From NCBI RefSeq assembly GCF_000426825.1, contig NZ_AUGC01000005.1, positions 62,001 through 126,000 on the forward strand: DNA of 64,000 nt, written 5' to 3'. Within the stretch, counting starts at the first letter, position 1. Every line of letters starts with the position of its first letter. This document shows, one piece after another, positions 1 through 64,000 of this stretch. The notes beneath the pieces are model-generated. The model worked only from the letters and a program-made list of their open reading frames with translations. It ran no database searches and was not told the origin of the DNA. Both the position numbers and the translations under genes were made by a program. The DNA comes from Thermonema rossianum DSM 10300 (lineage in GTDB: Bacteria > Bacteroidota > Bacteroidia > Cytophagales > Thermonemataceae).

Positions 1-2
1 TA

Positions 3-215
3 AGCGACAATGGCATAGGCTTCGATGAACAGTTTGCCGATAAAATCTTTGTCATCTTTCGCCGCTTGCACCATGACCATGAGGGAACAGGCATTGGTTT
101 GGCTATTTGTAAAAAAATTGTAGAGCAGCATGGGGGGCGCATCGAAGCACGTGCCCGGGAAGGCGAAGGGGCTACTTTTGTCATACACCTGCCACGGAAA
201 CAACCTTCTGCATAA
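3..215 (+). CDS. Sensor histidine kinase, C-terminal end (partial)
   Basis: The window opens inside a gene. Reading from base 3 gives the last 70 residues of a histidine kinase ATPase domain. The G1 box (DNGIGF), an F-box-like stretch (FVIFRRLHH) and the G2 box ([13 protein letters not shown]) are visible before the stop. The domain would bind ATP and phosphorylate a histidine that lies upstream of the window. The next gene starts 22 bases downstream, so this kinase is probably the first member of a three-gene signalling operon. Its sensor domain cannot be seen. Confidence 0.88.
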
Positions 216-237
216 GTCGAAAACAACCACATTTGAT

Positions 238-1428
238 ATGATAGAGCAACAAATAAGCATATTATTGATTGATGATGACGAAGAAGATTACTTGATTCTG
301 CGGGATGTGGTGGAAGACATCCCTTTTCGCGGCACGCGCTACACCGTGGAATGGACGCCCGACATCAAGCAGGCATGGGAAGCCGTAAAAAGTGGCAGCT
401 ATGACGTGTATTTGGTCGATTACCTTTTGGGCGTACACGATGGCCTTACCTTCATTCGCAAAGCCGTGGAAGAAGGCTGTATTCAGCCCCTGATATTGCT
501 TACCGGGCAGAATGACCCGTCCATAGACGAGCAAGCCATGTTGGCCGGTGCAGCTGACTACTTGGTGAAAGGGCGCTTCGATGCCGACCAACTCGAGCGC
601 GCCGTGCGCTATTCAATGCAGCATGCCAAAAACCTGTATGAAATCAAGCTGCTGAACGAATACCTCGAAAAGCGGGTAGAAGAGCGCACCCGGCAGCTGC
701 GGGAAGCTTACCAGCAGGTAAAACAGGCGTTGGAAAAAGAAAAAGAACTGAACGAGCTGAAATCCCGTTTTGTAGCCATGGCTTCGCACGAGTTCCGCAC
801 CCCTTTGAGTGCCATCTTGTCTTCGGCTTCATTGATTGCCCGCTACGACAAAACCGAGCAGCAGCCGCAGCGTCTTAAACATGTGCAACGTATCCAAAAG
901 TCGGTGCAAAGTCTCAATGCCATTCTCAATGAGTTTCTCTCTTTAAGTAAAATAGAAGAAGGCAAAGAGAGCGTACAGCCCAAATCGATAGACATCGTGG
1001 CCTTGGTTGCTGACTTGCGTGAAGAGCTGACCCCTTTATGTAAAGAAAACCAGCATATCGTCTGCAAAATGCCCGGCGATACTTTAGCTTGGACACAAGA
1101 CGAGCGCATATTGAAAAACATCTTAACCAACTTGCTAAGCAACGCCTTGAAGTATTCCGAAAAAGACGTTGAGCTGCAAGTGCAAGTGGACGCGGCAGGC
1201 GAAAAGCTGCGCATCGAAGTAAGGGATTACGGCATTGGCATTCCACAGGAAGAGCAGAAATATGTGTTTAGCCGCTTTTTCCGGGCAGGCAATGCATCCA
1301 ACGTATCGGGCACCGGTTTAGGTTTACACATCGTAAAAAAATATGTAGATTTGATTGGCGGCGATATAGCCTTTCAAAGCCGCGAAAACGAAGGAACCGT
1401 ATTTTATTTAACCATTCCACGTCTATGA
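238..1428 (+). CDS. Receiver domain-histidine kinase hybrid
   Basis: This 396-residue cytoplasmic protein has an N-terminal receiver domain (about 5-125). Its acidic pocket is D12-D14 and the phospho-acceptor is probably D61 (VDYLLG). A coiled-coil linker follows (about 140-175), then a HisKA domain with H184 in ASHEFRTPLS, then HATPase boxes NILTNLLSNALKYS, DYGIGIP and GTGLGLHIVKKY. I chose the ATG at 238 because it begins directly before the receiver fold; an in-frame ATG at 130 lies inside the preceding kinase gene. It has no membrane segment, so it probably takes phosphate or a signal from the upstream kinase. Its stop overlaps the next start as ATGA. Confidence 0.93.
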   Translation: MIEQQISILLIDDDEEDYLILRDVVEDIPFRGTRYTVEWTPDIKQAWEAVKSGSYDVYLVDYLLGVHDGLTFIRKAVEEGCIQPLILLTGQNDPSIDEQAMLAGAADYLVKGRFDADQLERAVRYSMQHAKNLYEIKLLNEYLEKRVEERTRQLREAYQQVKQALEKEKELNELKSRFVAMASHEFRTPLSAILSSASLIARYDKTEQQPQRLKHVQRIQKSVQSLNAILNEFLSLSKIEEGKESVQPKSIDIVALVADLREELTPLCKENQHIVCKMPGDTLAWTQDERILKNILTNLLSNALKYSEKDVELQVQVDAAGEKLRIEVRDYGIGIPQEEQKYVFSRFFRAGNASNVSGTGLGLHIVKKYVDLIGGDIAFQSRENEGTVFYLTIPRL

Positions 1429-2462
1429 GCAAAAAAATACTCGTAATAGAAGACCACGAAGATATTCGCGAGAATATCATAGAAATCCTTTCGCTCTCGG
1501 GCTATGAAGCCGAAGGCGCACGCAACGGAAAAGAAGGCTTGGAAAAAGCCCAAAGTCTGTTGCCCGACTTGATTATTTGCGACATCATGATGCCGGAGCT
1601 CGATGGTTACAGTGTCCTGAAAATACTGGCACAAAAACCGGAGACCGCTTCCATTCCTTTCATTTTTCTTACAGCCAAAACCGAGCGCAGCGACATACGC
1701 AAGGGCATGAGCCTGGGCGCAGACGACTACTTGACCAAACCTTTCGAAGAAAGTGAGCTGCTCGAAGCCGTGGAAGCCCGCTTCCGCAAGCAAGAAATCC
1801 TGCAGAAGCACTATGCCAATACGGCCGAAGGCATGAAAAATTTCGCGCAAGATGCCAAACAATGGATAGACCTGCTGCGTCCCGAAGAATATAAAACCAA
1901 AACCTATAAGAAAAAGGAGACCATTTATTGGGAAGGTGAAGTCGCTCATTTTGTGTATTTGGTAGAAGAAGGGGAGGTGAAGACCTTCCGCGTTAATCCG
2001 GAAGGCAAAGAATTGATTACGGCCGTTTACAAGCCCGGCGATTTCTTCGGATACCTGGACGTGATGGCCGGCGACAAACACAACGACACAGCCGAAGCCC
2101 TGCAAGATACGGAACTGCTGCTCATCCCCAAAGAAGATTTTGTGCACCTCATATCCGGCAACCCGGCCGTGGCAGTGCGCATGGTAAAAATGTTGGCCGG
2201 CGCAGTGAAAGAAAAGGAAGAAAACCTGCTTCAGATGGCATACGATTCGGTGCGCCGGCGTGTAGCCAAAGCCTTGGTGAAGCTGGCAGAAGACGACTTC
2301 AATGCCGAAGTGCATCTTTCCCGCGAAGAGCTTGCCAATATTGTAGGCATTGCCAAAGAAACCCTGATACGCACACTCTCCGACCTGAAGTCAGAAGGAA
2401 TGATTGAAGTGAACGGCAACACAATCCGTGTGGTAGAGCCGGAACAACTGCTGCGCATATAA
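1425..2462 (+). CDS. Receiver-cyclic-nucleotide-binding-CRP helix-turn-helix transcription regulator
   Basis: This 345-residue response regulator fuses a receiver domain (1-120; D10, phospho-acceptor D53 in CDIMMPE, K105 in TKPF) to a CRP/FNR module. That module has a cNMP-binding beta barrel (about 150-265) and a C-terminal HTH_CRP (about 280-340, with REELANIVGIAKETLIRTLSDL). It should bind DNA when phosphorylated, when it binds a ligand, or both. The ATG overlaps the stop of the hybrid kinase, indicating translational coupling and making that kinase the likely partner. REC-CRP fusions are known in Bacteroidota. The effector and target genes are not shown by the sequence. Confidence 0.93.
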   Translation: MSKKILVIEDHEDIRENIIEILSLSGYEAEGARNGKEGLEKAQSLLPDLIICDIMMPELDGYSVLKILAQKPETASIPFIFLTAKTERSDIRKGMSLGADDYLTKPFEESELLEAVEARFRKQEILQKHYANTAEGMKNFAQDAKQWIDLLRPEEYKTKTYKKKETIYWEGEVAHFVYLVEEGEVKTFRVNPEGKELITAVYKPGDFFGYLDVMAGDKHNDTAEALQDTELLLIPKEDFVHLISGNPAVAVRMVKMLAGAVKEKEENLLQMAYDSVRRRVAKALVKLAEDDFNAEVHLSREELANIVGIAKETLIRTLSDLKSEGMIEVNGNTIRVVEPEQLLRI

Positions 2463-2485
2463 CCCATGCTTAACCAAATATAATC

Positions 2486-3172
2486 ATGACCGAACGAAAG
2501 CAAATAGGAGGGCACTGGTTTGTTCGCTATGAAAAAGAGACTTACCCGCAAGAGGAGATGCTCCGGCGGGCAAAAGAGTTTTTCGAGTGGGCAAACCGCC
2601 GCCGCACCGTGCGCGACTTCTCCGATAAACCGGTGCCACGTGAAGTAATTGAATACGCCATACGCACGGCATCCACAGCCCCGTCGGGCGCCAACAAGCA
2701 GCCGTGGACCTTCTGCGTGGTAGAGAACCCCGCCCTGAAAAAAGCCATCCGTGAGGCAGCAGAGCGCGAAGAGTATGAAAACTACCATGGACGCATGAGT
2801 GAAACCTGGCTTAGGGATTTGGCACACCTCGGAACCGACTGGCACAAGCCTTTTTTAGAAACTGCTCCCTATTTAATAGTGGTGTTTAAACGTGTGTATG
2901 AACTGGATGACGAGGGCGTAAAGCGCCAAAATTACTACGTGGCCGAGTCGGCAGGATTGGCCTGTGGCATGCTGCTCATGGCATTGCATCATGCCGGTTT
3001 GGTGGCACTGACCCACACACCAAGCCCCATGAACTTTCTGAGCAAGCTATTGGAGCGCCCCGACAATGAGCGCCCTTTCTTGCTGATTCCCGTGGGCTAC
3101 CCTGCCGATGAAACCTATGTGCCCGACATCAAGCGCAAATCCTTAGACCAAATTTGTGTTTGGTACTCTTAG
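2486..3172 (+). CDS. Iodotyrosine deiodinase-like flavoprotein (nitroreductase superfamily)
   Basis: This 228-residue protein belongs to the FMN-dependent nitroreductase fold. The N-terminal RRRTVRDF and APSGANKQPW motifs fit FMN binding. It resembles animal iodotyrosine deiodinase (IYD) more than ordinary nitroreductases. E96, Y100 and K121 have the E-x3-Y-x20-K spacing of the IYD active-site lid that holds the amino acid part of halotyrosine. The C-terminal PVGYPADETYVPDIKRKSLDQI also matches IYD. The protein has no membrane anchor, unlike the mammalian enzyme. A homologue from the Bacteroidota species Haliscomenobacter hydrossis is known to dehalogenate iodotyrosine. The physiological substrate here is unknown. 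It follows the regulator by 23 bases. Confidence 0.88.
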   Translation: MTERKQIGGHWFVRYEKETYPQEEMLRRAKEFFEWANRRRTVRDFSDKPVPREVIEYAIRTASTAPSGANKQPWTFCVVENPALKKAIREAAEREEYENYHGRMSETWLRDLAHLGTDWHKPFLETAPYLIVVFKRVYELDDEGVKRQNYYVAESAGLACGMLLMALHHAGLVALTHTPSPMNFLSKLLERPDNERPFLLIPVGYPADETYVPDIKRKSLDQICVWYS

Positions 3173-3184
3173 AAGGATAAATTG

Positions 3185-3192
3185 TATCTTTG
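3185..3192 (+). promoter_or_regulatory. Bacteroidota -7 box (TATCTTTG)
   Basis: TATCTTTG matches the Bacteroidota TAnnTTTG consensus and lies 24 bases before the mutase ATG. A TTTG lies 22 bases upstream and could be the -33 element. It suggests that the mutase gene has its own promoter despite the short gap after the preceding gene. Confidence 0.6.
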
Positions 3193-3216
3193 TCCGAAAA
3201 CGAATAGCCGACCGTT

Positions 3217-5373
3217 ATGGAGCGTATTTTATCTGATGAAGCCTGGAACTGGGATTTCTTGAATGAAGAAACTGTTTCTTCACCTTCAGCCGAAGCATGG
3301 AAAACAGCCGAAGGCATCCATATAAAATCGGTTTATGCACTTGCCGACATAGAAGGGCTGCCCACGCGGCACTTCATTGCAGGGGCGCCGCCCTATTTGC
3401 GCGGTCCTTATCCAAGCATGTATGTGCAACGTCCATGGACCATCCGTCAATATGCGGGCTTCTCTACTGCCGAGGAGTCGAATGCTTTTTACCGGCGCAA
3501 CCTGGCTGCCGGGCAAAAAGGATTATCGGTGGCTTTTGACCTGGCCACCCACCGGGGCTATGACTCAGACCACCCCCGTGTGGTAGGCGATGTGGGCAAA
3601 GCCGGCGTGGCCATAGATACCGTCGAAGACATGAAAATACTTTTCGACGGCATCCCCCTGGACCAAATGTCGGTATCGATGACCATGAATGGGGCGGTGT
3701 TGCCCGTGATGGCATTCTACATTGTGGCGGCTGAGGAACAGGGCGTAAGCCAAGACAAGTTGTCGGGCACCATACAAAACGACATCTTGAAAGAATTCAT
3801 GGTGCGCAATACCTACATCTACCCGCCGGCTGAAAGCATGCGCATCATAGGCGACATTTTTGCCTATACGGCAAAGTATATGCCCAAATTCAACTCCATC
3901 AGTATCAGTGGCTATCATATGCAAGAAGCCGGTGCCACTGCCGACCTCGAGCTGGCTTATACCCTGGCCGACGGCTTGGAATATATACGCACCGGTTTGA
4001 AAGCAGGCTTGGACATCGACGACTTCGCGCCGCGTCTGTCTTTCTTCTGGGCCATTGGCATGAACCATTTCATGGAGATAGCCAAAATGCGCGCGGCGCG
4101 TTTGCTGTGGGCAACCATCGTCAAGCAGTTCAATCCCAAGAATCCCAAATCAATGGCTTTGCGCACACACTGCCAAACGTCGGGGTGGAGCCTGACCGCC
4201 CAAGACCCTTTCAACAACGTGGCGCGCACCTGCATCGAAGCATTGGCGGCTGCCTTGGGGCATACGCAGTCGTTGCATACCAACTCGCTCGACGAAGCCA
4301 TTGCCCTGCCTACCGACTTTTCGGCACGCATCGCCCGCAATACGCAATTGTTGCTTCAATTGGAAACGGACATCACCCGCACCGTGGACCCCTTGGGCGG
4401 CAGCTACTACATAGAAGCCCTGACCATGGAACTATGCCGCCGGGCATGGGAGCATATCCGCGAAATAGAAGAGCTGGGCGGTATGACCAAAGCCATGGAA
4501 ACCGGCTTGCCCAAAATGCGTATCGAAGAAGCCGCTGCCAAAAAGCAGGCACGCATCGACGCAGGCAAAGACATTATTTTGGGCGTCAATAAGTTTAGAG
4601 TAGAAGACGAGCCCGATATCGATATTCTGGAAGTGGACAATACTGCCGTGCGTCAAAAACAAATCGAGCGCATCCGCCGCGTGAAAGCGAGCCGTGACGA
4701 AAAAGCCGTGCAACAAGCCCTCGAAGCGCTCACACGCTGTGCACAAACAGGCGAAGGCAACCTGCTGGAGTTGGCAGTAGAAGCCGCCCGCCGCCGTGCT
4801 ACCTTAGGCGAAATATCCTATGCCCTGGAAAAAGTATTTGGGCGCTACAAAGCCATGATACGCTCTATTTCGGGTGTCTATGCCGCCGAAGTGTCTGACG
4901 ATGAGCACTTCCGGGCAGCGCAAGAAATGGCCGACCGTTTTGCCGAGCTGGAAGGGCGACGCCCCCGCATCATGATTGCCAAAATGGGACAGGACGGGCA
5001 CGACCGCGGCGCCAAAGTCATCGCTACGAGCTTTGCCGACTTAGGCTTCGACGTGGACGTGGGACCGCTCTTCCAAACTCCGGAAGAAGTGGCACGGCAA
5101 GCCGCCGAAAACGATGTGCATGTGGTGGGCGTGTCGAGTCTTGCCGGTGGACACAAAACCCTCGTCCCTCAGTTGATTGAAGAACTCAAGAAAATAGGAC
5201 GCGAAGACATATTGGTGGTAGTGGGCGGTGTGATACCACCCCAAGATTTCGACTTTTTGTACAAAGCCGGTGCTACTGCCGTCTTCGGACCGGGCACCAT
5301 CATTGCCGTGGCAGCACAACGCATCTTACAGGCGCTACTGGCAAACATAGAACGTGAGCAAGCCGATGCATGA
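3217..5373 (+). CDS. mutB: Methylmalonyl-CoA mutase, large (catalytic) subunit
   Basis: This 718-residue adenosylcobalamin enzyme interconverts methylmalonyl-CoA and succinyl-CoA. The substrate barrel shows [29 protein letters not shown] and [20 protein letters not shown]. The C-terminal cobalamin domain has GQDGHDRG with D593 and H595 (lower axial ligand), followed by [10 protein letters not shown] and [10 protein letters not shown]. The length is that of a large subunit. Many Bacteroidota have a separate small subunit (mutA) beside it, but none lies in the flanking DNA here, so it either works as a homodimer or its partner is elsewhere. No MeaB-type chaperone is adjacent. Confidence 0.96.
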
Positions 5374-6301
5374 TTTGCTTACGATGCTTAAAGAGTATAA
5401 GTCCCACATCTTGTGGCTTAGCGGCGGCATGGTAGGGCTTATGCTCTTTATTATGGCAATGGTTTATGGGGAGCATATCTTTTCGCCGCCCCCGCGTGTG
5501 ATTGACAGGCCGCGTGCACAGCAGCTGGCACTCGTAAAACAATGGATACGCTGCCGTTGTACCACCGTGGCCATGTATGAGCAACGCAACGACACCTTGC
5601 AGGAGGACTATCTCTTGGGCTATGATGCACAAGGGCGTTTGCGTGCCCACAATCGTCATATTTTTTTTGACTACGACTCTTTAAACCGCTTCTCTGCTTT
5701 TTACATCTACCATGACGACGAAGGCTACATCGGCCGCCGCGTAACCTTTCGTTATTTGCCGGCAACGGCTGTTGTGCCCTTTACACAAATTGAGGCAAGC
5801 ATTTACAAAATAGTCAATGAGCAAATAAGCAAGGTGGGCTATACCGTAGTGTGGCCCTTTCCGATAGAGCAGGCTGCCTGGTACGAACTGCTGCCTCCCG
5901 CAGAGCCCCTTACACAACTGCCCAAAAAGCAGGCAGAGAACATATGGCTTATGATGAAAGAAAAAAAGTCTGTGTATTGGGTTTTTGATGCACAAAACCG
6001 CCTGATGGAGGAAATAGAAGTAGATCCTTATTTGCCCACCACTTACTCTTTGAGCCGCCGCCGCTTCCGGTATGATACCAAAGGTTTGCTGATTGAAAAA
6101 ATACAGATCGACTCAATCATTAATCAATACAAAAACCTACGCAAATTGACAGGAAAGCAGTTGTTTCGCTACACTTACGATGCGGAAGGGCGCCCGCTGC
6201 GTTATGAAGAATTGCTCTGGAACGGTGTGGAGTGGGTGCCGCAGATGCGCAGGGAATGTACATACCACCCGCCGGACATACACGCCCCTTTGTCTGAATA
6301 A
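5366..6301 (+). CDS. Membrane-anchored protein of unknown function with YD-like repeats
   Basis: This protein of about 311 residues is not assigned to a family. An N-terminal transmembrane helix (about residues 12-34 of the ATG form) is followed by a soluble, presumably periplasmic, domain. That domain contains several strand-rich segments of the type FRYDTKGLL and YTYDAEGRP, reminiscent of YD or RHS-like repeats. I chose the ATG at 5366, which gives an 8-base overlap with the mutase stop (ATGCATGA); an in-frame GTG at 5354 is possible. The overlap suggests co-transcription with the mutase, but nothing ties it to that enzyme functionally. Confidence 0.75.
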
Positions 6302-6325
6302 TTAGCAATTTTCAAAGGCAAATTG

Positions 6326-6333
6326 TAGTTTTG
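6326..6333 (+). promoter_or_regulatory. Bacteroidota -7 box (TAGTTTTG)
   Basis: TAGTTTTG fits the TAnnTTTG consensus and lies 22 bases before the nucleoside transporter ATG. No clear TTTG -33 element is seen at the expected distance. Confidence 0.5.
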
Positions 6334-6355
6334 TGCGCTGCGAAATAACGAACTC

Positions 6356-7660
6356 ATGGAATATATTAGAGGACTTATTGGTATTACCGTACTTTTGGCA
6401 TTGGCCGTTCCTTTTTCTAAAGACCGTAAAGCCATCAATTGGCGCCTGGTAATCATAGGTGTTTTGCTGCAAGTATTTTTTGCTTTCATGATTTTGAGGG
6501 TTGAATGGGTGGCTTTGATATTTAAATCCGTTAGTGAAGCCTTTGTTACCTTCCTGAATTTTTCTTTAAAAGGTGCCGAATTTATTTTTGGTGACTTGGC
6601 AAAAAATAGCGACAGCGTGCCCGGCACCCGGCATTCATTAGGTTTTATCTTCGCTTTTCAAGTGCTGCCTACCATCATCTTCTTTTCTACGGTTTCGGCA
6701 GCACTTTATTATTTAGGGATCTTGCAAAAAATAGTCTATGCCATTGCCTGGGTGATGAAGCGTACCATGGGGCTTTCCGGTCCTGAAAGCTTGGCCGCTG
6801 CCGGTAATATTTTTTTAGGACAAACCGAAGCGCCTTTGCTGGTCAAGCCTTTTGTGGAAAAAATGACCATGTCGGAGCTTATGTGTTTGATGACCGGTGG
6901 CATGGCTACCATCGCCGGGGGCGTGCTGGGCGCTTATGTCTCTTTTCTGGGGGGCGAAAATCCCGCCGAGCAGGCGCGCTTTGCTGCTCATTTGCTCAGT
7001 GCTTCCATCATGAGTGCGCCGGCTGCCATTGTCATGGCAAAGATATTGTACCCGGAGCTGGAGCCTGAAAAAGTTAATCAAAAGCTGGAAGTATCTAAAG
7101 AAAGCATAGGGGTGAACCTTATCGATGCCATGTCGAACGGTGCTGCCGACGGGCTCAAATTGGCGCTGAATGTGGGCGGCATGCTCCTTGCCTTCATTGC
7201 CGTGATTGCCCTGCTCAATGCCGGTTTGGGTAAAATTGGGGTTTGGTTGGGCGTAAACGAAGCCATTGCACAATCTACCGGGCAGTTGTTTCAGGGGCTT
7301 TCATTAGAGTATATTTTGGGACAAATAGGGCGCCCCCTTGCTTTCATTATGGGGGTTGACTGGAACGAGTCCTTGCTGGTGGGCAGTCTTATAGGTCAGA
7401 AAACGGCTATCAATGAGTTTGTAGCCTATGCCGAACTGGCAGCCGTAAAAGACAAACTGAGCGAGCACGCCTTGCTTATTGCCACCTATGCCCTGTGCGG
7501 TTTTTCGAATTTCAGTTCTATTGCCATTCAAATTGGTGGCATAGGAGGAATGGCCCCTGCGCGTCAGAGCGACCTGTCCCGCTTGGGCATGCGTGCCCTT
7601 TTGGGTGCCAGCTTGGCTTGTTTTATGACCGCTACCATTGCCGGTGCCGTTGCCGGTTAG
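6356..7660 (+). CDS. Concentrative nucleoside transporter (NupC/CNT family)
   Basis: This 434-residue polytopic inner-membrane protein has CNT-family hallmarks: GQTEAPLLVKPF (substrate and ion site), TGGMATIAGGVLGAY, GQKTAINEFVAYAEL, and C-terminal GFSNFSSIAIQIGGIGGMAP. CNT proteins import nucleosides with Na+ or H+. The first membrane segments are present and the length is normal, so it looks intact. It is monocistronic, with its own promoter box upstream and a strong terminator downstream. No nucleoside hydrolase or phosphorylase is adjacent, so the preferred nucleoside cannot be inferred. Confidence 0.93.
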   Translation: MEYIRGLIGITVLLALAVPFSKDRKAINWRLVIIGVLLQVFFAFMILRVEWVALIFKSVSEAFVTFLNFSLKGAEFIFGDLAKNSDSVPGTRHSLGFIFAFQVLPTIIFFSTVSAALYYLGILQKIVYAIAWVMKRTMGLSGPESLAAAGNIFLGQTEAPLLVKPFVEKMTMSELMCLMTGGMATIAGGVLGAYVSFLGGENPAEQARFAAHLLSASIMSAPAAIVMAKILYPELEPEKVNQKLEVSKESIGVNLIDAMSNGAADGLKLALNVGGMLLAFIAVIALLNAGLGKIGVWLGVNEAIAQSTGQLFQGLSLEYILGQIGRPLAFIMGVDWNESLLVGSLIGQKTAINEFVAYAELAAVKDKLSEHALLIATYALCGFSNFSSIAIQIGGIGGMAPARQSDLSRLGMRALLGASLACFMTATIAGAVAG

Positions 7661-7771
7661 GGGTGGGGAAGGCTTGCAACGAAGGGCTTCCGCTGCCCGC
7701 GGACCATGCCATGCCTCACAAAGAGAAAGGCTTCACCGAGTCAAACTTCTCTCTTGTCCTTTCGAACGGAG

Positions 7772-7816
7772 CGCACTTGATTTGAGAAATCTTTTCTCAA
7801 ATCAAGTGCGTTTTTT
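7772..7816 (+). terminator. Intrinsic terminator after the nucleoside transporter
   Basis: A perfect 18-bp stem (7772-7789 paired with 7793-7810) with a 3-base loop is followed by six Ts. This is one of the strongest hairpins in the window. Confidence 0.9.
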
Positions 7817-7907
7817 GTCATGCCGAGCGAAACGAAGTGCAGCGAGACATCTCTTCAAGCCAAACAGCAAGACACAGAAGAGATTTCTCGCTTGCGCTCG
7901 AAATGAC
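7817..7907. repeat. Dispersed Bacteroidota repeat, inverted pair
   Basis: Two inverted copies of an element of the form GTCATnnCGAGCGnAnCGAGnnATCTC occupy 7817-7855 and 7878-7907. Related units occur at 10551-10645 and 33990-34021. The gene-free stretch 7661-8155 holds this pair and the terminator. From 7908 to 8155 I see nothing convincing. Confidence 0.7.
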
Positions 7908-8155
7908 AAGGGGAGGATGCACGAAAGAGCCAAGGAAGGCTTGAAGGGGGAGAATAAGGAGTGCTCAAAAAGTAAATAAAACTTCAAAGGGCTAAAAACT
8001 TTACAACTGTCCTTTTGAATGGATCGCAAGCGGAGTGAGAATCCTTTTAAGGGGCATCCTTTCATACCACACTTTGGCATGAGACGAATGCCCCGCTTTA
8101 TTTGAAACCACCGGAAATCAAACGTTCAGGCGTGCGACCTGCTGCCAAGCCGCCT

Positions 8156-8791
8156 CTACTTCACTTCTTGTGCCGGGTTGCCAAACACCATGCTTCCTTC
8201 TTTTACATCGCGCAACACCACACTGCCCGGTGCTATTTGTGCGCCTTGTCCTATTTTTACTTTTGGGGCAATGACGGCCCCCGCTCCTATGTAAGCCTCG
8301 GAGGCAACCTCTGCATGATGCCCTATCACCGCACCGGCGCCTACTTCCACGTGGTCGTGCAGCTGCGCATGATGGTCAATAATTGCCCCCGAATGAATGA
8401 CGTTGTAGCTGCCCATTTTGGCAAAGGTATTGAGTATGGCACCGGCAGCCACCAAATTGCCATAGCCCAGTTCCAAGGGGCTGCTCAGCACCGCCAAACG
8501 GTGAATGGCGTTGACAGGCACCACTTTGCGCCGTTCGCGCAGCATCTCGATGCGCACCTTGCGTTTAGCCAAATCGTCTTCTGCCACAAAAGCTTCGCAT
8601 TTGGGTCCGATGAGCTTCAGAAAACCATGGTCATCGGGATGCCCCATTACGGCTACATAGTTGATTTCGGTGTTGTGCAGGCTTTTGTCTTCATCCAAAA
8701 AGCAATACACCACAATATCGTTGCTGTTGAAGACATCGAGTGCCAGGCTGCCCAAGTTGCCGGCACCAAATATAATTACGGGATTGTCCAT
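8156..8791 (-). CDS. Sugar O-acyltransferase, sialic acid O-acetyltransferase NeuD/PglD-like
   Basis: This 211-residue protein has an N-terminal Rossmann-like domain (VIIFGAGNLGSLALDVF) and a C-terminal left-handed beta helix of hexapeptide repeats (residues about 110-205: GNLVAAGAI, SGAIIDHHAQL, GAGAVIGHHAEV, IAPGSVVLRDV). Members acetylate amino or hydroxyl groups of nucleotide sugars using acetyl-CoA. The ATG at 8791 places the start 25 bases after the end of the upstream membrane glycosyltransferase-like gene on the same strand. The two probably form an operon for envelope glycan modification. The exact sugar is unknown. Confidence 0.85.
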   Translation of the reverse strand: MDNPVIIFGAGNLGSLALDVFNSNDIVVYCFLDEDKSLHNTEINYVAVMGHPDDHGFLKLIGPKCEAFVAEDDLAKRKVRIEMLRERRKVVPVNAIHRLAVLSSPLELGYGNLVAAGAILNTFAKMGSYNVIHSGAIIDHHAQLHDHVEVGAGAVIGHHAEVASEAYIGAGAVIAPKVKIGQGAQIAPGSVVLRDVKEGSMVFGNPAQEVK

Positions 8792-8816
8792 AGCGTCTTT
8801 TTTGCAGGCAAAGGTC

Positions 8817-10463
8817 TTAATTTTTCTCATAGACTGCAAAGAATGCATTGACATACACCAAACGACCGGCGGCGGCCATTGGGGCATTTGACCGGGGTAG
8901 AATAAGATAAGAAGCGCGAGTAGGGCAGGGAGGCTTTTGAGGAGGGTAGCCGGCTTGCCAATCCTTTTGCCCTGTATATTTCTTGTAAAGCAGTGTGGTA
9001 TATATCCAGTCGTCGTGGGTCTCAACGCAGCCGGCTTGCCGGGGAATTGCTTCAATGGCTTTATTCAAAGCGAAATAGCTCTGCCATCTGTCACTAAATG
9101 AAAGCGCATAATCTGATTGAAGCCACAGGGCTGCTGCCGCGCAGACAACCACGAGACCGGTACCATGTCTGTGCGTACCACTTGCTGTCCGTCCAAGCAT
9201 CCACCAGAAAGGCAAGGCAAGAAACAGCCATATGCGGGCGGGTGGCTGTAGTCCTTGTACGGCAGTCACTATCCAGGGTATGATGAGGAGGCAAAAAATT
9301 GCTTTGTCTTCTTTTGTAAAAGAAATAACTTTGAATTTCAATGAAAGTGTGTATGTAATCAATACCCCCCCAAAAAGCATCAGCATGAAGGGATTGCCAA
9401 AAAGAAAAAGCATCACAGACCATAGATAAGCAGGAAACCACCGGAACCATTCCGCCCTTGTCATGGAGGCAATAAATGGCGACTGCCAAAAAAGCCAGCC
9501 TTGTGTCAACACGAAGGGGGCATACAGCAAGGTTGTGAAGAAAATCACTTGCAGGTGCATCCAAATGAGCCACCTCCGGCGGAATCCATAGCCCCATGCG
9601 CAAGCAGCTGCCAGAGCCAGCCATGCATACAAGTGGGTCGGCAAGGTATAAAAAGCCAAGCAGTTGACACAGACAAAAAAACGGCGGGCAAGTATCGAAT
9701 GCCCGAGTGCAGGCAGCAGGCGCAAGGCAAACGCCACCCAAAAACCATGTAAAATATAAGCGCGCCCCAAGCCGGCATATACCATCACGCCCTCTATCCC
9801 ATGAAAAGCTACCAGCAGCAAAGCAGCAATGGGAGGCGATAGTTTCCACCGGCGCAGCGCCGTGTCTGTCAATAACATGCCCAGGGCAACAACAGCCAGC
9901 AGGGAGGGAAGCTTAACAGCCCAGAAAGCAGGCAGGAATTTGTCGAGCAAAGCCGCGCATAAATTATAGAACACATGATGGTTGGGACCGGGATAATAGG
10001 TAAGACACACAAGCACTCCCCGCCGGATAAGGTGTACATACCCAAAAGCTTCGTCTATATGAGGCAGAGGAAAACGCGCGATTTCGAAAGCATACCATAT
10101 GCCCGTAAATAGAGGCAAAAGCAGTACTATTGCGCGGGCTTGAAGTGAATTCTTGTAAAAATCCAATATACTTTGAGATTCAATGTGTAAGCTGCGTGCC
10201 AATTCCTTGCTTTTCCGGCAGACATAGGGCAGTATGCCAAACAGAAGGGAAGTGCCCACAGCTATGATGACTCGTGCAGTATGCCACCGCCAAGGCGGAA
10301 ATAGCTCTTGCAGCTTTTGGCTCTGTGTATGCGACAGGGCATAATGTTCAGAAAGCCATGCTATCAGCTGTTCATAAGAACAGCTTTGAAGCAGCACCCA
10401 AGTGAAGATAAAAAGGAGTCCCGCGCCGTACAGGCTTTTGATGGATAGCTTCTGCATAGGCAT
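8817..10463 (-). CDS. GT-C-like polytopic membrane protein, probable glycosyltransferase
   Basis: This 548-residue protein has about 11-12 hydrophobic segments. After a membrane helix it carries PHIDEAFGYVHL, an acidic DE motif typical of the first extracytoplasmic loop of GT-C enzymes (PMT/ArnT type), and then YYPGPNHHVFYN. A soluble C-terminal region follows (about 470-548, including CVETHDDWIYTTLLYKKY). GT-C enzymes transfer sugars from polyprenyl-phosphate donors on the outer face of the membrane. The family is inferred from topology and this motif only. It is upstream of, and probably co-transcribed with, the hexapeptide acyltransferase. An alternative start two codons later is possible. 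Confidence 0.72.
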   Translation of the reverse strand: MPMQKLSIKSLYGAGLLFIFTWVLLQSCSYEQLIAWLSEHYALSHTQSQKLQELFPPWRWHTARVIIAVGTSLLFGILPYVCRKSKELARSLHIESQSILDFYKNSLQARAIVLLLPLFTGIWYAFEIARFPLPHIDEAFGYVHLIRRGVLVCLTYYPGPNHHVFYNLCAALLDKFLPAFWAVKLPSLLAVVALGMLLTDTALRRWKLSPPIAALLLVAFHGIEGVMVYAGLGRAYILHGFWVAFALRLLPALGHSILARRFFVCVNCLAFYTLPTHLYAWLALAAACAWGYGFRRRWLIWMHLQVIFFTTLLYAPFVLTQGWLFWQSPFIASMTRAEWFRWFPAYLWSVMLFLFGNPFMLMLFGGVLITYTLSLKFKVISFTKEDKAIFCLLIIPWIVTAVQGLQPPARIWLFLALPFWWMLGRTASGTHRHGTGLVVVCAAAALWLQSDYALSFSDRWQSYFALNKAIEAIPRQAGCVETHDDWIYTTLLYKKYTGQKDWQAGYPPQKPPCPTRASYLILPRSNAPMAAAGRLVYVNAFFAVYEKN

Positions 10464-10550
10464 TTATTTACGATGCAAGATAGGAAATTGAAGGAAGCGA
10501 TTGCGCCCGAAAATATACGCTGCTTCTTGCTGTATTTATTAAATAAAGCA

Positions 10551-10645
10551 TGTCATTCGAACGAGCGAAGCGAGTGAGTTCAAATCCAACCATATCACAA
10601 TAAAAGCAAAAGAAGAGGTTGCCCGCTTGCGCTCAGAGGAGACAA
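10551..10645. repeat. Dispersed repeat, second inverted pair
   Basis: A unit at 10551-10585 (TGTCATTCGAACGAGCGAAG) faces a degenerate inverted unit at 10611-10645 (GCCCGCTTGCGCTCAGAGGA). It resembles the elements at 7817 and 33990. The rest of the gene-free stretch 10464-10881 holds an AT-rich run near 10735-10765 and no clear gene. Confidence 0.55.
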
Positions 10646-10881
10646 GGGGGCGTTTTAAAGAGAACAAGAGGCAGAAACAAGCAAGAAGGCAAGATGAAAT
10701 AGGTGATTTTTTAAAAAAAAATCACTTGCGTGATAGTATTATTATTGTTATTATTTTATTACTAAACCATCAAGCTGCGAACGCAGGGCATGCGATGTCG
10801 GCTAAGTATGCTTTCCGGAGTTCGAAGCTTGCGCCATTGACGTCGTCTAAACCACATTTCACTCCAAAAAAAGATAAAATC

Positions 10882-11853
10882 ATGAAACAGCTACATGTTC
10901 AAATTAAGTTGTGGTGCTTGCTGCTGTGCTTGTTGCCGGTAGCATGTCACAATCCGGAGGTGAATGCCCCGGAGGAGCAATTTCAACAGCTGGATGAGAC
11001 CGCAGATGTGCCCTTTAGTGGCGATGTTCTTTTCGTGCCGGAGGGAAGCCGCCTGGAGCAACGCGCTGCCGAAGACTTCGTGCGTTTTGAGTTGCCGGAA
11101 GGCTACGCTTTTGTAGGAAAAGATGAAAGAGGGGAGCCTTTTTTGATAGTAGAGCCTGTGGGTGTAATATGCACCTGTTTGGATGGTGGAGGTGGTTGTA
11201 GCCCCGTTAGGAGAGGGAGTAACTTTGACTGCTTAATGACTACTTGTGGGAACTGTAGGAAAGAGGCATATAGACTTTCGGGTGAAGGGAAGCAAAAATT
11301 TGAACTCTTGGGAGTCGTTTACAAAGGGAAGGCGGAAGAAGCGCTTTCATTATTTGGAGACAAAGAGCCGCCTGTCCTGCGAATTGTTTCTGTGGGCGCG
11401 GATGAGCAAGCTGCCCGGCAGCTTTCGTTCATGGAAGGCTTTGCTTTGGTTTCTGCCGGTCTTTTGGAGCAGGACAAGCTTATTCCCGCGCCTTTCCACA
11501 AAGAATATCTCGATTTGCCGGGCGTGCGGGCTGCTGTGAACGAATGGGCAGAGAATCTGAAAACTGCCGGATGGAATGAAGAGATGCAAAAACACTTTGC
11601 CGCTACAGGAGAGCTGCCCAAAGGATTTGTTTTGGTAAAAGCTGCCATTTATGGCATACCGGTTGCTTTGGTAACCCCACAAGGCAATGACCTTAACCGC
11701 TGGGCACTACTGAAGAGGGCCGCGGGAGTAGTGGAAATAGAAGGAGGGGTGAAGTGCTCGTGTTTGAAAGGAGGAAGTGTATGCCCGAAGAACAGTATGC
11801 TTGGAGTGGTTTACTGTGACGCGAGCAATTGCAAAAGCTGCAAGATGGAATAA
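10882..11853 (+). CDS. Lipoprotein with duplicated six-cysteine module, function unknown
   Basis: This 323-residue protein has a lipoprotein signal with the lipobox cysteine at C22 (LLPVAC). It carries two cysteine modules of identical spacing, C-x-C-x6-C-x10-C-x4-C-x2-C. The first is C97, C99, C106, C117, C122 and C125. The second is C292, C294, C301, C312, C317 and C320, ending three residues from the C-terminus. The first and third-to-last positions share CxCLxGGxxC. Between them is a cysteine-poor region of about 165 residues. The pattern suggests two metal sites or disulfide knots in the periplasm or on the cell surface. I do not recognise a named family. The ATG at 10882 is preferred to an in-frame start at 10627, which lies in repeat DNA. 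Confidence 0.82.
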   Translation: MKQLHVQIKLWCLLLCLLPVACHNPEVNAPEEQFQQLDETADVPFSGDVLFVPEGSRLEQRAAEDFVRFELPEGYAFVGKDERGEPFLIVEPVGVICTCLDGGGGCSPVRRGSNFDCLMTTCGNCRKEAYRLSGEGKQKFELLGVVYKGKAEEALSLFGDKEPPVLRIVSVGADEQAARQLSFMEGFALVSAGLLEQDKLIPAPFHKEYLDLPGVRAAVNEWAENLKTAGWNEEMQKHFAATGELPKGFVLVKAAIYGIPVALVTPQGNDLNRWALLKRAAGVVEIEGGVKCSCLKGGSVCPKNSMLGVVYCDASNCKSCKME

Positions 11854-11882
11854 GAAGCAAGTCTTTTAGCGGGGTAGCATTT

Positions 11883-11920
11883 GCCGGAAGAAGCCACCGT
11901 GCTTTCTTCCGGCTTTTTTT
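11883..11920 (+). terminator. Intrinsic terminator after the cysteine-module lipoprotein
   Basis: A 10-bp stem (GCCGGAAGAA at 11883-11892 with TTCTTCCGGC at 11904-11913) is followed by seven Ts. Confidence 0.9.
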
Positions 11921-12005
11921 ATGACGCGCTTGCCGCTATTCATACGCCTTTCTTTCCCTTTACACGATTTTCACTAATTTGCCTTTATCCCAATGTTTTT
12001 GCGAT

Positions 12006-12410
12006 ATGCGTGCTTTGCTACCCAAGAAACGATGGTTTTTCTGGATGCTTTACTTCCTGCCTTTTGTATTGATGCGGGATGTATATCCCTTTTTTCGTTT
12101 TTCGATGTTTGCCACGCCCGTGTCGCGGGCGGCTTATACCGAGCGCTACGAATGGTATGTTCGGCAAAGCCGGGCGGAAAAGTGGCAGCTGCTTGCCCCC
12201 GAAGTCATCGGCTTGGATGAAGCCCTTTTTTATTACCGTGCAAGGAGGGCCAACATCACAAAGCAGGGTAGTGCCTTCTTGGCAATACTTATGGAAGTGT
12301 ATCGTCAAAAGAGAGAAGCGCTGCCGGCAGCAAGCTTGCTGGTAGAAAAGCGCTTTAAACAGGGGCAATATCTCGATTCGCTGGTGGTGGCTCAATGGAC
12401 AAGACCATGA
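12006..12410 (+). CDS. Small membrane-anchored protein upstream of an HTTM protein
   Basis: This 134-residue protein is not recognised. It has one N-terminal transmembrane or signal-anchor segment (KKRWFFWMLYFLPFVL, about residues 7-22), then an amphipathic, basic and acidic region of about 110 residues. I chose the ATG at 12006 because it immediately precedes the anchor. An upstream in-frame start at 11979 would add nine residues of no evident signal character. Its end overlaps the next gene by 16 bases, so the two are probably translated together and may act as a pair in the membrane. Confidence 0.68.
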   Translation: MRALLPKKRWFFWMLYFLPFVLMRDVYPFFRFSMFATPVSRAAYTERYEWYVRQSRAEKWQLLAPEVIGLDEALFYYRARRANITKQGSAFLAILMEVYRQKREALPAASLLVEKRFKQGQYLDSLVVAQWTRP

Positions 12411-13516
12411 AAAGCAGATACCTGAAGAGTACCTTATGGGGTTTGGCGGCTTTGCTTGCTTTGTGGGCTATGTACGGATGGTGGCTGCGCCCGCAGGTGA
12501 AGGCATTTTTATGGACAGGCGAAGAAAACATGGTGTCCCGCTTGGTGGCTGTTTTCTATCCTCGCTTTGCCATAGAGCGCCACCGTTTCGATGCCTCGTA
12601 TTTTCTTTTCCTGGCAGACCAAATGGTGTTGCGTGCAACTGTGATGCTGCTGAGCCTGGGCGCGTGGTTGCTGTGGCAAAGCAGCAGGCGGGTGCGTGCC
12701 GTGGCGGTCCTTCCTGTGGCTACTCATGAGTATTTTTTGCGTTATTTCGCTTTGGTCTTGCTGATATATACCTATGATTGGTGCTATTCTTTCTACAAGC
12801 TGTCATTTTTTACGGACTTTTTCGAGCCTTTGTGGCTTATTCGTCCGCTGCCCGGCTTTTCTTTGCCTTGGCTGTGGACGCTGTGGACAGTGATGGTGCT
12901 GGCTGCCTTGCGTTGCTTGTGGCTGGGCAGGGGGGCATTGCTGCCTGCGTTGCTGTTTGTGGTGTTGCAAGCCTATTTGTACAGTTTTGGCAAAATGGAT
13001 CATACTTTTGCCCCCTTTACCTATGTGTGTTTGCTGATGCCTTGGTGGGAAAGGCAGGGGCGTATATGGCGCAAGGAAGGGCGCTCGTTTGGCAGTGCGG
13101 AAGTGCTGCAGTGGGTACGTGTGGCCATTGCGCTTTGCTATGTGCAGGCGGGTATGGAGAAGCTACTGCTGGGGGGGAGTGCCTGGTGGAATGCCGGCCA
13201 CTTGCGTACTTTTTTGCTGGTGCACGGGCAAGCCGCAGGACGTGCTTTGGCAGCTTCGCCTGATTCGCTTCTCGAGGCTGCTTCCTTGCTTGTGTTGCTG
13301 TGGCAGCTGGCGTTTGTGGGCATATTGCACCGCAAGGGACGCTACTTTTTTGCCATCACAGGTTTTTTATTTCATCTTGCCAATTATTTGTTTTTGGGAG
13401 TTGGCTGGTGGCTGCATACGTATGTGTGGTGTTATCCTTTCTTTTTTGACAGCTTGTCAGTTGTGGAACGGCTTGCACGATTTTTGAAAGCAAAGACTTA
13501 TAGACAAAAACAATGA
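12395..13516 (+). CDS. HTTM-like polytopic membrane protein (vitamin K-dependent carboxylase-like family)
   Basis: This 373-residue protein has about eight hydrophobic helices. The pattern YDWCYSFYKLSFF, then LYSFGKMDHTFAPFTYVCLL, then CYVQAGMEKLLLGGSAWW resembles the HTTM module shared by bacterial relatives of the vitamin K-dependent gamma-carboxylase, including the Y-x-QAG-x-EK segment. Bacterial members are mostly uncharacterised. It overlaps the preceding small membrane protein by 16 bases and ends 65 bases before the hydroxylase. A methionine five codons in is an alternative start. Family placement is by pattern only. Confidence 0.65.
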   Translation: MDKTMKSRYLKSTLWGLAALLALWAMYGWWLRPQVKAFLWTGEENMVSRLVAVFYPRFAIERHRFDASYFLFLADQMVLRATVMLLSLGAWLLWQSSRRVRAVAVLPVATHEYFLRYFALVLLIYTYDWCYSFYKLSFFTDFFEPLWLIRPLPGFSLPWLWTLWTVMVLAALRCLWLGRGALLPALLFVVLQAYLYSFGKMDHTFAPFTYVCLLMPWWERQGRIWRKEGRSFGSAEVLQWVRVAIALCYVQAGMEKLLLGGSAWWNAGHLRTFLLVHGQAAGRALAASPDSLLEAASLLVLLWQLAFVGILHRKGRYFFAITGFLFHLANYLFLGVGWWLHTYVWCYPFFFDSLSVVERLARFLKAKTYRQKQ

Positions 13517-13547
13517 CCTGCATCAATAGCAGATGATTTTTTTCTCT

Positions 13548-13555
13548 TAGATTTG
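13548..13555 (+). promoter_or_regulatory. Bacteroidota -7 box (TAGATTTG)
   Basis: TAGATTTG matches TAnnTTTG and lies 26 bases before the hydroxylase ATG, consistent with a separate promoter for that gene. Confidence 0.5.
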
Positions 13556-13581
13556 CTACGAATCAAAAAACAGGGGAGCTC

Positions 13582-14472
13582 ATGGAAAGTCTTTTTTGGC
13601 ATATTTTGGACGGCGGCATGGCAAAGACCATAGCGGCTATTTCGTACATCGTACTGATAACCATAGAGATTGTTATTGCAGTTCGCAAGAACCTGAAACT
13701 ATATAGCACCCGGGATACTTTCAACAACCTGATGCTGGGGGCTATTACCTCTGTCGTAAAAATTTTTATTAAAGGGGTTACGCTCGCTTTCTTTGGTTAC
13801 TTGCATCAACAATATGCGCTGTTCGATATCCCCGCCAATGCATGGTGGAGTATTTTACTTTTATTTTTACTCAACGATTTGACTTTTTACTGGTACCACC
13901 GTTTAGGGCACGAAAGCCGTTTCTTCTGGGCTACGCATGTGGCGCACCATTCATCACAGCTGTTCAATTTTTCTACTGCCATCCGTGGCAACTTCATTCA
14001 TTTCTTCTACCGCTTTTTCTTCTGGGCGCCTTTGGCTATTCTGGGCTTCGACCCGCTGATGATTGTGCTGATTGATGAAATTGGCTTTTATTACCAAATG
14101 TTCATACATACCAAAACCATTGGCAAGCTGCATCCCGTGATTGAGTTCATTTTCAACACGCCTTCGCATCACCGGGTGCACCATGGCAGCAACCCGGCGT
14201 ACATAGACAAGAACTATGGCGCAGTGCTTATTATCTGGGACCGTCTGTTTGGCACCTTCGCCGAAGAAAAAGAGGAAGTGCGCTACGGCTTGACCAAAAA
14301 TCTGACTAAACAAAATGTGCCTACCATCTTATTGCATGAATTCCAAGCTATTGCACAAGACGTGGCTCATGCGCCCGACTGGAAAAGCAAGTGGCGTTAT
14401 GTATTTGGGCACCCGGGCTGGCGCCATGATCAGGAAAATACACAAAAGGCAGAATATGCCAATTCCAATTAG
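13582..14472 (+). CDS. Sterol desaturase/fatty acid hydroxylase superfamily protein
   Basis: This 296-residue membrane protein has the histidine clusters of the di-iron hydroxylase superfamily: HRLGH (H106-H110), HVAHH (about 119-123) and HHRVHHG (about 194-200). Several membrane helices surround the clusters. Members hydroxylate or desaturate lipids such as fatty acids, carotenoids or alkylglycerols with O2 and an electron donor. All three boxes are intact, so it is probably active. The substrate is not shown. It is flanked by its own promoter box and by a gap of about 165 bases before the channel gene. Confidence 0.87.
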   Translation: MESLFWHILDGGMAKTIAAISYIVLITIEIVIAVRKNLKLYSTRDTFNNLMLGAITSVVKIFIKGVTLAFFGYLHQQYALFDIPANAWWSILLLFLLNDLTFYWYHRLGHESRFFWATHVAHHSSQLFNFSTAIRGNFIHFFYRFFFWAPLAILGFDPLMIVLIDEIGFYYQMFIHTKTIGKLHPVIEFIFNTPSHHRVHHGSNPAYIDKNYGAVLIIWDRLFGTFAEEKEEVRYGLTKNLTKQNVPTILLHEFQAIAQDVAHAPDWKSKWRYVFGHPGWRHDQENTQKAEYANSN

Positions 14473-14638
14473 GGGTAGCCGTTGTTTTTGAGCACATAAG
14501 GATAAAAGGCGGCGAGGACATGACGTTCGTCGCTTTTTTTATTATTTGCGCTTTGTAGTGAGCCTATTTTTTTTGCTTCTTGCGGTGACCTTTCCATGTT
14601 TTGTTGTCCATAAGTTCGACTGAAAAGGAGCATCTCAT

Positions 14639-15472
14639 ATGGTTGCAAAGTACTACTCTCAAAAAGAAGGCTTACAGGGCTGGCGCAAGCGTTGGCATGA
14701 AATCATTTTCGAAGCCGAAACACCGGAGGGGCGCCTGTTTGATGTGTGGTTGCTGGTAGCCATCTTGTTGAGTATTGTGCTTGTGATGCTGGAGAGCGTG
14801 CGCGAAATCAACGAGCAGTACGGCGAGTGGCTGCGCTATGGCGAGTGGTTCTTTACCTTGTTGTTTACGCTTGAATACATCGCCCGGCTGCTGACCGTGC
14901 GTAGTCCGTGGCGCTATGCCGTCAGTCCCCTGGGCATCATTGACCTTCTGTCTATACTGCCTACTTACATGAGTTTGTTGTTTGCGGGCACACAGTATTT
15001 TATGGTGATACGTGTACTGCGTCTGTTGCGTGTTTTTCGCATTCTTAAGTTGGCTCATTATGTGCACGAAGCGCGGGTGTTGGGCACTGCCTTGCAGGCA
15101 AGCCGTGAAAAAATAATTGTTTTCTTGATGGCCGTGCTTAGCTTGGTTATTATTCTGGGTACCATCATGTATTGGGTGGAAGGACCTGAAAATGGCTTTA
15201 CCAGCATACCGCGCAGCATTTACTGGGCTATAGTGACACTCACCACCGTGGGTTATGGCGACATAGCGCCCGCAACACCTTTGGGGCAATTCATCTCTTC
15301 TTTGGTCATGATTCTTGGCTATGGAATTTTGGCGGTGCCCACAGGCATTGTTACTTCGGAACTGACGCATGTTAAAGTAAAAGACATTTCGACCCGGGCA
15401 TGCGATAACTGCGGCGCCGAAGGGCACGACAACGATGCCGTTTTTTGCAAATACTGTGGTGGCAAATTGTGA
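14639..15472 (+). CDS. Voltage-gated-type potassium channel with C-terminal zinc ribbon
   Basis: This 277-residue protein has six predicted membrane helices. S4 is rich in arginine (VIRVLRLLRVFRILKL, about residues 122-138). A pore helix and the K+ selectivity filter TVGYGD follow (about residues 201-206), then S6. After S6, a short cytoplasmic tail carries a zinc ribbon of C255-x2-C258-x11-C270-x2-C273. Kv-like channels conduct K+ in response to voltage. The zinc ribbon is an uncommon add-on and may assemble or regulate the tetramer. A purine-rich AAAAGGAG stretch lies about eight bases before the ATG. It appears monocistronic or shares a transcript with the DUF2490 gene 47 bases downstream. 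Confidence 0.9.
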   Translation: MVAKYYSQKEGLQGWRKRWHEIIFEAETPEGRLFDVWLLVAILLSIVLVMLESVREINEQYGEWLRYGEWFFTLLFTLEYIARLLTVRSPWRYAVSPLGIIDLLSILPTYMSLLFAGTQYFMVIRVLRLLRVFRILKLAHYVHEARVLGTALQASREKIIVFLMAVLSLVIILGTIMYWVEGPENGFTSIPRSIYWAIVTLTTVGYGDIAPATPLGQFISSLVMILGYGILAVPTGIVTSELTHVKVKDISTRACDNCGAEGHDNDAVFCKYCGGKL

Positions 15473-15519
15473 TTTGTGATAAAGCAAACCTCACTTCCAA
15501 TCAAAAAATATCAATAATT

Positions 15520-16221
15520 ATGAAACAAAATGTATTGAAAAACACTTTTTTACTCTTTTTTGCCTGTCTGACTGTGACACAAGCACAGGTAAAAGAGCGG
15601 CAAAACGGCTGGCTTATGGCTTTCGGGCGCTATGCGCTGAATGAACACTGGGACCTGCACGCCGAAACACAGTTGCGCTATTATGAAATAGTCGGCTATC
15701 CTTTTCAGCACTTGTTTCGTGGTGAGTTGTTGCGTAAGGTGAATGACAATTTGACCATAGACGCGGGATATACTTATATCGAAGAATTTCCCTACGACGA
15801 AGTGGGAGCGCCGGAAAAGAGCTTCGAGCATAACATGTTTGAAGACATTTTCTTTGCCCACCCTCTGGGAGCGCTGAAAGCCATACACCGCTACCGTATA
15901 GAGCAACGTTGGACGCACAGAATATCCGATATAAACGCTTCTTTTTCCAACCGCTTTCGCTATGCTTTGACGTTGCAATATCCTTTGCCGAAAAGCAAGT
16001 GGTTTTTCAGCGTTATGGATGAAATTTTCATCCACACCTTTAAGGGCGGGGACTTGTTCAACCAAAACTGGACTTGGGCAGGTATTGGGCGCAAAATGAG
16101 TGAGCACTTAACCGTAGAGGCGGGCTACCTCAATCAGTATATATCCATGCCTTGGCGCAACGACTTTACGGCTGCCAGCAACCACACAATACGCATGGTG
16201 CTCGCCTATCGTATCAAATAA
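15520..16221 (+). CDS. DUF2490 family outer-membrane beta-barrel-like protein
   Basis: This 233-residue protein has a signal peptide (about 1-22, ending TVTQAQ) followed by alternating aromatic strands: LHAETQLRYYEI, RGELLRKV, AGYTYIEEF, HRYRIEQRW, SNRFRYALTLQYP. It ends in an aromatic and basic strand (RMVLAYRIK). This is the DUF2490 pattern of Bacteroidota, presumed to be a small outer-membrane barrel of unknown function. The ATG at 15520 directly precedes the signal peptide. It lies 47 bases after the channel gene and is followed by a terminator. Confidence 0.83.
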   Translation: MKQNVLKNTFLLFFACLTVTQAQVKERQNGWLMAFGRYALNEHWDLHAETQLRYYEIVGYPFQHLFRGELLRKVNDNLTIDAGYTYIEEFPYDEVGAPEKSFEHNMFEDIFFAHPLGALKAIHRYRIEQRWTHRISDINASFSNRFRYALTLQYPLPKSKWFFSVMDEIFIHTFKGGDLFNQNWTWAGIGRKMSEHLTVEAGYLNQYISMPWRNDFTAASNHTIRMVLAYRIK

Positions 16222-16238
16222 TCAATTAATACAATGTG

Positions 16239-16284
16239 ACCGGTGCAGGTATTTCATAAAAAGACGCTTGCGCCGGTTTTTTGC
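16239..16284 (+). terminator. Probable terminator after the DUF2490 gene
   Basis: A stem of 16239-16247 with 16269-16277 (one G-T or mismatch position) is followed by a T-rich stretch. The rest of 16285-16410 holds nothing I can identify. Confidence 0.65.
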
Positions 16285-16410
16285 TTGTCGAAACAATGAA
16301 GGGAGTGGCTTTGAAACCGGGAGAAAAGTGTTGTCTGAAAGGCGGTTTTTGCTTGTTTTTCTATTGAAACAGCCGGAAGCGAGAAGGAAAGAGGGACTCT
16401 TTATTTAATA

Positions 16411-16439
16411 AAAAAGCTCTCTTGCAAAAGCAGAGAGCT
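16411..16439 (-). terminator. Terminator of the 44-residue membrane protein gene
   Basis: An 8-bp stem (AGCTCTCT/AGAGAGCT, 16415-16422 with 16432-16439) is followed on the minus strand by a T run. Confidence 0.8.
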
Positions 16440-16454
16440 GTAATACGACATCCA

Positions 16455-16589
16455 TTAACTTAACCATGCTGCCAGCAAAAGCATCAACAGCAGGATGGCC
16501 ATCAGCAAAGGACGGTCTTTTTTCTTGGCTTTGCCCCAAACAACCGGATCCAAGCTGTATTTGTAACGTTTTTCATATAGTGTCTTCAT
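16455..16589 (-). CDS. 44-residue single-helix membrane protein
   Basis: A short ORF encodes 44 residues: a basic N-terminal half (MKTLYEKRYKYSLDP and GKAKKKDRP) and a C-terminal hydrophobic helix (LLMAILLLMLLLAAWLS). A near-perfect Shine-Dalgarno sequence (GAGGAGGT) lies about five bases before the ATG at 16589, and an intrinsic terminator follows the stop. These two signals strongly support a real gene even though it is below usual length cut-offs. It should insert in the inner membrane with the basic end in the cytoplasm. The function is unknown, and no clear neighbour pairing is seen. Confidence 0.8.
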   Translation of the reverse strand: MKTLYEKRYKYSLDPVVWGKAKKKDRPLLMAILLLMLLLAAWLS

Positions 16590-16701
16590 AGCCACCTCCT
16601 CTTTTTTGTTATCCCTCTGTTAATTTTGTGTTAAATTAATGTTAAGTGTAATTACGAATGTAAGCAATAATACGTAAAAATGCAACAAAGGATACAAAAA
16701 A

Positions 16702-17097
16702 TTAGTTTACCATTTTTACGGCATAGCCACTGACTTTGTATCCATAGTACTGCGTATTGACAAAGAGCGTATAATCTACGTCTATGACTGCATCGGCGCC
16801 CAGTTTGCGGGCTTTTTCTGCCAGCTGATAAATCAGTATTTCCTTTTCGGTCATATTATAGCCTTTGGGCATTTGCCCGTATTTTTCCAGCAGGTCTTCC
16901 CTTAGCCCCCTGTTACCGGTATTGGGGCGGGTGTCGCTTAGCTCAACAAGCTCAATAATACGGTAAGGTTCGGTGAGTGTTTCGCCCTTGTAATGCACAG
17001 GGATAGGATAGGGGGCTTGTTGTCGTATGGGCAGCATACAGCCGGGAAGCCAAAGTATTAGCCCCAGAATGCACCAACGGTAAACAACAAGGCGCAA
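16702..17097 (-). CDS. Small lipoprotein, possible YbjQ-like domain
   Basis: This is a protein of about 131 residues if it starts at a TTG at 17097. That start gives a compact lipoprotein signal with basic residues, a hydrophobic core and lipobox LPGC. The mature part ends with AEKARKLGADAVIDVDY and GYKVSGYAVKM, which faintly resembles YbjQ/UPF0145-type domains that form small beta-rich oligomers. An in-frame ATG at 17163 would add 22 unlikely residues inside menA. The start overlaps the menA end by 40 bases, suggesting coupled expression. The family is uncertain. Confidence 0.65.
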   Translation of the reverse strand: MRLVVYRWCILGLILWLPGCMLPIRQQAPYPIPVHYKGETLTEPYRIIELVELSDTRPNTGNRGLREDLLEKYGQMPKGYNMTEKEILIYQLAEKARKLGADAVIDVDYTLFVNTQYYGYKVSGYAVKMVN

Positions 17098-17972
17098 AGA
17101 AAGGTGCTGAGGGCGAGTTGCTTGAGAAAGGGATCCAAGTGGGAAGGTTCCGGTGTGTTCCATACTTTTTTTAAATGAATGATGAATAAAGGATAAGTCA
17201 GCAAAAATATAAACTGTTGTGGAGATTCCGGCAGCATGACTGCCGAAAGCAACATACCCAGCATGCCGCCCACAATGAGAAAAGCGTGGTAACGGCGCGC
17301 TGCCGCGTAGCCCATGCGCACGGGCAGCGAATATTTGCCGGCCAGGCGGTCGCTTTCCATATCGCGCATGTTGTTAAGATTCAGTACGCCCACCGACCAA
17401 AAGCCGATGGCCGCCGCTGCCCCCCATATGACGCCATGCAGGCGGCCGGTAAACAAAAAATAAGTGCCGCCTACGGCAATGAGTCCGAAAAAAAGCCATA
17501 CGCTCAAATCGCCCAGCCCTAAGTAACCATAAGGGCGTTTGCCCATGGTGTAGTTGATGGCCGCTATTATGGCAAGCAGTCCTATGCCCAGAAGGGTAAA
17601 GAAAGCGCGGTAATTGGGATTTGTGCCGCTAAAAAAAGCCAGATAGAGCAAATAGATGCCACTGCCGAAGGCTGCCAAGCCGGTAAGTATGACTGCCCGC
17701 CACATGGCCCGCCGGCTGATGGCACCACTTTGCACGGCTCTTTGGGGCCCCCGGCGGTGCGAAGAGTCGGCACCGTGTTGGCTGTCGCCCAAGTCATTGG
17801 CAAAATTGGAAAGCACCTGCAGGAGCAGGGCGGTAAGTAATGCCCAAATGAAGATATCGGAGCGAAAAGCGCCCATCCGGGCAGCCAGTGCACTGCCCGT
17901 AAGAATGCCGGCAGAAGCAAGAGGAAGGGTGCGCAGACGGGCAGCATATAACCAAGAACGCCACTGTTTCAT
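17058..17972 (-). CDS. menA: 1,4-dihydroxy-2-naphthoate polyprenyltransferase
   Basis: This 304-residue integral membrane UbiA-family enzyme attaches the polyprenyl chain to 1,4-dihydroxy-2-naphthoate in menaquinone synthesis. The first aspartate motif is NFANDLGDSQHGAD and the second is NNMRDMESDRLAGK, which position Mg2+ and the prenyl diphosphate. The MenA-typical start RLRTLPLASAG is present. I chose the ATG at 17972 directly before this segment rather than an upstream one at 18023. About nine hydrophobic helices follow. Menaquinone is the usual respiratory quinone in Bacteroidota. No other men genes are adjacent. Confidence 0.93.
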   Translation of the reverse strand: MKQWRSWLYAARLRTLPLASAGILTGSALAARMGAFRSDIFIWALLTALLLQVLSNFANDLGDSQHGADSSHRRGPQRAVQSGAISRRAMWRAVILTGLAAFGSGIYLLYLAFFSGTNPNYRAFFTLLGIGLLAIIAAINYTMGKRPYGYLGLGDLSVWLFFGLIAVGGTYFLFTGRLHGVIWGAAAAIGFWSVGVLNLNNMRDMESDRLAGKYSLPVRMGYAAARRYHAFLIVGGMLGMLLSAVMLPESPQQFIFLLTYPLFIIHLKKVWNTPEPSHLDPFLKQLALSTFLCALLFTVGAFWG

Positions 17973-18001
17973 GAAGGGAAGTGTTTTTTGTTTACGACAA
18001 T

Positions 18002-18046
18002 AAAAAAAACAACAGAGGCACAAAGATAAGCCTGTGCCTCTGTTGT
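18002..18046 (-). terminator. Intrinsic terminator after the glutathione peroxidase gene
   Basis: A 13-bp perfect stem (18009-18021 with 18034-18046) is followed on the minus strand by a run of Ts (18002-18008 on the plus strand are As). It separates the argS-gpx unit from menA. Confidence 0.9.
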
Positions 18047-18074
18047 ATGCAAGGTGAGGAAAAACAGAGTTTTT

Positions 18075-18650
18075 TTATTCACCTATAGCTGCCAGCACTT
18101 CTTCATCCATAGGATTGACCGCCGAACCGAAGAACTTTACCAGCTCGCCATTTTCGTTGATGAGGTATTTGCAGAAGTTCCAGGTAGGCTCTTGGTCATT
18201 CCAGCCGTTTTCCTCTTTGTGCGTCAGCCAGTAATAGACGGGGTGTTGCCCTTCGCCTTTCTTTACATTTACTTTCGAAAACATCTGAAAAGTAACGCCA
18301 TAGTTTTTTTGGCAGAAGGCAGCGATTTCTTCTTCACTGCCCGGCTCTTGCCCGCCGAATTGGTTGCAGGGAAAGCCCAACACCACCACCTTATCGCCAT
18401 ATTTTTCGTGGAAAGCCTGCAGGTCTTCATACTGCGACGTATAGCCACATTTCGAGGCGGTATTTACGATAAGCACCTTTTTGCCTTTCAGCTGCGAAAA
18501 CTTAAAAGGCTTGCCGTCGATGGTAGTGGCTTCTAAATCATAAAAAGAGCTTTTGGCTTGTGTCATAGCTTCTTGTGGTTTGGATTTGATGGTGGTGGCG
18601 CCCCAGCAGGCTGCCAAGAACACCAATAAAAGACTGAGTATTTTTCCCAT
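18075..18650 (-). CDS. Glutathione peroxidase-family thiol peroxidase, lipoprotein
   Basis: This 191-residue protein has the family motifs NTASKCGYTSQY (peroxidatic cysteine), LGFPCNQFGGQEPG and WNFCKYLI, giving the Cys, Gln, Trp and Asn set. A lipoprotein signal (LLLVFLAAC, cysteine about residue 15) precedes the catalytic domain, so it probably works in the periplasm. Bacterial cysteine forms generally use thioredoxin-like reductants. The second cysteine in GFPCNQ fits a resolving role. It starts 12 bases after argS and probably shares its transcript. Confidence 0.92.
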   Translation of the reverse strand: MGKILSLLLVFLAACWGATTIKSKPQEAMTQAKSSFYDLEATTIDGKPFKFSQLKGKKVLIVNTASKCGYTSQYEDLQAFHEKYGDKVVVLGFPCNQFGGQEPGSEEEIAAFCQKNYGVTFQMFSKVNVKKGEGQHPVYYWLTHKEENGWNDQEPTWNFCKYLINENGELVKFFGSAVNPMDEEVLAAIGE

Positions 18651-18662
18651 AGTTGTGTTGTT

Positions 18663-20459
18663 TTACATGCGTTCGGGCACTTCTATACCTAATAACTGCA
18701 TTCCCTTGCGAATGGTTTGGGCTGTGGCTTGAGAAATTGCCAAACGGAAGCTTGCCGCCTCGCTTGTTTCTGCTTTAAGAATAGAATGGTGTGCATAGAA
18801 AGAATTATAAAGGCGGGTGAGCTCGTAAATATATTGTGCCAATACCGAAGGCGCATAAGTGCGTGCCGCTTCATCCAGCTTTTCGGGAAACTGTGTCAAG
18901 GTAAACACCAGCTGCTCTTCCTGTTCGCTTAAAGCATGATTTTCAGGGAAGGCAGCTTTGATTTGGCTTTCCCCGGCTTTGCGAAGCACCGAACAGATGC
19001 GGGCGTGGGTGTACTGTATGAAAGGCGCTGCATCGCCTTCAAAGTCAATAGATTCTTGCGGGTTGAAGAGCATGCGTTTTTTGGGGTCCACACGCACAAG
19101 GAAATACTTCAAAGCGCCCAGACCAATGATTTCGTAGAGTTTGTTCAGCTCATCGGGCGTGAAGCTGTCGAGCATATCGCTGTTTTTGAGCTTCTCTTCG
19201 GTGATTTGGCGGGCAATGTCAATCACTTCTGCCACCAGGTCGTCGGCATCTACAACCGTGCCTTCGCGCGATTTCATCTTGCCGGAGGGCAAATCAACCA
19301 TGCCATAAGACAAATGGAAGAGGCCGTCGGCATAGGGCCGCCCCAAGCGCTTCAAAATGGCAAAGAGCACTTTGAAATGGTAATCCTGCTCGTTGCCTAC
19401 CACATAAATCATGCGTTGCATGTGGTGCTCTTGGTAGCGTTTTTCGGCAGTGCCCAGGTCTTGAGTAATATAGACGGAGGTGCCGTCGCCACGAAGCAAT
19501 AATTTCTGGTCCAATCCTTCATCGGAGAGGTCAACCCATACCGAGCCGTCTTCTTTTTTGAAGAAGATACCTTTTTGCAGCCCTTCTTCTACAATGTCTT
19601 TGCCCAGCAGGTAGGTGTCTGACTCATAATAAACCGAATCGAAGCTGACACCTATTTTGCGGTAGGTTTCGTCGAAGCCATCGAGCACCCACCGGTTCAT
19701 CTTTTCCCAGAGGGCGCGCACTTCGGGGTTGCCGGCTTCCCATTGGCGCAGCATCTCTTGTGCTTCCTTCATCAAAGGCGCTTCTTTTTCGGCTTCTTCC
19801 TTGCTCATGCCTTGTTCCATGAGCGCTTTGACCTGCTCGCGGTAGTGTCTTTCAAACACCACATAATAATGCCCTACCAGGTGGTCGCCTTTGATGCCGC
19901 TGCTTTCGGGCGTTTCGCCCTTGCCAAAGCGTTGGTAGGCAAGCATGGACTTGCATATATGAATGCCGCGGTCGTTGATGATTTGTGTTTTGTGCACGTC
20001 GTAGCCGTTGGCTTCGAGTATGGTAGCCATGGAGTAGCCCAAGAAGTTGTTGCGCAAGTGCCCCAGGTGCAAAGGCTTGTTGGTGTTGGGCGAAGAGTAT
20101 TCTACCACCACCTTCTCTTGTTTGCTGTGGCGGGTATTGTTGGGGAAGGCTTCCAGCCAGCGGCTGTAATCGGCCAAGGCATGGACAAACACCTCGTTGC
20201 TCAGCTCTATGTTCAAAAAGCCCTTGACTACATTGAATGCACGCACGAGCGGGCTATTGCTTTGCAGCCATTCGCCAATGGCTTGGGCTATTTCTTCGGG
20301 TTTGCGTCGAAGGGTTTTGGTAAGGGGAAAGGTAACAAAGGTATAAGTACCTTTGAACTCTTTACGCGTAGGTTGCAGACTCACAGCCGCCGTTTCGGTG
20401 TCGAACAGCTCGCGAATAGCCGTGCTGATTGCGTTCTCTAATTGTGCTTGTACGTTCAT
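18663..20459 (-). CDS. argS: Arginyl-tRNA synthetase
   Basis: This 598-residue class I synthetase charges tRNA-Arg. The N-terminal additional domain (1-110) is followed by the HIGH signature as HLGH in NTNKPLHLGHLRNNFLG. KMSKS appears as KMKSREGTVV, preceded by GMVDLPSG. The C-terminal anticodon-binding DALR domain (about 475-598) ends in LLGIEVPERM, the usual ArgS ending. Length and motifs are normal. On the minus strand a TAATTTTG box lies about 45 bases before the start, fitting the Bacteroidota -7 consensus. Confidence 0.97.
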   Translation of the reverse strand: MNVQAQLENAISTAIRELFDTETAAVSLQPTRKEFKGTYTFVTFPLTKTLRRKPEEIAQAIGEWLQSNSPLVRAFNVVKGFLNIELSNEVFVHALADYSRWLEAFPNNTRHSKQEKVVVEYSSPNTNKPLHLGHLRNNFLGYSMATILEANGYDVHKTQIINDRGIHICKSMLAYQRFGKGETPESSGIKGDHLVGHYYVVFERHYREQVKALMEQGMSKEEAEKEAPLMKEAQEMLRQWEAGNPEVRALWEKMNRWVLDGFDETYRKIGVSFDSVYYESDTYLLGKDIVEEGLQKGIFFKKEDGSVWVDLSDEGLDQKLLLRGDGTSVYITQDLGTAEKRYQEHHMQRMIYVVGNEQDYHFKVLFAILKRLGRPYADGLFHLSYGMVDLPSGKMKSREGTVVDADDLVAEVIDIARQITEEKLKNSDMLDSFTPDELNKLYEIIGLGALKYFLVRVDPKKRMLFNPQESIDFEGDAAPFIQYTHARICSVLRKAGESQIKAAFPENHALSEQEEQLVFTLTQFPEKLDEAARTYAPSVLAQYIYELTRLYNSFYAHHSILKAETSEAASFRLAISQATAQTIRKGMQLLGIEVPERM

Positions 20460-20621
20460 TCTCTTAATTTGCTTTGAGTCTTGTGATACACTTTATTCCG
20501 GACAAAATTAGAAAATATGCGTTTGGAATGGATAAAAAACTTGTATTTTTCTACCTTGAAGCCTGCCATATATGGTCAGAATAAAGCAATGAAAAGTATA
20601 AAGTATAGAAAGCCCGGAAAA

Positions 20622-21191
20622 ATGAATGAATGGGATATCCTTCCTTTAGAGGCTTGTTTGCACGAACACCAACGGCTAACAAGCTGGCAGCGTCTTTGTG
20701 AAGACACCTATCGCGCTACCTACCTGCCGGCATTTCCCGAAGCAGATATTGAAGCATACATTGCCCGCCATTTTCAGGAAGAGGCGCTTTTGCAATGGGC
20801 ACGTTCAGACAAGCATAAAGGCTGGCTGGCTTGCCATGAAGGCGAGGTGGTGGGCTATGTGTTGCTGCACTTGGGTGTAGCGCCCGGCGGGCAAGACGAC
20901 CGGCAGCAGGTATGCCTGGATAAATTCTATGTGTCGGTGGCGTACCAGGGGCGTGGCGTGGCCGCCGCTTTATGGCAGCAGGTGCTGGACTATGTAAGGC
21001 AGGAGGGCTACAAGCGCTTGTGGTTGATTACATGGCGTGAGAATGGGCGTGCCATCCGTTTTTATGAGAAAGCAGGCTTTCGCATAGCCGGCAGTTATCC
21101 TTTCCGTTTGGGTGAGCGCACCTACTGCGATCATTTGATAGTCTTTGAGGTGGAGGAAGCTCGGCAAAATAAACACAGGCTAAGTGGCTGA
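20622..21191 (+). CDS. GNAT family N-acetyltransferase
   Basis: This acetyltransferase of about 189 residues has the acetyl-CoA pyrophosphate loop QGRGVAAALWQQVLDY, preceded by the strand LDKFYVSVAYQ, and the C-terminal NGRAIRFYEKAGFRIAG. The ATG at 20622 gives a typical domain length; in-frame ATGs at 20517 and 20589 would add an extension without clear similarity. It resembles RimI- and spermidine-type single-domain enzymes, but the substrate is unknown. Its 3' end overlaps a convergent small ORF by 12 bases. Confidence 0.88.
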   Translation: MNEWDILPLEACLHEHQRLTSWQRLCEDTYRATYLPAFPEADIEAYIARHFQEEALLQWARSDKHKGWLACHEGEVVGYVLLHLGVAPGGQDDRQQVCLDKFYVSVAYQGRGVAAALWQQVLDYVRQEGYKRLWLITWRENGRAIRFYEKAGFRIAGSYPFRLGERTYCDHLIVFEVEEARQNKHRLSG

Positions 21192-21410
21192 TTTCAAACA
21201 ACAATATTCTACTTCTTCTACCAAACGCAGCAAGCTTTCCATCTGTTTGCGCAAATATTCGTTGTGCATACGCTGCGCTTTCTGTGCATAGCTTTTTTGC
21301 TGTTCTCTTGAAAAAAGGAGCTGGCGAAGCATGAGCGTATCGCAGCGTTCCAACTGCTCTTGATGGAGATAAAGTTGAGCCAAAAGGCGAAAAGCATTCG
21401 TCTTTTTCAT
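21180..21410 (-). CDS. Small helical hypothetical protein
   Basis: A 76-residue ORF begins at an ATG at 21410. It is almost entirely predicted helix, rich in Q, E, R and L (RLLAQLYLHQEQLERCD, REQQKSYAQKAQRM), as in a coiled-coil protein. It is convergent with the GNAT gene. No family is recognised and no strong promoter is seen, so expression is uncertain. The next 173 bases (21411-21583) hold only the presumed divergent promoters. Confidence 0.45.
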   Translation of the reverse strand: MKKTNAFRLLAQLYLHQEQLERCDTLMLRQLLFSREQQKSYAQKAQRMHNEYLRKQMESLLRLVEEVEYCCLKSAT

Positions 21411-21583
21411 TTGAAAGAAATTAAGTCTCTTGTTTTCAGTAAAATAAACCATTAAAAACAACTACAAATAAAACATTTTATTTTTCACAAACTAAGAATA
21501 AGTAATAAAAATCTTGTTTTCGTTGCCTATCATACTTATCTTTCGACGCTAAAAGTGAAAATGGGTTTAAATCATCAGTGTAT

Positions 21584-23557
21584 ATGAGTGATACAACTAC
21601 TTTGAATAAGCAAGAATCTTGGGGCTCGCGTGTCGGCTTAATTTTGGCGATGGCCGGCAATGCCGTTGGTTTGGGTAACTTTCTGCGCTTTCCGGTGCAG
21701 GCAGTGCAAAATGGTGGCGGCGCCTTTATTATCCCCTATATCGTTTGTTTCCTTTTGATGGGCATTCCCATGTTGTGGATTGAATGGGCAACCGGCCGTT
21801 TTGGCGGCCGCTATGGCAACCACTCTACGCCCTTCATCCTGGACAAAATGACCAAAAGCAACTTCTGGAAATACTTCGGGGTGTTCGGCATCTTTACCAA
21901 CATAGGGGTGGCTGCTTATTACTGCTACATTGAGTCGTGGACCATGGCTTATGTGTACCATTCCATCATGCAGACTTTTTCGGCCAAAACACAAGCCGAA
22001 GTAGCCGCCTTCTTCAATAGTTATGTCGATGTGGCTTATTCGACCACCGGCATTCCTTTTGAAGCGGTTATTTTTTACATCGTATGTTTGGCGCTGAATA
22101 CTTACATTCTTTCGCGTGGTTTGAGCGGCGGGGTAGAAAAGGTGGCCAAGATAGGCATGCCCTTGCTGATTCTGTTTGGTGTTTTTCTGGCAGTGCGTGG
22201 CCTGACCTTGGGTGATTCGGGTGCCCCTGCCGGCTGTGCAGACTGCAATGCCTATTTGGGGCTGAATTTCTTATGGGAACCTAAGTTTGAATCGATTCTT
22301 GACCCGAAGGTGTGGCTGGCAGCCGCCGGGCAAATATTTTTCACCCTCTCGGTAGGAATGGGTACCATTCAGTGCTATGCTTCTTATGTGAAGTCGCGCG
22401 ATGACATTGCCTTGAATGCCATGTCGGCCGGTTTTATGAACGGCTTCGTGGAGATTGTCTTGGGGGCTTCTATCGTTATCCCCATTGCCGTGGGCTACTT
22501 GGGCTTGGACTGGGTGTTGGATAATGCCGGCTTTTCAATGGCATTCCAAACGATGCCCTATTTGTTTGCCCAATGGGGGCCGTTCCTGGCAACCATGGCC
22601 GGCGTCATGTGGTTTGGCTTGCTTTTCTTTGCGGGCATCACTTCTTCTTTGGCCATGGGCACCCCTTGGATGGGCTTCATGCGCGACGAATTTAATTGGA
22701 GCCGCGAAAAAGCAGCTTGGTCTTTTGGCCTGGTGACCCTTGTCATGGGCTTGCCTACGGTGTTCTTCTATCAGCAAGGAGTATTCGATGAGTATGATTA
22801 TTGGGCAGGCACCGTGTCTTTGGTGATATTTGCCTTGGCTGAATCGCTTATTTTTGCTTGGTTGTTTGGCATACGTCGTGGCTGGCGTGAAATCAATTTA
22901 GGTGCCGATATACAGGTGCCTACTTTCTACAAGCCGGTGTTGAAGTATGTAACCCCTTCACTTTTGCTGGTGGTATTCCTGAGTGCTTTGGTAACGCCGA
23001 AGGGAAATGACTGGGAAGCTGCCTTTTCGGGCAAGTGGGAGTTGGACGCAAGCAGCATCATCGGTAAGATTCAGCACAAGGGCATTGTTGCCAATCGCGC
23101 TTATTTTTCTGATGTGCTGGAGTCGGAAGTAGAGGGTGTAGTTTTCAATATTGGACGTACGGCACGCCGCAACCGTCATTTGGTAGAAATCGCTCAGCAA
23201 AAAACTTTCTATCGCTCACCTGCCGGTGTACGTCTTTATGAAGGGGAAGAAGCAGTAGATAAATCCTTGCTATTCGATTCTTTGGTGGTGGTAAAGGCTT
23301 ATCGCATTGCCCCGGATAAAGAGCTGCTTGTAAAGGTAGGTGACAAGGTGGAAGTAGGCACGCCCATAGCCAAAGGCGGCTTTGTGAACGATATCTTTTA
23401 TATAGATATGGCGCGCCTGCTGCTGATGGGGCTGTTTATCGGCATCTGCGTGCTGGTATATGTGGCGACCAAAAAGCGCGAGCGTGAAGGAAAAACCGGG
23501 GATGAGATAGTGGACGAGACTTACCCGGGCGATGATTATGATGTTACAAACTCTTAA
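21584..23557 (+). CDS. Sodium:neurotransmitter symporter family transporter with a large extracytoplasmic insert
   Basis: This 657-residue inner-membrane transporter is of the NSS (LeuT-fold) family. The N-terminal signature is WGSRVGLILAMAGNAVGLGNFLRFP, with a TM1 unwound region typical of Na+ and amino acid binding. About 12 helices follow. Between the last two helices there is an insert of about 130 residues (about 480-610), including VKVGDKVEVGTPIAKGG, which looks like a small biotinyl/lipoyl-type barrel. The tail is acidic. The ATG at 21584 is preferred to a GTG two codons upstream. A 47-residue MetS-like subunit follows 12 bases later. The substrate is likely an amino acid, but this is inference. 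Confidence 0.92.
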   Translation: MSDTTTLNKQESWGSRVGLILAMAGNAVGLGNFLRFPVQAVQNGGGAFIIPYIVCFLLMGIPMLWIEWATGRFGGRYGNHSTPFILDKMTKSNFWKYFGVFGIFTNIGVAAYYCYIESWTMAYVYHSIMQTFSAKTQAEVAAFFNSYVDVAYSTTGIPFEAVIFYIVCLALNTYILSRGLSGGVEKVAKIGMPLLILFGVFLAVRGLTLGDSGAPAGCADCNAYLGLNFLWEPKFESILDPKVWLAAAGQIFFTLSVGMGTIQCYASYVKSRDDIALNAMSAGFMNGFVEIVLGASIVIPIAVGYLGLDWVLDNAGFSMAFQTMPYLFAQWGPFLATMAGVMWFGLLFFAGITSSLAMGTPWMGFMRDEFNWSREKAAWSFGLVTLVMGLPTVFFYQQGVFDEYDYWAGTVSLVIFALAESLIFAWLFGIRRGWREINLGADIQVPTFYKPVLKYVTPSLLLVVFLSALVTPKGNDWEAAFSGKWELDASSIIGKIQHKGIVANRAYFSDVLESEVEGVVFNIGRTARRNRHLVEIAQQKTFYRSPAGVRLYEGEEAVDKSLLFDSLVVVKAYRIAPDKELLVKVGDKVEVGTPIAKGGFVNDIFYIDMARLLLMGLFIGICVLVYVATKKREREGKTGDEIVDETYPGDDYDVTNS

Positions 23558-23569
23558 AAGACACGAGCC

Positions 23570-23713
23570 ATGACAACAAGTGCACTGATTACGATGATTA
23601 CCGTTCAGGGAACCGTCACCCTGGTGACGGCATACCTCTTCTGGCGGGTATTGACCACCCCGCCGAAGCCGGAGCCGGACTCTTTTGCCGACAACGACGA
23701 TGTACCGCGTTAA
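23570..23713 (+). CDS. metS: MetS-like small subunit of the NSS transporter
   Basis: This 47-residue ORF encodes one transmembrane helix (about residues 4-26: ALITMITVQGTVTLVTAYLF) and a proline-rich acidic tail. It starts 12 bases after the NSS transporter and ends just before a terminator. This matches the MetS small subunits encoded beside bacterial NSS transporters, such as the methionine/alanine importer MetPS of Corynebacterium. Its role would be to assemble with or support the transporter. Confidence 0.82.
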   Translation: MTTSALITMITVQGTVTLVTAYLFWRVLTTPPKPEPDSFADNDDVPR

Positions 23714-23724
23714 AGCATACATTG

Positions 23725-23749
23725 GGCTGCCTGCAAGGCAGCCTTTTTT
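23725..23749 (+). terminator. Intrinsic terminator after the transporter operon
   Basis: A 7-bp stem GGCTGCC/GGCAGCC (23725-23731 with 23737-23743) is followed by six Ts. Confidence 0.88.
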
Positions 23750-23792
23750 GTATTATTCTTAGTTGTTTTTCTACTTATTTCCGAAAAGGAAC

Positions 23793-24569
23793 ATGGCAAA
23801 AAAGAAAAAAACACGCATAGGCATTTGCTTGAGTGGTGGCGGAGCACGTGGCATTGCCCATGTGGGAGTGTTGCAGGCTTTGTTTGAGCGAGGCATGGCA
23901 CCGGAAAGCGTGTCCGGTGCAAGTATGGGGGCTATAGTGGGCGCTTTCTATGCCGCAGGCTACGACCCGGACGACATCAAACGGCTGGTAGATGACACCA
24001 GCCTGTTGAATCTTTTTTCTTTTTCGTTGCCGGGCAGTGGCTTGTCAGAGCTGAGCTATCTGCGTAAACTGATGAAGCGCTTTTTGCCCGGGCGTTTTGA
24101 GGAGCTGGAGCGTCCTTTCGTCGTGTCGGTCTCGAATTTGAACACAGGACGTGCCGAATTCATATCGGAGGGGAGCTTGCACGAAGCCGTAGAGGCTTCT
24201 GCTTCTATCCCTATTTTGTTTAAGCCTGTGAAAATAGGGGATTACTTCTATGTGGATGGCGGTATGCTGAACAACCTGCCTGTGGAGCCCCTGCTCGACG
24301 ATTGCTTCCCGGTCATAGGGGTGAATGTGAATCCTTTGCAGGTATTGCCCGATGAGTCTTGGACGATGCTTTCGGTAGAGGAGCGCTGCTTCGATTTGAT
24401 TGTGTGGCAAAACGTACAGGAGAATCTGAGAAAATGCGATGTGGTAATAGAGCCGCCGGGGCTGTCGGAATACAATATCTTTGCCTTTCAAAAAGCCGGC
24501 TTCTTTTACGAAGCCGGCTATGAAGCTGCTTTGCGGGTGATGCCCCATTTGCGGGGGTTACTCCAGTAA
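23793..24569 (+). CDS. Patatin-like phospholipase (RssA-like)
   Basis: This 258-residue protein has the patatin oxyanion loop SGGGARGIAHVGVLQ, the nucleophile elbow GASMG (serine at about residue 46) and the catalytic aspartate in YVDGGMLNNLPV. The family hydrolyses acyl esters of phospholipids. Bacterial single-domain members are mostly uncharacterised. The ATG at 23793 follows a short leader. The end overlaps the convergent M3 peptidase gene by 12 bases. There is no signal peptide, so it is probably cytoplasmic. Confidence 0.93.
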   Translation: MAKKKKTRIGICLSGGGARGIAHVGVLQALFERGMAPESVSGASMGAIVGAFYAAGYDPDDIKRLVDDTSLLNLFSFSLPGSGLSELSYLRKLMKRFLPGRFEELERPFVVSVSNLNTGRAEFISEGSLHEAVEASASIPILFKPVKIGDYFYVDGGMLNNLPVEPLLDDCFPVIGVNVNPLQVLPDESWTMLSVEERCFDLIVWQNVQENLRKCDVVIEPPGLSEYNIFAFQKAGFFYEAGYEAALRVMPHLRGLLQ

Positions 24570-26606
24570 GCCGGCGCGGCGCAGCAGCGGCTCTACCGAT
24601 GGTTCATGCCCCCGGAACTCTTTGTACAATTCCATGGGATGACGCGAGCCGCCGGCTGCCAACAGGCGGCGGAAAGCAAGCCCGGTTTGCCTGTCGAAGA
24701 TGCCTTTTTCCTGGAAGAGGGCAAAAGCATCGGCATCGAGCACCTCTGCCCATTTGTAACTGTAATAGCCGGCAGAATAACCGCCTGAAAATATGTGAGA
24801 GAAGGCAGTGCTGATGGCGGTGCCTTCTACCGGTGGCAACAAATCGACCGGGGTGAGCACTTCTCTTTCAAAGTCTTCCAGCTTATCGAACACGGGCGGC
24901 TGCTCTACGGCATGCCATGCCATGTCGAGGTAGCCGAAGCCCAGTTGGCGCAGCGTCTGATAACCTTCCATAAACTTGCCCAGCGCTTTGATTTTTTCGA
25001 CATATTCCATGGGAAGCAGTTCGCCGCTTTCATAATGTTTGGCGAAAAGTGCCAGGCATTCGGCTTCGTAACACCAGTTTTCCATGATTTGCGAAGGCAA
25101 TTCCACGAAATCCCAGTACACATTGGTGCCGGACAAACTTTCGTAGGTCACGTCGGAAAGCAGGGCATGCAGGGCGTGCCCGAACTCATGGAACAAGGTA
25201 GTTACTTCATTAAAGGTAAGCAGCGAGGGTTTGTATTGAGTAGGGCGTGTAAAATTGCACACAATAGACACCAAAGGCGAAATACGCTTGCCGTCTTCTT
25301 TGTACTGTTCACGGAAAGTAGTCATCCAGGCACCGCTGCGCTTGCCTTCGCGCGGATGGAAGTCAGTATATAGCAGCCCCAGGTGGGTGCCATCGGCATC
25401 CACTACTTCATATACTTCCACTTCTTCATGATACACGGGGATATCGTTTCGTTTTTGAAAGCGGATACCATAGAGACGCCCGGCTACTTCAAAAGCGCCA
25501 CTAAGCACTTGCGGCAGGGGGAAGTAGGGCTTCAGTAAGTCGTCGTCTATTTCGAAGCGGTATTTTTTCAGTTTTTCGGCATAAAATGAAATATCCCAGC
25601 GTTGCAGCTGCCCTTCAAAGCCCAGCGATTCGGCATATTTTTCCAGCTCGCTCATTTGCCGTATGGCTACGGGCTTGGCTTTTTGTGCCAGCTCGTCGAG
25701 GAAAGCCTGCACACGGGCGGGATTTTGTGCCATACGCTCTTCCAGCACAAAGTGGGCATGGGTAGGGTAGCCCAGCAATTGGGCGCGCTGCGCACGCAAT
25801 TCGGCGATGCGGCGTGCTATTTCCACATTGTTGTGTTCGTTGTTACGATAGGCACGCGACGCATAGGCACGGTATAGCTTTTCACGCAGGTCGCGCCGTT
25901 CGGCATATTGCATGAAAGGCATAAAGCTGGGTGCCTGCAAGGTGATGACCCATTTGCCGGGCATGTTGCGTTTCTCTGCTTCTTGGCGTGCAGCCTCTAC
26001 TGCCCATTCGGGCAAGCCTGCCAGTTCTTCTTCCGATTCCAGCACCAAAATAAAATCGTTGGTTTCTTTCAGCACGTTCTCACCGAACTGCACCGATAGG
26101 CGGGCTTTTTCTTCGTCTATTTGGCGCAGGGTGGCTTTGTCCGCTTCGGAGAGCAGCGCCCCGTTGCGTACAAACTGGCGATAGGTTTGCGTAAGCAACA
26201 TTTGCTGCTCGGCAGTAAGTTGGCTTTTGTCGCAGTGTTCCCACACATGGCGTATGCGCGCAAAGAGTTGCTCGTGCAGCATGATGTCGTTGGAATAAGC
26301 GGCCAGCAAAGGGCTTGCTTCACGGGCTACGGCCTGCAGAGCATCGTTGGTTTCCGCACTGTTCAGATTAAACAAAATGGAGGCAATGCGGTTCACCTGC
26401 TTGCCGGCACGCTCCAGGGCTTCTATGGTGTTGGCAAAATCGGGCGTTGCCGGGTTCTGCGCAATGGCGTCAATTTCTGCTTTGGCTTGCTCTATTGCCT
26501 CTTGCAAGGCAGGCAAGTAATGTTCTGTTTGTATGGCAGGAAAATCGGGGGCTGCAAAAGGATGCTCACTTTCAACAAGTAAAGGGTTGTGGATGTCTGT
26601 TTTCAT
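24558..26606 (-). CDS. M3 family metallopeptidase (oligopeptidase A/Dcp-like)
   Basis: This 682-residue zinc peptidase has the HExxH motif in TLFHEFGHALHALLS and the downstream GTNVYWDFVELPSQIMENW that supplies the third ligand. Its length matches OpdA and peptidyl-dipeptidase Dcp of the M3A group, which cleave short peptides in the cytoplasm. There is no signal peptide when it starts at MKTDIHNPLL (ATG 26606); a longer form from 26714 adds a non-conserved leader. It is convergent with the patatin gene. Confidence 0.94.
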   Translation of the reverse strand: MKTDIHNPLLVESEHPFAAPDFPAIQTEHYLPALQEAIEQAKAEIDAIAQNPATPDFANTIEALERAGKQVNRIASILFNLNSAETNDALQAVAREASPLLAAYSNDIMLHEQLFARIRHVWEHCDKSQLTAEQQMLLTQTYRQFVRNGALLSEADKATLRQIDEEKARLSVQFGENVLKETNDFILVLESEEELAGLPEWAVEAARQEAEKRNMPGKWVITLQAPSFMPFMQYAERRDLREKLYRAYASRAYRNNEHNNVEIARRIAELRAQRAQLLGYPTHAHFVLEERMAQNPARVQAFLDELAQKAKPVAIRQMSELEKYAESLGFEGQLQRWDISFYAEKLKKYRFEIDDDLLKPYFPLPQVLSGAFEVAGRLYGIRFQKRNDIPVYHEEVEVYEVVDADGTHLGLLYTDFHPREGKRSGAWMTTFREQYKEDGKRISPLVSIVCNFTRPTQYKPSLLTFNEVTTLFHEFGHALHALLSDVTYESLSGTNVYWDFVELPSQIMENWCYEAECLALFAKHYESGELLPMEYVEKIKALGKFMEGYQTLRQLGFGYLDMAWHAVEQPPVFDKLEDFEREVLTPVDLLPPVEGTAISTAFSHIFSGGYSAGYYSYKWAEVLDADAFALFQEKGIFDRQTGLAFRRLLAAGGSRHPMELYKEFRGHEPSVEPLLRRAGLLE

Positions 26607-26757
26607 AGGGTTTGTTTTTTGCAATCTTTGTAAAGTTGTAATTTTAAAAAGAACCTTTGCTGAAAAGATAACAAAATAAGGTGTAAAAAAGACCACACGC
26701 TTTTTAAAAAGCAAACAGTGCTGTTTTTAACCGGCAATTAAATCACGAAAAGTAAGT

Positions 26758-27678
26758 ATGCACATCTATCAAGAACAAAGCGGGCAGTTGGTTGCTATCA
26801 AAGAAGTGCCCTTTCAGCTGGAAAAGGAAATTCAGACGCTGACAGAAGCCAACCTAAAGCAGGTTTTTAAGCTCGAACTCGTTAAGTCTGAGTTCAGTAT
26901 TCAAAATTTCCGTATCGATACTTTGGCTTTCGACAGAGAGACGAGGGCTTTTGTGATTATAGAATACAAACGCGACAAAAATTTCAGTGTCATAGACCAA
27001 GGGTATGCTTATTTGGCATTGATGCTAAACAACAAAGCCGACTTTATTCTTGAATACAATGAACAGATGAGTGATGCACTGAAACGCAAGGATGTAGACT
27101 GGTCTCAGTCCCGTGTGATTTTTGTGGCACCATCATTTACTGCTTATCAAAAGGAAGCCATTAACTTTAAAGACTTGCCCATAGAACTATGGGAAATCAG
27201 GCGGTTTACCAATAACATGGTTCTATATAACCGGGTGCAGGCTTATGGGGCACACGAAAGTATCCAAACCATAAGTAAGCAGAATAAAGAGATGGAGGTG
27301 GTAAGCAAGCAGGTAAAAGTGTTTACAGAAGAAGCACTCTTGCTCAAAGCCAATCCAAGTGATGAAATCCGGGAGCTCTACGAAAAGATGAAGAATGCGA
27401 TTCTAAATCTTGGTGATATTGAAGTAAAGCCCCGTAAGCATTACATTGCCTTTGTGGGGGCAAGCAATATTGTGGATGTGGCTGTGCAACAGAAATCCAT
27501 AAAAATGTGGTTGAATCTGTCGAAAGGAGAGTTGGACGACCCCAAAGGAATTAGCCGCGATGTGTCTGCCACCGGCCATTGGGGCAATGGGGACTACGAG
27601 ATTAAAATAACCACCGACGAGGATTTAGAATATATTTTGAGCCTCGTTAAGCAATCCTTAAAAAAGAACGGGAAATAA
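26758..27678 (+). CDS. PD-(D/E)XK nuclease-like protein with C-terminal DUF5655
   Basis: This 306-residue protein contains a likely nuclease core. FRIDTLAFD supplies D54, VIIEYKR supplies E69-x-K71, and DQGYAYLALM provides a following helix, the layout of PD-(D/E)XK enzymes. The C-terminal part (about 190-306), with RKHYIAFVGASNIVDV and GHWGNGDYEIKI, matches DUF5655. Such proteins are annotated as DUF5655 domain-containing and are of unknown function; DNA repair or defence is possible. It is monocistronic, between a minus-strand peptidase gene and a convergent terminator. Confidence 0.78.
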   Translation: MHIYQEQSGQLVAIKEVPFQLEKEIQTLTEANLKQVFKLELVKSEFSIQNFRIDTLAFDRETRAFVIIEYKRDKNFSVIDQGYAYLALMLNNKADFILEYNEQMSDALKRKDVDWSQSRVIFVAPSFTAYQKEAINFKDLPIELWEIRRFTNNMVLYNRVQAYGAHESIQTISKQNKEMEVVSKQVKVFTEEALLLKANPSDEIRELYEKMKNAILNLGDIEVKPRKHYIAFVGASNIVDVAVQQKSIKMWLNLSKGELDDPKGISRDVSATGHWGNGDYEIKITTDEDLEYILSLVKQSLKKNGK

Positions 27679-27734
27679 GTGCTTCCGCATAAGCAAGCTT
27701 GACACACGCCATGATGCCAAGCCATTAAGTTATA

Positions 27735-27785
27735 AAAGCAGAGGAGGGGCAGCCGTTTTTTGCCGCTACCACACCTCTGCTTTTT
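27735..27785. terminator. Bidirectional terminator between the DUF5655 and serine dehydratase genes
   Basis: The stem AGCAGAGG/CCTCTGCT (27737-27744 with 27774-27781) has Ts on the plus side and a T-rich tail on the minus side. It lies between convergent genes. Confidence 0.8.
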
Positions 27786-27793
27786 GCAATGTA

Positions 27794-28708
27794 CTATTGG
27801 TTTTCTTGCTGCTCTTCATCATCCAGTATTTCTATATCCTGCACAAGCACCTTTTGAGCGATGGCAAGCCCGGTGGGGGTGGTTGCCAAGCCCCCTTGGG
27901 CAGTTTCTTTATAGCGGCTTTCCATGCTTTGCCCTACTTCGCCCATGGCCATCACGCACTCGTCCACGGGCACCACACCACTCATGCCTGCAATAGACAG
28001 CTGCGCCGAAGAGTACGCAATGGCAGCCGCACTTGCATTACGTACTACGCAGGGCATCTCTACCAGCCCGGCAATGGGGTCGCATACCAAGCCCAGCATG
28101 CACTGTATGGTGATGCCCACGGCATTGAATATCTGTTCGGTGCTACCCCCCAGGGCATACACGATGGCGCCCGCGCCCATGGCGGCGGCCGTGCCTGTTT
28201 CGGCCTGGCAGCCGCCCACGGCACCTGCAATGCCCGCTTTCTTTTCGATGATGAGGGCAATGCCTGCCGCCACCAGCATGCTTTCGAGAATCACTTGTTC
28301 GGGCAGACGGTGTATCTCTTGCAGGGTATGGAGCACCGCAGGCATGATGCCCGAAGCACCGGCCGTAGGGGCTGCCACAATACGCCCCATACAAGAGTTT
28401 ACCTCTTTGGCGGCCACGGCACGTGCCACCAGCTTTTGAAACTCGGGCGAAAGTACCGTAATAGGGCTGTTGTACACTTTTTTGCCCCCGTTGTCAATCA
28501 TGCCCGAGCGGGAGCGCATGTCTTCGGTCAAGCCTGTTTCTATGGCTTCGCACATGACTTGGTAGGCTTTGCGCATGTGCGCCCATATCTCTTCTTCGGT
28601 GCGGTTGCGTAGCTCTATTTCGTAGCGCAACACAGGCTCGTATAATTTGCATGCTTGCTTTTGGCAGAATTGAGCCCACTCTTGAAACGAATCGAACTGT
28701 ATGGTCAT
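27794..28708 (-). CDS. sdaAA: L-serine dehydratase, iron-sulfur-dependent, alpha chain
   Basis: This 304-residue protein matches the alpha chain of iron-sulfur L-serine dehydratase, which converts serine to pyruvate and ammonia. Family motifs are SCMGRIVAAPTAGASG, GGCQAETGTAAAMGA and CDPIAGLVEMPCVVRNA, which contain the cysteines for the 4Fe-4S cluster. Single-chain enzymes carry an N-terminal beta domain; here it is absent, and no beta-chain gene (sdaAB) is adjacent. The beta chain may be encoded elsewhere. It starts 63 bases after the M1 peptidase on the same strand. Confidence 0.93.
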   Translation of the reverse strand: MTIQFDSFQEWAQFCQKQACKLYEPVLRYEIELRNRTEEEIWAHMRKAYQVMCEAIETGLTEDMRSRSGMIDNGGKKVYNSPITVLSPEFQKLVARAVAAKEVNSCMGRIVAAPTAGASGIMPAVLHTLQEIHRLPEQVILESMLVAAGIALIIEKKAGIAGAVGGCQAETGTAAAMGAGAIVYALGGSTEQIFNAVGITIQCMLGLVCDPIAGLVEMPCVVRNASAAAIAYSSAQLSIAGMSGVVPVDECVMAMGEVGQSMESRYKETAQGGLATTPTGLAIAQKVLVQDIEILDDEEQQENQ

Positions 28709-28771
28709 AAGGTCATGGCTTAAAGATGAAAGATGCTTCTTTTAACTTAACAACAAAGGGCACGACATAGG

Positions 28772-30433
28772 TCAATTATCGTAGGTTTCTTTTACGTCCA
28801 CCAGGAAATGATGGGTGTCGAAAATCAAGTCTTCTTTCTTGACTTGGTGGGGCAAGGGCAGGCTTTGCCATTGGGTGGTTACACGGAGGCGGCGGGTCTC
28901 ACCGGGCCACGATACCACAAAGGGCATCTCGAAGCCGGGTGCGTCGGCTTTCCAGCGGTAATGGAGCTGCCCGCGCAGTACGCGGTATTCAAACACCGGA
29001 ATATCGGGATATTCAAGGTATTGTTTAAAAAAGAGCGTATAATCCCCGTTCAGCTGTTGCGAGAAGAAGCGGATAAAGGTGGGGGTGTCAACGGTCTTAT
29101 AACCGAACTCTTGCAGCACAGCCCGTATGGCGCGGAACCACAGTTTGTCGTTGGCCACCACATGGCGCAGCGTTTGCAGCATCAAAGCGCCCTTGAAATA
29201 AATGTCGCCGGGCGGGTCGGCATGCACGCCCCGTGGCGCCAGCATGGGCGCTTGGTTTTGTATAAGCGGGCGGTAACCTGCCAAATAAGCATCGCCGGCA
29301 TCTTTGCCCCACATGCGTTCCACATACAGGGCTTCGCTGTAGGTGCACCAGCTTTCGTGCAGCCACATGTCGGCGTGGTCGTCGCAGCTCAACAGGTTGC
29401 CCCAGTACTCATGCCCCGATTCGTGGATGATGATAAAATCGAAGCGCTCGCCTATATGGGTGGCGGTGCTGAGGCTGTGCCCACGGTAGCCGTTCCGGTA
29501 ACCGTTGCCATAGGCAATGGCACTCTGGTGCTCCATGCCCAAATAGGGCGACTCTACCAGCTTGTAGCCGTCGCGCCAGAAGGGGTATTTGCCGAAGTAT
29601 TCTTCATAGCAGCGAAGCATGGGCTTTACTTGTGCGAATTGTTTTTTAGCTTTCTCTTCATTGCCGGGCAATACAAAATAATCCAGCCGGAGGCTTTGCC
29701 CGTCGTCGCTGGTGTATTCGTCCTGCCAATGCACATAAGGCGCCACATACAGCGTGACGTTGTAATTGTTGATGGGGTAGGTCACGCGCCAATGAAAACG
29801 CACGAAGCCGTCTTGAAGGGTGTCGCTGCCCGCGAACTGCCCGTTGCCCACTGCCCATACACCTTGAGGCACTTCGTAGTGCAGGCGCACGCTGTCCGGC
29901 TCGTCCGACAGGTGGTCTTTGTTGGGGTACCATATATGCGCCCCCACACCTTCGCAGGCAACCCCTATCCATGGCTTACCCTGATGGCTTTTCCACACAA
30001 AGCCCCCATCCCAAGGGGCATTGCGGGCTTCTTGTGGTTTGCCTTCGTAGTACACCGTAATACTGCTTTGGGTGCCCGCTTTGATACGCTTGGGAAAGCG
30101 GATGTACACCGCTTGCGCTTCTCTCTCGAAAGAAAGCGCCTTGCCTTGCCACTCGATGCGCTGGATGGCGAGGTTGGCAGCCAGGTCTATTTGCATTTCT
30201 TTGAAAGTGCGGGTAGCGGTGAAATAAATGGTATTGCTGCCGCTGATGCTTTTGCTTTCGGGCATAATACGCAAAGACAAGTCATAATGGTGCACGTCGT
30301 AGCAATTGCGCAGGGGCGTGAGGGTGCCCAAAAGGGAGTCGGCACGGCTGTAGCTTTCTTTCTGCGCAAAGCCGGGCAGCGTCGCAAAAAAACAAGTTAT
30401 GGCAATAAGCATTCGAAAAGGATGCATCTTCAT
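28772..30433 (-). CDS. M1 family aminopeptidase, short secreted form
   Basis: This 553-residue protein has a signal peptide ending in PGFAQ (about residue 23). The zinc site HESGHEYWGN plus a downstream glutamate in WLHESW gives HExxH-x18-E. The exopeptidase motif appears as YLGMEHQSAIAYGN, a GxMEN variant with histidine. The length is shorter than classical aminopeptidase N because the C-terminal HEAT domain is missing, as in many Bacteroidota M1 proteins. It should trim N-terminal residues from peptides in the periplasm. It lies 34 bases after the zinc-ribbon methyltransferase. Confidence 0.92.
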   Translation of the reverse strand: MKMHPFRMLIAITCFFATLPGFAQKESYSRADSLLGTLTPLRNCYDVHHYDLSLRIMPESKSISGSNTIYFTATRTFKEMQIDLAANLAIQRIEWQGKALSFEREAQAVYIRFPKRIKAGTQSSITVYYEGKPQEARNAPWDGGFVWKSHQGKPWIGVACEGVGAHIWYPNKDHLSDEPDSVRLHYEVPQGVWAVGNGQFAGSDTLQDGFVRFHWRVTYPINNYNVTLYVAPYVHWQDEYTSDDGQSLRLDYFVLPGNEEKAKKQFAQVKPMLRCYEEYFGKYPFWRDGYKLVESPYLGMEHQSAIAYGNGYRNGYRGHSLSTATHIGERFDFIIIHESGHEYWGNLLSCDDHADMWLHESWCTYSEALYVERMWGKDAGDAYLAGYRPLIQNQAPMLAPRGVHADPPGDIYFKGALMLQTLRHVVANDKLWFRAIRAVLQEFGYKTVDTPTFIRFFSQQLNGDYTLFFKQYLEYPDIPVFEYRVLRGQLHYRWKADAPGFEMPFVVSWPGETRRLRVTTQWQSLPLPHQVKKEDLIFDTHHFLVDVKETYDN

Positions 30434-30467
30434 AATCGCACTGGTTTTGACTTTTTCGTGTAAAGAG

Positions 30468-31235
30468 CTATGGTTTTATGGCAATATACAGAATTTCGTT
30501 GGCGGGAAGCGCAAAGCGGCGCACTTCACCGGGCGGCAGTGTTTTTACAAACTCATCTGCCTTTACCCGGAAGCCTGCATTTTCCAAACGTTGAGGGTAG
30601 TCGCGCCCATACTGCCGCACATGGTCGCTTTGCCCGTAGTACTTTTCGCGCTCTTCGGGGCTTTGTATAGAGGGGTCCTCGAAGGTGTGTTCCAGTTCGT
30701 AGTTGATAGGCACCTGAAGCAGTGCCCAGCCTCCCGGGCGCAAGATACGGTACAACTCGCGCAATGCCTGCTGCTCGTCGTCGATGTGCTCCAGCACGTG
30801 ATTACAGAACACGATATCGAAGCTGTTGTCTTCAAGGGGCATCTGCCGGATGTCCATCTTGATGTCTGCCCATGGCGATTCAAGGTCGGCGGTGTAATAC
30901 TCCAGCTGTGGCAGCTGCTTGAAACGCTCTACAAAGCAAGCTTCGGGGGCTATGTGCAATACTTTGTGGGGGGCGGTGAAAAAGTCCGTTTCTCTTTGCA
31001 GGTACAGCCACATGAGGCGGTGCCGTTCCAGCGATTGACACTTTGGACAGAGGGCATTTTCACGCATTTGTATTCTGCCATAAGGGAGCATCTTGCGCCA
31101 TCTGCTTTCGCAAATAGGGCATTCATAGCGCTTGCCCCGGTACCAAAGGCTTACCAAAGGAAAAACAAGAGGAACGGCTTTTTGAAGCCATGGGCGAGGA
31201 ATGAAGCGTAAACTCCAGCGTATGAGTGCTTTCAT
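30468..31235 (-). CDS. Class I SAM-dependent methyltransferase with N-terminal zinc ribbon
   Basis: This 255-residue protein has an N-terminal hydrophobic and basic segment, then a two-knuckle zinc motif (YECPICESRW and ALCPKCQSLERHR, about residues 38-75). A Rossmann methyltransferase core follows, with VLHIAPEACF, MDIRQMPLEDNSFDIVFCNHVLEHI and the ILRPGGWALL post-motif. The target is unknown. The start at 31235 (MKALIRW) is preferred to 31262. It is divergent from prmC; the starts lie about 70 bases apart, and any longer prmC form would overlap it. Confidence 0.86.
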   Translation of the reverse strand: MKALIRWSLRFIPRPWLQKAVPLVFPLVSLWYRGKRYECPICESRWRKMLPYGRIQMRENALCPKCQSLERHRLMWLYLQRETDFFTAPHKVLHIAPEACFVERFKQLPQLEYYTADLESPWADIKMDIRQMPLEDNSFDIVFCNHVLEHIDDEQQALRELYRILRPGGWALLQVPINYELEHTFEDPSIQSPEEREKYYGQSDHVRQYGRDYPQRLENAGFRVKADEFVKTLPPGEVRRFALPANEILYIAIKP

Positions 31236-31289
31236 GAAAAGAATGATGTTTGAAAAATACAAAGGGTACTTGCAAAGCTACAAAATTGA

Positions 31290-31297
31290 TACCTTTG
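31290..31297 (+). promoter_or_regulatory. TAnnTTTG box immediately before prmC (TACCTTTG)
   Basis: TACCTTTG lies only eight bases before the proposed prmC ATG, with TTG 17 bases upstream. If used, the transcript would be nearly leaderless. The match could also be chance. Confidence 0.4.
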
Positions 31298-31305
31298 CCG
31301 GAAAA

Positions 31306-32172
31306 ATGCCTGTTAAACCTTATAAAGAATGGGAAGCGCTTTTGCTTGACCGCCTGCGGGCAGTATATGCCCTTCCCGAAGCGCAGGTGGTTGCGCGCTG
31401 GTTGCTTGAGAAACGCGCGGGTGCCGCTAATCATCAACGCTTGTTGAATGCCCCCTTGGCGCTGAGCGAAGAGGTGCTTCGGCAGCTGCGGCAAGACGTG
31501 GAGCGCCTTTTGCAACATGAGCCGGTGCAGTATGTGTTGGGCGAAGCTTACTTTTACGGCATGCGTTTCGAAGTAAGTCCCGCTGTTTTGATTCCCCGCC
31601 GCGAAACCGAAGAGTTGGTGGAATGGGTGCTGCAGTCGGTCGCTTCACAGCAGTCTTTACGGCTGCTTGATATCGGCACCGGCAGCGGGTGCATTGCCAT
31701 TGCTTTGAAAAAGCACCTGCCCGCTGCCGAGGTGCACGCTTGGGATGTGTCGCCGGAAGCTCTTGCACAAGCCGCACGCAATGCTGTCCTTCACCATGTG
31801 GAAATCCGGTTTTCGCACAAGGATATTCTTGTAGAAGCTGCAGCTTCTGCTCATGAGGACCAATGGGGGGTAATTGTGAGCAACCCACCGTATATCCCTC
31901 AAAAAGAAAAAGCAGATATGCAGCGCAATGTGACGGACTACGAGCCTGCTACGGCGCTTTTTGTTGACGATAACCGTCCTTTGTTGTTTTATGAGGCTAT
32001 TGCGCAATATGCCCTGCAGACGCTGGCGCCCGGGGGGCTTTTGTTTCTCGAAATACACGAAGACTACGGCGAAGCCTGCAAACATATGCTTGAGCTGCAT
32101 GGCTTTGCGGAGGTCGTATTGCGCCACGATATGCAAGGCAAAAACCGCATGATTCGCGCTTACAAACCATAG
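31306..32172 (+). CDS. prmC: Peptide chain release factor N5-glutamine methyltransferase
   Basis: This 288-residue enzyme methylates the GGQ glutamine of release factors. The N-terminal helical domain is followed by PVQYVLGEAYFYG, LIPRRETEELVEWVL, the SAM loop DIGTGSGCIAIAL, and the catalytic NPPYIP in VSNPPYIPQKEK. The ATG at 31306 matches the usual PrmC start; longer in-frame forms to 31201 run into the promoter region of the divergent methyltransferase. All motifs are intact. Confidence 0.94.
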   Translation: MPVKPYKEWEALLLDRLRAVYALPEAQVVARWLLEKRAGAANHQRLLNAPLALSEEVLRQLRQDVERLLQHEPVQYVLGEAYFYGMRFEVSPAVLIPRRETEELVEWVLQSVASQQSLRLLDIGTGSGCIAIALKKHLPAAEVHAWDVSPEALAQAARNAVLHHVEIRFSHKDILVEAAASAHEDQWGVIVSNPPYIPQKEKADMQRNVTDYEPATALFVDDNRPLLFYEAIAQYALQTLAPGGLLFLEIHEDYGEACKHMLELHGFAEVVLRHDMQGKNRMIRAYKP

Positions 32173-32203
32173 TGCCCTTGTTGTGCTTTCCTTTATGAAT
32201 GCG

Positions 32204-32211
32204 TAAATTTG
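32204..32211 (+). promoter_or_regulatory. Bacteroidota -7 box (TAAATTTG)
   Basis: TAAATTTG lies 29 bases before the U32 protein ATG, with TTG 20 bases upstream (32181-32183). This is a good match to the -33/-7 arrangement. Confidence 0.6.
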
Positions 32212-32240
32212 CATGCTAAAACAAAAACGGATAAGCAATC

Positions 32241-33497
32241 ATGGCTCAAATGGAACTGATGGCGCCGGCGGGAAGCTTCGAGGCTATTGCCTCGGCAGTG
32301 AAGGCAGGAGCAAACTCTATTTACTTTGGTATTGAGCAGCTCAACATGCGGGCGCGCTCCAGCATTAATTTCACTTTGGAAGATTTGCCCAAAATCGTAG
32401 ATATGACCGCCTCGAAAGGCGTGAAATCATATATTACGCTGAATACCATTATTTATGACCACGACCTGCGCCTCATGCGCGAAATCGTAGATGCCTCGAA
32501 AGCCGCAGGTGTAAGTGCCATCATCGCATCCGACCATGCGGTGATGAACTACTGCCGCCGCATAGGTATGCCCGTGCATATCTCTACACAAGCCAACATC
32601 ACCAACATCGAGACCGTAGAGTTTTACTCTGCCTACGCAGACGTGATGGTAATGGCGCGTGAGTTGAGCTTGAAGCAGGTAGCCGACATCGTGCGGGAAA
32701 TAGAGCGCCGTCAGATAACGGGTCCTTCGGGTGAGCTGGTGCGTGTGGAAATCTTCGGGCATGGTGCTTTGTGTATGGCCGTTTCAGGCAAATGTTATCT
32801 CAGTTTGCACTCTCACAATGCTTCGGCCAACCGCGGGGCTTGCATTCAGAACTGCCGCCGCAGCTACATCGTTATCGACAAAGAAGAAGGGCATGAGCTG
32901 GAGATAGACAATGAGTATATTATGTCTGCCAAGGACTTGTGCACCATCGATTTCTTGGATAAAATCATTGAAGCGGGGGTGAGCGTGCTTAAAATAGAAG
33001 GACGTGGACGCTCTGCCGATTATGTGTATGTAACCACCCGTTGCTACCGCGAGGCCATCGACAGCATTGCCGAGGGAAACTATACGCCCGAAAAAATTGC
33101 GGCTTGGAAAGAGCGTTTGGCAACAGTGTATAACCGTGGATTCTGGGACGGCTATTACTTGGGGCGCAAGCTGGGCGAATGGAGTAAAGAATATGGCTCG
33201 GCAGCTACCAAGCGCAAAATCTATTTGGGGCGCGGACGCAAATACTTCGACCGCATCGGTGTGGCTGAGTTTGAAATGGAAACGCACAGCCTGCGCGTAG
33301 GCGATGAAATCATGATTACGGGACCTACTACCGGTTTTATACAAACCAAAGTGGAGGAGCTTCGTGTAGATGACCGCCCCGTTGAAGAAGTGAAGAAAGG
33401 GGATATTTTTTCTGTGAAGGTGCCCGAAAAAGTGCGCCCTTCCGACAAGCTGTATAAGGTGGTAGAGGTGCCGCAAAATGCACAAGCAGAAGCCTAA
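32241..33497 (+). CDS. trhP: U32 family protein, TrhP/YegQ-like tRNA hydroxylation factor
   Basis: This 418-residue protein of the so-called peptidase U32 family begins MELMAPAGSFEAI. It contains the U32 signature FGHGALCMAVSGKC followed by NRGACIQNCRRSY, whose cysteines bind an iron-sulfur cluster in studied members. In E. coli the homologue TrhP (YegQ) is needed for 5-hydroxyuridine at tRNA position 34. Length and the C-terminal beta domain (about 340-410) fit this branch. A ferredoxin gene starts seven bases after its stop and may supply electrons; this is inference from context. Confidence 0.88.
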   Translation: MAQMELMAPAGSFEAIASAVKAGANSIYFGIEQLNMRARSSINFTLEDLPKIVDMTASKGVKSYITLNTIIYDHDLRLMREIVDASKAAGVSAIIASDHAVMNYCRRIGMPVHISTQANITNIETVEFYSAYADVMVMARELSLKQVADIVREIERRQITGPSGELVRVEIFGHGALCMAVSGKCYLSLHSHNASANRGACIQNCRRSYIVIDKEEGHELEIDNEYIMSAKDLCTIDFLDKIIEAGVSVLKIEGRGRSADYVYVTTRCYREAIDSIAEGNYTPEKIAAWKERLATVYNRGFWDGYYLGRKLGEWSKEYGSAATKRKIYLGRGRKYFDRIGVAEFEMETHSLRVGDEIMITGPTTGFIQTKVEELRVDDRPVEEVKKGDIFSVKVPEKVRPSDKLYKVVEVPQNAQAEA

Positions 33498-33503
33498 GAT
33501 TTG

Positions 33504-33740
33504 ATGAAGAAGAAATATAGAGTCATACAATACCGCCAAAAATGCATCGGCTGCAATGCCTGTGTGGAAGTAGCACCGGAGCGCTGGCGTATGTCCAAAA
33601 AAGACGGCAAGTCGGTGTTGCTGGGGGCGCAAGAAAAGAAAGGCATTTTTTCGGTGCTTATCCATGAAGAAGAACTGGAAGCCAACCGTTTGGCTGCCGA
33701 ATATTGCCCGGTAAATATCATCCGTATTTTGGATACATAG
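33504..33740 (+). CDS. Small 4Fe-4S ferredoxin
   Basis: This 78-residue protein has C14-x2-C17-x2-C20 near the N-terminus and a distant CPV (cysteine about residue 68). This is the arrangement of single-cluster ferredoxins. The ATG at 33504 is preferred over an overlapping TTG at 33501. It follows the U32 gene by six bases and is closed by a terminator. It probably donates electrons to the U32 protein or to general metabolism. Confidence 0.88.
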   Translation: MKKKYRVIQYRQKCIGCNACVEVAPERWRMSKKDGKSVLLGAQEKKGIFSVLIHEEELEANRLAAEYCPVNIIRILDT

Positions 33741-33769
33741 CTGCTGAAATCGCAAGCAAAAAGCTTAAC

Positions 33770-33808
33770 AGCCAAGCTGCTCTTGAATAAAGGGGCTTGG
33801 CTTTTTTC
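33770..33808 (+). terminator. Intrinsic terminator after the ferredoxin gene
   Basis: An 8-bp stem AGCCAAGC/GCTTGGCT (33770-33777 with 33795-33802) is followed by a T run. It closes the U32-ferredoxin unit. Confidence 0.85.
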
Positions 33809-33989
33809 GTTATGCCAACCACGCAAGACGTGACAGCCGGACGGATTCCTTTGCTTTTGAAAAGAAGCTGCCGCACTTGCTCGAAGTAGCAAAAAGGAGA
33901 GGGGGAAAGAATAAGGAACAATAAGGGGTGCAAGCACTATGCTTATCAAAATAGTCTTTTCACCATGCCGGATGAAACCATTCCTTTTT

Positions 33990-34021
33990 GTCATGTCGAA
34001 CGTAGTGAGACATCTCAGCAA
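33990..34021. repeat. Dispersed repeat, single unit
   Basis: A unit of the form GTCATGTCGAACGTAGTGAGACATCTC, related to those at 7817 and 10551. The gene-free stretch 33741-34196 holds this unit, the terminator at its start and the promoter box near its end; I see nothing else in it. Confidence 0.6.
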
Positions 34022-34158
34022 GCCAATGTTTTTTTGAAGGGCCGCCTTCGTTTATTCAACAATAAGTCTCAAGCACTACCCTTTGTGCTTTTACTATCTT
34101 TTCAATATAAACAGCATCAAGGCCTGATCTTTATAAAATTTTACCACTATCTTGTCGT

Positions 34159-34166
34159 TACATTTG
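34159..34166 (+). promoter_or_regulatory. Bacteroidota -7 box (TACATTTG)
   Basis: TACATTTG lies 30 bases before the ATG of the large zinc metalloprotease gene and fits TAnnTTTG. Confidence 0.5.
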
Positions 34167-34196
34167 AAAAGTTTGTTTTAAAAATCAATTTAGGTT

Positions 34197-36785
34197 ATGA
34201 AACACATTTGGATACCCTTGGTAGCATGCCTGTTTTTGATGGGGCAGCCCCACACAAGCCATGCACAGCTCTTTGGCAAGAAAAAGAAAGCCAAAACACA
34301 ACAGCAAAGCACCCCCCAAGAAAAAAAGAAAAAGAGCATTGAAGACATCACGGCCAAATGTACAGCCTACGACGGCCTGTTTAAGCTCTATCAAAACAAA
34401 GAAGACGGCACGGTGTATATGCTCATCGAAGCACCTCAGCTGGACAAAGAGTATATTTATTTCAGCCATGTGGTGGACGGTGCCGTGCCCGCCGGCAGCT
34501 TCCGCGGCGCTTTTCGTGGCAATGCTATCTTTTCAGTGCGTCGCCACTTCGACCGCATCGAGTTTATCAATAAAAACACTTCTTTCTACTTTGACCCCGC
34601 CAATCCTTTGAGCCGCGCCGCACATGCCAACATCAGCGATGCCGTGCTGGTGAGTGTAAAGATAGAAGCCGCCGATGAAAAGCAAGGGCGCTATTTGATA
34701 AAGGCAGATGAAGTGTTTTTGGCAGAGCACTTCAATCCTGTCAAACCCAATTATCCGCCCGGATATAAGGGCTTTAAGTTGGGCAACCTGAGCAAAGACA
34801 AAACTAAATTCGTAGCTCTGAAGAATTATCCTGCCAATACTGATGTGGTGGTGGAGTATGTGTTCGATAATGCCAACCCTGAAGGGGGGGCAGAAGAACT
34901 GGCAGACAGCCGCTTTGTGAGCATTTTCTTTCAGCACACCCTCATAGAGATGCCACAAAACGATTTCGTACCCGTATTGGACGACCCGCGTGTGGGCTAT
35001 TTCACCACCCAAGTAAACGACATGACCACCACTGAGGCAGTGAACTACCGTGACTTGGTGCACAAATGGCATTTGAAAAAGAAAGACCCCAATGCCGAAC
35101 TCTCCGAGCCGGTAGAGCCTATTGTCTTTTGGATTGAAAATACCACGCCGTATGAGTTTCGCGACATCATACGCCAAGCCGGCTTGCGCTGGAACGAAGC
35201 CTTCGAAAAAGCAGGCTTTAAAAATGCCGTTGAAATACGCGTGCAGCCCGACACCGCCGATTGGGATGCCGGCGACATCCGCTACAACGTCTTGCGCTGG
35301 ACCTCTTCGCCCACCCCGCCTTTCGGCGGCTATGGCCCCAGCTTCGTAAACCCGCGAACGGGGCAAATATTAGGTGCCGACATCATGCTGGAATTTGTAT
35401 TCTTTACCAACCGCTTGCGCCAGCAAGAAGCCTTCGACGTGGCCGGCATTAGCCAGTGGTTGCAAAGCAAGGAAGCATGGCTGGAGAAACACCCGCACGC
35501 CTGCGAAGCTTCTTATTATATGCATCAGGCAGCCCTGTTTGGCGTAACCACGCTAAGTCTTACCGGCGCCTCGGAGACCGAAATCAAAGAATACGTCGAA
35601 AATGCGCTGTATTATCTGGTATTGCATGAAATGGGGCACACCTTGGGCTTGAACCACAACATGAAAGCAAGCCAATTGCATATGCCCGACAAAATACATG
35701 ATAAGCAACTCACCGAGCAAATAGGCTTGACGGCATCGGTGATGGATTACCCCACTGCCAACCTGGCACTGGACAAAGAAAGACAGGGGCAGTTCTTTAC
35801 CACCAAGCCCGGTCCTTATGATTTGTGGGCTATTGAGTTTGCCTATGGCAACCTGGAAGAGCCCGAAGCAGAGGCGCAACGCCGTCAGAAGCTGCTGGCC
35901 CGCTCTACCGAGCATGAGCTTATGTTTGGCAATGATGCCGACGACATGCGTGCGCCGGGCAGAGGCATAGACCCCCGCGTGATGATTTATGACTTATCGG
36001 GCGATGTGGTGACTTATTCCATGCAGCGCTTGGAGCTTTGCCGCCGTTTGTTGAACAACCTGCTGGACCGCTATCGTCAAGCACATGAAAACGAATCTTA
36101 TCAGCTGTTGCGCAATCAATACTTGATTATCACCACTGAAATGGCGCATGCAGCCAACAACTTGTCGCGCTATGTAGGGGGCGTGTATGTAGAACGTGCT
36201 TTCGTGGGGCAGAAGGGGGCTACTCAGCCCTTCAAGCCGGTAGAGCGGGAAAAGCAAAAGCAGGCTATGCGTAATCTGGAGCGTTATGTGTTTGCGCCCG
36301 ATGCCTTCAATGCCCCTTCTACCTTGTATGCCCACTTGCAAATGCAGCGCCGTGGCTTCAACTTCTTCGGCAACAATGAAGACCCCGAAATCCACACCCG
36401 TGTATTGAATATTCAACAAACCGTATTGGCTCACTTGCTGCATAGCAATACCTTGACCCGTATTGTGGACAGTGAGCTTTACGGTAACGACTATTCTTTG
36501 GGCGAAATGATGACCGACCTGACCAATGCCATCTTCATGGCAGACCTGAACGGAAAAGTAAACACCTTCCGCCGCAACCTTCAGGTAGAATACGTGAACC
36601 GTTTGCTGCAGGTAGCCGGCTTGCACAAAGGACAGCAATACCCGCATGTGGTGCGCGAAATGGCTTTCTATGAGCTACAACGCATCAAAGACTTGATGAA
36701 ACGCAATGCAGGCACCGATGTGGCAACCAAAGCACACCGCAGCTATTTGGTGTTTTTGATAGAAAAAGCAGAACAAGAAGACTAA
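34197..36785 (+). CDS. Zinc-dependent metalloprotease with DUF5117-type domains
   Basis: This 862-residue secreted protein has a signal peptide ending at about residue 23 (SHAQ), followed by a lysine-rich linker. The zinc site is HEMGHTLGLNHN, with H477, E478, H481 and H487 (HExxHxxGxxH, metzincin type). The N-terminal half fits DUF5118/DUF5117 (including KYNPILE-like barrel strands) and the catalytic part fits the DUF4953 group common in Bacteroidota. Substrate and role are unknown. It is monocistronic with its own promoter box and terminator. There is no T9SS C-terminal domain, so it probably stays in the periplasm or outer membrane. Confidence 0.9.
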   Translation: MKHIWIPLVACLFLMGQPHTSHAQLFGKKKKAKTQQQSTPQEKKKKSIEDITAKCTAYDGLFKLYQNKEDGTVYMLIEAPQLDKEYIYFSHVVDGAVPAGSFRGAFRGNAIFSVRRHFDRIEFINKNTSFYFDPANPLSRAAHANISDAVLVSVKIEAADEKQGRYLIKADEVFLAEHFNPVKPNYPPGYKGFKLGNLSKDKTKFVALKNYPANTDVVVEYVFDNANPEGGAEELADSRFVSIFFQHTLIEMPQNDFVPVLDDPRVGYFTTQVNDMTTTEAVNYRDLVHKWHLKKKDPNAELSEPVEPIVFWIENTTPYEFRDIIRQAGLRWNEAFEKAGFKNAVEIRVQPDTADWDAGDIRYNVLRWTSSPTPPFGGYGPSFVNPRTGQILGADIMLEFVFFTNRLRQQEAFDVAGISQWLQSKEAWLEKHPHACEASYYMHQAALFGVTTLSLTGASETEIKEYVENALYYLVLHEMGHTLGLNHNMKASQLHMPDKIHDKQLTEQIGLTASVMDYPTANLALDKERQGQFFTTKPGPYDLWAIEFAYGNLEEPEAEAQRRQKLLARSTEHELMFGNDADDMRAPGRGIDPRVMIYDLSGDVVTYSMQRLELCRRLLNNLLDRYRQAHENESYQLLRNQYLIITTEMAHAANNLSRYVGGVYVERAFVGQKGATQPFKPVEREKQKQAMRNLERYVFAPDAFNAPSTLYAHLQMQRRGFNFFGNNEDPEIHTRVLNIQQTVLAHLLHSNTLTRIVDSELYGNDYSLGEMMTDLTNAIFMADLNGKVNTFRRNLQVEYVNRLLQVAGLHKGQQYPHVVREMAFYELQRIKDLMKRNAGTDVATKAHRSYLVFLIEKAEQED

Positions 36786-36817
36786 AGCAACTGTCCACAT
36801 TGTATTGCCATTAAGCT

Positions 36818-36845
36818 ACCCGCCTTCTCGGAGGCGGGTTTTTTG
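36818..36845 (+). terminator. Intrinsic terminator after the zinc metalloprotease gene
   Basis: An ACCCGCCT-type stem with AGGCGGGT (36818-36825 with 36832-36839) is followed by seven Ts. Confidence 0.9.
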
Positions 36846-36942
36846 TTGCTATGAATCTTTTTTTAGGTTTATCTAAAAAATAATGTTTCAACACTGTTTT
36901 AATTGTAAAATTATTTCTATATTCATAAAAAAGCTTTTGCTT

Positions 36943-37818
36943 ATGGCTGCTTCTACGCTATATCAGTGGGTTTTATACTTTCATCATTTTAGGCATCCGC
37001 TTTCACTGCGGGAAATACAAACGCTTGCCCGTTCGCTTAATTTGCCGGCAGACAGCTATAAAACCCTTTTGGCAAATGGACTTTGTGAGTTGCGTCACGG
37101 TCATATAGCGCTTACAGGAGAAACAGCCATTATAAAAGAACGTCTGCGCACCTATCGTCGAACCCGTCTGTACCGCTGCATTGCTATATGCTGGAGCTTT
37201 GTGCTTAAGCAATTACCTTTTGTAAAAGCTGTTTTTGTATCGGGGTCGCTTTCGAAAAATCATGTGAAAGCCGGCGGCGACATCGATTTTTTTGTGATTA
37301 CCAAGCGAAAACGTCTGTGGGTGGTGTACTTTCTGTTCCGGGTATTGAAGACCATCTGTTGGGGAGGCAGGTCGCGTTTCTTCTGCTATAACTATTTGCT
37401 TGATGAAGACCACCTGCAACTACCCGCATGCAACGAATATATAGCGATGGAAGTATGGTCGCTCGTGCCCATGTATGACCCATTCGGTATGTATGGGCGG
37501 CTGTGGGAGGCAAACCCGGCTTTAAAAGCATACTTGCTGCCACCGCCTGTTAACAAGCCCTTTTTTAAGAGCAGAAGCCGTTTGCAGCAGCTGTTCGAGT
37601 GGCTTCTGCCGGCAAAAGCCATGCAGACATTCAATGATTACTGGTTTCGTCTGATATACAAACGCTGGCAAAAGAAGTATGGACAATGCTTTCATCCTGT
37701 CGAAGGCATCGACATCCGGGAGGGGGTTTTTAAAGGACATATGAAGCCTCATTACCGTGATATACATCAGGGGGTACAGGCCGTTTTATGTAAATACAAG
37801 GCTTTAAAAACATCTTGA
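36943..37818 (+). CDS. Nucleotidyltransferase-domain protein
   Basis: This 291-residue protein contains a pol-beta-type nucleotidyltransferase core: GSLSKNHVKAGGDIDFFVIT (about residues 100-119), with the GS signature and a DxD pair. An N-terminal winged-helix-like segment (REIQTLARSLNLP) precedes it. The C-terminal half is basic and aromatic. The ATG at 36943 is preferred over an upstream start at 36883 with an unlikely leader. It is the first gene of the six-gene run to 42986, with a 4-base gap to the radical SAM gene. The substrate is unknown. Confidence 0.78.
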   Translation: MAASTLYQWVLYFHHFRHPLSLREIQTLARSLNLPADSYKTLLANGLCELRHGHIALTGETAIIKERLRTYRRTRLYRCIAICWSFVLKQLPFVKAVFVSGSLSKNHVKAGGDIDFFVITKRKRLWVVYFLFRVLKTICWGGRSRFFCYNYLLDEDHLQLPACNEYIAMEVWSLVPMYDPFGMYGRLWEANPALKAYLLPPPVNKPFFKSRSRLQQLFEWLLPAKAMQTFNDYWFRLIYKRWQKKYGQCFHPVEGIDIREGVFKGHMKPHYRDIHQGVQAVLCKYKALKTS

Positions 37819-37822
37819 TACA

Positions 37823-39247
37823 ATGCGTATTCTTCTCACCAACAGCTACCGTTACCGGGCAGACAAAAAACAATGGAAAGCCAAGCAGTGCTATCCACCC
37901 TATGGCACCGCCTGGGCGGCAGCCTTGCTCCGGCAAGAGGGCTATCAGGTGGACTTTCTGGACCACCACTTGCGTAAAGATGCCCGCGACTATACCGATG
38001 CGCTTTTTGCTTTGCGTCCCGATGTGGTAATTATTTACGATGATCAATTCAACTACTTGACCAAGATGTGCCTGCAGCACCAACGGACTTTTGCCCTGGA
38101 GCTTATACAAACAGCGGCTTCTTTGAATATACCTGCAATTGTTTATAACTCTGATGCACAGGATTTCCCTCTTGAATACCTGCAGGCGGGCGCACACTTC
38201 GTATTGAAAGGAGAGGCAGAAGAAACTATAAAAGAACTGTTGAAGGAGTATGCTGCCCATAAGCAGTGGAGCTATGAGGTGCCCGGCTGTGCTTTTTTGA
38301 AAGATGGACAGCTACAACTGACCGCCCCACGTCCTCTGATGCGAGATCTGGGAGCACTGCCGCCACCCGATTGGCAGCTGTTGCCCCTGGACGATTACCG
38401 TGCGCTTTGGCATAAATATCACGGGTATTTTTCTGTGGGTATTGCCACCACGCGTGGTTGTCCCTATAAATGCAATTGGTGCGCGAAGCCTATTTATGGT
38501 AACCGTTACTTTATGCGTCCGCCGGAGCAGGTCGCCGCCGAAATAGCTATGCTCAAACATCAATTGGGGGTGGGGCATTTGTGGATGATGGATGATATTT
38601 TTGGGTTGCGTTCCGACTGGCTTGCTGCTTTCCGGAAAGAAATTGAGCGCCTCGACGCGCGCTTGCCCCTGAAAATACAAACCCGGGCAGATTTGCTGTG
38701 TGGAAAACAAGCGATGGAAGACCTGCTTGCCGTGGGGCTTCAAGAAGCATGGATAGGTGTAGAAAGTGGCTCACAACGCATTTTAGATGCCATGGACAAA
38801 GGCATCACCGTGGAGCAGGTGCAGCAGGCAACACGTAAGCTGAAATCAGCGGGAGTAAAAGTAGGCTGGTTTTTGCAGTTTGGTTATTTGGGAGAAGATG
38901 AGGCAGACATTGCCGCCACCTTGCACCTTATTGAAATTTGCATGCCCGACCATATAGGTATTTCGGTGGCTTATCCGTTGCCCGGCACCCTCTTTTATGA
39001 AAAAGTGCGCAGCTTACTGAAAGACAAAGACCATTGGCAGGATTCCGACGACTTGGACACAATGTATCAGGCACATTTCCCAAGACCTTTCTATAAGCTC
39101 TTGCACCGTTACGTGCATTGTAAGTATCAGTATCTAAAAAGCAAAGATTTTTTGAAGTACAAAGTAAAAAAACCACTGCTTTCTTGGCGCATGCGTTACT
39201 ACAAAAGGCGAATGGAAGAGCTTGCCTCGCAGGCACTTCCTTTTTAG
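37823..39247 (+). CDS. Radical SAM protein with N-terminal B12-binding-like domain
   Basis: This 474-residue protein has the radical SAM cluster motif C213-x3-C217-x2-C220 (RGCPYKCNWC), then GVESGSQRILDAMDKG and a C-terminal basic tail. The N-terminal part (about 1-165) looks like a cobalamin-binding Rossmann domain (PPYGTAWAAALLRQEGYQVDFLD, VLKGEAEETIKELL), but I do not see a DxHxxG motif, so cobalamin may bind base-off by other residues or not at all. This class performs methyl transfer, rearrangement or ring chemistry. It is the central unusual enzyme of the gene run and follows the nucleotidyltransferase by four bases. Confidence 0.9.
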   Translation: MRILLTNSYRYRADKKQWKAKQCYPPYGTAWAAALLRQEGYQVDFLDHHLRKDARDYTDALFALRPDVVIIYDDQFNYLTKMCLQHQRTFALELIQTAASLNIPAIVYNSDAQDFPLEYLQAGAHFVLKGEAEETIKELLKEYAAHKQWSYEVPGCAFLKDGQLQLTAPRPLMRDLGALPPPDWQLLPLDDYRALWHKYHGYFSVGIATTRGCPYKCNWCAKPIYGNRYFMRPPEQVAAEIAMLKHQLGVGHLWMMDDIFGLRSDWLAAFRKEIERLDARLPLKIQTRADLLCGKQAMEDLLAVGLQEAWIGVESGSQRILDAMDKGITVEQVQQATRKLKSAGVKVGWFLQFGYLGEDEADIAATLHLIEICMPDHIGISVAYPLPGTLFYEKVRSLLKDKDHWQDSDDLDTMYQAHFPRPFYKLLHRYVHCKYQYLKSKDFLKYKVKKPLLSWRMRYYKRRMEELASQALPF

Positions 39248-39275
39248 TCAGATTCCAAGAAATAAATATGTGCTT

Positions 39276-40076
39276 ATGAGTGCTACTGAGGCATTTAGCC
39301 GGCAGTCGGTATATTTTGATACACTGGAAGAAAAGCACCGGGTACTGACGTATTTGCGTGCACAGGTGCGTGCGCATGTGCGCCGTTTTATTGAGCCCGG
39401 TGATTTTATGTTGGAGCTAAATGCCGGCACCGGGTTGGATGCTCTTTATTGGGTAAAACGGGGCGTAAGGGTGCATGCCACCGATGCCGCCGAAGGTATG
39501 CTCAAGCAATTGCATCAAAAAAAAGAGTATAGCTCCGCCGGAAGAATGACGGTTGAATATCTTGACTTTACCCGTATTGAACACCTGCAATACAAGGGAT
39601 TCAGTTATGTGTTTTCAAACTTTGGCGGTTTGAACTGCACCGCAAACCTGGAGGCCGTCATGGATGGGCTTATGCCTTTTTTGGCAGCAGAGGCCACCAT
39701 TACTTGGGTTTTGATGCCGCCTTTTTGTTTGCGGGAAGCCTTAAAGCTGTTGCGTGGGCGTTGGCGCTATGCGAGCCGGCGTTGGCGGGGACACACAACG
39801 GCACATTTAGAGGGAGTGCATTTTCCTGTGTACTACCATGCCCCGGGCAAAGTGAAGCGTTTGTTTCAATCTTATGGTTTCGAAACAGTGGCGCTTGAAG
39901 CCATGAGTCTGCTTTACCCGCTGCCTGAAGAAGAGGAGTGGGCAAAAAAACACCCTCTTTTGACCAGATGGTGCAGCTACTTGGATTCGAAGCTGCGTCA
40001 TCGGATGCCTTGGGCAGCTTGGGGCGACCACTACATCATTACGGCACGAAGAAAAAAGCAGTACGCATGCGTATAG
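39276..40076 (+). CDS. Class I SAM-dependent methyltransferase
   Basis: This 266-residue protein has the SAM loop MLELNAGTGLDALYWVKRGV (E-x-N-x-GTG) and the following D-A-A-E acidic residues. FSNFGGLNC takes the place of the usual fourth motif. The C-terminal half contains many arginines (LLRGRWRYASRRWRGH), suggesting binding to acidic or membrane-linked substrates. I chose the ATG at 39276; an upstream in-frame start at 39222 overlaps the radical SAM gene. Its stop overlaps the next start by 10 bases, supporting co-translation. Confidence 0.85.
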   Translation: MSATEAFSRQSVYFDTLEEKHRVLTYLRAQVRAHVRRFIEPGDFMLELNAGTGLDALYWVKRGVRVHATDAAEGMLKQLHQKKEYSSAGRMTVEYLDFTRIEHLQYKGFSYVFSNFGGLNCTANLEAVMDGLMPFLAAEATITWVLMPPFCLREALKLLRGRWRYASRRWRGHTTAHLEGVHFPVYYHAPGKVKRLFQSYGFETVALEAMSLLYPLPEEEEWAKKHPLLTRWCSYLDSKLRHRMPWAAWGDHYIITARRKKQYACV

Positions 40077-41194
40077 CGCTCATGCTTTACGGAGGAATAG
40101 GCGGAGGATTCATGGCCGAAGGAGTGCCGGTGGTGCAACAGTATGCCCATCGTTTAGGTAAGCACTGTGCTTTGACCGTCTTTTCCATGTTGCGGCCGGC
40201 GCAGGCATTTGCCCCTTCAACTTACAGCTTCTTGCATGCCGGAGGGCATGTAGGAGGTTCGGTGAAATGGAGTGCCTTGCGCTTGGCTTACCGTTTTGCA
40301 CAAGAACACCGCCGGCAACCGTTTGATTTACTGCATGTATTGTGGGGATATCCTGCCGGATTTTGGGGAGCATGGATAGCACGCCTTTTTTCACTGCCTT
40401 TCGTTCTTACCTTGCAAGGGGGCGAGGTGGTTTATTTGCCCGAGTACCGGTATGGTGCCTTGGGTAAAAAGCGTGTGGCTACCCGTTTGCAGTATGCATA
40501 CAAGCAAGCCAAGCGCATCATTTGTTTAAGCTGTTATCAAAAAAACAAATTGCCCGCGCAATGGCATCACAAAGTGCAGGTCTTGCCTTGGGGAGTAGAT
40601 ATCCGCCATTTTGCGTTCAAAGAAAAAAACATAGAGTATCCGCTGCGATTCCTGCATGTAGCCAACCTTCAACCTTTGAAGCGAAGTATAGAAGCGTTAC
40701 AGTTTTTTGAGTACTTCATCCGTCAGACGCAAATACCGGCCCGTTTGGATATCGTAGGCGATGGAAGTGCTGTACCCTCACTTTGGAAATATGTACAAAA
40801 TGAGCCGCTACTGTCCCGGTCAGTACACTTTTGGGGACACCTGTCACATAAGAAGTTGCCTGCTTTTTATCAAGAAGCTCATTTCTTTCTTCACCCCTCT
40901 GCTTATGAAGCACAGGGTGTGGTACTTGCCGAAGCCATGGCATCGGGCGCGGTGGTGGTAAGTTCTGTCGTAGGAATGGCAGCTGATTTGTTGAATGAAC
41001 ATGCTACCTTTATTCCGTGGGTAACGCATGAAGCGCTTACTCAAACTATTTTGCACATGCTTAATAAACCGCGACTTTACGTAGCTATGCAGCAGGAAGC
41101 CCGCAGGCAGATAGAACTGCACTTTGATCAAGGCAAGCACATGGAAAGTATGTTGAAAATATATGAGCAGGTATTGAAGAACACATCGCAGTAA
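40067..41194 (+). CDS. Glycosyltransferase family 4
   Basis: This 375-residue GT-B-fold enzyme has an N-terminal acceptor domain (MRIALMLYGGIGGGFMAEGV, LTLQGGEV) and a C-terminal donor domain (FLHVANLQPLKRSIEAL, LDIVGDGS, HPSAYEAQGVVLAEAMASG), with the GT4 E-x7-E motif at EAQGVVLAE. It should transfer a sugar from a nucleotide sugar to an acceptor in the cytoplasm. The ATG at 40067 begins directly at the fold and overlaps the preceding methyltransferase by 10 bases. Confidence 0.93.
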   Translation: MRIALMLYGGIGGGFMAEGVPVVQQYAHRLGKHCALTVFSMLRPAQAFAPSTYSFLHAGGHVGGSVKWSALRLAYRFAQEHRRQPFDLLHVLWGYPAGFWGAWIARLFSLPFVLTLQGGEVVYLPEYRYGALGKKRVATRLQYAYKQAKRIICLSCYQKNKLPAQWHHKVQVLPWGVDIRHFAFKEKNIEYPLRFLHVANLQPLKRSIEALQFFEYFIRQTQIPARLDIVGDGSAVPSLWKYVQNEPLLSRSVHFWGHLSHKKLPAFYQEAHFFLHPSAYEAQGVVLAEAMASGAVVVSSVVGMAADLLNEHATFIPWVTHEALTQTILHMLNKPRLYVAMQQEARRQIELHFDQGKHMESMLKIYEQVLKNTSQ

Positions 41195-41197
41195 ACA

Positions 41198-42238
41198 ATG
41201 ACTCATGTGCAGGGAAACATAAATAGACATCGCCCTTTAAATGTGTTGGCGATTCGTATGCAAGCCAATGGCGATGTTTGGCTTACCTTGCCGTATTTGA
41301 ACGCTTTGCGCAAACAACTGCCACAGGGTAGCCGCTTGCATTTTCTTACACGTGCTGAAACAGCCCCCGTGCCTGTGGCAAGTGGTATTTTCGATAAGAT
41401 ATACATACTGAAAGGGGGAAGAAGCACTAAGCGCCAGCGATGGCATGCCTTGTGGCTGAAAAAAAGACTGAAAGGCACAAAGTATGATGTGGTGATAGAT
41501 TTGCAAAACCATGCCTTGAGCAGGCAAATTGTCCGCTCATTGAAGCCTGCAGTACAGGTGGCTTTTGACAAATACAGCCCTCGCCCCGCAGGCGTACGCA
41601 CTCAAGCAGCTTTAATAGCTGCCGGTTGGCAGGTGTCGCCTGATTATGATTTCCCCGGCCGGGCATGTTGGCGGCAGGAAGGAGCCGCTTTGCTGCGCGA
41701 CCATGGTTGGCAGGGCGAGCCTTTGATAGTATTGAATCCTGCGGCTTGCTTTGCCTCCAGGCAGTGGCCTGTGGAGCGCTTCGCAGCTTGGGCAAAGCGC
41801 TGGGTGGATGAAATATGCAGTAATGTATGCTTCGTATTGTTGGGTACCAAGCAGGGAGTTGCCCGCCTTCGGCAACTAAAACAACGATTGGGTGATTGTC
41901 GCTGCATCGACTTGCTTGGCAAAACAACGGCGGCACAGGCATGGGGTATTTTGTTGAATGTGTCTTTGGTGTTATCGGAAGATTCTGGCTTGATGCACCT
42001 GGCTTGGAGTAGTGGGGTGCCTACGGTCGCTTTGCTGGGGGGCACCCGCAGCGATTGGGCGCGTCCTTTGGGGCAGCATACTTTCTGTTTCGACAGTGGA
42101 GCGTTCGCATGCCACGATTGTATGTGGACACATTGTGTGTGGCAGCCACCGCCTTTGTGTATGTCAAGTTTCACAGTAGATAAAGTATTGGCACAATGTT
42201 ATGTCTTATGGGAAAAATATGAACAAAGAACATTTTGA
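41198..42238 (+). CDS. Glycosyltransferase family 9 (heptosyltransferase-like)
   Basis: This 346-residue GT-B enzyme has VVIDLQNHALSRQIVRSL, the ADP-heptose-type site LNPAACFASRQWPVERFA, and SEDSGLMHLAWSSGVPTVALLGGT with the D-S-G-L-M-H signature. GT9 enzymes usually act in LPS core synthesis, but the acceptor here is unknown. The C-terminus has a CHDCMWTHCVW cysteine cluster, as in many GT9 members. It starts three bases after the GT4 gene. Confidence 0.92.
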   Translation: MTHVQGNINRHRPLNVLAIRMQANGDVWLTLPYLNALRKQLPQGSRLHFLTRAETAPVPVASGIFDKIYILKGGRSTKRQRWHALWLKKRLKGTKYDVVIDLQNHALSRQIVRSLKPAVQVAFDKYSPRPAGVRTQAALIAAGWQVSPDYDFPGRACWRQEGAALLRDHGWQGEPLIVLNPAACFASRQWPVERFAAWAKRWVDEICSNVCFVLLGTKQGVARLRQLKQRLGDCRCIDLLGKTTAAQAWGILLNVSLVLSEDSGLMHLAWSSGVPTVALLGGTRSDWARPLGQHTFCFDSGAFACHDCMWTHCVWQPPPLCMSSFTVDKVLAQCYVLWEKYEQRTF

Positions 42239-42986
42239 TGTATTTCATCGCAAGCCTTTGTTTCAAGATGCAGGCGTGTATCACTGGGACGAACCTACAC
42301 CGGCGGTTGAGCGCTTTGAGCAGCTGTATGTTGCCCTGCGACGCCAAGAAGGGTGGCTCATGGATGACGAAGCCGTGAGGCAACTGCCGTACTGTGAACA
42401 ACCGCAGACAAAGGATTTTTGGCGGTGGCGCCGCCGGAGCATGCTTGCATGGCATCGTTATGTGAAGAAAAAAAATCGTGACAAACAGCTTTTTATACTG
42501 GATATAGGATGTGGCAACGGTTGGTTATCTTACAGAACTGCTTCCTTGGGGAATGTGGTGGTGCATGCGCAAGATGTAAACCGCAGGGAGCTTACACAGG
42601 CGGCGCGGGTTTTTGCACTGCCCAACTTGTATTGGCATTTTGCAACAGGCACCGGACACATACGCCCGGAGAGTTTTGACCTGATACTGTTGGCGGCTTC
42701 GGCGCAATATTTTGCCGACCTTCCGGCTTTGATAGAAGAGCTGTTGCCCTTACTAAGAAAAGGCGGAGAGGTGCATTTGCTCGATACTCGTTTCTATAAG
42801 GACAGGCAGGCGTGTGCATCGGCATGCCTGCGGACCGCCGGTTACTACCGGGAGATGGGCATGGAGGATATGCAGACTTATTATCACCACCATTGCCTGG
42901 AGGATTTGCGCCCCTTTCGTTTTAAAAAGAGGCGCAACCGCCGATGGCGTTCTCATCCCTTAGACTGGCTCTGTATATACAAATGA
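42219..42986 (+). CDS. Class I SAM-dependent methyltransferase, last gene of the run
   Basis: This 255-residue protein has the SAM loop ILDIGCGNGWLSYRTAS, an acidic residue in AQDVNRRE, and FDLILLAASAQYFADL as the fourth motif, then LLRKGGEVHLLD. It resembles methyltransferases that act on sugars or lipids. The ATG at 42219 overlaps the GT9 gene by 20 bases; an ATG at 42201 is also in frame. It closes the six-gene block, with no obvious terminator before the arsenite pump. Confidence 0.87.
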   Translation: MNKEHFDVFHRKPLFQDAGVYHWDEPTPAVERFEQLYVALRRQEGWLMDDEAVRQLPYCEQPQTKDFWRWRRRSMLAWHRYVKKKNRDKQLFILDIGCGNGWLSYRTASLGNVVVHAQDVNRRELTQAARVFALPNLYWHFATGTGHIRPESFDLILLAASAQYFADLPALIEELLPLLRKGGEVHLLDTRFYKDRQACASACLRTAGYYREMGMEDMQTYYHHHCLEDLRPFRFKKRRNRRWRSHPLDWLCIYK

Positions 42987-43060
42987 CCACTGTGGTTGCC
43001 TATGTTGCGAGAATTTATTAACTATGCAGGCAATCAGTAAATAATAAAAAAACGACAGAT

Positions 43061-44113
43061 ATGAGCCGTCCGGCCAAAAAATTAAGCTTTCTCGATCGCT
43101 ATTTGACCTTATGGATTTTCTTGGCAATGGGAGTGGGTGTGGCTATAGGTTATTTCTTTCCGGCTGTCGCCGGCCACATCGAATCCATGAGCAGCGGAAC
43201 CACCAATATTCCCCTTGCCATAGGTTTGATATTGATGATGTATCCCCCTTTGGCAAAGGTTGATTATTCTCTGTTGCCACAAGTGTTTCGAAACACACGT
43301 TTGTTGGCAATATCCCTGTTGCTCAACTGGGTGGTAGGTCCTTTATTGATGTTTTTCTTGGCGATAGCTTTTCTTCCGGAATATCCCGGATACATGGTGG
43401 GATTGATACTTATAGGTTTGGCGCGCTGCATTGCCATGGTGCTGGTCTGGAACGACCTGGCAGACGGCAGCCGTGAATACGGTGCCGGCTTGGTGGCGCT
43501 CAACAGCTTGTTTCAGGTGTTTGCTTACAGTTTTTATGCTTGGATTTTTATTACGGTTCTTCCGCCTTTTTTTGGCTTTGAAGGAGCAATTGTCGATATA
43601 TCCGTAGCGACTATTGCAGAAAGTGTGGCTATCTACTTGGGCATCCCTTTCGTTTTGGGGTGGGCAACGCGCTTCATATTGGTGCGCCGCAAGGGAGAAG
43701 AGTGGTACATGAAGCGATTTATACCGGCTATTTCCCCGCTCACGCTCATTGCCTTGCTGTTTACCATCGTATTGATGTTTTCACTGAAAGGGGAGTTGAT
43801 TGTAGAAATCCCCAAGGACGTTTTGCTTATCGCACTTCCGCTGTTGATTTATTTTGCTCTGATGTTTATTATCGGCTTTGCAATCACTTACCGTTTGGGG
43901 GCTTCTTACGACAAAGCCGCATCGGTGGCTTTCACGGCAGCGGGTAATAACTTTGAATTGGCCATAGCTGTGGCTATTGCGGTGTTTGGTTTGAACTCGG
44001 AACAGGCTTTTGCCGGCGTGATTGGCCCTCTGGTAGAGGTGCCTGCGCTTATCCTTTTGGTGCGCCTGGCTCATTGGATACGCCGTCGCTATTACCGGCA
44101 TCAGAATGCTTGA
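43061..44113 (+). CDS. acr3: Arsenite efflux transporter, ACR3 family
   Basis: This 350-residue protein has ten predicted membrane helices and ACR3-type features: [15 protein letters not shown], the conserved cysteine in [35 protein letters not shown] and [12 protein letters not shown]. These transporters expel As(III). No arsenate reductase or ArsR regulator is adjacent, so it may be constitutively expressed or controlled from elsewhere. The gap to the glycosyl run is 74 bases. Confidence 0.93.
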
Positions 44114-44136
44114 AGAAACAATCCCTCTATAACGAA

Positions 44137-44166
44137 ACAGCCCCTCGAACAAGGGGCTGCTTTTTT
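44137..44166 (+). terminator. Intrinsic terminator after acr3
   Basis: An 8-bp stem CAGCCCCT/AGGGGCTG (44138-44145 with 44152-44159) is followed by a T run. It lies between convergent genes, next to the stop of the kdnB-like gene. Confidence 0.9.
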
Positions 44167-45253
44167 ACATTCTGCGGTAAATGTCCTTTATTTTTTCAGG
44201 CTCTACTTTGTTTTCCCAATCAGGACCTAAGGCGTGCTTCCACATATGCGAAAGGCCAAGGGCTATCTCTGTCATTTTATCTATTTGTGCTTCGGTCCAG
44301 TCTTTGGCAAGCCCCTGCGGTATGTCAATACCGTGTTGCTCTACCATCTTTTTGAAGGCTTTCACGCCCTCGGGGTAGTATTCTTCCAACTGGTTGAAAC
44401 AAATGCAGTTGGCAATGCCATGACGGGTGCCAAACACAAATGACAAGCCGTAAGACAGCGCATGGCAAATGCCTACTTCGGAGTAAGTAAGGCTCAGACC
44501 GCCCATTAAAGAAGCCACCATCAGTTTTTCGTCATTGAGCGGGGTTTGTCCGGCATTTTCGCCCAAATATACCTCTTCGCAAAGTTCCATGGCTTTGTAA
44601 CCGTACGCTTCGCTGAAGGTATTTTTCATATAGCCGGTCATGGCTTCCACACAGTGGATGTAGCAATCCATGCCTGTGTAGAACCACTGATTCTTAGGAA
44701 CGGTGGCAATCAGGTCGGGGTCCAACACGATTTGATCAAAAACGGTGTAGTCACATTTGATGCCCAGCTTTTTGGTAGGACCGGTCAAGACGGCGGTCAT
44801 TGACACTTCGGCACCTGTGCCGGAAATGGTCGGCACGCCCACATGGTAAACACCCGGGTTTTTAATCAAATTCAAGCCTTGGTATTGCACCGAAGAGCCT
44901 TCGTTGGTCAGCATCAGCGAAAGCGCTTTGGCGATATCCATGGCACTGCCGCCGCCGATACCGACAACGCCGGCGGGCAAGCCGCCTTCTGCCAAGATGC
45001 TGTCACGCAGAGCATCTATTTGAGAAGTTTTAGGCTCATCACCGCCGCAATAAATGAATTCTACGCGGTCATTACTCTCTACGGGCAGTTGCTGTGCCAG
45101 TGGCTTATCTTTAAAATAGTCATCGACGATAAAGACAAAATAACCGTTATTTTCTTTACGTTTGGGAGCTATGATTTCTCCCAAGCGGGCGAAGCTTCCT
45201 CGTCCATAGGCGCATTTGCCTACATTTTTGAAGTTGCGAAACATGTCACTCAT
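44165..45253 (-). CDS. kdnB: KdnB-like iron-containing alcohol dehydrogenase (Kdo 8-oxidase type)
   Basis: This 362-residue group III iron-dependent dehydrogenase begins FRNFKNVGKCAYGRGSF. It has the GIGGGSAMDIAKAL nucleotide loop, VPTISGTGAEVSMTAVL, and MDCYIHCVEAMTG, CHALSYGL and TRHGIANC for the iron ligands. The sequence resembles KdnB of Shewanella, which oxidises C8 of Kdo in the synthesis of 8-amino-Kdo for LPS, more than generic alcohol dehydrogenases. Its partner aminotransferase KdnA is not in the window. The function is inferred from this resemblance. Confidence 0.82.
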   Translation of the reverse strand: MSDMFRNFKNVGKCAYGRGSFARLGEIIAPKRKENNGYFVFIVDDYFKDKPLAQQLPVESNDRVEFIYCGGDEPKTSQIDALRDSILAEGGLPAGVVGIGGGSAMDIAKALSLMLTNEGSSVQYQGLNLIKNPGVYHVGVPTISGTGAEVSMTAVLTGPTKKLGIKCDYTVFDQIVLDPDLIATVPKNQWFYTGMDCYIHCVEAMTGYMKNTFSEAYGYKAMELCEEVYLGENAGQTPLNDEKLMVASLMGGLSLTYSEVGICHALSYGLSFVFGTRHGIANCICFNQLEEYYPEGVKAFKKMVEQHGIDIPQGLAKDWTEAQIDKMTEIALGLSHMWKHALGPDWENKVEPEKIKDIYRRM

Positions 45254-45324
45254 GTTGTTCGTTGGGTTAATGAAAGGTTAAATAGAATTTGCTACGTATA
45301 GGCAAACTTACAAACTTTCTCTTA

Positions 45325-45332
45325 TATCTTTG
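45325..45332 (+). promoter_or_regulatory. Bacteroidota -7 box (TATCTTTG)
   Basis: TATCTTTG lies 34 bases before the bcp ATG, in the region shared with the divergent kdnB-like gene. Confidence 0.6.
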
Positions 45333-45366
45333 CGTCTAAAGTGTAAAATCTAAACCACAAAAAGCG

Positions 45367-45828
45367 ATGTTGAAAGTAGGAGATAAAGCCCCCTTGTTCG
45401 AAGCTAAAGACCAAAATGGCAATACGATACGCCTGGAAGACCTTTTGAAGGAAGGCAAAAAAATAGTATTGTATTTTTATCCCAAAGACGATACCCCCGG
45501 CTGTACCAAGCAGGCTTGCAACTTGCGCGATCATTATCAAGAATTGCTTGATGCAGGCTATTTAGTGGTGGGCGTAAGTGTAGATGACGAAGCCTCGCAT
45601 CAAAAGTTTATAGAAAAGTATCAACTGCCTTTCCCCTTGATTGCTGATACCGACCATCAACTGGTAGAAGCCTACGGGGTGTGGAAAGAGAAAAACATGT
45701 ATGGACGTAAATATTGGGGGACGGCACGCACCACATTCGTGATAAATCCTGACGGTACCATTGAGCGTATCATCAAGCGCCCCAAAACACAAGAGCATGC
45801 CGAAGAAATTCTAAAAGGCAGTAAATGA
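45367..45828 (+). CDS. bcp: Thioredoxin-dependent peroxiredoxin Bcp
   Basis: This 153-residue PrxQ/Bcp peroxiredoxin has the peroxidatic cysteine C46 in YPKDDTPGCTKQAC and the resolving cysteine C51 five residues later. The FVINPDGTIERI strand is typical. It reduces H2O2 and organic hydroperoxides using thioredoxin. Length and motifs are normal. It is monocistronic, with its own promoter box and a terminator. Confidence 0.96.
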   Translation: MLKVGDKAPLFEAKDQNGNTIRLEDLLKEGKKIVLYFYPKDDTPGCTKQACNLRDHYQELLDAGYLVVGVSVDDEASHQKFIEKYQLPFPLIADTDHQLVEAYGVWKEKNMYGRKYWGTARTTFVINPDGTIERIIKRPKTQEHAEEILKGSK

Positions 45829-45853
45829 TACCCTCCTTTTGGCAGATATGAAA

Positions 45854-45885
45854 GCCTCCGGTAACATACGTGCCGGGGGCTTTTT
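45854..45885 (+). terminator. Intrinsic terminator after bcp
   Basis: An 8-bp stem with one G-T pair (45854-45861 with 45873-45880) is followed by five Ts. From 45886 to 46103 there is nothing firm except the untested 21-codon ORF noted under rejected items. Confidence 0.82.
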
Positions 45886-46103
45886 CTTTTGGAATAAGAA
45901 ACCGGCGCGTGCCATGACTTGCCCGGCGCTTGGTTGCACTGCTGTGTAGAAATATGGAGCCCTATTTTGTGCGAAGTATTACATGGTAGTAGGAGGTGTA
46001 CAAAAAATATTTAAAAAATGAAAATAATAAAGTATTTTGTTGCCGCTTTTTTTGGAATAGGAATGTTATTTGCTTTATTTTGAGTGTATAAACTCGTTTG
46101 CTC

Positions 46104-48461
46104 ATGGGACCCTTAATAAAATATCTATCGTGTAATCTTAGTAGAAATAATCTTTTGATTATTCTGATTTTTGCACAAACAACCTTCTGTGTTTGGGCGC
46201 AAAACAGAGAGGTGAATACGGATCTGCAGCTGACGTTCATGTGCTACGACGCCGGGGCTGACCGCTTCCTTTGGCGGGTGCGCAACGAAAATACTCAAGA
46301 TGTGCCTTATACTTGGGTTATCGAAGGCAGCGATTTAAGCGGGAGTGGGGTGGCGGTTCCGGGCGATAACTTCTTCTATACTACTCGAACGGGGGTGGGG
46401 TGTGATTTGTTGATTTTGTACGTAAAGGGGAAAGAGCAGGACAAAGGGCGAAAATGTGCCAATACAACACAATTGTGCGAGTCTTCGCCACAAGAATGTC
46501 TGGAATGTGGTGAAACGCTGGGTGGCGACGGATTTCCTGAAAGCTGGGTAAAAGCCGAAATTACAGCCAAAGCCTTGGAAGCAAGTGCCTTCACGGAAGA
46601 CGCTGTTTTCTTTACCGGCAACTCCGTGCGTGGACCGGGTGTAGGGGTAGCCGGGCCGGAGGGCACCGCTCAACGTCTGCAACAAATCAATTACATCCCC
46701 GGCTATGGCACCGAAGTACTGCGCTTCCGTTTCTGCCGTGACGAGGGCTTTCGCCACATGAAGGTGACGCTTTCCCATATTTACCGGGAGTACGGCAAAG
46801 TAGAGCAAGGTTATTGGATTGCACGTGATGCACAAGGGCAAGAAGTAGGACGTGGATATTTTGCTGCAGAACAGTATCTGGGCAATGGCAATCCCGGCTT
46901 TTTAGAGATAGAAGTGCATACTGACGAGCCTTTCTATTACCTTGACTTCCATGCCGGTCCTTACGGTGAGGAGAACATGCGCCAATATGAAGACGCAAGC
47001 GACTATTACGTGCGGGAAATAACGCCTTTGTGTCAACCGGAGCCGGAGTGCCTCGATACGCTTGGGGGGACTACACAAGACTGGCGGGCAGCTTCTATAG
47101 AGGTGCGTGGCTTGTATGACAGCACTTACCAAAGCATGCCGCCGGAAGCCATCCGCCCGGACTGGCAAAATGTGCCTTTGAGTGGAGGCGTGGGTGTGCC
47201 CGGCCCCGTGCAAGGGCAGCAAGCCGAGCGCAGCCGCTTCCATGAAATCAACTATATCGCTGCCGAAGGGCGCTCAGAGTACCTGCGTGTGGATTTCCGG
47301 AAGGATTTTCCTTCGGCACAGGTGACACTTTCGCGCTTCTATGGCCATGAGTCGCAAAACAAAGCGGAACGCGCTACCTGGGTGGCTTACCGTCGCGAGG
47401 GAAACGCCTTGATAGAAGTGGGGCGGGGCATGGTGCGTGGCGTGGAGCCTTGGTGCTATAATTGTGCAGGCTTGTACACCTTCTACATACAAACCACAGA
47501 GCCTTTTTCGGTGTTGGAGTTCTCGGCAGAACCCTACGTGGCAGCATCGAAAGGGGTGCCCGCAGACGATAGTGACTTTTTGGTGCATGAAATCATTCCT
47601 TGTGCTACCCCGCCGGACCTATGCCAAGATGAGTGTGTAACAGCTATGCGTGTAGTTGCCTTTGAGCAAGGCAAGCGCAAAAACGGTAGTGCCGTATTGG
47701 CAAACAGAAGCCACCCGGAACGCGCCTTGGGTGAACCCGAGCGTTCCGATGCCATGACCAATGCCAATGAGCACAACTTCGTATCACTGGGCTTTGGCGG
47801 CAGCCTGACACTGGAGCTTAGCTGCCGTGTGTGCGACAAGGAAGGTTATGATTTAGAACTGTTTGAAACGTCTTTTGGTAATCCGAAACATGAACGTTAT
47901 CCCGAAAAAGCAGAGTTGTTTGTATCGGCTGATGGTGTTTACTGGGTGAGCTTAGGCGAAACCCAACCCGGTAAAGAAAGACCTGAAAACAGCGACGGAA
48001 GCCCGGATGCCAATGGAGCGCGCTTCGATTTGGCAGGAAGCGGACTCAGCTGTGTGAAATATGTGAAAATAGTGGACAGGACTGACCCCAACATCAGCCG
48101 CTTCCCACGTAGCGCCGACGGCTTTGACGTGGATGGTATTCGTTGTGCAGCTGAGCGTGGGGACGAGCCCCCGCCGCCTCCGCCCACTTACTACCGCAGT
48201 GCAGCTGCTTTTGAAGAAAATGTATTGCAAAGACAAGGAAACCGCTGGGTAGTCAATCTTTACGAAGCTTCTGAACTTCCACTTTCTGAACATACACAGG
48301 TGCGAATATATAACAGCGTAGGCCGGCTGGTGTGGCAGGCAGCTTTCGAAGGCGAACAAGCCATGTACTTTGAAATAGACATGCAGCGCATGCAGCCGGG
48401 TATTTATATACTGCGCATAGAAACACCCGATATGCAAAAGGCTGTAAAAATTTTGAGATAA
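46104..48461 (+). CDS. T9SS-exported multidomain surface protein
   Basis: This 785-residue secreted protein has a signal peptide (about 1-33, ending CVWAQ) and a Bacteroidota surface module with a double-W pattern (FLWRVRNENTQDVPYTW). Two homologous domains of about 180 residues follow (about 132-312 and 315-505; each begins CLxxLGG-like, has xINYI and ends in REITPLC or HEIIPC). A further beta domain (about 510-690) ends SADGFDVDGIRC. A proline linker precedes a T9SS type A sorting domain (about 690-785, with YNSVGRLVW and PGIYILRIE). It is probably a secreted or surface-bound adhesin or structural protein. No catalytic motif is seen. Confidence 0.88.
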   Translation: MGPLIKYLSCNLSRNNLLIILIFAQTTFCVWAQNREVNTDLQLTFMCYDAGADRFLWRVRNENTQDVPYTWVIEGSDLSGSGVAVPGDNFFYTTRTGVGCDLLILYVKGKEQDKGRKCANTTQLCESSPQECLECGETLGGDGFPESWVKAEITAKALEASAFTEDAVFFTGNSVRGPGVGVAGPEGTAQRLQQINYIPGYGTEVLRFRFCRDEGFRHMKVTLSHIYREYGKVEQGYWIARDAQGQEVGRGYFAAEQYLGNGNPGFLEIEVHTDEPFYYLDFHAGPYGEENMRQYEDASDYYVREITPLCQPEPECLDTLGGTTQDWRAASIEVRGLYDSTYQSMPPEAIRPDWQNVPLSGGVGVPGPVQGQQAERSRFHEINYIAAEGRSEYLRVDFRKDFPSAQVTLSRFYGHESQNKAERATWVAYRREGNALIEVGRGMVRGVEPWCYNCAGLYTFYIQTTEPFSVLEFSAEPYVAASKGVPADDSDFLVHEIIPCATPPDLCQDECVTAMRVVAFEQGKRKNGSAVLANRSHPERALGEPERSDAMTNANEHNFVSLGFGGSLTLELSCRVCDKEGYDLELFETSFGNPKHERYPEKAELFVSADGVYWVSLGETQPGKERPENSDGSPDANGARFDLAGSGLSCVKYVKIVDRTDPNISRFPRSADGFDVDGIRCAAERGDEPPPPPPTYYRSAAAFEENVLQRQGNRWVVNLYEASELPLSEHTQVRIYNSVGRLVWQAAFEGEQAMYFEIDMQRMQPGIYILRIETPDMQKAVKILR

Positions 48462-48484
48462 TATCGAATGGCAAACCAAGCCGG

Positions 48485-48527
48485 CAAGCCTCATCGCAGA
48501 AACTATAGCGGTGAGGCTTGTTTTATT
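48485..48527 (+). terminator. Intrinsic terminator after the T9SS protein gene
   Basis: A stem of 48485-48497 with 48508-48520 (13 positions, two internal mismatches) is followed by a T-rich tail. It overlaps a GTG that could otherwise be read as an upstream start of the next gene. Confidence 0.75.
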
Positions 48528-48576
48528 GCCGGAAACATGGCATCTTCAGCAAATCAACCTTTTGAACGCATATCTT

Positions 48577-49536
48577 ATGCCACCTTTGCAAAAAGTCAAT
48601 TTAGGATTTTTTCCTACGCCTTTGCATCCTTTGAAGCGAATCGTCAAAAATTTGCCTTATGAGCTCTGGATAAAAAGAGACGACCAAACCGGTTTGGCTA
48701 CAGGCGGCAACAAATGCCGCAAGCTGGAGTACTTGCTGGCAGAAGCATTAGCCCAAGGGGCAGACACCGTGCTTACTGCCGGGGCACAACAGTCGAACCA
48801 CTGCCGGCAGACGGCGGCCGCTTGTGCTGCCTTAGGATTAGAGTGCCATCTGATGCTGGGGGGCGTGCCCCCCGCCGTAGAAACAGGCAATTTGAAGCTG
48901 TCCCGCTTGTTGGGGGCTCACATCCATTTTACCGGGCAGAACCGCAAGGGCGAAGCTTTGCCCGCTTTGTACCGCCGGTTGCAAGATGCCGGCAAGCGTT
49001 GTTATGTCATTCCTTACGGTGGCTCCAATGCCCTCGGTGCCTGTGGCTTTGTGGAAGCCATGGCCGAGTTGAAAGAGCAAACGGCGCAACTTGCCTTGTC
49101 CTTCGATTACATCTTTTTTGCGAGCAGTTCCGGTGGCACACAAGCCGGCATGATGGTAGGCAGTGCTTTGTACCGTTTGCCGGCGCGCTTGATGCCCGTT
49201 CGTATCGACAAAGAGCCCGTAGAAGGTGCCGCCTTACAAAAAAAGGTGAACGATTTGGTGGCGGCTCTTGCCCCTTTGTGGGGCATACAGGCAGATAATA
49301 TCCCCCCGTGCCCTTTGCTTACCGACTACGATGCTGCCGGTTATGCCGTCTTGACACCACAGGAGCAGAGGCTTATGGAGGAGGTTGCCCGTACCGAAGG
49401 AATTTTGCTTGACCCGGTATATACAGCCCGTGCTTTTTATGCCATGTATGACCACATGAAAAAGAAACAGCTGCCGGAAGGCAGCCGTGTGCTTTTTTGG
49501 CATACAGGTGGCATTCCTGCCCTGTGGGCTTATTGA
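48577..49536 (+). CDS. ACC deaminase/D-cysteine desulfhydrase-family PLP enzyme
   Basis: This 319-residue fold-type II PLP enzyme has the lysine K46 in TGGNKCRKLEYLL and GAQQSNHCRQTAAACA, the two signatures shared by 1-aminocyclopropane-1-carboxylate deaminase and D-cysteine desulfhydrase. The glycine- and serine-rich phosphate loop SSGGTQAG is present. The ATG at 48577 starts at the typical N-terminus (LGFFPTPLHPL); the longer GTG start at 48511 lies in a terminator. Sequence alone does not separate the two activities. The nearby sulfur genes make D-cysteine breakdown attractive, but this is inference. Confidence 0.9.
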   Translation: MPPLQKVNLGFFPTPLHPLKRIVKNLPYELWIKRDDQTGLATGGNKCRKLEYLLAEALAQGADTVLTAGAQQSNHCRQTAAACAALGLECHLMLGGVPPAVETGNLKLSRLLGAHIHFTGQNRKGEALPALYRRLQDAGKRCYVIPYGGSNALGACGFVEAMAELKEQTAQLALSFDYIFFASSSGGTQAGMMVGSALYRLPARLMPVRIDKEPVEGAALQKKVNDLVAALAPLWGIQADNIPPCPLLTDYDAAGYAVLTPQEQRLMEEVARTEGILLDPVYTARAFYAMYDHMKKKQLPEGSRVLFWHTGGIPALWAY

Positions 49537-49542
49537 ATGCGC

Positions 49543-49953
49543 TTATTCTACATCGTAGAAGAACTGAATATCTTGCTGCAATTCGGCAGACAAGCTCAAA
49601 GCTACCGGACAATTACGGGCGGCTTGTTCCAGTTTGGGACGTTCACCGGCAGCTATACTTTTGGGTAGATGCAGGCGTATGCGTATTTCCGCTATACGGC
49701 GCGGATTGCTCGCCATCACTTTTTCGGTTTCCCAGTAAGTGCCCGACAAATCAATGCCGTGCCCTTCGGCATAAATACCCATAATGGTAACCATACAGCT
49801 GCCCAAAGCCGTTGCCACCAGGTCAGTAGGTGAGAAGGTTTCGCCCTTGCCGTGATTGTCGGTGGGGGCGTCGGTGAGCAGTTCACTGCCCGAAGGTAAA
49901 TGAACGGAAGCCGTGCGCAGCTGTCCTAAGTACTTGCCTTGTATCTTTGTCAT
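49543..49953 (-). CDS. OsmC family protein
   Basis: This 136-residue OsmC/Ohr-fold protein has the first cysteine in ALGSCMVTIM and the second in RNCPVALSLS, the redox pair of the family. The ATG at 49953 begins MTKIQGKYLGQL, the usual OsmC start; a longer ORF from 50031 has an unrelated leader. Members reduce organic hydroperoxides or handle persulfides. It is convergent with the ACC deaminase gene and divergent from TauE. Confidence 0.9.
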   Translation of the reverse strand: MTKIQGKYLGQLRTASVHLPSGSELLTDAPTDNHGKGETFSPTDLVATALGSCMVTIMGIYAEGHGIDLSGTYWETEKVMASNPRRIAEIRIRLHLPKSIAAGERPKLEQAARNCPVALSLSAELQQDIQFFYDVE

Positions 49954-50204
49954 GGTTTTGAACGTTGAGTGAAACTTTGCATGCAAGTATAAGCATTGTC
50001 TGGAAATTGTTTTTATGAAAACCCGATGCAAAAAAAGCGAAAGGCTTGAAGTGTCTTACCTCTTTGTGAAACAGCCATATGCAATGAGCAACTGCAAAAA
50101 TAATGAATAAAATGCCCGGTAGGATTTTTATATATGAAAAAATGTTTATATGTTTGTGTTCGTAAACAATCATTTACCTCATCTTTTAAAAACGAAAAAG
50201 TTCT

Positions 50205-51017
50205 ATGCATGAGATTTTAGGCTATCTGTTATCTGTAGTTATGGGCTTCACCTTGGGCTTATTAGGAGGTGGAGGTTCCATCCTGACGGTTCCTATTTTG
50301 GTATATGTAATGGGCATTGACCCGGTCATGTCCACGGCTTATTCTCTGTTTGTGGTAGGGCTGACCGCCCTCATTGGGGCATACGGTTATTGGCGCAAGG
50401 GGCAGCTTAGTTTGAAAACGGCTGTTGTGTTTGCCATACCGGCCTTTGCTTCGGTGTATGCCACTCGTAAATTTTTGATGCCTGCCATTCCCGATACCAT
50501 CGCACAAATCGGTACTTTCATTCTGACCAAAGACATTTTGGTGATGGTGGTGTTTGCCGCCATGATGATTTTGGCTGCCGTTTCCATGATTCGTAAGAAA
50601 AAAGGCGGAGAGGCAATCGCAGATGAAGAAGCCAATCCGAAATTTAACTACCCCTTAATTTTGACAGAAGGCATAGTAGTAGGTGTATTGACCGGCTTTG
50701 TGGGGGCAGGAGGGGGCTTCTTGATTATCCCCGCTTTGGTGGTCTTCGCCCGCTTGCCCATGAAATTGGCGGTGGGTACCTCGCTTCTTATTATAGCCGT
50801 AAAATCACTGATTGGTTTTATCGGAGATGTACAAAATTACGGTGATGCCATTGATTGGACCTTCTTGGGGCTCTTCTCTTTGATGGCTATTGCCGGCATC
50901 TTGCTTGGAACCTGGGTCAGCAAGTACATCAGCAGTGCCAAATTGAAGCCTGCTTTCGGCTGGTTCGTCTTAGTGATGGGCATAATGATTCTTCTGAAAG
51001 AAATGATGAATGCTTAA
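50205..51017 (+). CDS. TauE/SafE family sulfite exporter-like permease
   Basis: This 270-residue protein has eight predicted membrane helices in two repeats. They are marked by GLLGGGGSILTVPILVYVMG and GFVGAGGGFLIIPALVVFAR, the TauE/SafE signatures. Members move sulfite, sulfoacetate or other organosulfur anions. It directly precedes two CstB-like sulfur enzymes, an arrangement similar in content to the staphylococcal cst locus, so sulfite or thiosulfate export is a sensible inference. An upstream region of about 170 bases holds no clear promoter. Confidence 0.92.
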   Translation: MHEILGYLLSVVMGFTLGLLGGGGSILTVPILVYVMGIDPVMSTAYSLFVVGLTALIGAYGYWRKGQLSLKTAVVFAIPAFASVYATRKFLMPAIPDTIAQIGTFILTKDILVMVVFAAMMILAAVSMIRKKKGGEAIADEEANPKFNYPLILTEGIVVGVLTGFVGAGGGFLIIPALVVFARLPMKLAVGTSLLIIAVKSLIGFIGDVQNYGDAIDWTFLGLFSLMAIAGILLGTWVSKYISSAKLKPAFGWFVLVMGIMILLKEMMNA

Positions 51018-51065
51018 AGCCGCCCGGAAATGACGAAAGTCATTTTTCATATGAACGAATCTACA

Positions 51066-51073
51066 TATATTTG
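51066..51073 (+). promoter_or_regulatory. Bacteroidota -7 box (TATATTTG)
   Basis: TATATTTG lies 37 bases before the first CstB-like ATG. An AGGA-rich Shine-Dalgarno-like stretch (GGAGGAAAG) directly precedes that ATG. Confidence 0.6.
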
Positions 51074-51110
51074 TGTTGTATCAATGAAACCTTAAAAACG
51101 GAGGAAAGCT

Positions 51111-52535
51111 ATGGCAACTATCAAAAAAGAAGGGGTGTATTTTGTAGAACAAATGTACACCAACTGTTTGGCAGAAGCAGCCTACTATATTCAATCAGGC
51201 GATGAAGCAGTGGTCATAGATCCACTGCGTGAGCCCGACCCCTACATACAAATGGCACAGAAACACGGGGCTAAAATTAAATATGTGTTTGAAACCCACT
51301 TCCATGCCGACTTTGTGTCCGGGCATCTTGACCTTGCCAAAAAAACCGGCGCTACCATCGTGTACGGACCTACCGCTCAACCCAACTTTGAGGCATATAT
51401 TGCCAAAGATGGAGAGGAGTTTAAGGTAGGAAAGGTTACCATCAAAGCTCTGCACACCCCCGGGCATACCATGGAATCCACGACTTATTTGCTCATCGAC
51501 GACGAAGGCAAAGAAGTAGCCATCTTCACCGGCGACACCCTCTTTATTGGCGATGTGGGCCGTCCCGATTTGGCAGTAAAAACAGACCTGACAAAAGAAG
51601 ACCTTGCCGGACATCTGTATGACTCTTTGCGTAACAAAATCATGCCTTTGCCTGATGAGATGATTGTATTTCCGGGGCATGGTGCCGGCTCGGCTTGTGG
51701 CAAGCACCTGGCAAAAGAAACCTACGACACTTTGGGCAATCAGAAGCAAACCAACTATGCCCTGCAGCCCATGTCTAAGGAAGAGTTTATCAAGGTGGTA
51801 ACCGAAGGGCTGTTGCCTCCACCTCAATACTTCCCCAAAAATGCAGTTCTGAACAAAATGGGCTACGAAAGCTACGATGCCGTAGTAGAAAAAGCCTTCA
51901 CCCCCATGACGGTGGAAGACGTGGAAAAAGCCATCGCCCAAGGTGCCGTGGTGTTGGATGTGCGCACCCCCGATGAGTTCCGCAAAGGGCATATCCCCAG
52001 TGCTTTGAACATTGGCTTGGACGGCGGCATGTTTGCCGTGTGGGTAGGTACCATCGTAGAAGACCTCAACACGCCCATTGTACTGATTACACCCGAAAAC
52101 CGTGAGCGTGAAACCATCACCCGCTTGGCGCGTGTGGGCTACGACCATGTACTGGGCTTCCTGAACGACGGCATGCAGGAGTGGGCACAGGCCGGCAAAG
52201 AAATAGCTACTGTCGAGTCGGTAAGTGCCGAAGAATTTGCCCGCCTTTATGAAGAGGGCAAGACCGCTGTGCTGGATGTGCGCCGTCCGGGCGAGTATGC
52301 TGCCGGGCATGTAAAAGGCGCCCTGAACTACCCCGTGGACTACCTGCAACAACACCTCGCTGAGCTGGACAAGTCCAAAAAGTACTACATCCACTGTGCC
52401 GGGGGCTATCGTTCCATGATTGCCTGCTCTATCCTGAAACGCCACGGCTTTGAACAGGTAGTAGATGTGATGGGCGGCTATAATGCCATTAAGCAAACCA
52501 ACATTCCCAAGGAGGAAGCAGTAGCAACTGTATAA
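51111..52535 (+). CDS. CstB-like persulfide dioxygenase-rhodanese fusion, copy 1
   Basis: This 474-residue protein has an N-terminal metallo-beta-lactamase-fold dioxygenase domain (1-250) with the iron ligands H63, H65 and D67 in ETHFHADFVSGH. HTPGHTMEST, FTGDTLFIGDVGRPD and GHGAGSACGK follow. A degenerate rhodanese domain comes next (about 265-365; the active-site cysteine is missing), then a second rhodanese (about 375-470) with C429 in HCAGGYRSM. This is the order seen in staphylococcal CstB, which oxidises persulfides and makes thiosulfate. The tandem paralogue downstream has the same plan. Confidence 0.93.
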   Translation: MATIKKEGVYFVEQMYTNCLAEAAYYIQSGDEAVVIDPLREPDPYIQMAQKHGAKIKYVFETHFHADFVSGHLDLAKKTGATIVYGPTAQPNFEAYIAKDGEEFKVGKVTIKALHTPGHTMESTTYLLIDDEGKEVAIFTGDTLFIGDVGRPDLAVKTDLTKEDLAGHLYDSLRNKIMPLPDEMIVFPGHGAGSACGKHLAKETYDTLGNQKQTNYALQPMSKEEFIKVVTEGLLPPPQYFPKNAVLNKMGYESYDAVVEKAFTPMTVEDVEKAIAQGAVVLDVRTPDEFRKGHIPSALNIGLDGGMFAVWVGTIVEDLNTPIVLITPENRERETITRLARVGYDHVLGFLNDGMQEWAQAGKEIATVESVSAEEFARLYEEGKTAVLDVRRPGEYAAGHVKGALNYPVDYLQQHLAELDKSKKYYIHCAGGYRSMIACSILKRHGFEQVVDVMGGYNAIKQTNIPKEEAVATV

Positions 52536-52586
52536 AAGCACCAAGGGGGCGGGAATCTGCCCGCCCTGTTCCTTATGTATTTTCAG

Positions 52587-52594
52587 TAAATTTG
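52587..52594 (+). promoter_or_regulatory. Bacteroidota -7 box (TAAATTTG)
   Basis: TAAATTTG lies 31 bases before the second CstB-like ATG, indicating separate transcription of the two copies. Confidence 0.6.
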
Positions 52595-52625
52595 TTGAAC
52601 TATAAAATTAAAAACGAGTATCCTC

Positions 52626-54035
52626 ATGATAGTAGAACAGCTTTATACGAAGTGTTTGGCACAAGGTGCCTACTTCATTGAATCCGATGGCGAAGCCGCA
52701 GTGATTGACCCACTGCGTGAGCCCATGCCCTATATTGAATTGGCAGAAAAGAGTGGGGCCAAGATTAAATACATCTTTGAAACCCACTTCCATGCCGATT
52801 TCGTTTCGGGACATCTCGACCTGGCAAAGCTAACAGGTGCCACTATTGTTTATGGACCGGGTGCTGAAACCAACTATCCTGTGTATGTGGCCAAAGACGG
52901 CGAAGAGTTTCAAGTAGGCAAGCTGAAAATCAAGGTGATTCATACGCCCGGACACACCCCTGAATCGACCACTTACCTGCTCTATAACGAAAACGGCGAG
53001 CCGCATGCTATCTTTACCGGTGATACCCTCTTCATTGGCGATGTGGGCCGCCCCGACTTGGCCATCCGGAATGGTTTGACCAAAGAAGACCTGGCAGGCA
53101 TGCTGTATGATTCTCTGCGCAATAAAATCATGCCCTTGCCCGACCACCTGATAGTGTATCCGGCGCATGGTGCCGGCTCGGCTTGTGGCAAGAGTATGTC
53201 GAAAGAAACCTACGACACCTTAGGCAATCAGAAAAAAACCAACTGGGCACTGCAGCCTGAATTGACCAAAGAGCAATTCATTAAAGAAGCTACCAACATT
53301 CTGCCGCCGCCACAGTATTTTGCCAAGAATGCCATGCTGAATAAAGAAGGCTACAACAGCGTGCTGGAGGTGGTAAAGAAGGCAGAAAATGCTTTAGACC
53401 TCGCTGCTTTTGAAAAGCATTTGCAAGAAGGCGCCTTGGTACTCGATGTACGCAGCCCGCAGGAATTTGCCAAAGGACACATCCCCAACTCTTTGAATAT
53501 AGGGCTGGATGGCATGTTTGCCATTTGGGTGGGCACTATCGTAGAAGACCTGAACACCCCTATTATTCTCATTACGCCCGAAGGACGTGAAGAAGAAACC
53601 GTCATTCGCTTGGCACGTGTAGGTTACGACAATGTGATTGGCTATTTGAGCGGGGGCATAGAGCGTTGGAAAGAAGCCGGTAAAGAGCTGGCTCAAGTCG
53701 AGTCTATTCCGGCAGAAGATTTCGCCCGCCGTTATGAGGCCGGTAAGCTTGATATTCTTGATGTGCGCAAACCGGGCGAATACACAGCTCAGCATATTCC
53801 TGATGCTCAAAATGTGCCTTTAGACTACATTTATCAACATTTGCGCGAATTAGATAAAAACAAGCACTATTATGTGCATTGTGCCGGTGGCTATCGTTCT
53901 ATGATTGCCTGCTCTATTTTGAAACGTGAGGGTTTTGAGCATATTACCGACATTGCGGGGGGCTTCAATGCCATCAAGAACACTTCGCTGCCTTTGACTC
54001 AGGAAATTTGCCCCACAACCGGACAACCTAAGTAA
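52626..54035 (+). CDS. CstB-like persulfide dioxygenase-rhodanese fusion, copy 2
   Basis: This 469-residue paralogue of the preceding gene has the same three-domain order. The dioxygenase motifs are ETHFHADFVSGH, HTPGHTPEST, FTGDTLFIGDVGRPD and AHGAGSACGK. The middle rhodanese lacks the catalytic cysteine. The last rhodanese has C419 in HCAGGYRSM. The copies are clearly homologous but have diverged along their length, suggesting an old tandem duplication kept for distinct conditions. The second copy lacks the leading MATIKKEG segment. Its own promoter box lies upstream. Confidence 0.93.
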   Translation: MIVEQLYTKCLAQGAYFIESDGEAAVIDPLREPMPYIELAEKSGAKIKYIFETHFHADFVSGHLDLAKLTGATIVYGPGAETNYPVYVAKDGEEFQVGKLKIKVIHTPGHTPESTTYLLYNENGEPHAIFTGDTLFIGDVGRPDLAIRNGLTKEDLAGMLYDSLRNKIMPLPDHLIVYPAHGAGSACGKSMSKETYDTLGNQKKTNWALQPELTKEQFIKEATNILPPPQYFAKNAMLNKEGYNSVLEVVKKAENALDLAAFEKHLQEGALVLDVRSPQEFAKGHIPNSLNIGLDGMFAIWVGTIVEDLNTPIILITPEGREEETVIRLARVGYDNVIGYLSGGIERWKEAGKELAQVESIPAEDFARRYEAGKLDILDVRKPGEYTAQHIPDAQNVPLDYIYQHLRELDKNKHYYVHCAGGYRSMIACSILKREGFEHITDIAGGFNAIKNTSLPLTQEICPTTGQPK

Positions 54036-54057
54036 CAGACAGAAAAGATTGAATCAT

Positions 54058-54423
54058 ATGTTAAACACTTTAAAAACTATTTGGAAAGTCATGACAGGAC
54101 AAGCTTTTAAAAATATGGCGCCCAAAGAATTCTGGGCAGCCTATGAGCAAGACCCCAATGCTGTGCTAATCGATGTGCGTACCCCTATGGAATACCGTGA
54201 AGCACATTTAAAAGGAGCCAAGCTCATCGATATCAACGGAGGTAATTTTGCCGCCGAAATCGAAAAGCTCGACAAAAACAAAGCTTATTATGTGTATTGT
54301 CGTAGCGGCGGACGCAGCAGCGCTGCCTGCGGTCTGATGGCAAGCAAGGGCTTCTCTAATCTGGTCAACATGACCGGAGGCATCACCCGTTGGATGGCAG
54401 AGGGTATGCCCGTAGAAAAATAA
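54058..54423 (+). CDS. Single-domain rhodanese
   Basis: This 121-residue rhodanese-like protein has LIDVRTPMEYREAHLKGA and the active-site loop YCRSGGRSSAAC. The protein starts with a short hydrophobic leader (MLNTLKTIWKVM) and ends PGMPVEK-like. It would transfer sulfane sulfur to or from the CstB-like enzymes. The ATG at 54058 is chosen; a TTG nine bases upstream is in frame. It is 22 bases after CstB copy 2, so they are probably co-transcribed. A terminator follows. Confidence 0.9.
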   Translation: MLNTLKTIWKVMTGQAFKNMAPKEFWAAYEQDPNAVLIDVRTPMEYREAHLKGAKLIDINGGNFAAEIEKLDKNKAYYVYCRSGGRSSAACGLMASKGFSNLVNMTGGITRWMAEGMPVEK

Positions 54424-54447
54424 GTCGAAACACATTTTATGAATGAA

Positions 54448-54479
54448 AGCAGCTCTGCGGAAGCGGGGCTGCTTTTTTT
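54448..54479 (+). terminator. Intrinsic terminator after the rhodanese gene
   Basis: The stem AGCAGCTC-type with GGGGCTGCT (54448-54455 with about 54465-54473) is followed by a T run. Confidence 0.8.
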
Positions 54480-54634
54480 GCTTTGCCAAGACAATGCACA
54501 TGCACCGGATGCAACTTTTTATCAACCGGGCAAAATGTGACTTTTTGCCCCAAAAAGTAGTTGAGTTTCTTTTTGAAAAGAGCGATATTTAAAAGGTATT
54601 ATTTCTTATCCACTAAATTGAAAAACTATAGACT

Positions 54635-54995
54635 ATGTTTGCCAACTACTTCAAAGATTTGGGATCCGGGGCTTTTTACGAAGCCTTGCAGCAAGACCCC
54701 GAGGCTGTTCTGCTGGATGTACGTACCGAGCATGAGTTCGAGGAAGTGCATTTGGAAGGGGCTTTACTGATGAACATCAACAGCGGGGTTTTTTTGAGCG
54801 AAATCGAGACACTCGACCGCAGCAAGCACTACTTATGTGTATTGTGCGGTAGGGGGGCGCAGCAAAGTAGCTTGTGGCATGATGCTGTCGCGTGGTTTCG
54901 AACATGTGTACAATTTGTCGGGCGGTTTGGCTGCCTGGATTCAAAAAGGCCTGCCGGTGGTCAAAGCAGAAAAACAAAAGGCATCGGCCGGGTGA
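54635..54995 (+). pseudogene. Rhodanese with single-base frameshift
   Basis: Reading from the ATG at 54635 gives a rhodanese N-terminal half (LLDVRTEHEFEEVHLEGA) like that of the neighbouring gene, but the frame fails after SKHY. Moving one base at about 54833 restores a rhodanese C-terminal half: YVYCAVGGRSKVACG, GFEHVYNLSGGLAAWIQKG, with a stop at 54993-54995. The join would give an intact domain of about 119 residues. The single extra T may be a true mutation, a sequencing error or a programmed shift. The reconstructed loop CAVGGRS differs slightly from the usual CRSGGRS. Without the shift the reading runs on to 55054 as nonsense. Confidence 0.85.
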
Positions 54996-55040
54996 ACCGG
55001 ATGCCTTTCGCTGCTTCGCAAGGGGAGCCCTATCTGCGGT

Positions 55041-55739
55041 TTATTCGCCGGTAGGGCTTAAGTATCTTAAGAACTCTTGTTTGGTTGCCTCATTTTTGAA
55101 ACGGCCGCCGTAATACGCCGTAACGGTGCTGCTGGCTGTATCTTGCACACCCCGGGCTGCCACACACATATGTTTGGCATCGATAAGCACCGCTACATCT
55201 TCGGTATCCAACACAGCCTTCAACTCATTGGCTATTTGCACGGTCATGCGCTCTTGCACTTGTGGGCGGCGGGCATAATATTGTACAATGCGGTTCAATT
55301 TCGACAAGCCTATGACTTTGCCCGAAGAAATGTAGGCAACATGGGCTTTGCCCCATATGGGTACAAAATGATGCTCGCAGAAAGAGTAAAAGGTAATGTC
55401 TTTTTCTACCAGCATCTCATTGTAGCGGTACTTGTTTTCAAAAAGAGTGATTTCCGGCTTGTTTTTGGGGTTGAGCCCGCTGAATATCTCTTTGACAAAC
55501 ATTTTTGCCACGCGGCGGGGGGTGCCTTTAAGGCTATCGTCGCTCAAATCAAGCCCTAAAACGTGCATAATCTCGCGAAAATGCTTTTCTATCAGCTCCA
55601 TCTTGAGTTCATCGTCCATTTCAAAAGCATCTTCGCGCAGTGGCGTTTCAAAAGAGCCCGGAATGTGTTCGTCGCCCATATCTTCCATATGCTGGTGTCC
55701 GTTAAGCGGGGAATTCAACGAAGTTTCTCTCTGTTTCAT
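55041..55739 (-). CDS. folE: GTP cyclohydrolase I
   Basis: This 232-residue FolE-type enzyme converts GTP to dihydroneopterin triphosphate. Zinc ligands are in FCEHHFVPIWG and KHMCVAARG (C-x2-H and C), with GKVIGLSKLNRIVQYYARRPQVQERMT preceding, typical of type IA. The N-terminal extension (about 1-45) is acidic and variable. Its start overlaps the 3' end of the PTPS gene by 38 bases, so the two are translationally linked: FolE makes the PTPS substrate. Confidence 0.96.
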   Translation of the reverse strand: MKQRETSLNSPLNGHQHMEDMGDEHIPGSFETPLREDAFEMDDELKMELIEKHFREIMHVLGLDLSDDSLKGTPRRVAKMFVKEIFSGLNPKNKPEITLFENKYRYNEMLVEKDITFYSFCEHHFVPIWGKAHVAYISSGKVIGLSKLNRIVQYYARRPQVQERMTVQIANELKAVLDTEDVAVLIDAKHMCVAARGVQDTASSTVTAYYGGRFKNEATKQEFLRYLSPTGE

Positions 55740-56109
55740 ACAATTTAACTTTTAATTCATACTCTTGCGGCAGCAAGGCGCGCAATTTTTCCCATATGAC
55801 TACCGCTATATTTTCGGCAGTAGGATTGAGGTTTCTAAACTCTTCGGTATCTAAATTCAGGTTTTTGTGGTCGAACTTCTTGATAACATGCTCTTGGATT
55901 AGTTCGCTTAGCTGCTTCATGTCGTACACGTAGCCGGTAGCCGGGTCTATTTCGCCGGTCACCTCTACAATAAGCTCGTAGTTGTGCCCATGATAATTGG
56001 GGTTGTTGCATTTGCCAAAAACCTTTTGGTTGGTGGCCTCGTCCCATGCGGGGTTGTGCAAGCGGTGGGCAGCGTTGAAGCGCTCTTTTCTACATACTTT
56101 TACCTTCAT
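55702..56109 (-). CDS. 6-pyruvoyl-tetrahydropterin synthase, eukaryote-like type
   Basis: This 135-residue protein has the zinc histidines H15, H40 and H42 (FNAAHRL and NYHGHNY) and the catalytic C34 in FGKCNNPN. EIDPATG, DHKNLN and KLYETERN follow. These blocks match animal PTPS more closely than E. coli QueD. It would turn dihydroneopterin triphosphate into 6-pyruvoyl-tetrahydropterin, the tetrahydrobiopterin precursor. The ATG at 56109 begins MKVKVCRKERF. FolE, the previous enzyme, is encoded directly downstream with an overlap. A queuosine role cannot be excluded, but no queuosine genes are adjacent. Confidence 0.9.
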   Translation of the reverse strand: MKVKVCRKERFNAAHRLHNPAWDEATNQKVFGKCNNPNYHGHNYELIVEVTGEIDPATGYVYDMKQLSELIQEHVIKKFDHKNLNLDTEEFRNLNPTAENIAVVIWEKLRALLPQEYELKVKLYETERNFVEFPA

Positions 56110-56253
56110 GCTCTTGTATTCAATAACGACGATTGTTTTTTGGTGAGTCTGTTTTTCAAAAACAAAAATAATAACACACAAATAAAAAAAAGGTTTTAAG
56201 CCCGGAGGCTTGGGTGCCATCCATGACAAAACACCAAAAAAAAGCCGGATGGT

Positions 56254-56766
56254 TCAAACTGCCGTTGGACGGCCTCGCTTCCCCAACTCAATGACTTCCA
56301 TTTTTTGGGCTTTTCCTTCTGCAATATAAAGATGTAGCATGGTGCGCATGCTGTGGAATCCATGATGACCGGCAGCCCCCGGGTTCAGGTAAAGCAGCCC
56401 CCGGGCGGGGTCGGGAATGACGCGCAAAATATGGCTGTGCCCGCAGACAAACAAATGGGGGCGGTGTGTGTCCAATAAGTTTTTTACCTTTTTGGAGTAG
56501 CGCGGAGGAAGGGCACCTATGTGGGTCATGAATACACGCAGCCCCTCTGTTTCGAAATCCAGGTGTTCGGGTAGTACGCGCCGCAGACTTTGGTCATCAA
56601 TATTGCCATAAACTGCCCGGAGAGGGGCTATCTCTTGTAGCGCCTCGATCACCTGCAGGCTGCCGATGTCGCCGGCATGCCATATTTCATCGCATCCGCG
56701 ACAATATTCCAAAATGGAGGCGTCGATATGACCGTGTGTATCGGATAAAATTGCTATCTTTTTCAT
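56254..56766 (-). CDS. YfcE/MJ0936-type metallophosphoesterase
   Basis: This 170-residue calcineurin-like phosphoesterase has the metal motifs SDTHGH, HAGDIG, YGNID and CGHSH. It is the size of the single-domain YfcE/MJ0936 group, which cleaves phosphodiesters in vitro. The ATG at 56766 begins MKKIAILSDTHG; a longer form from 57087 crosses the next gene's promoter. It is divergent from the small membrane protein 64 bases away. Confidence 0.92.
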   Translation of the reverse strand: MKKIAILSDTHGHIDASILEYCRGCDEIWHAGDIGSLQVIEALQEIAPLRAVYGNIDDQSLRRVLPEHLDFETEGLRVFMTHIGALPPRYSKKVKNLLDTHRPHLFVCGHSHILRVIPDPARGLLYLNPGAAGHHGFHSMRTMLHLYIAEGKAQKMEVIELGKRGRPTAV

Positions 56767-56830
56767 AGAAACTGCAAACGATATAACTGTAAGTGCAACT
56801 AAAAACAAGAAACAATAAAATACGGAAACT

Positions 56831-57139
56831 ATGGGAATGTTAGAAAAACACAATCGTGCACGTCGCATGCTTTCGATGAATACCGCTTTGTTTGCTGTTT
56901 CATCTCTTGCTTTGGGGGTTGATCTGATTTGGGGCAGTGTGCAAAGTTTGTTTGGGGCAGGTGCCCCCGGCTGGTTGGGCGTAGTCTTGGGCATAGGCTT
57001 GTGGGGTGCCTTCGGGCTTACCAACATACGGGGCGCATGGACCGCTTTTGCCCGCAGTGAATACGAAAAATCGCAGCGGAAAGGCATGATTAGCTGGCTG
57101 GTACCTCTGGCAATGATTATTATCGATATGTTGTTTTAA
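56831..57139 (+). CDS. Small membrane protein, 2-3 helices
   Basis: This 102-residue ORF has a basic N-terminal segment (EKHNRARRM) and hydrophobic segments at about 18-40, 48-66 and 86-102. It is not assigned to a family. It starts between divergent genes with a short leader and ends 76 bases before the lipoamide dehydrogenase. The composition fits a real inner-membrane protein, but there is no functional clue. Confidence 0.6.
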   Translation: MGMLEKHNRARRMLSMNTALFAVSSLALGVDLIWGSVQSLFGAGAPGWLGVVLGIGLWGAFGLTNIRGAWTAFARSEYEKSQRKGMISWLVPLAMIIIDMLF

Positions 57140-57172
57140 TGCCGGAAGGTCTTGTTTTTACTTTTGAATTGC

Positions 57173-57180
57173 TACCTTTG
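57173..57180 (+). promoter_or_regulatory. Bacteroidota promoter boxes for lpd
   Basis: TACCTTTG lies 35 bases before the lpd ATG, with TTG 18 bases upstream (57152-57154). This matches the -33/-7 arrangement. Confidence 0.6.
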
Positions 57181-57215
57181 CATTCAAACATCTGACCAAT
57201 TAAACAACGTTCATT

Positions 57216-58616
57216 ATGCAATACGACGTAACCATTATCGGCTCCGGACCGGGCGGCTATGTGGCTGCCATTCGTTGTGCTCAGCTGGGCATGAAAGTAG
57301 CACTGATTGAAAAATACAACACTTTGGGCGGTACTTGCCTGAATGTGGGATGCATACCCTCAAAAGCCCTTTTAGACTCTACCGAGCACTATTACAATGC
57401 CACGCATCATTTCGATGCACACGGCATCAAAATAGAAGGCATCAAACTGGACTTGCCCCGCATGATAGAGCGCAAAAACGAGGTGGTGAAGCAGACTTGC
57501 GACGGGGTCGTTTATTTGATGAAGAAAAACAAAATCGATGTATATCACGGTTTTGGCAGCTTTGTAGATAAAAACACCGTGGAGGTGGCCAAAGAAGATG
57601 GCAGCAAGCAGCAGTTGAAAACTCAAAAAGTGATTATTGCCACCGGCTCGAAACCGGCTTCCATCCCCAGCGTTCCTATTGATAAAAAACGCATCATCAC
57701 TTCTACCGAAGCATTGAATATTACCGAGCTGCCCAAAAAGATGGTAGTCATCGGTGCCGGTGTGATTGGTTTGGAATTGGGCTCTGTGTTTGCCCGTTTG
57801 GGCACCGAAGTGCATATTGTAGAGTACATGGACAGAGCTATTCCCACGATGGACTCTACCATGTCGAAAGAGATAGAGAAAGTTTTAAAAAAGCTGGGTA
57901 TTCAGTTTTACTTCAAACATAAGGTGTTGGAAGCCAAAGCCACGGCCAAGCAGGTGACCGTGAAAGCCGAAACACCCAAGGGTGATACCATTGAGCTAAA
58001 AGCTGATTATTGTTTGGTAGCTATTGGGCGTCGCCCTTATACCGACGGCTTGGGCTTGGAGAAAGTAGGTGTAAAGACCGATGAGCGCGGGCGTGTGGTG
58101 GTAAACGAAAAGCTGCAAACCAATGTCGAGAATATCTATGCCATCGGCGATGTGGTACGTGGTCCTATGTTGGCACACAAAGCTTCGGAAGAGGGCGTTT
58201 TTGTTGCCGAAGTCATAGCCGGACAAAAGCCTCATTTGAATTATCGCCTCATTCCGGGCGTGGTTTACACCTGGCCCGAAGTGGCTTCGGTAGGCTACAC
58301 CGAAGAGGAGCTCAAAGAGCAAAACATACCGTACAAGAAAGGACAGTTCCCCTTCCGTGCTTTGGGGCGCGCGCGCGCAAGCATGGACCTCGACGGGCTT
58401 GTGAAAGTATTGGCACACAAAGAAACAGATGAAATCTTGGGCGTGCACATCATCGGTGCACGGGCAGCCGATATGATTGCCGAGGCAGTCGTGGCTATGG
58501 AATTCCGCGCTTCGGCCGAAGACATTGCCCGCATCTCTCATGCACACCCCACTTACATGGAAGCAGTGAAAGAGGCTTGCTTGGCAGCCACCGAGAACCG
58601 CCCTCTGCATATTTAA
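57216..58616 (+). CDS. lpd: Dihydrolipoamide dehydrogenase
   Basis: This 466-residue flavoprotein has the FAD loop IGSGPGGYVAAIRCAQLG and the redox disulfide in GGTCLNVGCIPSKALL. It also has the NAD loop VIGAGVIGLELGSVFARLG and the C-terminal His-Glu catalytic pair in SHAHPTYMEAVKEA. It reoxidises the lipoyl groups of 2-oxoacid dehydrogenase complexes and the glycine cleavage system. No E1 or E2 gene is adjacent. A phosphopantetheinyl transferase gene starts 15 bases downstream. Confidence 0.97.
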   Translation: MQYDVTIIGSGPGGYVAAIRCAQLGMKVALIEKYNTLGGTCLNVGCIPSKALLDSTEHYYNATHHFDAHGIKIEGIKLDLPRMIERKNEVVKQTCDGVVYLMKKNKIDVYHGFGSFVDKNTVEVAKEDGSKQQLKTQKVIIATGSKPASIPSVPIDKKRIITSTEALNITELPKKMVVIGAGVIGLELGSVFARLGTEVHIVEYMDRAIPTMDSTMSKEIEKVLKKLGIQFYFKHKVLEAKATAKQVTVKAETPKGDTIELKADYCLVAIGRRPYTDGLGLEKVGVKTDERGRVVVNEKLQTNVENIYAIGDVVRGPMLAHKASEEGVFVAEVIAGQKPHLNYRLIPGVVYTWPEVASVGYTEEELKEQNIPYKKGQFPFRALGRARASMDLDGLVKVLAHKETDEILGVHIIGARAADMIAEAVVAMEFRASAEDIARISHAHPTYMEAVKEACLAATENRPLHI

Positions 58617-58631
58617 CCAATACGTGAGGTT

Positions 58632-59288
58632 TTGGAAATTCTTTGGGTACATAAGCCCGCCGAACATATTCAAAGCACATTAATTGGGCTTGCCCGCCTG
58701 ACTGATGACCTCAGCACGGCGGGCTTGCCTGCTTCAGACCTGCAGTATATCGAAAGCATAGAGCACCCCGTGCGGCGCAGCGAGGCAATTGGCGTGCGCG
58801 CCTTGCTGCGCTACTTGCTCGAGGAGCATTGGCACATGCCTTATCCGGGCACTCTGCGCCAAGGGCGCCAGCCCGTCTTGAACGGTTATCCCAATATCGG
58901 ACTCTCATTCAGCCATGCTTACCCTTATGTGGCGGTGGTGGTATCGTCGCATTTTCAGGAGGTGGGCATCGATGTTGAACGCCTGCGCCCACAGTTGTTG
59001 CGCGTAGCCCCCCGCATCTTTGCCGAGCAGGAGCTGTTGTGGGCAGGCAATGACCTCGAAAAGCTAAGTATTTTATGGGCAGCCAAAGAAGCGCTTTTCA
59101 AAGCTTATGCCCGCGGCGGCTTGATATACCGCACCGACTTGCTTGTTGAGCCTACGCCAAAAAATAATTTTTTAATTGGTTCTGTACTGAAAGAAGGTGC
59201 CCCCCTCTTCATGTTTGAGCTGGGGGTACACCGCTTTTCCGGAAGTCTTTTATGTGTTTGGACCAATCACCGGCTGAATCCCCGTTGA
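58632..59288 (+). CDS. 4'-phosphopantetheinyl transferase (Sfp-like)
   Basis: This 218-residue protein has the Mg2+ and CoA motifs VGIDVERLRP and WAAKEALFKAY, plus LSFSHAYPYVAVV, placing it with Sfp/AcpT transferases. It attaches phosphopantetheine to carrier proteins. The start is a TTG at 58632, since a stop lies just upstream and the first ATG is internal; the encoded MEILWVHKP is a plausible N-terminus. It shares a transcript with lpd and overlaps the convergent TrmH gene by 22 bases. Confidence 0.88.
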   Translation: MEILWVHKPAEHIQSTLIGLARLTDDLSTAGLPASDLQYIESIEHPVRRSEAIGVRALLRYLLEEHWHMPYPGTLRQGRQPVLNGYPNIGLSFSHAYPYVAVVVSSHFQEVGIDVERLRPQLLRVAPRIFAEQELLWAGNDLEKLSILWAAKEALFKAYARGGLIYRTDLLVEPTPKNNFLIGSVLKEGAPLFMFELGVHRFSGSLLCVWTNHRLNPR

Positions 59289-60067
59289 CGCTTGGCCTCG
59301 AAAGTCATGATGGCACATGCATTGGACACATTCAGCGAATCAATGTAACCACTCATAGGGATAATGATGTTTTGGTCGGCGGCTTGCAGCCACGTTTCGC
59401 TGAGTCCGGTGGCTTCGGTTCCAAACACCAGTGCCGAAGGTTGGGTGAAGTCGGCAGTATGGTAGGGAATAGAAGCATTCAAAGCGGCGGTATAAATACG
59501 GATACCTTGCTTTTTGAGCCATGCAATCACCTCTTCGCTATGAGCGCATACGGTAGGCACCGTGAATATACACCCTAAGCTGGAACGAATCACATTCGGA
59601 TTAAACAGGTCTGTTTGCGGGTCACACACAATCACCGCATCCACAGCGGCGGCGTCGGCAGTGCGTAAAATAGCGCCTAAGTTGCCCGGCTTTTCTACTG
59701 CTTCAACCACCAACACCAAAGGATTTTCCGGCAATTGCAGGTCGGACAAAGAGCGTTGGGGAGGGGGAGCCGTGGCTACTACCCCCGATTCCGGGCGATA
59801 GGCAATCTTTTGCAGGGCTTCTTCGCTGACTTCAAAAATACGCACCTTCTGTTTGTTTAGCGGCAGCGACTCTATCCAACTTTCGGGAGCATAGCGGGGA
59901 TAAAAAAACAAGCTGTCCGGTTCAATCCCCGCCTGCAGTGCCAAGCTGATTTCTTTTTTTCCTTCTATCAAAATCAAATGGTGCTGCTTGCGGGCGCGGC
60001 TTTTGTGTAGCTGGTAAAGCAGCTTGATTTTCGGGTTTTGAGCAGATTGAATCAAAGGGTAGGGCAT
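59267..60067 (-). CDS. TrmH-family (SpoU) RNA 2'-O-methyltransferase
   Basis: This 266-residue protein has an N-terminal substrate-binding domain (1-95) and a SPOUT domain with the three conserved blocks: EAVEKPGNLGAILRTADAA, LVFGTEATGLSETW and IIPMSGYIDSLNVSNACAIMTFEA. It methylates a ribose in rRNA or tRNA. Its target, rRNA G2251-like or otherwise, cannot be told from sequence. It is divergent from the sensor gene. Confidence 0.92.
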   Translation of the reverse strand: MPYPLIQSAQNPKIKLLYQLHKSRARKQHHLILIEGKKEISLALQAGIEPDSLFFYPRYAPESWIESLPLNKQKVRIFEVSEEALQKIAYRPESGVVATAPPPQRSLSDLQLPENPLVLVVEAVEKPGNLGAILRTADAAAVDAVIVCDPQTDLFNPNVIRSSLGCIFTVPTVCAHSEEVIAWLKKQGIRIYTAALNASIPYHTADFTQPSALVFGTEATGLSETWLQAADQNIIIPMSGYIDSLNVSNACAIMTFEAKRQRGFSR

Positions 60068-60144
60068 AGCATTTTTACAATTTTGACAGGCAAGGGTGTA
60101 AATTTCGCTTTTTTATTTCGAATTTTGTTCATTATATTAGATTC

Positions 60145-62166
60145 ATGAACCGTTTTGCGTCTATGCAAGAAAAAAATACCATACACACGGCGGGCAGTGA
60201 TGCTCAACAGAAAAAGCCCAAAAAAAAGCCGGTTTCGTATTACTTTCGTGTTGATTTTGAGACCATTCAGGGGCGCCTTACCGGCGGCTTCCTGTCCATG
60301 GCGCTCATCTCTTTTATTTTGATTCAGGGAGCCAACTACCAATGGCGCCGGCAGATAGAAAACCGCAATACACTCTTGTACAAACTCTACCCCTTGGAAA
60401 CACAGGCTTTGCGTTTGCTCGATGAAGTACGGGAAGCAGAAAACTTATTTGAAAAAGCTTTGCTTTTTGATAATAAGGACTATCTGGAAGAGTTTGAAAA
60501 GCGCTGGCAAGAGCGGGTGTTGCCCAATGCCGAAGCCTTGAAAAGCACTGCGGAAGGCATACAAGATGGTGAAATCAAAACGGTGGCCAATAGCATTGCC
60601 GATGTGCTGCTTAAGCATATGAAGCAAGAGTATGACCGGGTGCGTGAGATTTATGAGCGTAAGGAGGACCTACAGGGAATTACGAGCATACGCAGCTATT
60701 TGCAAGAGGAAGTACAAAACAAAGTAGTGCCTTTAAGCCTTCGCCTTCAAGAGTCGGTGGAGCGTTTGTTGCGAGAAAAGCAAGCATTGGTGGCTGAATA
60801 CGAATCGGCCTACCGTGCACTTGACCGCTGGCGTCCGTGGATTATTGTTTTTGAGTTTGCCGTTGCCGTTGCCGTTGCCGCTACCATCGGCTCTCTTTTG
60901 ATTATCAGTATATTGAAACGAATCAGGCTTTTGAAAAGCCAAATATTGACTTTGGCAGAAGGCAATTTGCCCCCACCTTTGCCCGAGAGTAAAGACGAGC
61001 TGAATACCCTTATCCGCGCATTGAACCAAGTGGTGGATGGTCTTTCTAAAATCCAAACTTTTGCCCACGAGGTAGGAGGCGGCCGCTTCGATACAGACAT
61101 ATCGGTATTTGAGCGGGAAGGCGACTTGGGACGCTCGCTTGAGGAAATGAAACAGCAGCTGAAGCAGGTATATGAGGAAGAGCAGAGACGTGCATGGGCA
61201 AGCGAAGGGTTGGCGCAGTTCTCGCGTATTTTGCGCGAAAACCAAGATAATCTTGAGACTCTTTCGCGCCGTTTTGTTTCCAATTTGTCGCGCTATGCCG
61301 AGGTAGAGCAAGTAGGAATTTTCTTGCTTGAAGAAAAAGACCAAGAACGTGTGTTGCAGCTAAAAGCGGCTTTTGCTTACAGCAAGCACAAAGCACTGCG
61401 AAAAGAAATTGCCATAGGTGAAGGTTTGGTGGGGCAGGTGTTTCTTGAGGCTAAGCCGCTTCACGTAACCGAACTGCCGGAAGACTACCTGAAGGTGGTG
61501 ACAGGCATGGGGGCAGCGCCGCCCCGGGAGCTGCTTTTGGTGCCTCTGGTCTATAACGAAGAATGCTTTGGCGTAATAGAAGTGACCTCTTTGCATCACA
61601 TACCCGGCTATAAAGTGAAATTCATAGAGGAGGTAGCCACTGTGTTGGCTTCTACCGTCTCTTCGGTGCGTGCCGGCGAACGCACCCGCCTGCTGCTTGA
61701 AGAGTCACGCCGGAAAACCGAAGAAATCCTCGAGCAGGAGGCTCTTTTGCGCCAAAATGCCGAAGAGTTGCGCGCTGCCCAAGAAGAGCTGGAAAGCCGC
61801 TTGAACCGCACCCGCCGTGAGCTGCGTCAGATGCAACTCATTATAGACAGCATTACCGATGTGGTGGTGGTCTATGATGAACGGGGCGGTATTCGTATGG
61901 CCAACCGGGCAGTTGAAGACACCTTCGGTTATTTGCAGGGCGACCTTATCAGCAGCAGCATACGCACGCTCATCAATGCCCCCTTGGATGAACTGAAAGA
62001 GGTGGAGTATATCACCGGGCGCGATGGTGAGCGCCTGATGCTTTCTAAGTATAAAATATTCAAAGCGACACGCCGCGATGGCATTGAAGTAGAGGTGCAA
62101 ATGGCCTATCAAGCCATTGATATGGAGCGCGAGCGCTTGTATGTGGCTACGATTCGTCCACTCTAA
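60145..62166 (+). CDS. HAMP-GAF-PAS membrane sensor without an output domain
   Basis: This 673-residue protein has TM1 (about 48-66), a periplasmic helical sensor region (about 70-230) and TM2 (about 231-256). A HAMP domain (about 257-310), a coiled coil, a GAF domain (about 372-510), a second coiled coil (about 520-565) and a C-terminal PAS domain (about 567-673) follow. I see no HisKA, GGDEF, EAL, phosphatase or methyl-accepting signalling tip. It could act by contact with another protein. The start at 60145 is accepted; 60163 is also possible. Confidence 0.88.
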   Translation: MNRFASMQEKNTIHTAGSDAQQKKPKKKPVSYYFRVDFETIQGRLTGGFLSMALISFILIQGANYQWRRQIENRNTLLYKLYPLETQALRLLDEVREAENLFEKALLFDNKDYLEEFEKRWQERVLPNAEALKSTAEGIQDGEIKTVANSIADVLLKHMKQEYDRVREIYERKEDLQGITSIRSYLQEEVQNKVVPLSLRLQESVERLLREKQALVAEYESAYRALDRWRPWIIVFEFAVAVAVAATIGSLLIISILKRIRLLKSQILTLAEGNLPPPLPESKDELNTLIRALNQVVDGLSKIQTFAHEVGGGRFDTDISVFEREGDLGRSLEEMKQQLKQVYEEEQRRAWASEGLAQFSRILRENQDNLETLSRRFVSNLSRYAEVEQVGIFLLEEKDQERVLQLKAAFAYSKHKALRKEIAIGEGLVGQVFLEAKPLHVTELPEDYLKVVTGMGAAPPRELLLVPLVYNEECFGVIEVTSLHHIPGYKVKFIEEVATVLASTVSSVRAGERTRLLLEESRRKTEEILEQEALLRQNAEELRAAQEELESRLNRTRRELRQMQLIIDSITDVVVVYDERGGIRMANRAVEDTFGYLQGDLISSSIRTLINAPLDELKEVEYITGRDGERLMLSKYKIFKATRRDGIEVEVQMAYQAIDMERERLYVATIRPL

Positions 62167-62178
62167 AAACGCTTCAAT

Positions 62179-62946
62179 ATGCAACGAACAGTAATCCATG
62201 TTTTCTTAGCCGCTGTATTTTTGGGAGTGAGTGCTTGTGCTACTTTGCAGGGTATCAGTACCCAAATAGACGGCTGGGAGGGAATAGGACAACAGCCGCT
62301 TACCGAACGAGAGATAGCCGCCGGCTTGAAAGAAGCCCTCGAAGTGGGTATCTCAAAAGGCGTGGAGCAGCTGATGAAAGAAAATGGTTATTATGGCAAC
62401 CCTTCCATCAGGATATTGTTGCCCCCCGAAGCCCAAGAGGTGGAGTCGGTGATTGTGCGCCACGTACCACAAGGGCAGGCACTTATCGATAAGGTGGTGT
62501 TGAAGATGAACCGTGCGGCTGAAGAAGCAGCCAAGCAAGCCAAGCCCATTTTTGTAGATGCCATCAAGCAAATGACCATCGTAGATGCACGCAATATTTT
62601 ATTTGGCAAAGCAGATGCAGCTACACAATATTTGCGGGCAAAAACCTATGACCGTTTATTCGAAGCTTATTACCCGCAAATCAGGGAAGCCATGGAAAAA
62701 GTGGGGGCACAACAAGCATGGCAGGCACTGGCACAGCCTTACAATCAATTGGCAGCATCGCCCTTGGGTAGTACCGTGGGAGCTTCGAAGACTGTCCCCG
62801 AGGACGTATCCCGTTATGTAACGGAGCGGGCACTCTATGGTTTGTTTGTGAAAGTGGCAGAAGAAGAGCTTAAAATACGCGAACAAGCTACTGCCCGTAT
62901 TACCCCGCTTTTACAAAAAGTGTTTGGCGAATTGGATAAGCGCTGA
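62179..62946 (+). CDS. DUF4197 lipoprotein
   Basis: This 255-residue lipoprotein has a signal ending in LGVSAC (cysteine at about residue 20) followed by a DUF4197 domain, with features such as [21 protein letters not shown] and [11 protein letters not shown]. The fold is helical and its function is unknown. It begins 12 bases after the sensor gene, so they are probably co-transcribed. Confidence 0.9.
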
Positions 62947-62969
62947 GGCTACAGGTCCGTTGCAAAACA

Positions 62970-62997
62970 CAAGCCCCGCCCATCTGGGCGGGGCTTG
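62970..62997. terminator. Strong GC hairpin between convergent genes
   Basis: A perfect 12-bp stem (62970-62981 with 62986-62997) has a weak T-rich tail on the minus side and none on the plus side. It may serve the DUF2807 gene or act in both directions. Confidence 0.7.
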
Positions 62998-63025
62998 CAG
63001 CTTGTTGCCTTCTAAGTAAGGCGTT

Positions 63026-63955
63026 TTACTCTTTTACTGCCTTGGCAGTACCCGAGCCCAAGCTTTGTATGTTCACATGTTCGGGCTGCCCTTTATAATG
63101 AATAGTTCCTGAGCCGGCAATCCGGGCTTCTATGCTGTTGGTGACCATCACTTCGACATCACCGCTGCCCAGTATGTTTATGTCGGCAGAAGCTGCTTGT
63201 AAATCGTAGGCTTCGACAATGCCGGAACCTTGCAGGTCTATTTCCAGTACATCGGCACGGCCGTGCAACGTGATTTTACCGCTTCCCATTTGTTCTACAC
63301 TGATTTTTTCGCAGAGGAGGTTAGCTTCTATTTCGCCGCTTCCTTGGTTTTCGATAAAATAGTTCTTGCCTTTTAACTTGTTTTTAATCAATACACTACC
63401 ACTGCCCATGACGCTTATGCTGGCAGTAGGGGCTTGTAAATCATAAGCTTCGACAATGCCGGAGCTTTGCAGGTCTATTTTCAGTGCGTTGGTGCGGCCG
63501 TGCAACGTGATTTTACCGCTTCCCATTTGTTCTACACTGATTTTTTCGCAGAGGATGTCAGCTTCTATTGCGCCGCTTCCGCGGTTTTCAATAAAACAGT
63601 TTTTGCCTTCCAATTTGCTTTCCATCAATACCGCGGCGCTTCCGTTATTGATTACTGCCGTAAGATTGGTAAAAGTGACGGTAATGGTTGTATTGGCATT
63701 GTCGCGCCATCGTTGGATGTTACTTTCCCTTTTGATGTACAGTCGATTCCCTTTGACGTAAGTTTTGATTTCTTCCAAAGGAAGCCGGGATTCTATGCGT
63801 GCTTCTGTTTTGCTGCCGGCACGCAGTATTACGAGAAAGCTACCATCTACTTCCACTTGTGAAAAAGCAGGTAAGGAGCGGGTAGCAACTTTTTGTGCCC
63901 AAACGCCTGCACTCCACAGCATGAGGGCGAACATGAAGCAAAAGTTTCTTTTCAT
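63026..63955 (-). CDS. DUF2807 (head GIN) domain protein with internal tandem duplication
   Basis: This 309-residue exported protein has a signal peptide ending in VWAQ (about residue 21), followed by a right-handed repeat domain of the DUF2807 type, marked by repeated xxGSGxI strands. Two consecutive 79-residue copies are visible (starting at about VLMESKLEGKN and VLIKNKLKGKN), with nearly identical EKISVEQMGSGKITLHGR segments. This reflects a 237-bp DNA duplication. The family is common in Bacteroidota and probably localises to the envelope; its function is unknown. Confidence 0.88.
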   Translation of the reverse strand: MKRNFCFMFALMLWSAGVWAQKVATRSLPAFSQVEVDGSFLVILRAGSKTEARIESRLPLEEIKTYVKGNRLYIKRESNIQRWRDNANTTITVTFTNLTAVINNGSAAVLMESKLEGKNCFIENRGSGAIEADILCEKISVEQMGSGKITLHGRTNALKIDLQSSGIVEAYDLQAPTASISVMGSGSVLIKNKLKGKNYFIENQGSGEIEANLLCEKISVEQMGSGKITLHGRADVLEIDLQGSGIVEAYDLQAASADINILGSGDVEVMVTNSIEARIAGSGTIHYKGQPEHVNIQSLGSGTAKAVKE

Positions 63956-64000
63956 AGGGCAAAGTGGTTTTAATGACTCTGTGAAGCTATTTACAAAATT

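Follow-up and report, generated by a model that had tools for sequence, protein, structure and literature searches.

The window analysed here, a 64,000-nucleotide stretch of the Thermonema rossianum DSM 10300 genome, contains a run of six genes on the + strand in the order NT-RS-MT1-GT4-GT9-MT2. The first three, referred to as the core, encode a protein with a winged helix (residues 1-60) and a Pol-beta-type nucleotidyltransferase domain (NT; positions 36943-37818), a radical SAM enzyme with a B12-binding-like N-terminal domain (RS; 37823-39247), and a protein of the class I methyltransferase type that contains an SNFGGLNC motif (MT1; 39276-40076). The accessory genes encode a GT4 glycosyltransferase (40067-41194; Pfam Glycos_transf_1, 80.7 bits), a GT9 (heptosyltransferase-family) glycosyltransferase (41198-42238; Pfam Glyco_transf_9, 94.6 bits) from a family with three genes in the genome, and a second class I methyltransferase (MT2; 42219-42986, alternative start 42201; Pfam Methyltransf_25, 40.3 bits). 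The first-pass annotation had described six same-strand genes with short gaps or overlaps, and its coordinates are confirmed: all six are real ORFs, with gaps of 4 (NT/RS), 28 (RS/MT1), and 3 bases (GT4/GT9) and overlaps of 10 (MT1/GT4) and 20 bases (GT9/MT2). An acr3 arsenite efflux gene (43061-44113, + strand; NCBIfam acr3, 444.2 bits, cut-off 282.8) follows MT2 after 74 bases. A terminator scan, the results of which are pattern matches (19 found versus 10 expected), lists a first + strand hairpin with a 9-pair stem and T-run (36818-36839) after the upstream metalloprotease gene and ahead of NT, and a second (44138-44159) beyond acr3. Given the 74-base spacing and the placement of the second hairpin, the six-gene transcript may extend through acr3, which is probably a mere neighbour of the run.

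NT scores barely above the cut-off of Pfam NTP_transf_2 (PF01909; 21.2 bits versus 21), and both the GS...DxD catalytic pattern and the fold place it in this family. Among 50 sequences, S100, G101, D113, and D115 are invariant and S102 is nearly so, and the core of the AF2 model (pLDDT 92.1) superimposes on ANT(4')/kanamycin nucleotidyltransferase (6un8, 1kny) over 113 residues (Z 9.4-9.6, 3.0 A, 16% identity). No third catalytic carboxylate was identified in NT. The predicted activity is transfer of a nucleotidyl group, and the structural kin of NT are modifiers of aminoglycosides or proteins. The core fold and SGS...DxD pattern are those of the aminoglycoside 4'-nucleotidyltransferases, but NT differs from them in its N-terminal winged helix, and the likeness does not imply a resistance role. 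A Foldseek search with NT gave no match below E 1e-3, its core showing a weak likeness to AMP-transferring MNT antitoxins (E 1.5e-3). The LicD/fukutin family (PF04991), described in PMC11666461 as a branch of the nucleotidyltransferase superfamily that uses CDP-conjugates and acts on glycans, illustrates how NT might work on such a substrate; in a sequence profile comparison NT had no Pfam match to LicD PF04991 at E up to 1.

RS belongs to the radical SAM superfamily, since its radical SAM domain (Pfam Radical_SAM, 76 bits) contains the CX3CX2C cluster motif (C213-C217-C220), of which C217 and C220 are invariant and C213 nearly so among 56 sequences. The B12-like N-terminal domain proposed in the first-pass annotation is marginal by sequence (Pfam B12-binding, 31.0 bits, slightly under the cut-off of 32.1), but is upheld by the predicted fold (AF2 model, pLDDT 84.7), a B12-binding-type Rossmann domain over which the alignments with OxsB, TsrM, and MgmA start at residue 1 or 2 of RS; cobalamin binding by RS is putative. 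Among the VIA structure matches listed, from which a related family may still be missing, the fold of RS is closest to AprD4 (Z 27.2), OxsB (25.9), MgmA (24.4), and TsrM (24.1). AprD4 (PDB 6fd2; 421 residues aligned, chain of 453, 3.7 A) is the radical SAM 1,2-diol dehydratase of apramycin biosynthesis and acts on a sugar-type substrate, but shares only 19% identity with RS. It is not known to need cobalamin and has a partner, AprD3. MgmA (9ccb), TsrM (6wte/6wtf), and OxsB (5ul4) are cobalamin-dependent and have the two-domain fold in common with RS, but differ from it in sequence (14-24% identity) and act on other substrates; MgmA gives the best Foldseek E-value (1.1e-20) and the top PDB sequence-profile score (92 bits). 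RS falls below the NCBIfam cut-offs for BchE, HpnJ, and HpnR (119, 109, and 75 bits; cut-offs 481, 578, and 650) and for MJ_0865 (MgmA), AprD4, and PhpK (102, 50 (49.8 before rounding), and 68 bits; cut-offs 360, 500, and 600). As the RS of the window forms a long branch (length 2.03), its own chemistry may differ.

MT1 scores 27.4 bits against Pfam Methyltransf_25 (cut-off 27). None of the six genes attains a cut-off among the NCBIfam families listed, and the outcome in which each gene belongs, as a known copy, to a pathway of its own was not seen. An anti-phage defence system was considered but not adopted: PADLOC gives similarities to single models only (mad2 for MT2 at 48.2 bits and for MT1 at 23.5; PDC-M51A for RS at 22.6), with no match for NT, GT4, or GT9.

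Across 395 genomes of the phylum, RS was found in 28, NT in 31, and MT1 in 32, with NT and MT1 both present in 27 of the 28 RS genomes (Fisher p = 2e-36 for RS with NT, a statistic that ignores relatedness). RS scores at least 465 bits in 27 genomes, all of which have both partners and which are spread over 13 families in the kinship column; the 28th, at 207 bits, is a weak match and probably a paralogue. At the thresholds used, NT still occurs in four genomes and MT1 in five from which RS is absent. NT, RS, and MT1 travel together across the phylum. Two further families are nested within this distribution: RSx, a further radical SAM family, is present in 16 of the 395 genomes, every one within the RS set, and MT2 is present in 11 of 34 RS genomes versus none of 38 genomes without RS, 32 of which come from one order.

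Gene order was compared in 87 related loci, comprising 7 from an order search and the best 80 of 537 confirmed, a selection that makes the set lean to close relatives and Bacteroidota. MT1 lies directly downstream of RS in 67 of these loci (4 more end there) and NT directly before RS in 47, and the NT/RS and RS/MT1 junctions in relatives are mostly overlaps or few-base gaps. Scattering of the genes in relatives, named in the first-pass annotation as an argument against a unit, is seen to the extent that 22 of the 87 loci lack a called NT within 10 kb of RS; yet among 20 of these that were followed up (the short loci L029 and L046 being left out), 19 genomes keep NT, one of them in partial form only (G592, L086), and NT was not found in genome G593 (L091). 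In two followed-up loci NT adjoins RS after all (L081 read as L114, L039 read as L117), the longest-ORF caller having hidden it behind a spurious ORF; L075 has the same spurious ORF, and the adjacency counts are therefore lower bounds. In L110, the neighbours of the detached NT include an MT2 and a c10 methyltransferase relative.

The accessory genes vary. Within the same selection of 87 loci (7 plus the best 80 of 537), all six families occur within 10 kb in three (L012, L072, and L073), where GT4 and GT9 are on the opposite strand, and the exact six-gene order on one strand occurs in none. Similar GT4 genes are found near the core in several relatives. MT2 without RS2 was observed in 19 loci, RS2 without MT2 in 25, both in 8, and neither in 35; these counts rule out MT2 and RS2 as strict alternatives, leaving at most a tendency. 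A fixed six-gene operon was rejected because NT-RS-MT1 alone is constant, so that the unit proposed in the first-pass annotation survives for these three genes and fails for the six as a set. That the six are unrelated and come from distinct known pathways (GT9 and GT4 from the LPS core, with stray methyltransferases), brought together by chance packing, is very improbable: GT4 and GT9 are widespread families, two further GT9 genes exist elsewhere in the genome, and the exact order is not repeated, but NT, RS, and MT1 are jointly present, RSx and MT2 are nested within RS genomes, and the six families do recur together in three other loci. For NT, RS, and MT1 this explanation is already contradicted, their recurrence across families excluding a chance grouping.

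The history of the locus is indicated by the sister species G041, from which the six genes and acr3 are jointly absent at the same site and which retains the end of acr3 (~16 codons) between the same flanks. Insertion of an island into the genome of the window was rejected, as this remnant favours a deletion in the sister species; we infer that the ancestor carried all six genes.

The surroundings of the core vary among the 87 loci (7 plus the best 80 of 537). At least two glycan genes lie within 10 kb in 31 loci and fewer than two in 56, raw counts that include only clusters with a scanned member above the Pfam cut-off, that omit c30 and c42 (labelled by eye) and EpsG (under the Pfam cut-off), and whose labels derive from one or two members of each cluster scanned against Pfam. 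The first-pass annotation had noted the lack of a flippase or polymerase, which holds for the window, where a Pfam scan found none among the six genes and two flanking genes, but not for the relatives, in which a gene of the Wzx, Wzy, ABC-transporter, or sugar-phosphate-transferase type lies within 10 kb in 22 of the 87 loci (25 counting EpsG). Genes for Wzx, Wzy, GT87, or ABC transporters are often near the core, yet most loci are without them. In relatives such as Mucilaginibacter and Dyadobacter (L063, L067) the core adjoins Wzx-, Wzy-, and several glycosyltransferase-type genes, as in O-antigen and capsule loci; in contrast, the core of the window has none of these adjacent, many relatives' cores are without glycan genes nearby, and the flippase and polymerase beside glycosyltransferases that define a Wzx/Wzy locus are absent from the six genes and the two flanking them.

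The loci without a called NT bear on whether the core modifies RNA or protein instead, with the winged-helix NT binding or nucleotidylylating the macromolecule, RS and MT1 methylating it, and the glycan genes as bystanders. Fewer than two glycan genes accompany 19 of these 22 loci (two or more in the other 3), which also counts against a surface-saccharide product, as does the finding that eight detached NT neighbourhoods contain no gene with its best match in a glycan cluster. A macromolecular substrate is further favoured by the winged helix, the weak likeness of NT to MNT antitoxins, and the Foldseek rank of MgmA, a protein methylase. However, RSx and MT2, which in the tested genomes occur only with RS, sit among glycosyltransferases in many loci, and RS is patchy (28 of 395 genomes), whereas patchy presence is unusual for RNA or ribosome modification; a macromolecular substrate is accordingly judged improbable.

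The preferred reading is that NT, RS, and MT1 form one biosynthetic pathway, with GT4, GT9, and MT2 as local extensions, that tailors a surface saccharide (probability roughly 0.55). It draws on the retention and loss of the core as a unit and on the frequent neighbours that build surface sugars, and a product of the kind suggested in the first-pass annotation, a modified surface saccharide or glycolipid, remains the best guess and is considered probable. The 56 loci with fewer than two glycan genes, the putative status of cobalamin binding, the aminoglycoside- or protein-modifying structural kin of NT, and the genomes with NT or MT1 but no RS weigh against it. It is unlikely that the core instead makes or decorates a soluble natural product, such as an antibiotic-like aminosugar or pseudosugar, on which the glycosyltransferases act and which NT adenylylates for processing or self-protection. 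The best VIA match of RS is to the apramycin enzyme AprD4 and that of the NT core to aminoglycoside 4'-nucleotidyltransferases, larger loci add RSx, a SPASM radical SAM protein, an amidohydrolase, and further methyltransferases, and the distribution of the core is patchy. A common fold proves no function, however; the six genes and ten neighbours scanned reach no cut-off for such a pathway among the NCBIfam families listed, and the presence of Wzx, Wzy, and GT87 relatives around the core suggests polymeric or lipid-linked glycans.

In the surface-saccharide pathway, GT9 and GT4 would add sugars to a short chain carried by a lipid or by the LPS core, and NT would take a nucleoside monophosphate or other phospho-linked group from a nucleotide and attach it to a hydroxyl of the intermediate. 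With SAM and its [4Fe-4S] cluster, RS would attack an unreactive carbon, either in a cobalamin-dependent C-methylation (given about half of the weight) or in an AprD4-like diol dehydration or other rearrangement, and O- or N-methylation would fall to MT1 and MT2. In one concrete form, the nucleotidyl handle placed by NT would be recognised by RS. For this there is a precedent in fosfomycin biosynthesis in Streptomyces, a pathway that likewise combines a nucleotidyltransferase with a B12-type radical SAM enzyme and in which, according to PMC8158854, Fom1 cytidylylates the substrate and the B12 radical SAM enzyme Fom3 methylates the cytidylylated form. Unlike that pathway, NT has a Pol-beta/ANT-type fold with a winged helix, and the core is surrounded by glycosyltransferases rather than phosphonate genes. 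The cytidylyltransferase domain of Fom1 has a different fold from that of NT. More tentatively, and rather unlikely as a whole, an NT handle on a sugar followed by radical remodelling by RS (with RS2 and RSx in larger versions) may yield a new class of Bacteroidota surface glycan; if so, glycan carbons would be altered beyond the reach of polar chemistry, and the structure of the cell surface would depend in part on vitamin B12 supply.

Among the matches listed in the open-licence PubMed Central literature, no paper describes an NT-RS-MT1 system, and these genes, kept or lost as one across the phylum, mark a biosynthetic step for which no description was found. The role of the core is made testable by named carrier strains (Mucilaginibacter corticis MAH-19, Dyadobacter frigoris AR-3-8, Ohtaekwangia koreensis DSM 25262, and Lewinella cohaerens DSM 23179). 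If the core acts on surface glycans, its genes would mark the occurrence of radical-made sugars among environmental Bacteroidota; it would also tie B12 to surface structure and offer a nucleotidyltransferase and radical SAM enzyme pair open to testing.

The six open reading frames called on the forward strand at 36943-42986 encode, in order, NT (a winged helix plus nucleotidyltransferase), the B12-domain radical SAM protein RS, the methyltransferase MT1, the glycosyltransferases GT4 and GT9, and a second methyltransferase, MT2. Adjacent genes are separated by 4, 28, or 3 bases or overlap by 10 or 20 bases. The family names given to the six genes in the first-pass annotation are borne out by Pfam, marginally for NT, which narrowly passes for PF01909 (21.2 bits; cut-off 21), and for the B12-binding domain of RS, which narrowly misses (31.0 bits; cut-off 32.1). 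Amongst the NCBIfam families listed, no cut-off is attained by any of the six. The G+C content per kilobase of the run (0.46-0.51) is similar to that of its flanks (0.44-0.54). Upstream lies a large DUF5117/DUF4953 (met-zincin) metalloprotease-type gene (34197-36785), with no visible tie to the run. Genome-wide there are three GT9-family genes, and one gene of the O-antigen-ligase type scores above cut-off.

NT, RS, and MT1 are inherited jointly. Across 395 sampled genomes from the phylum (E-value limits of 1e-60 for RS, 1e-8 for NT, and 1e-30 for MT1), RS was found in 28 genomes, NT in 31, and MT1 in 32, and all three occur in 27 of the 28 RS genomes. The RS match in the exception, G447, is partial (207 bits, versus at least 465 bits in the remaining RS genomes) and probably represents a paralogue. 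Genomes lacking RS include four with NT and five with MT1, one of which (G312) carries both ~2 kb apart. Co-presence with RS gives Fisher p values, which ignore kinship, of 2e-36 for NT and 1e-35 for MT1. The listed coordinates place NT no more than 10 kb from RS in all 27 genomes with the three genes; in one (G471), the NT match is divided between two contigs.

Gene order was read in 87 loci, comprising seven from a first search of the order, where RS relatives occur in 8 of 194 genomes (this genome included), and the best 80 of at least 537 confirmed RS relatives from a scan of named genomes. NT, RS, and MT1 are adjacent in all six order loci extending beyond RS, and the seventh, which stops within RS, has NT and RS. 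Bacteroidota names are attached to 77 of the best 80 relatives, the exceptions being labelled Acidobacteriota (L052) or Ignavibacteria (L079 and L096). MT1 lies immediately 3' of RS on the same strand in 67 of the 87 loci (four more stop at that point) and NT immediately 5' of RS in 47; within 10 kb of RS, the counts are 74 for MT1 and 65 for NT. The compact run described in the first-pass annotation recurs in relatives as NT-RS-MT1, but all six families lie within 10 kb in just three loci (L012, L072, and L073), arranged as NT-RS-MT1-MT2 with GT4 and GT9 opposed on the other strand.

Most of the genomes behind the 22 loci where no NT was called within 10 kb of RS still carry one. Twenty of these loci were traced further, and NT is present in 19 of these genomes (in G592 only partially), with none found in G593. 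Of ten genomes in which the surroundings of NT were read, eight carry it elsewhere and two next to RS after all, where it had been masked by the ORF caller. The retention of NT despite its separation is good evidence for a joint function with RS. Four of the 19 NT matches (G582, G587, G575, and G581) are listed with one or two internal stop codons, which may reflect decay, sequencing error, or overextended matches. One detached NT (L110, G588:C13:19001-38000, at 9274-12059), at a site distinct from the RS locus of the same genome (L074), lies next to genes related to MT2 (76%) and to the c10 neighbour methyltransferase (81%).

Neighbouring genes, whose clusters were each named by scanning one or two members with Pfam, suggest that the core is likely tied to glycans. 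Glycan-type clusters include GT4, GT2, GT9, GT87, Wzy_C, Polysacc_synt (Wzx), Bac_transf, together with an ABC transporter whose PglK score of 215 bits is far below the cut-off of 1000; an EpsG cluster is below its Pfam cut-off. Excluding EpsG, 31 of the 87 loci have two or more glycan genes within 10 kb (28 of 65 with linked NT versus 3 of 22 without a called NT), most loci having fewer than two, and an export- or polymerase-type gene is present in 22. Including EpsG, these values become 34 (31 of 65 and 3 of 22) and 25. None of the eight detached NT neighbourhoods contains a gene best matching a glycan cluster.

Accessory genes are varied. A further B12-type radical SAM family, RSx, occurs in 32 of the 87 loci (e.g., L013:17357-18928 and L015:16961-18457), often adjoining a c7 or c10 methyltransferase, and in 16 of the 395 genomes, all within the RS set; it was not found in the T. 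rossianum genome. RSx (57-76% identity to the first row of the alignment; 20 of 32 aligned) looks more uniform than RS (43-49% identity to the window's RS), the RS reference itself being a divergent member. MT2 occurs in 11 of 34 genomes with RS versus 0 of 38 without, and an RS paralogue (RS2) lies within 10 kb of RS in 33 loci. Some loci also carry a SPASM radical SAM protein, an amidohydrolase, and extra methyltransferases, and large islands (L063, L066, L067, and other Mucilaginibacter and Dyadobacter loci) combine these with RSx and Wzx/Wzy-type genes. In NCBIfam, the island amidohydrolase scores best against the aminofutalosine deaminase family, at 62.5 bits where the cut-off is 320. Two genomes from different families carry a DUF5777 membrane beta-barrel gene close to the core (L012:7538-8395 and L015:12846-13769).

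In the sister species G041, the flanks of the run are present at 82-88% identity, but at this locus (L107, G041:C1:490001-504000) all six genes are missing, as is most of acr3, the arsenite efflux gene 3' of MT2 (43061-44113 in the window). About 16 final acr3 codons are retained between the same flanking genes, a remnant that points to a deletion in G041, which seems to have taken the whole run with the bulk of acr3; neither RS nor MT2 was found at another site in that genome. In a quick-method RS tree, the window's RS forms a long branch and families are intermixed (Ohtaekwangia with Chitinophaga, Dyadobacter next to Mucilaginibacter), as expected from gene transfer. The RS of L052, on a contig labelled Thermoanaerobaculia (Acidobacteriota), clusters with Saprospiraceae, reflecting either transfer or a mis-binned contig.

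The predicted RS structure (56 sequences; pLDDT 84.7) matches AprD4 (VIA Z 27.2 over 421 residues at 3.7 A), OxsB (Z 25.9), MgmA (24.4), and TsrM (24.1), with MgmA the top Foldseek match. In the NT model (50 sequences; pLDDT 92.1), residues 1-60 resemble winged helices and the core resembles ANT(4')/kanamycin nucleotidyltransferase (Z up to 9.6 over 113 residues at 3.0 A); Foldseek gave no NT match with E < 1e-3. S100, G101, D113, and D115 are invariant across the 50 sequences. Likeness of these predicted folds to known enzymes is no proof of function, and the radical SAM subgroup of RS is described, in an excerpt of PMC8992657, as a single scaffold supporting several mechanisms.

The enzyme families of the run are already known; amongst the literature matches listed, the NT-RS pairing and its product are not described. 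RS may act on an unreactive carbon in a saccharide intermediate, with MT1 and MT2 providing methylation steps and NT attaching a nucleotidyl or phospho-group. LicD enzymes, nucleotidyltransferase-superfamily members acting on glycans (PMC11666461, in excerpt), offer a precedent for such an enzyme working on a glycan, and the fosfomycin route, in which the B12 radical SAM enzyme Fom3 methylates a cytidylylated substrate (PMC8158854, in excerpt), offers one for a nucleotidyl handle ahead of a B12 radical SAM enzyme.
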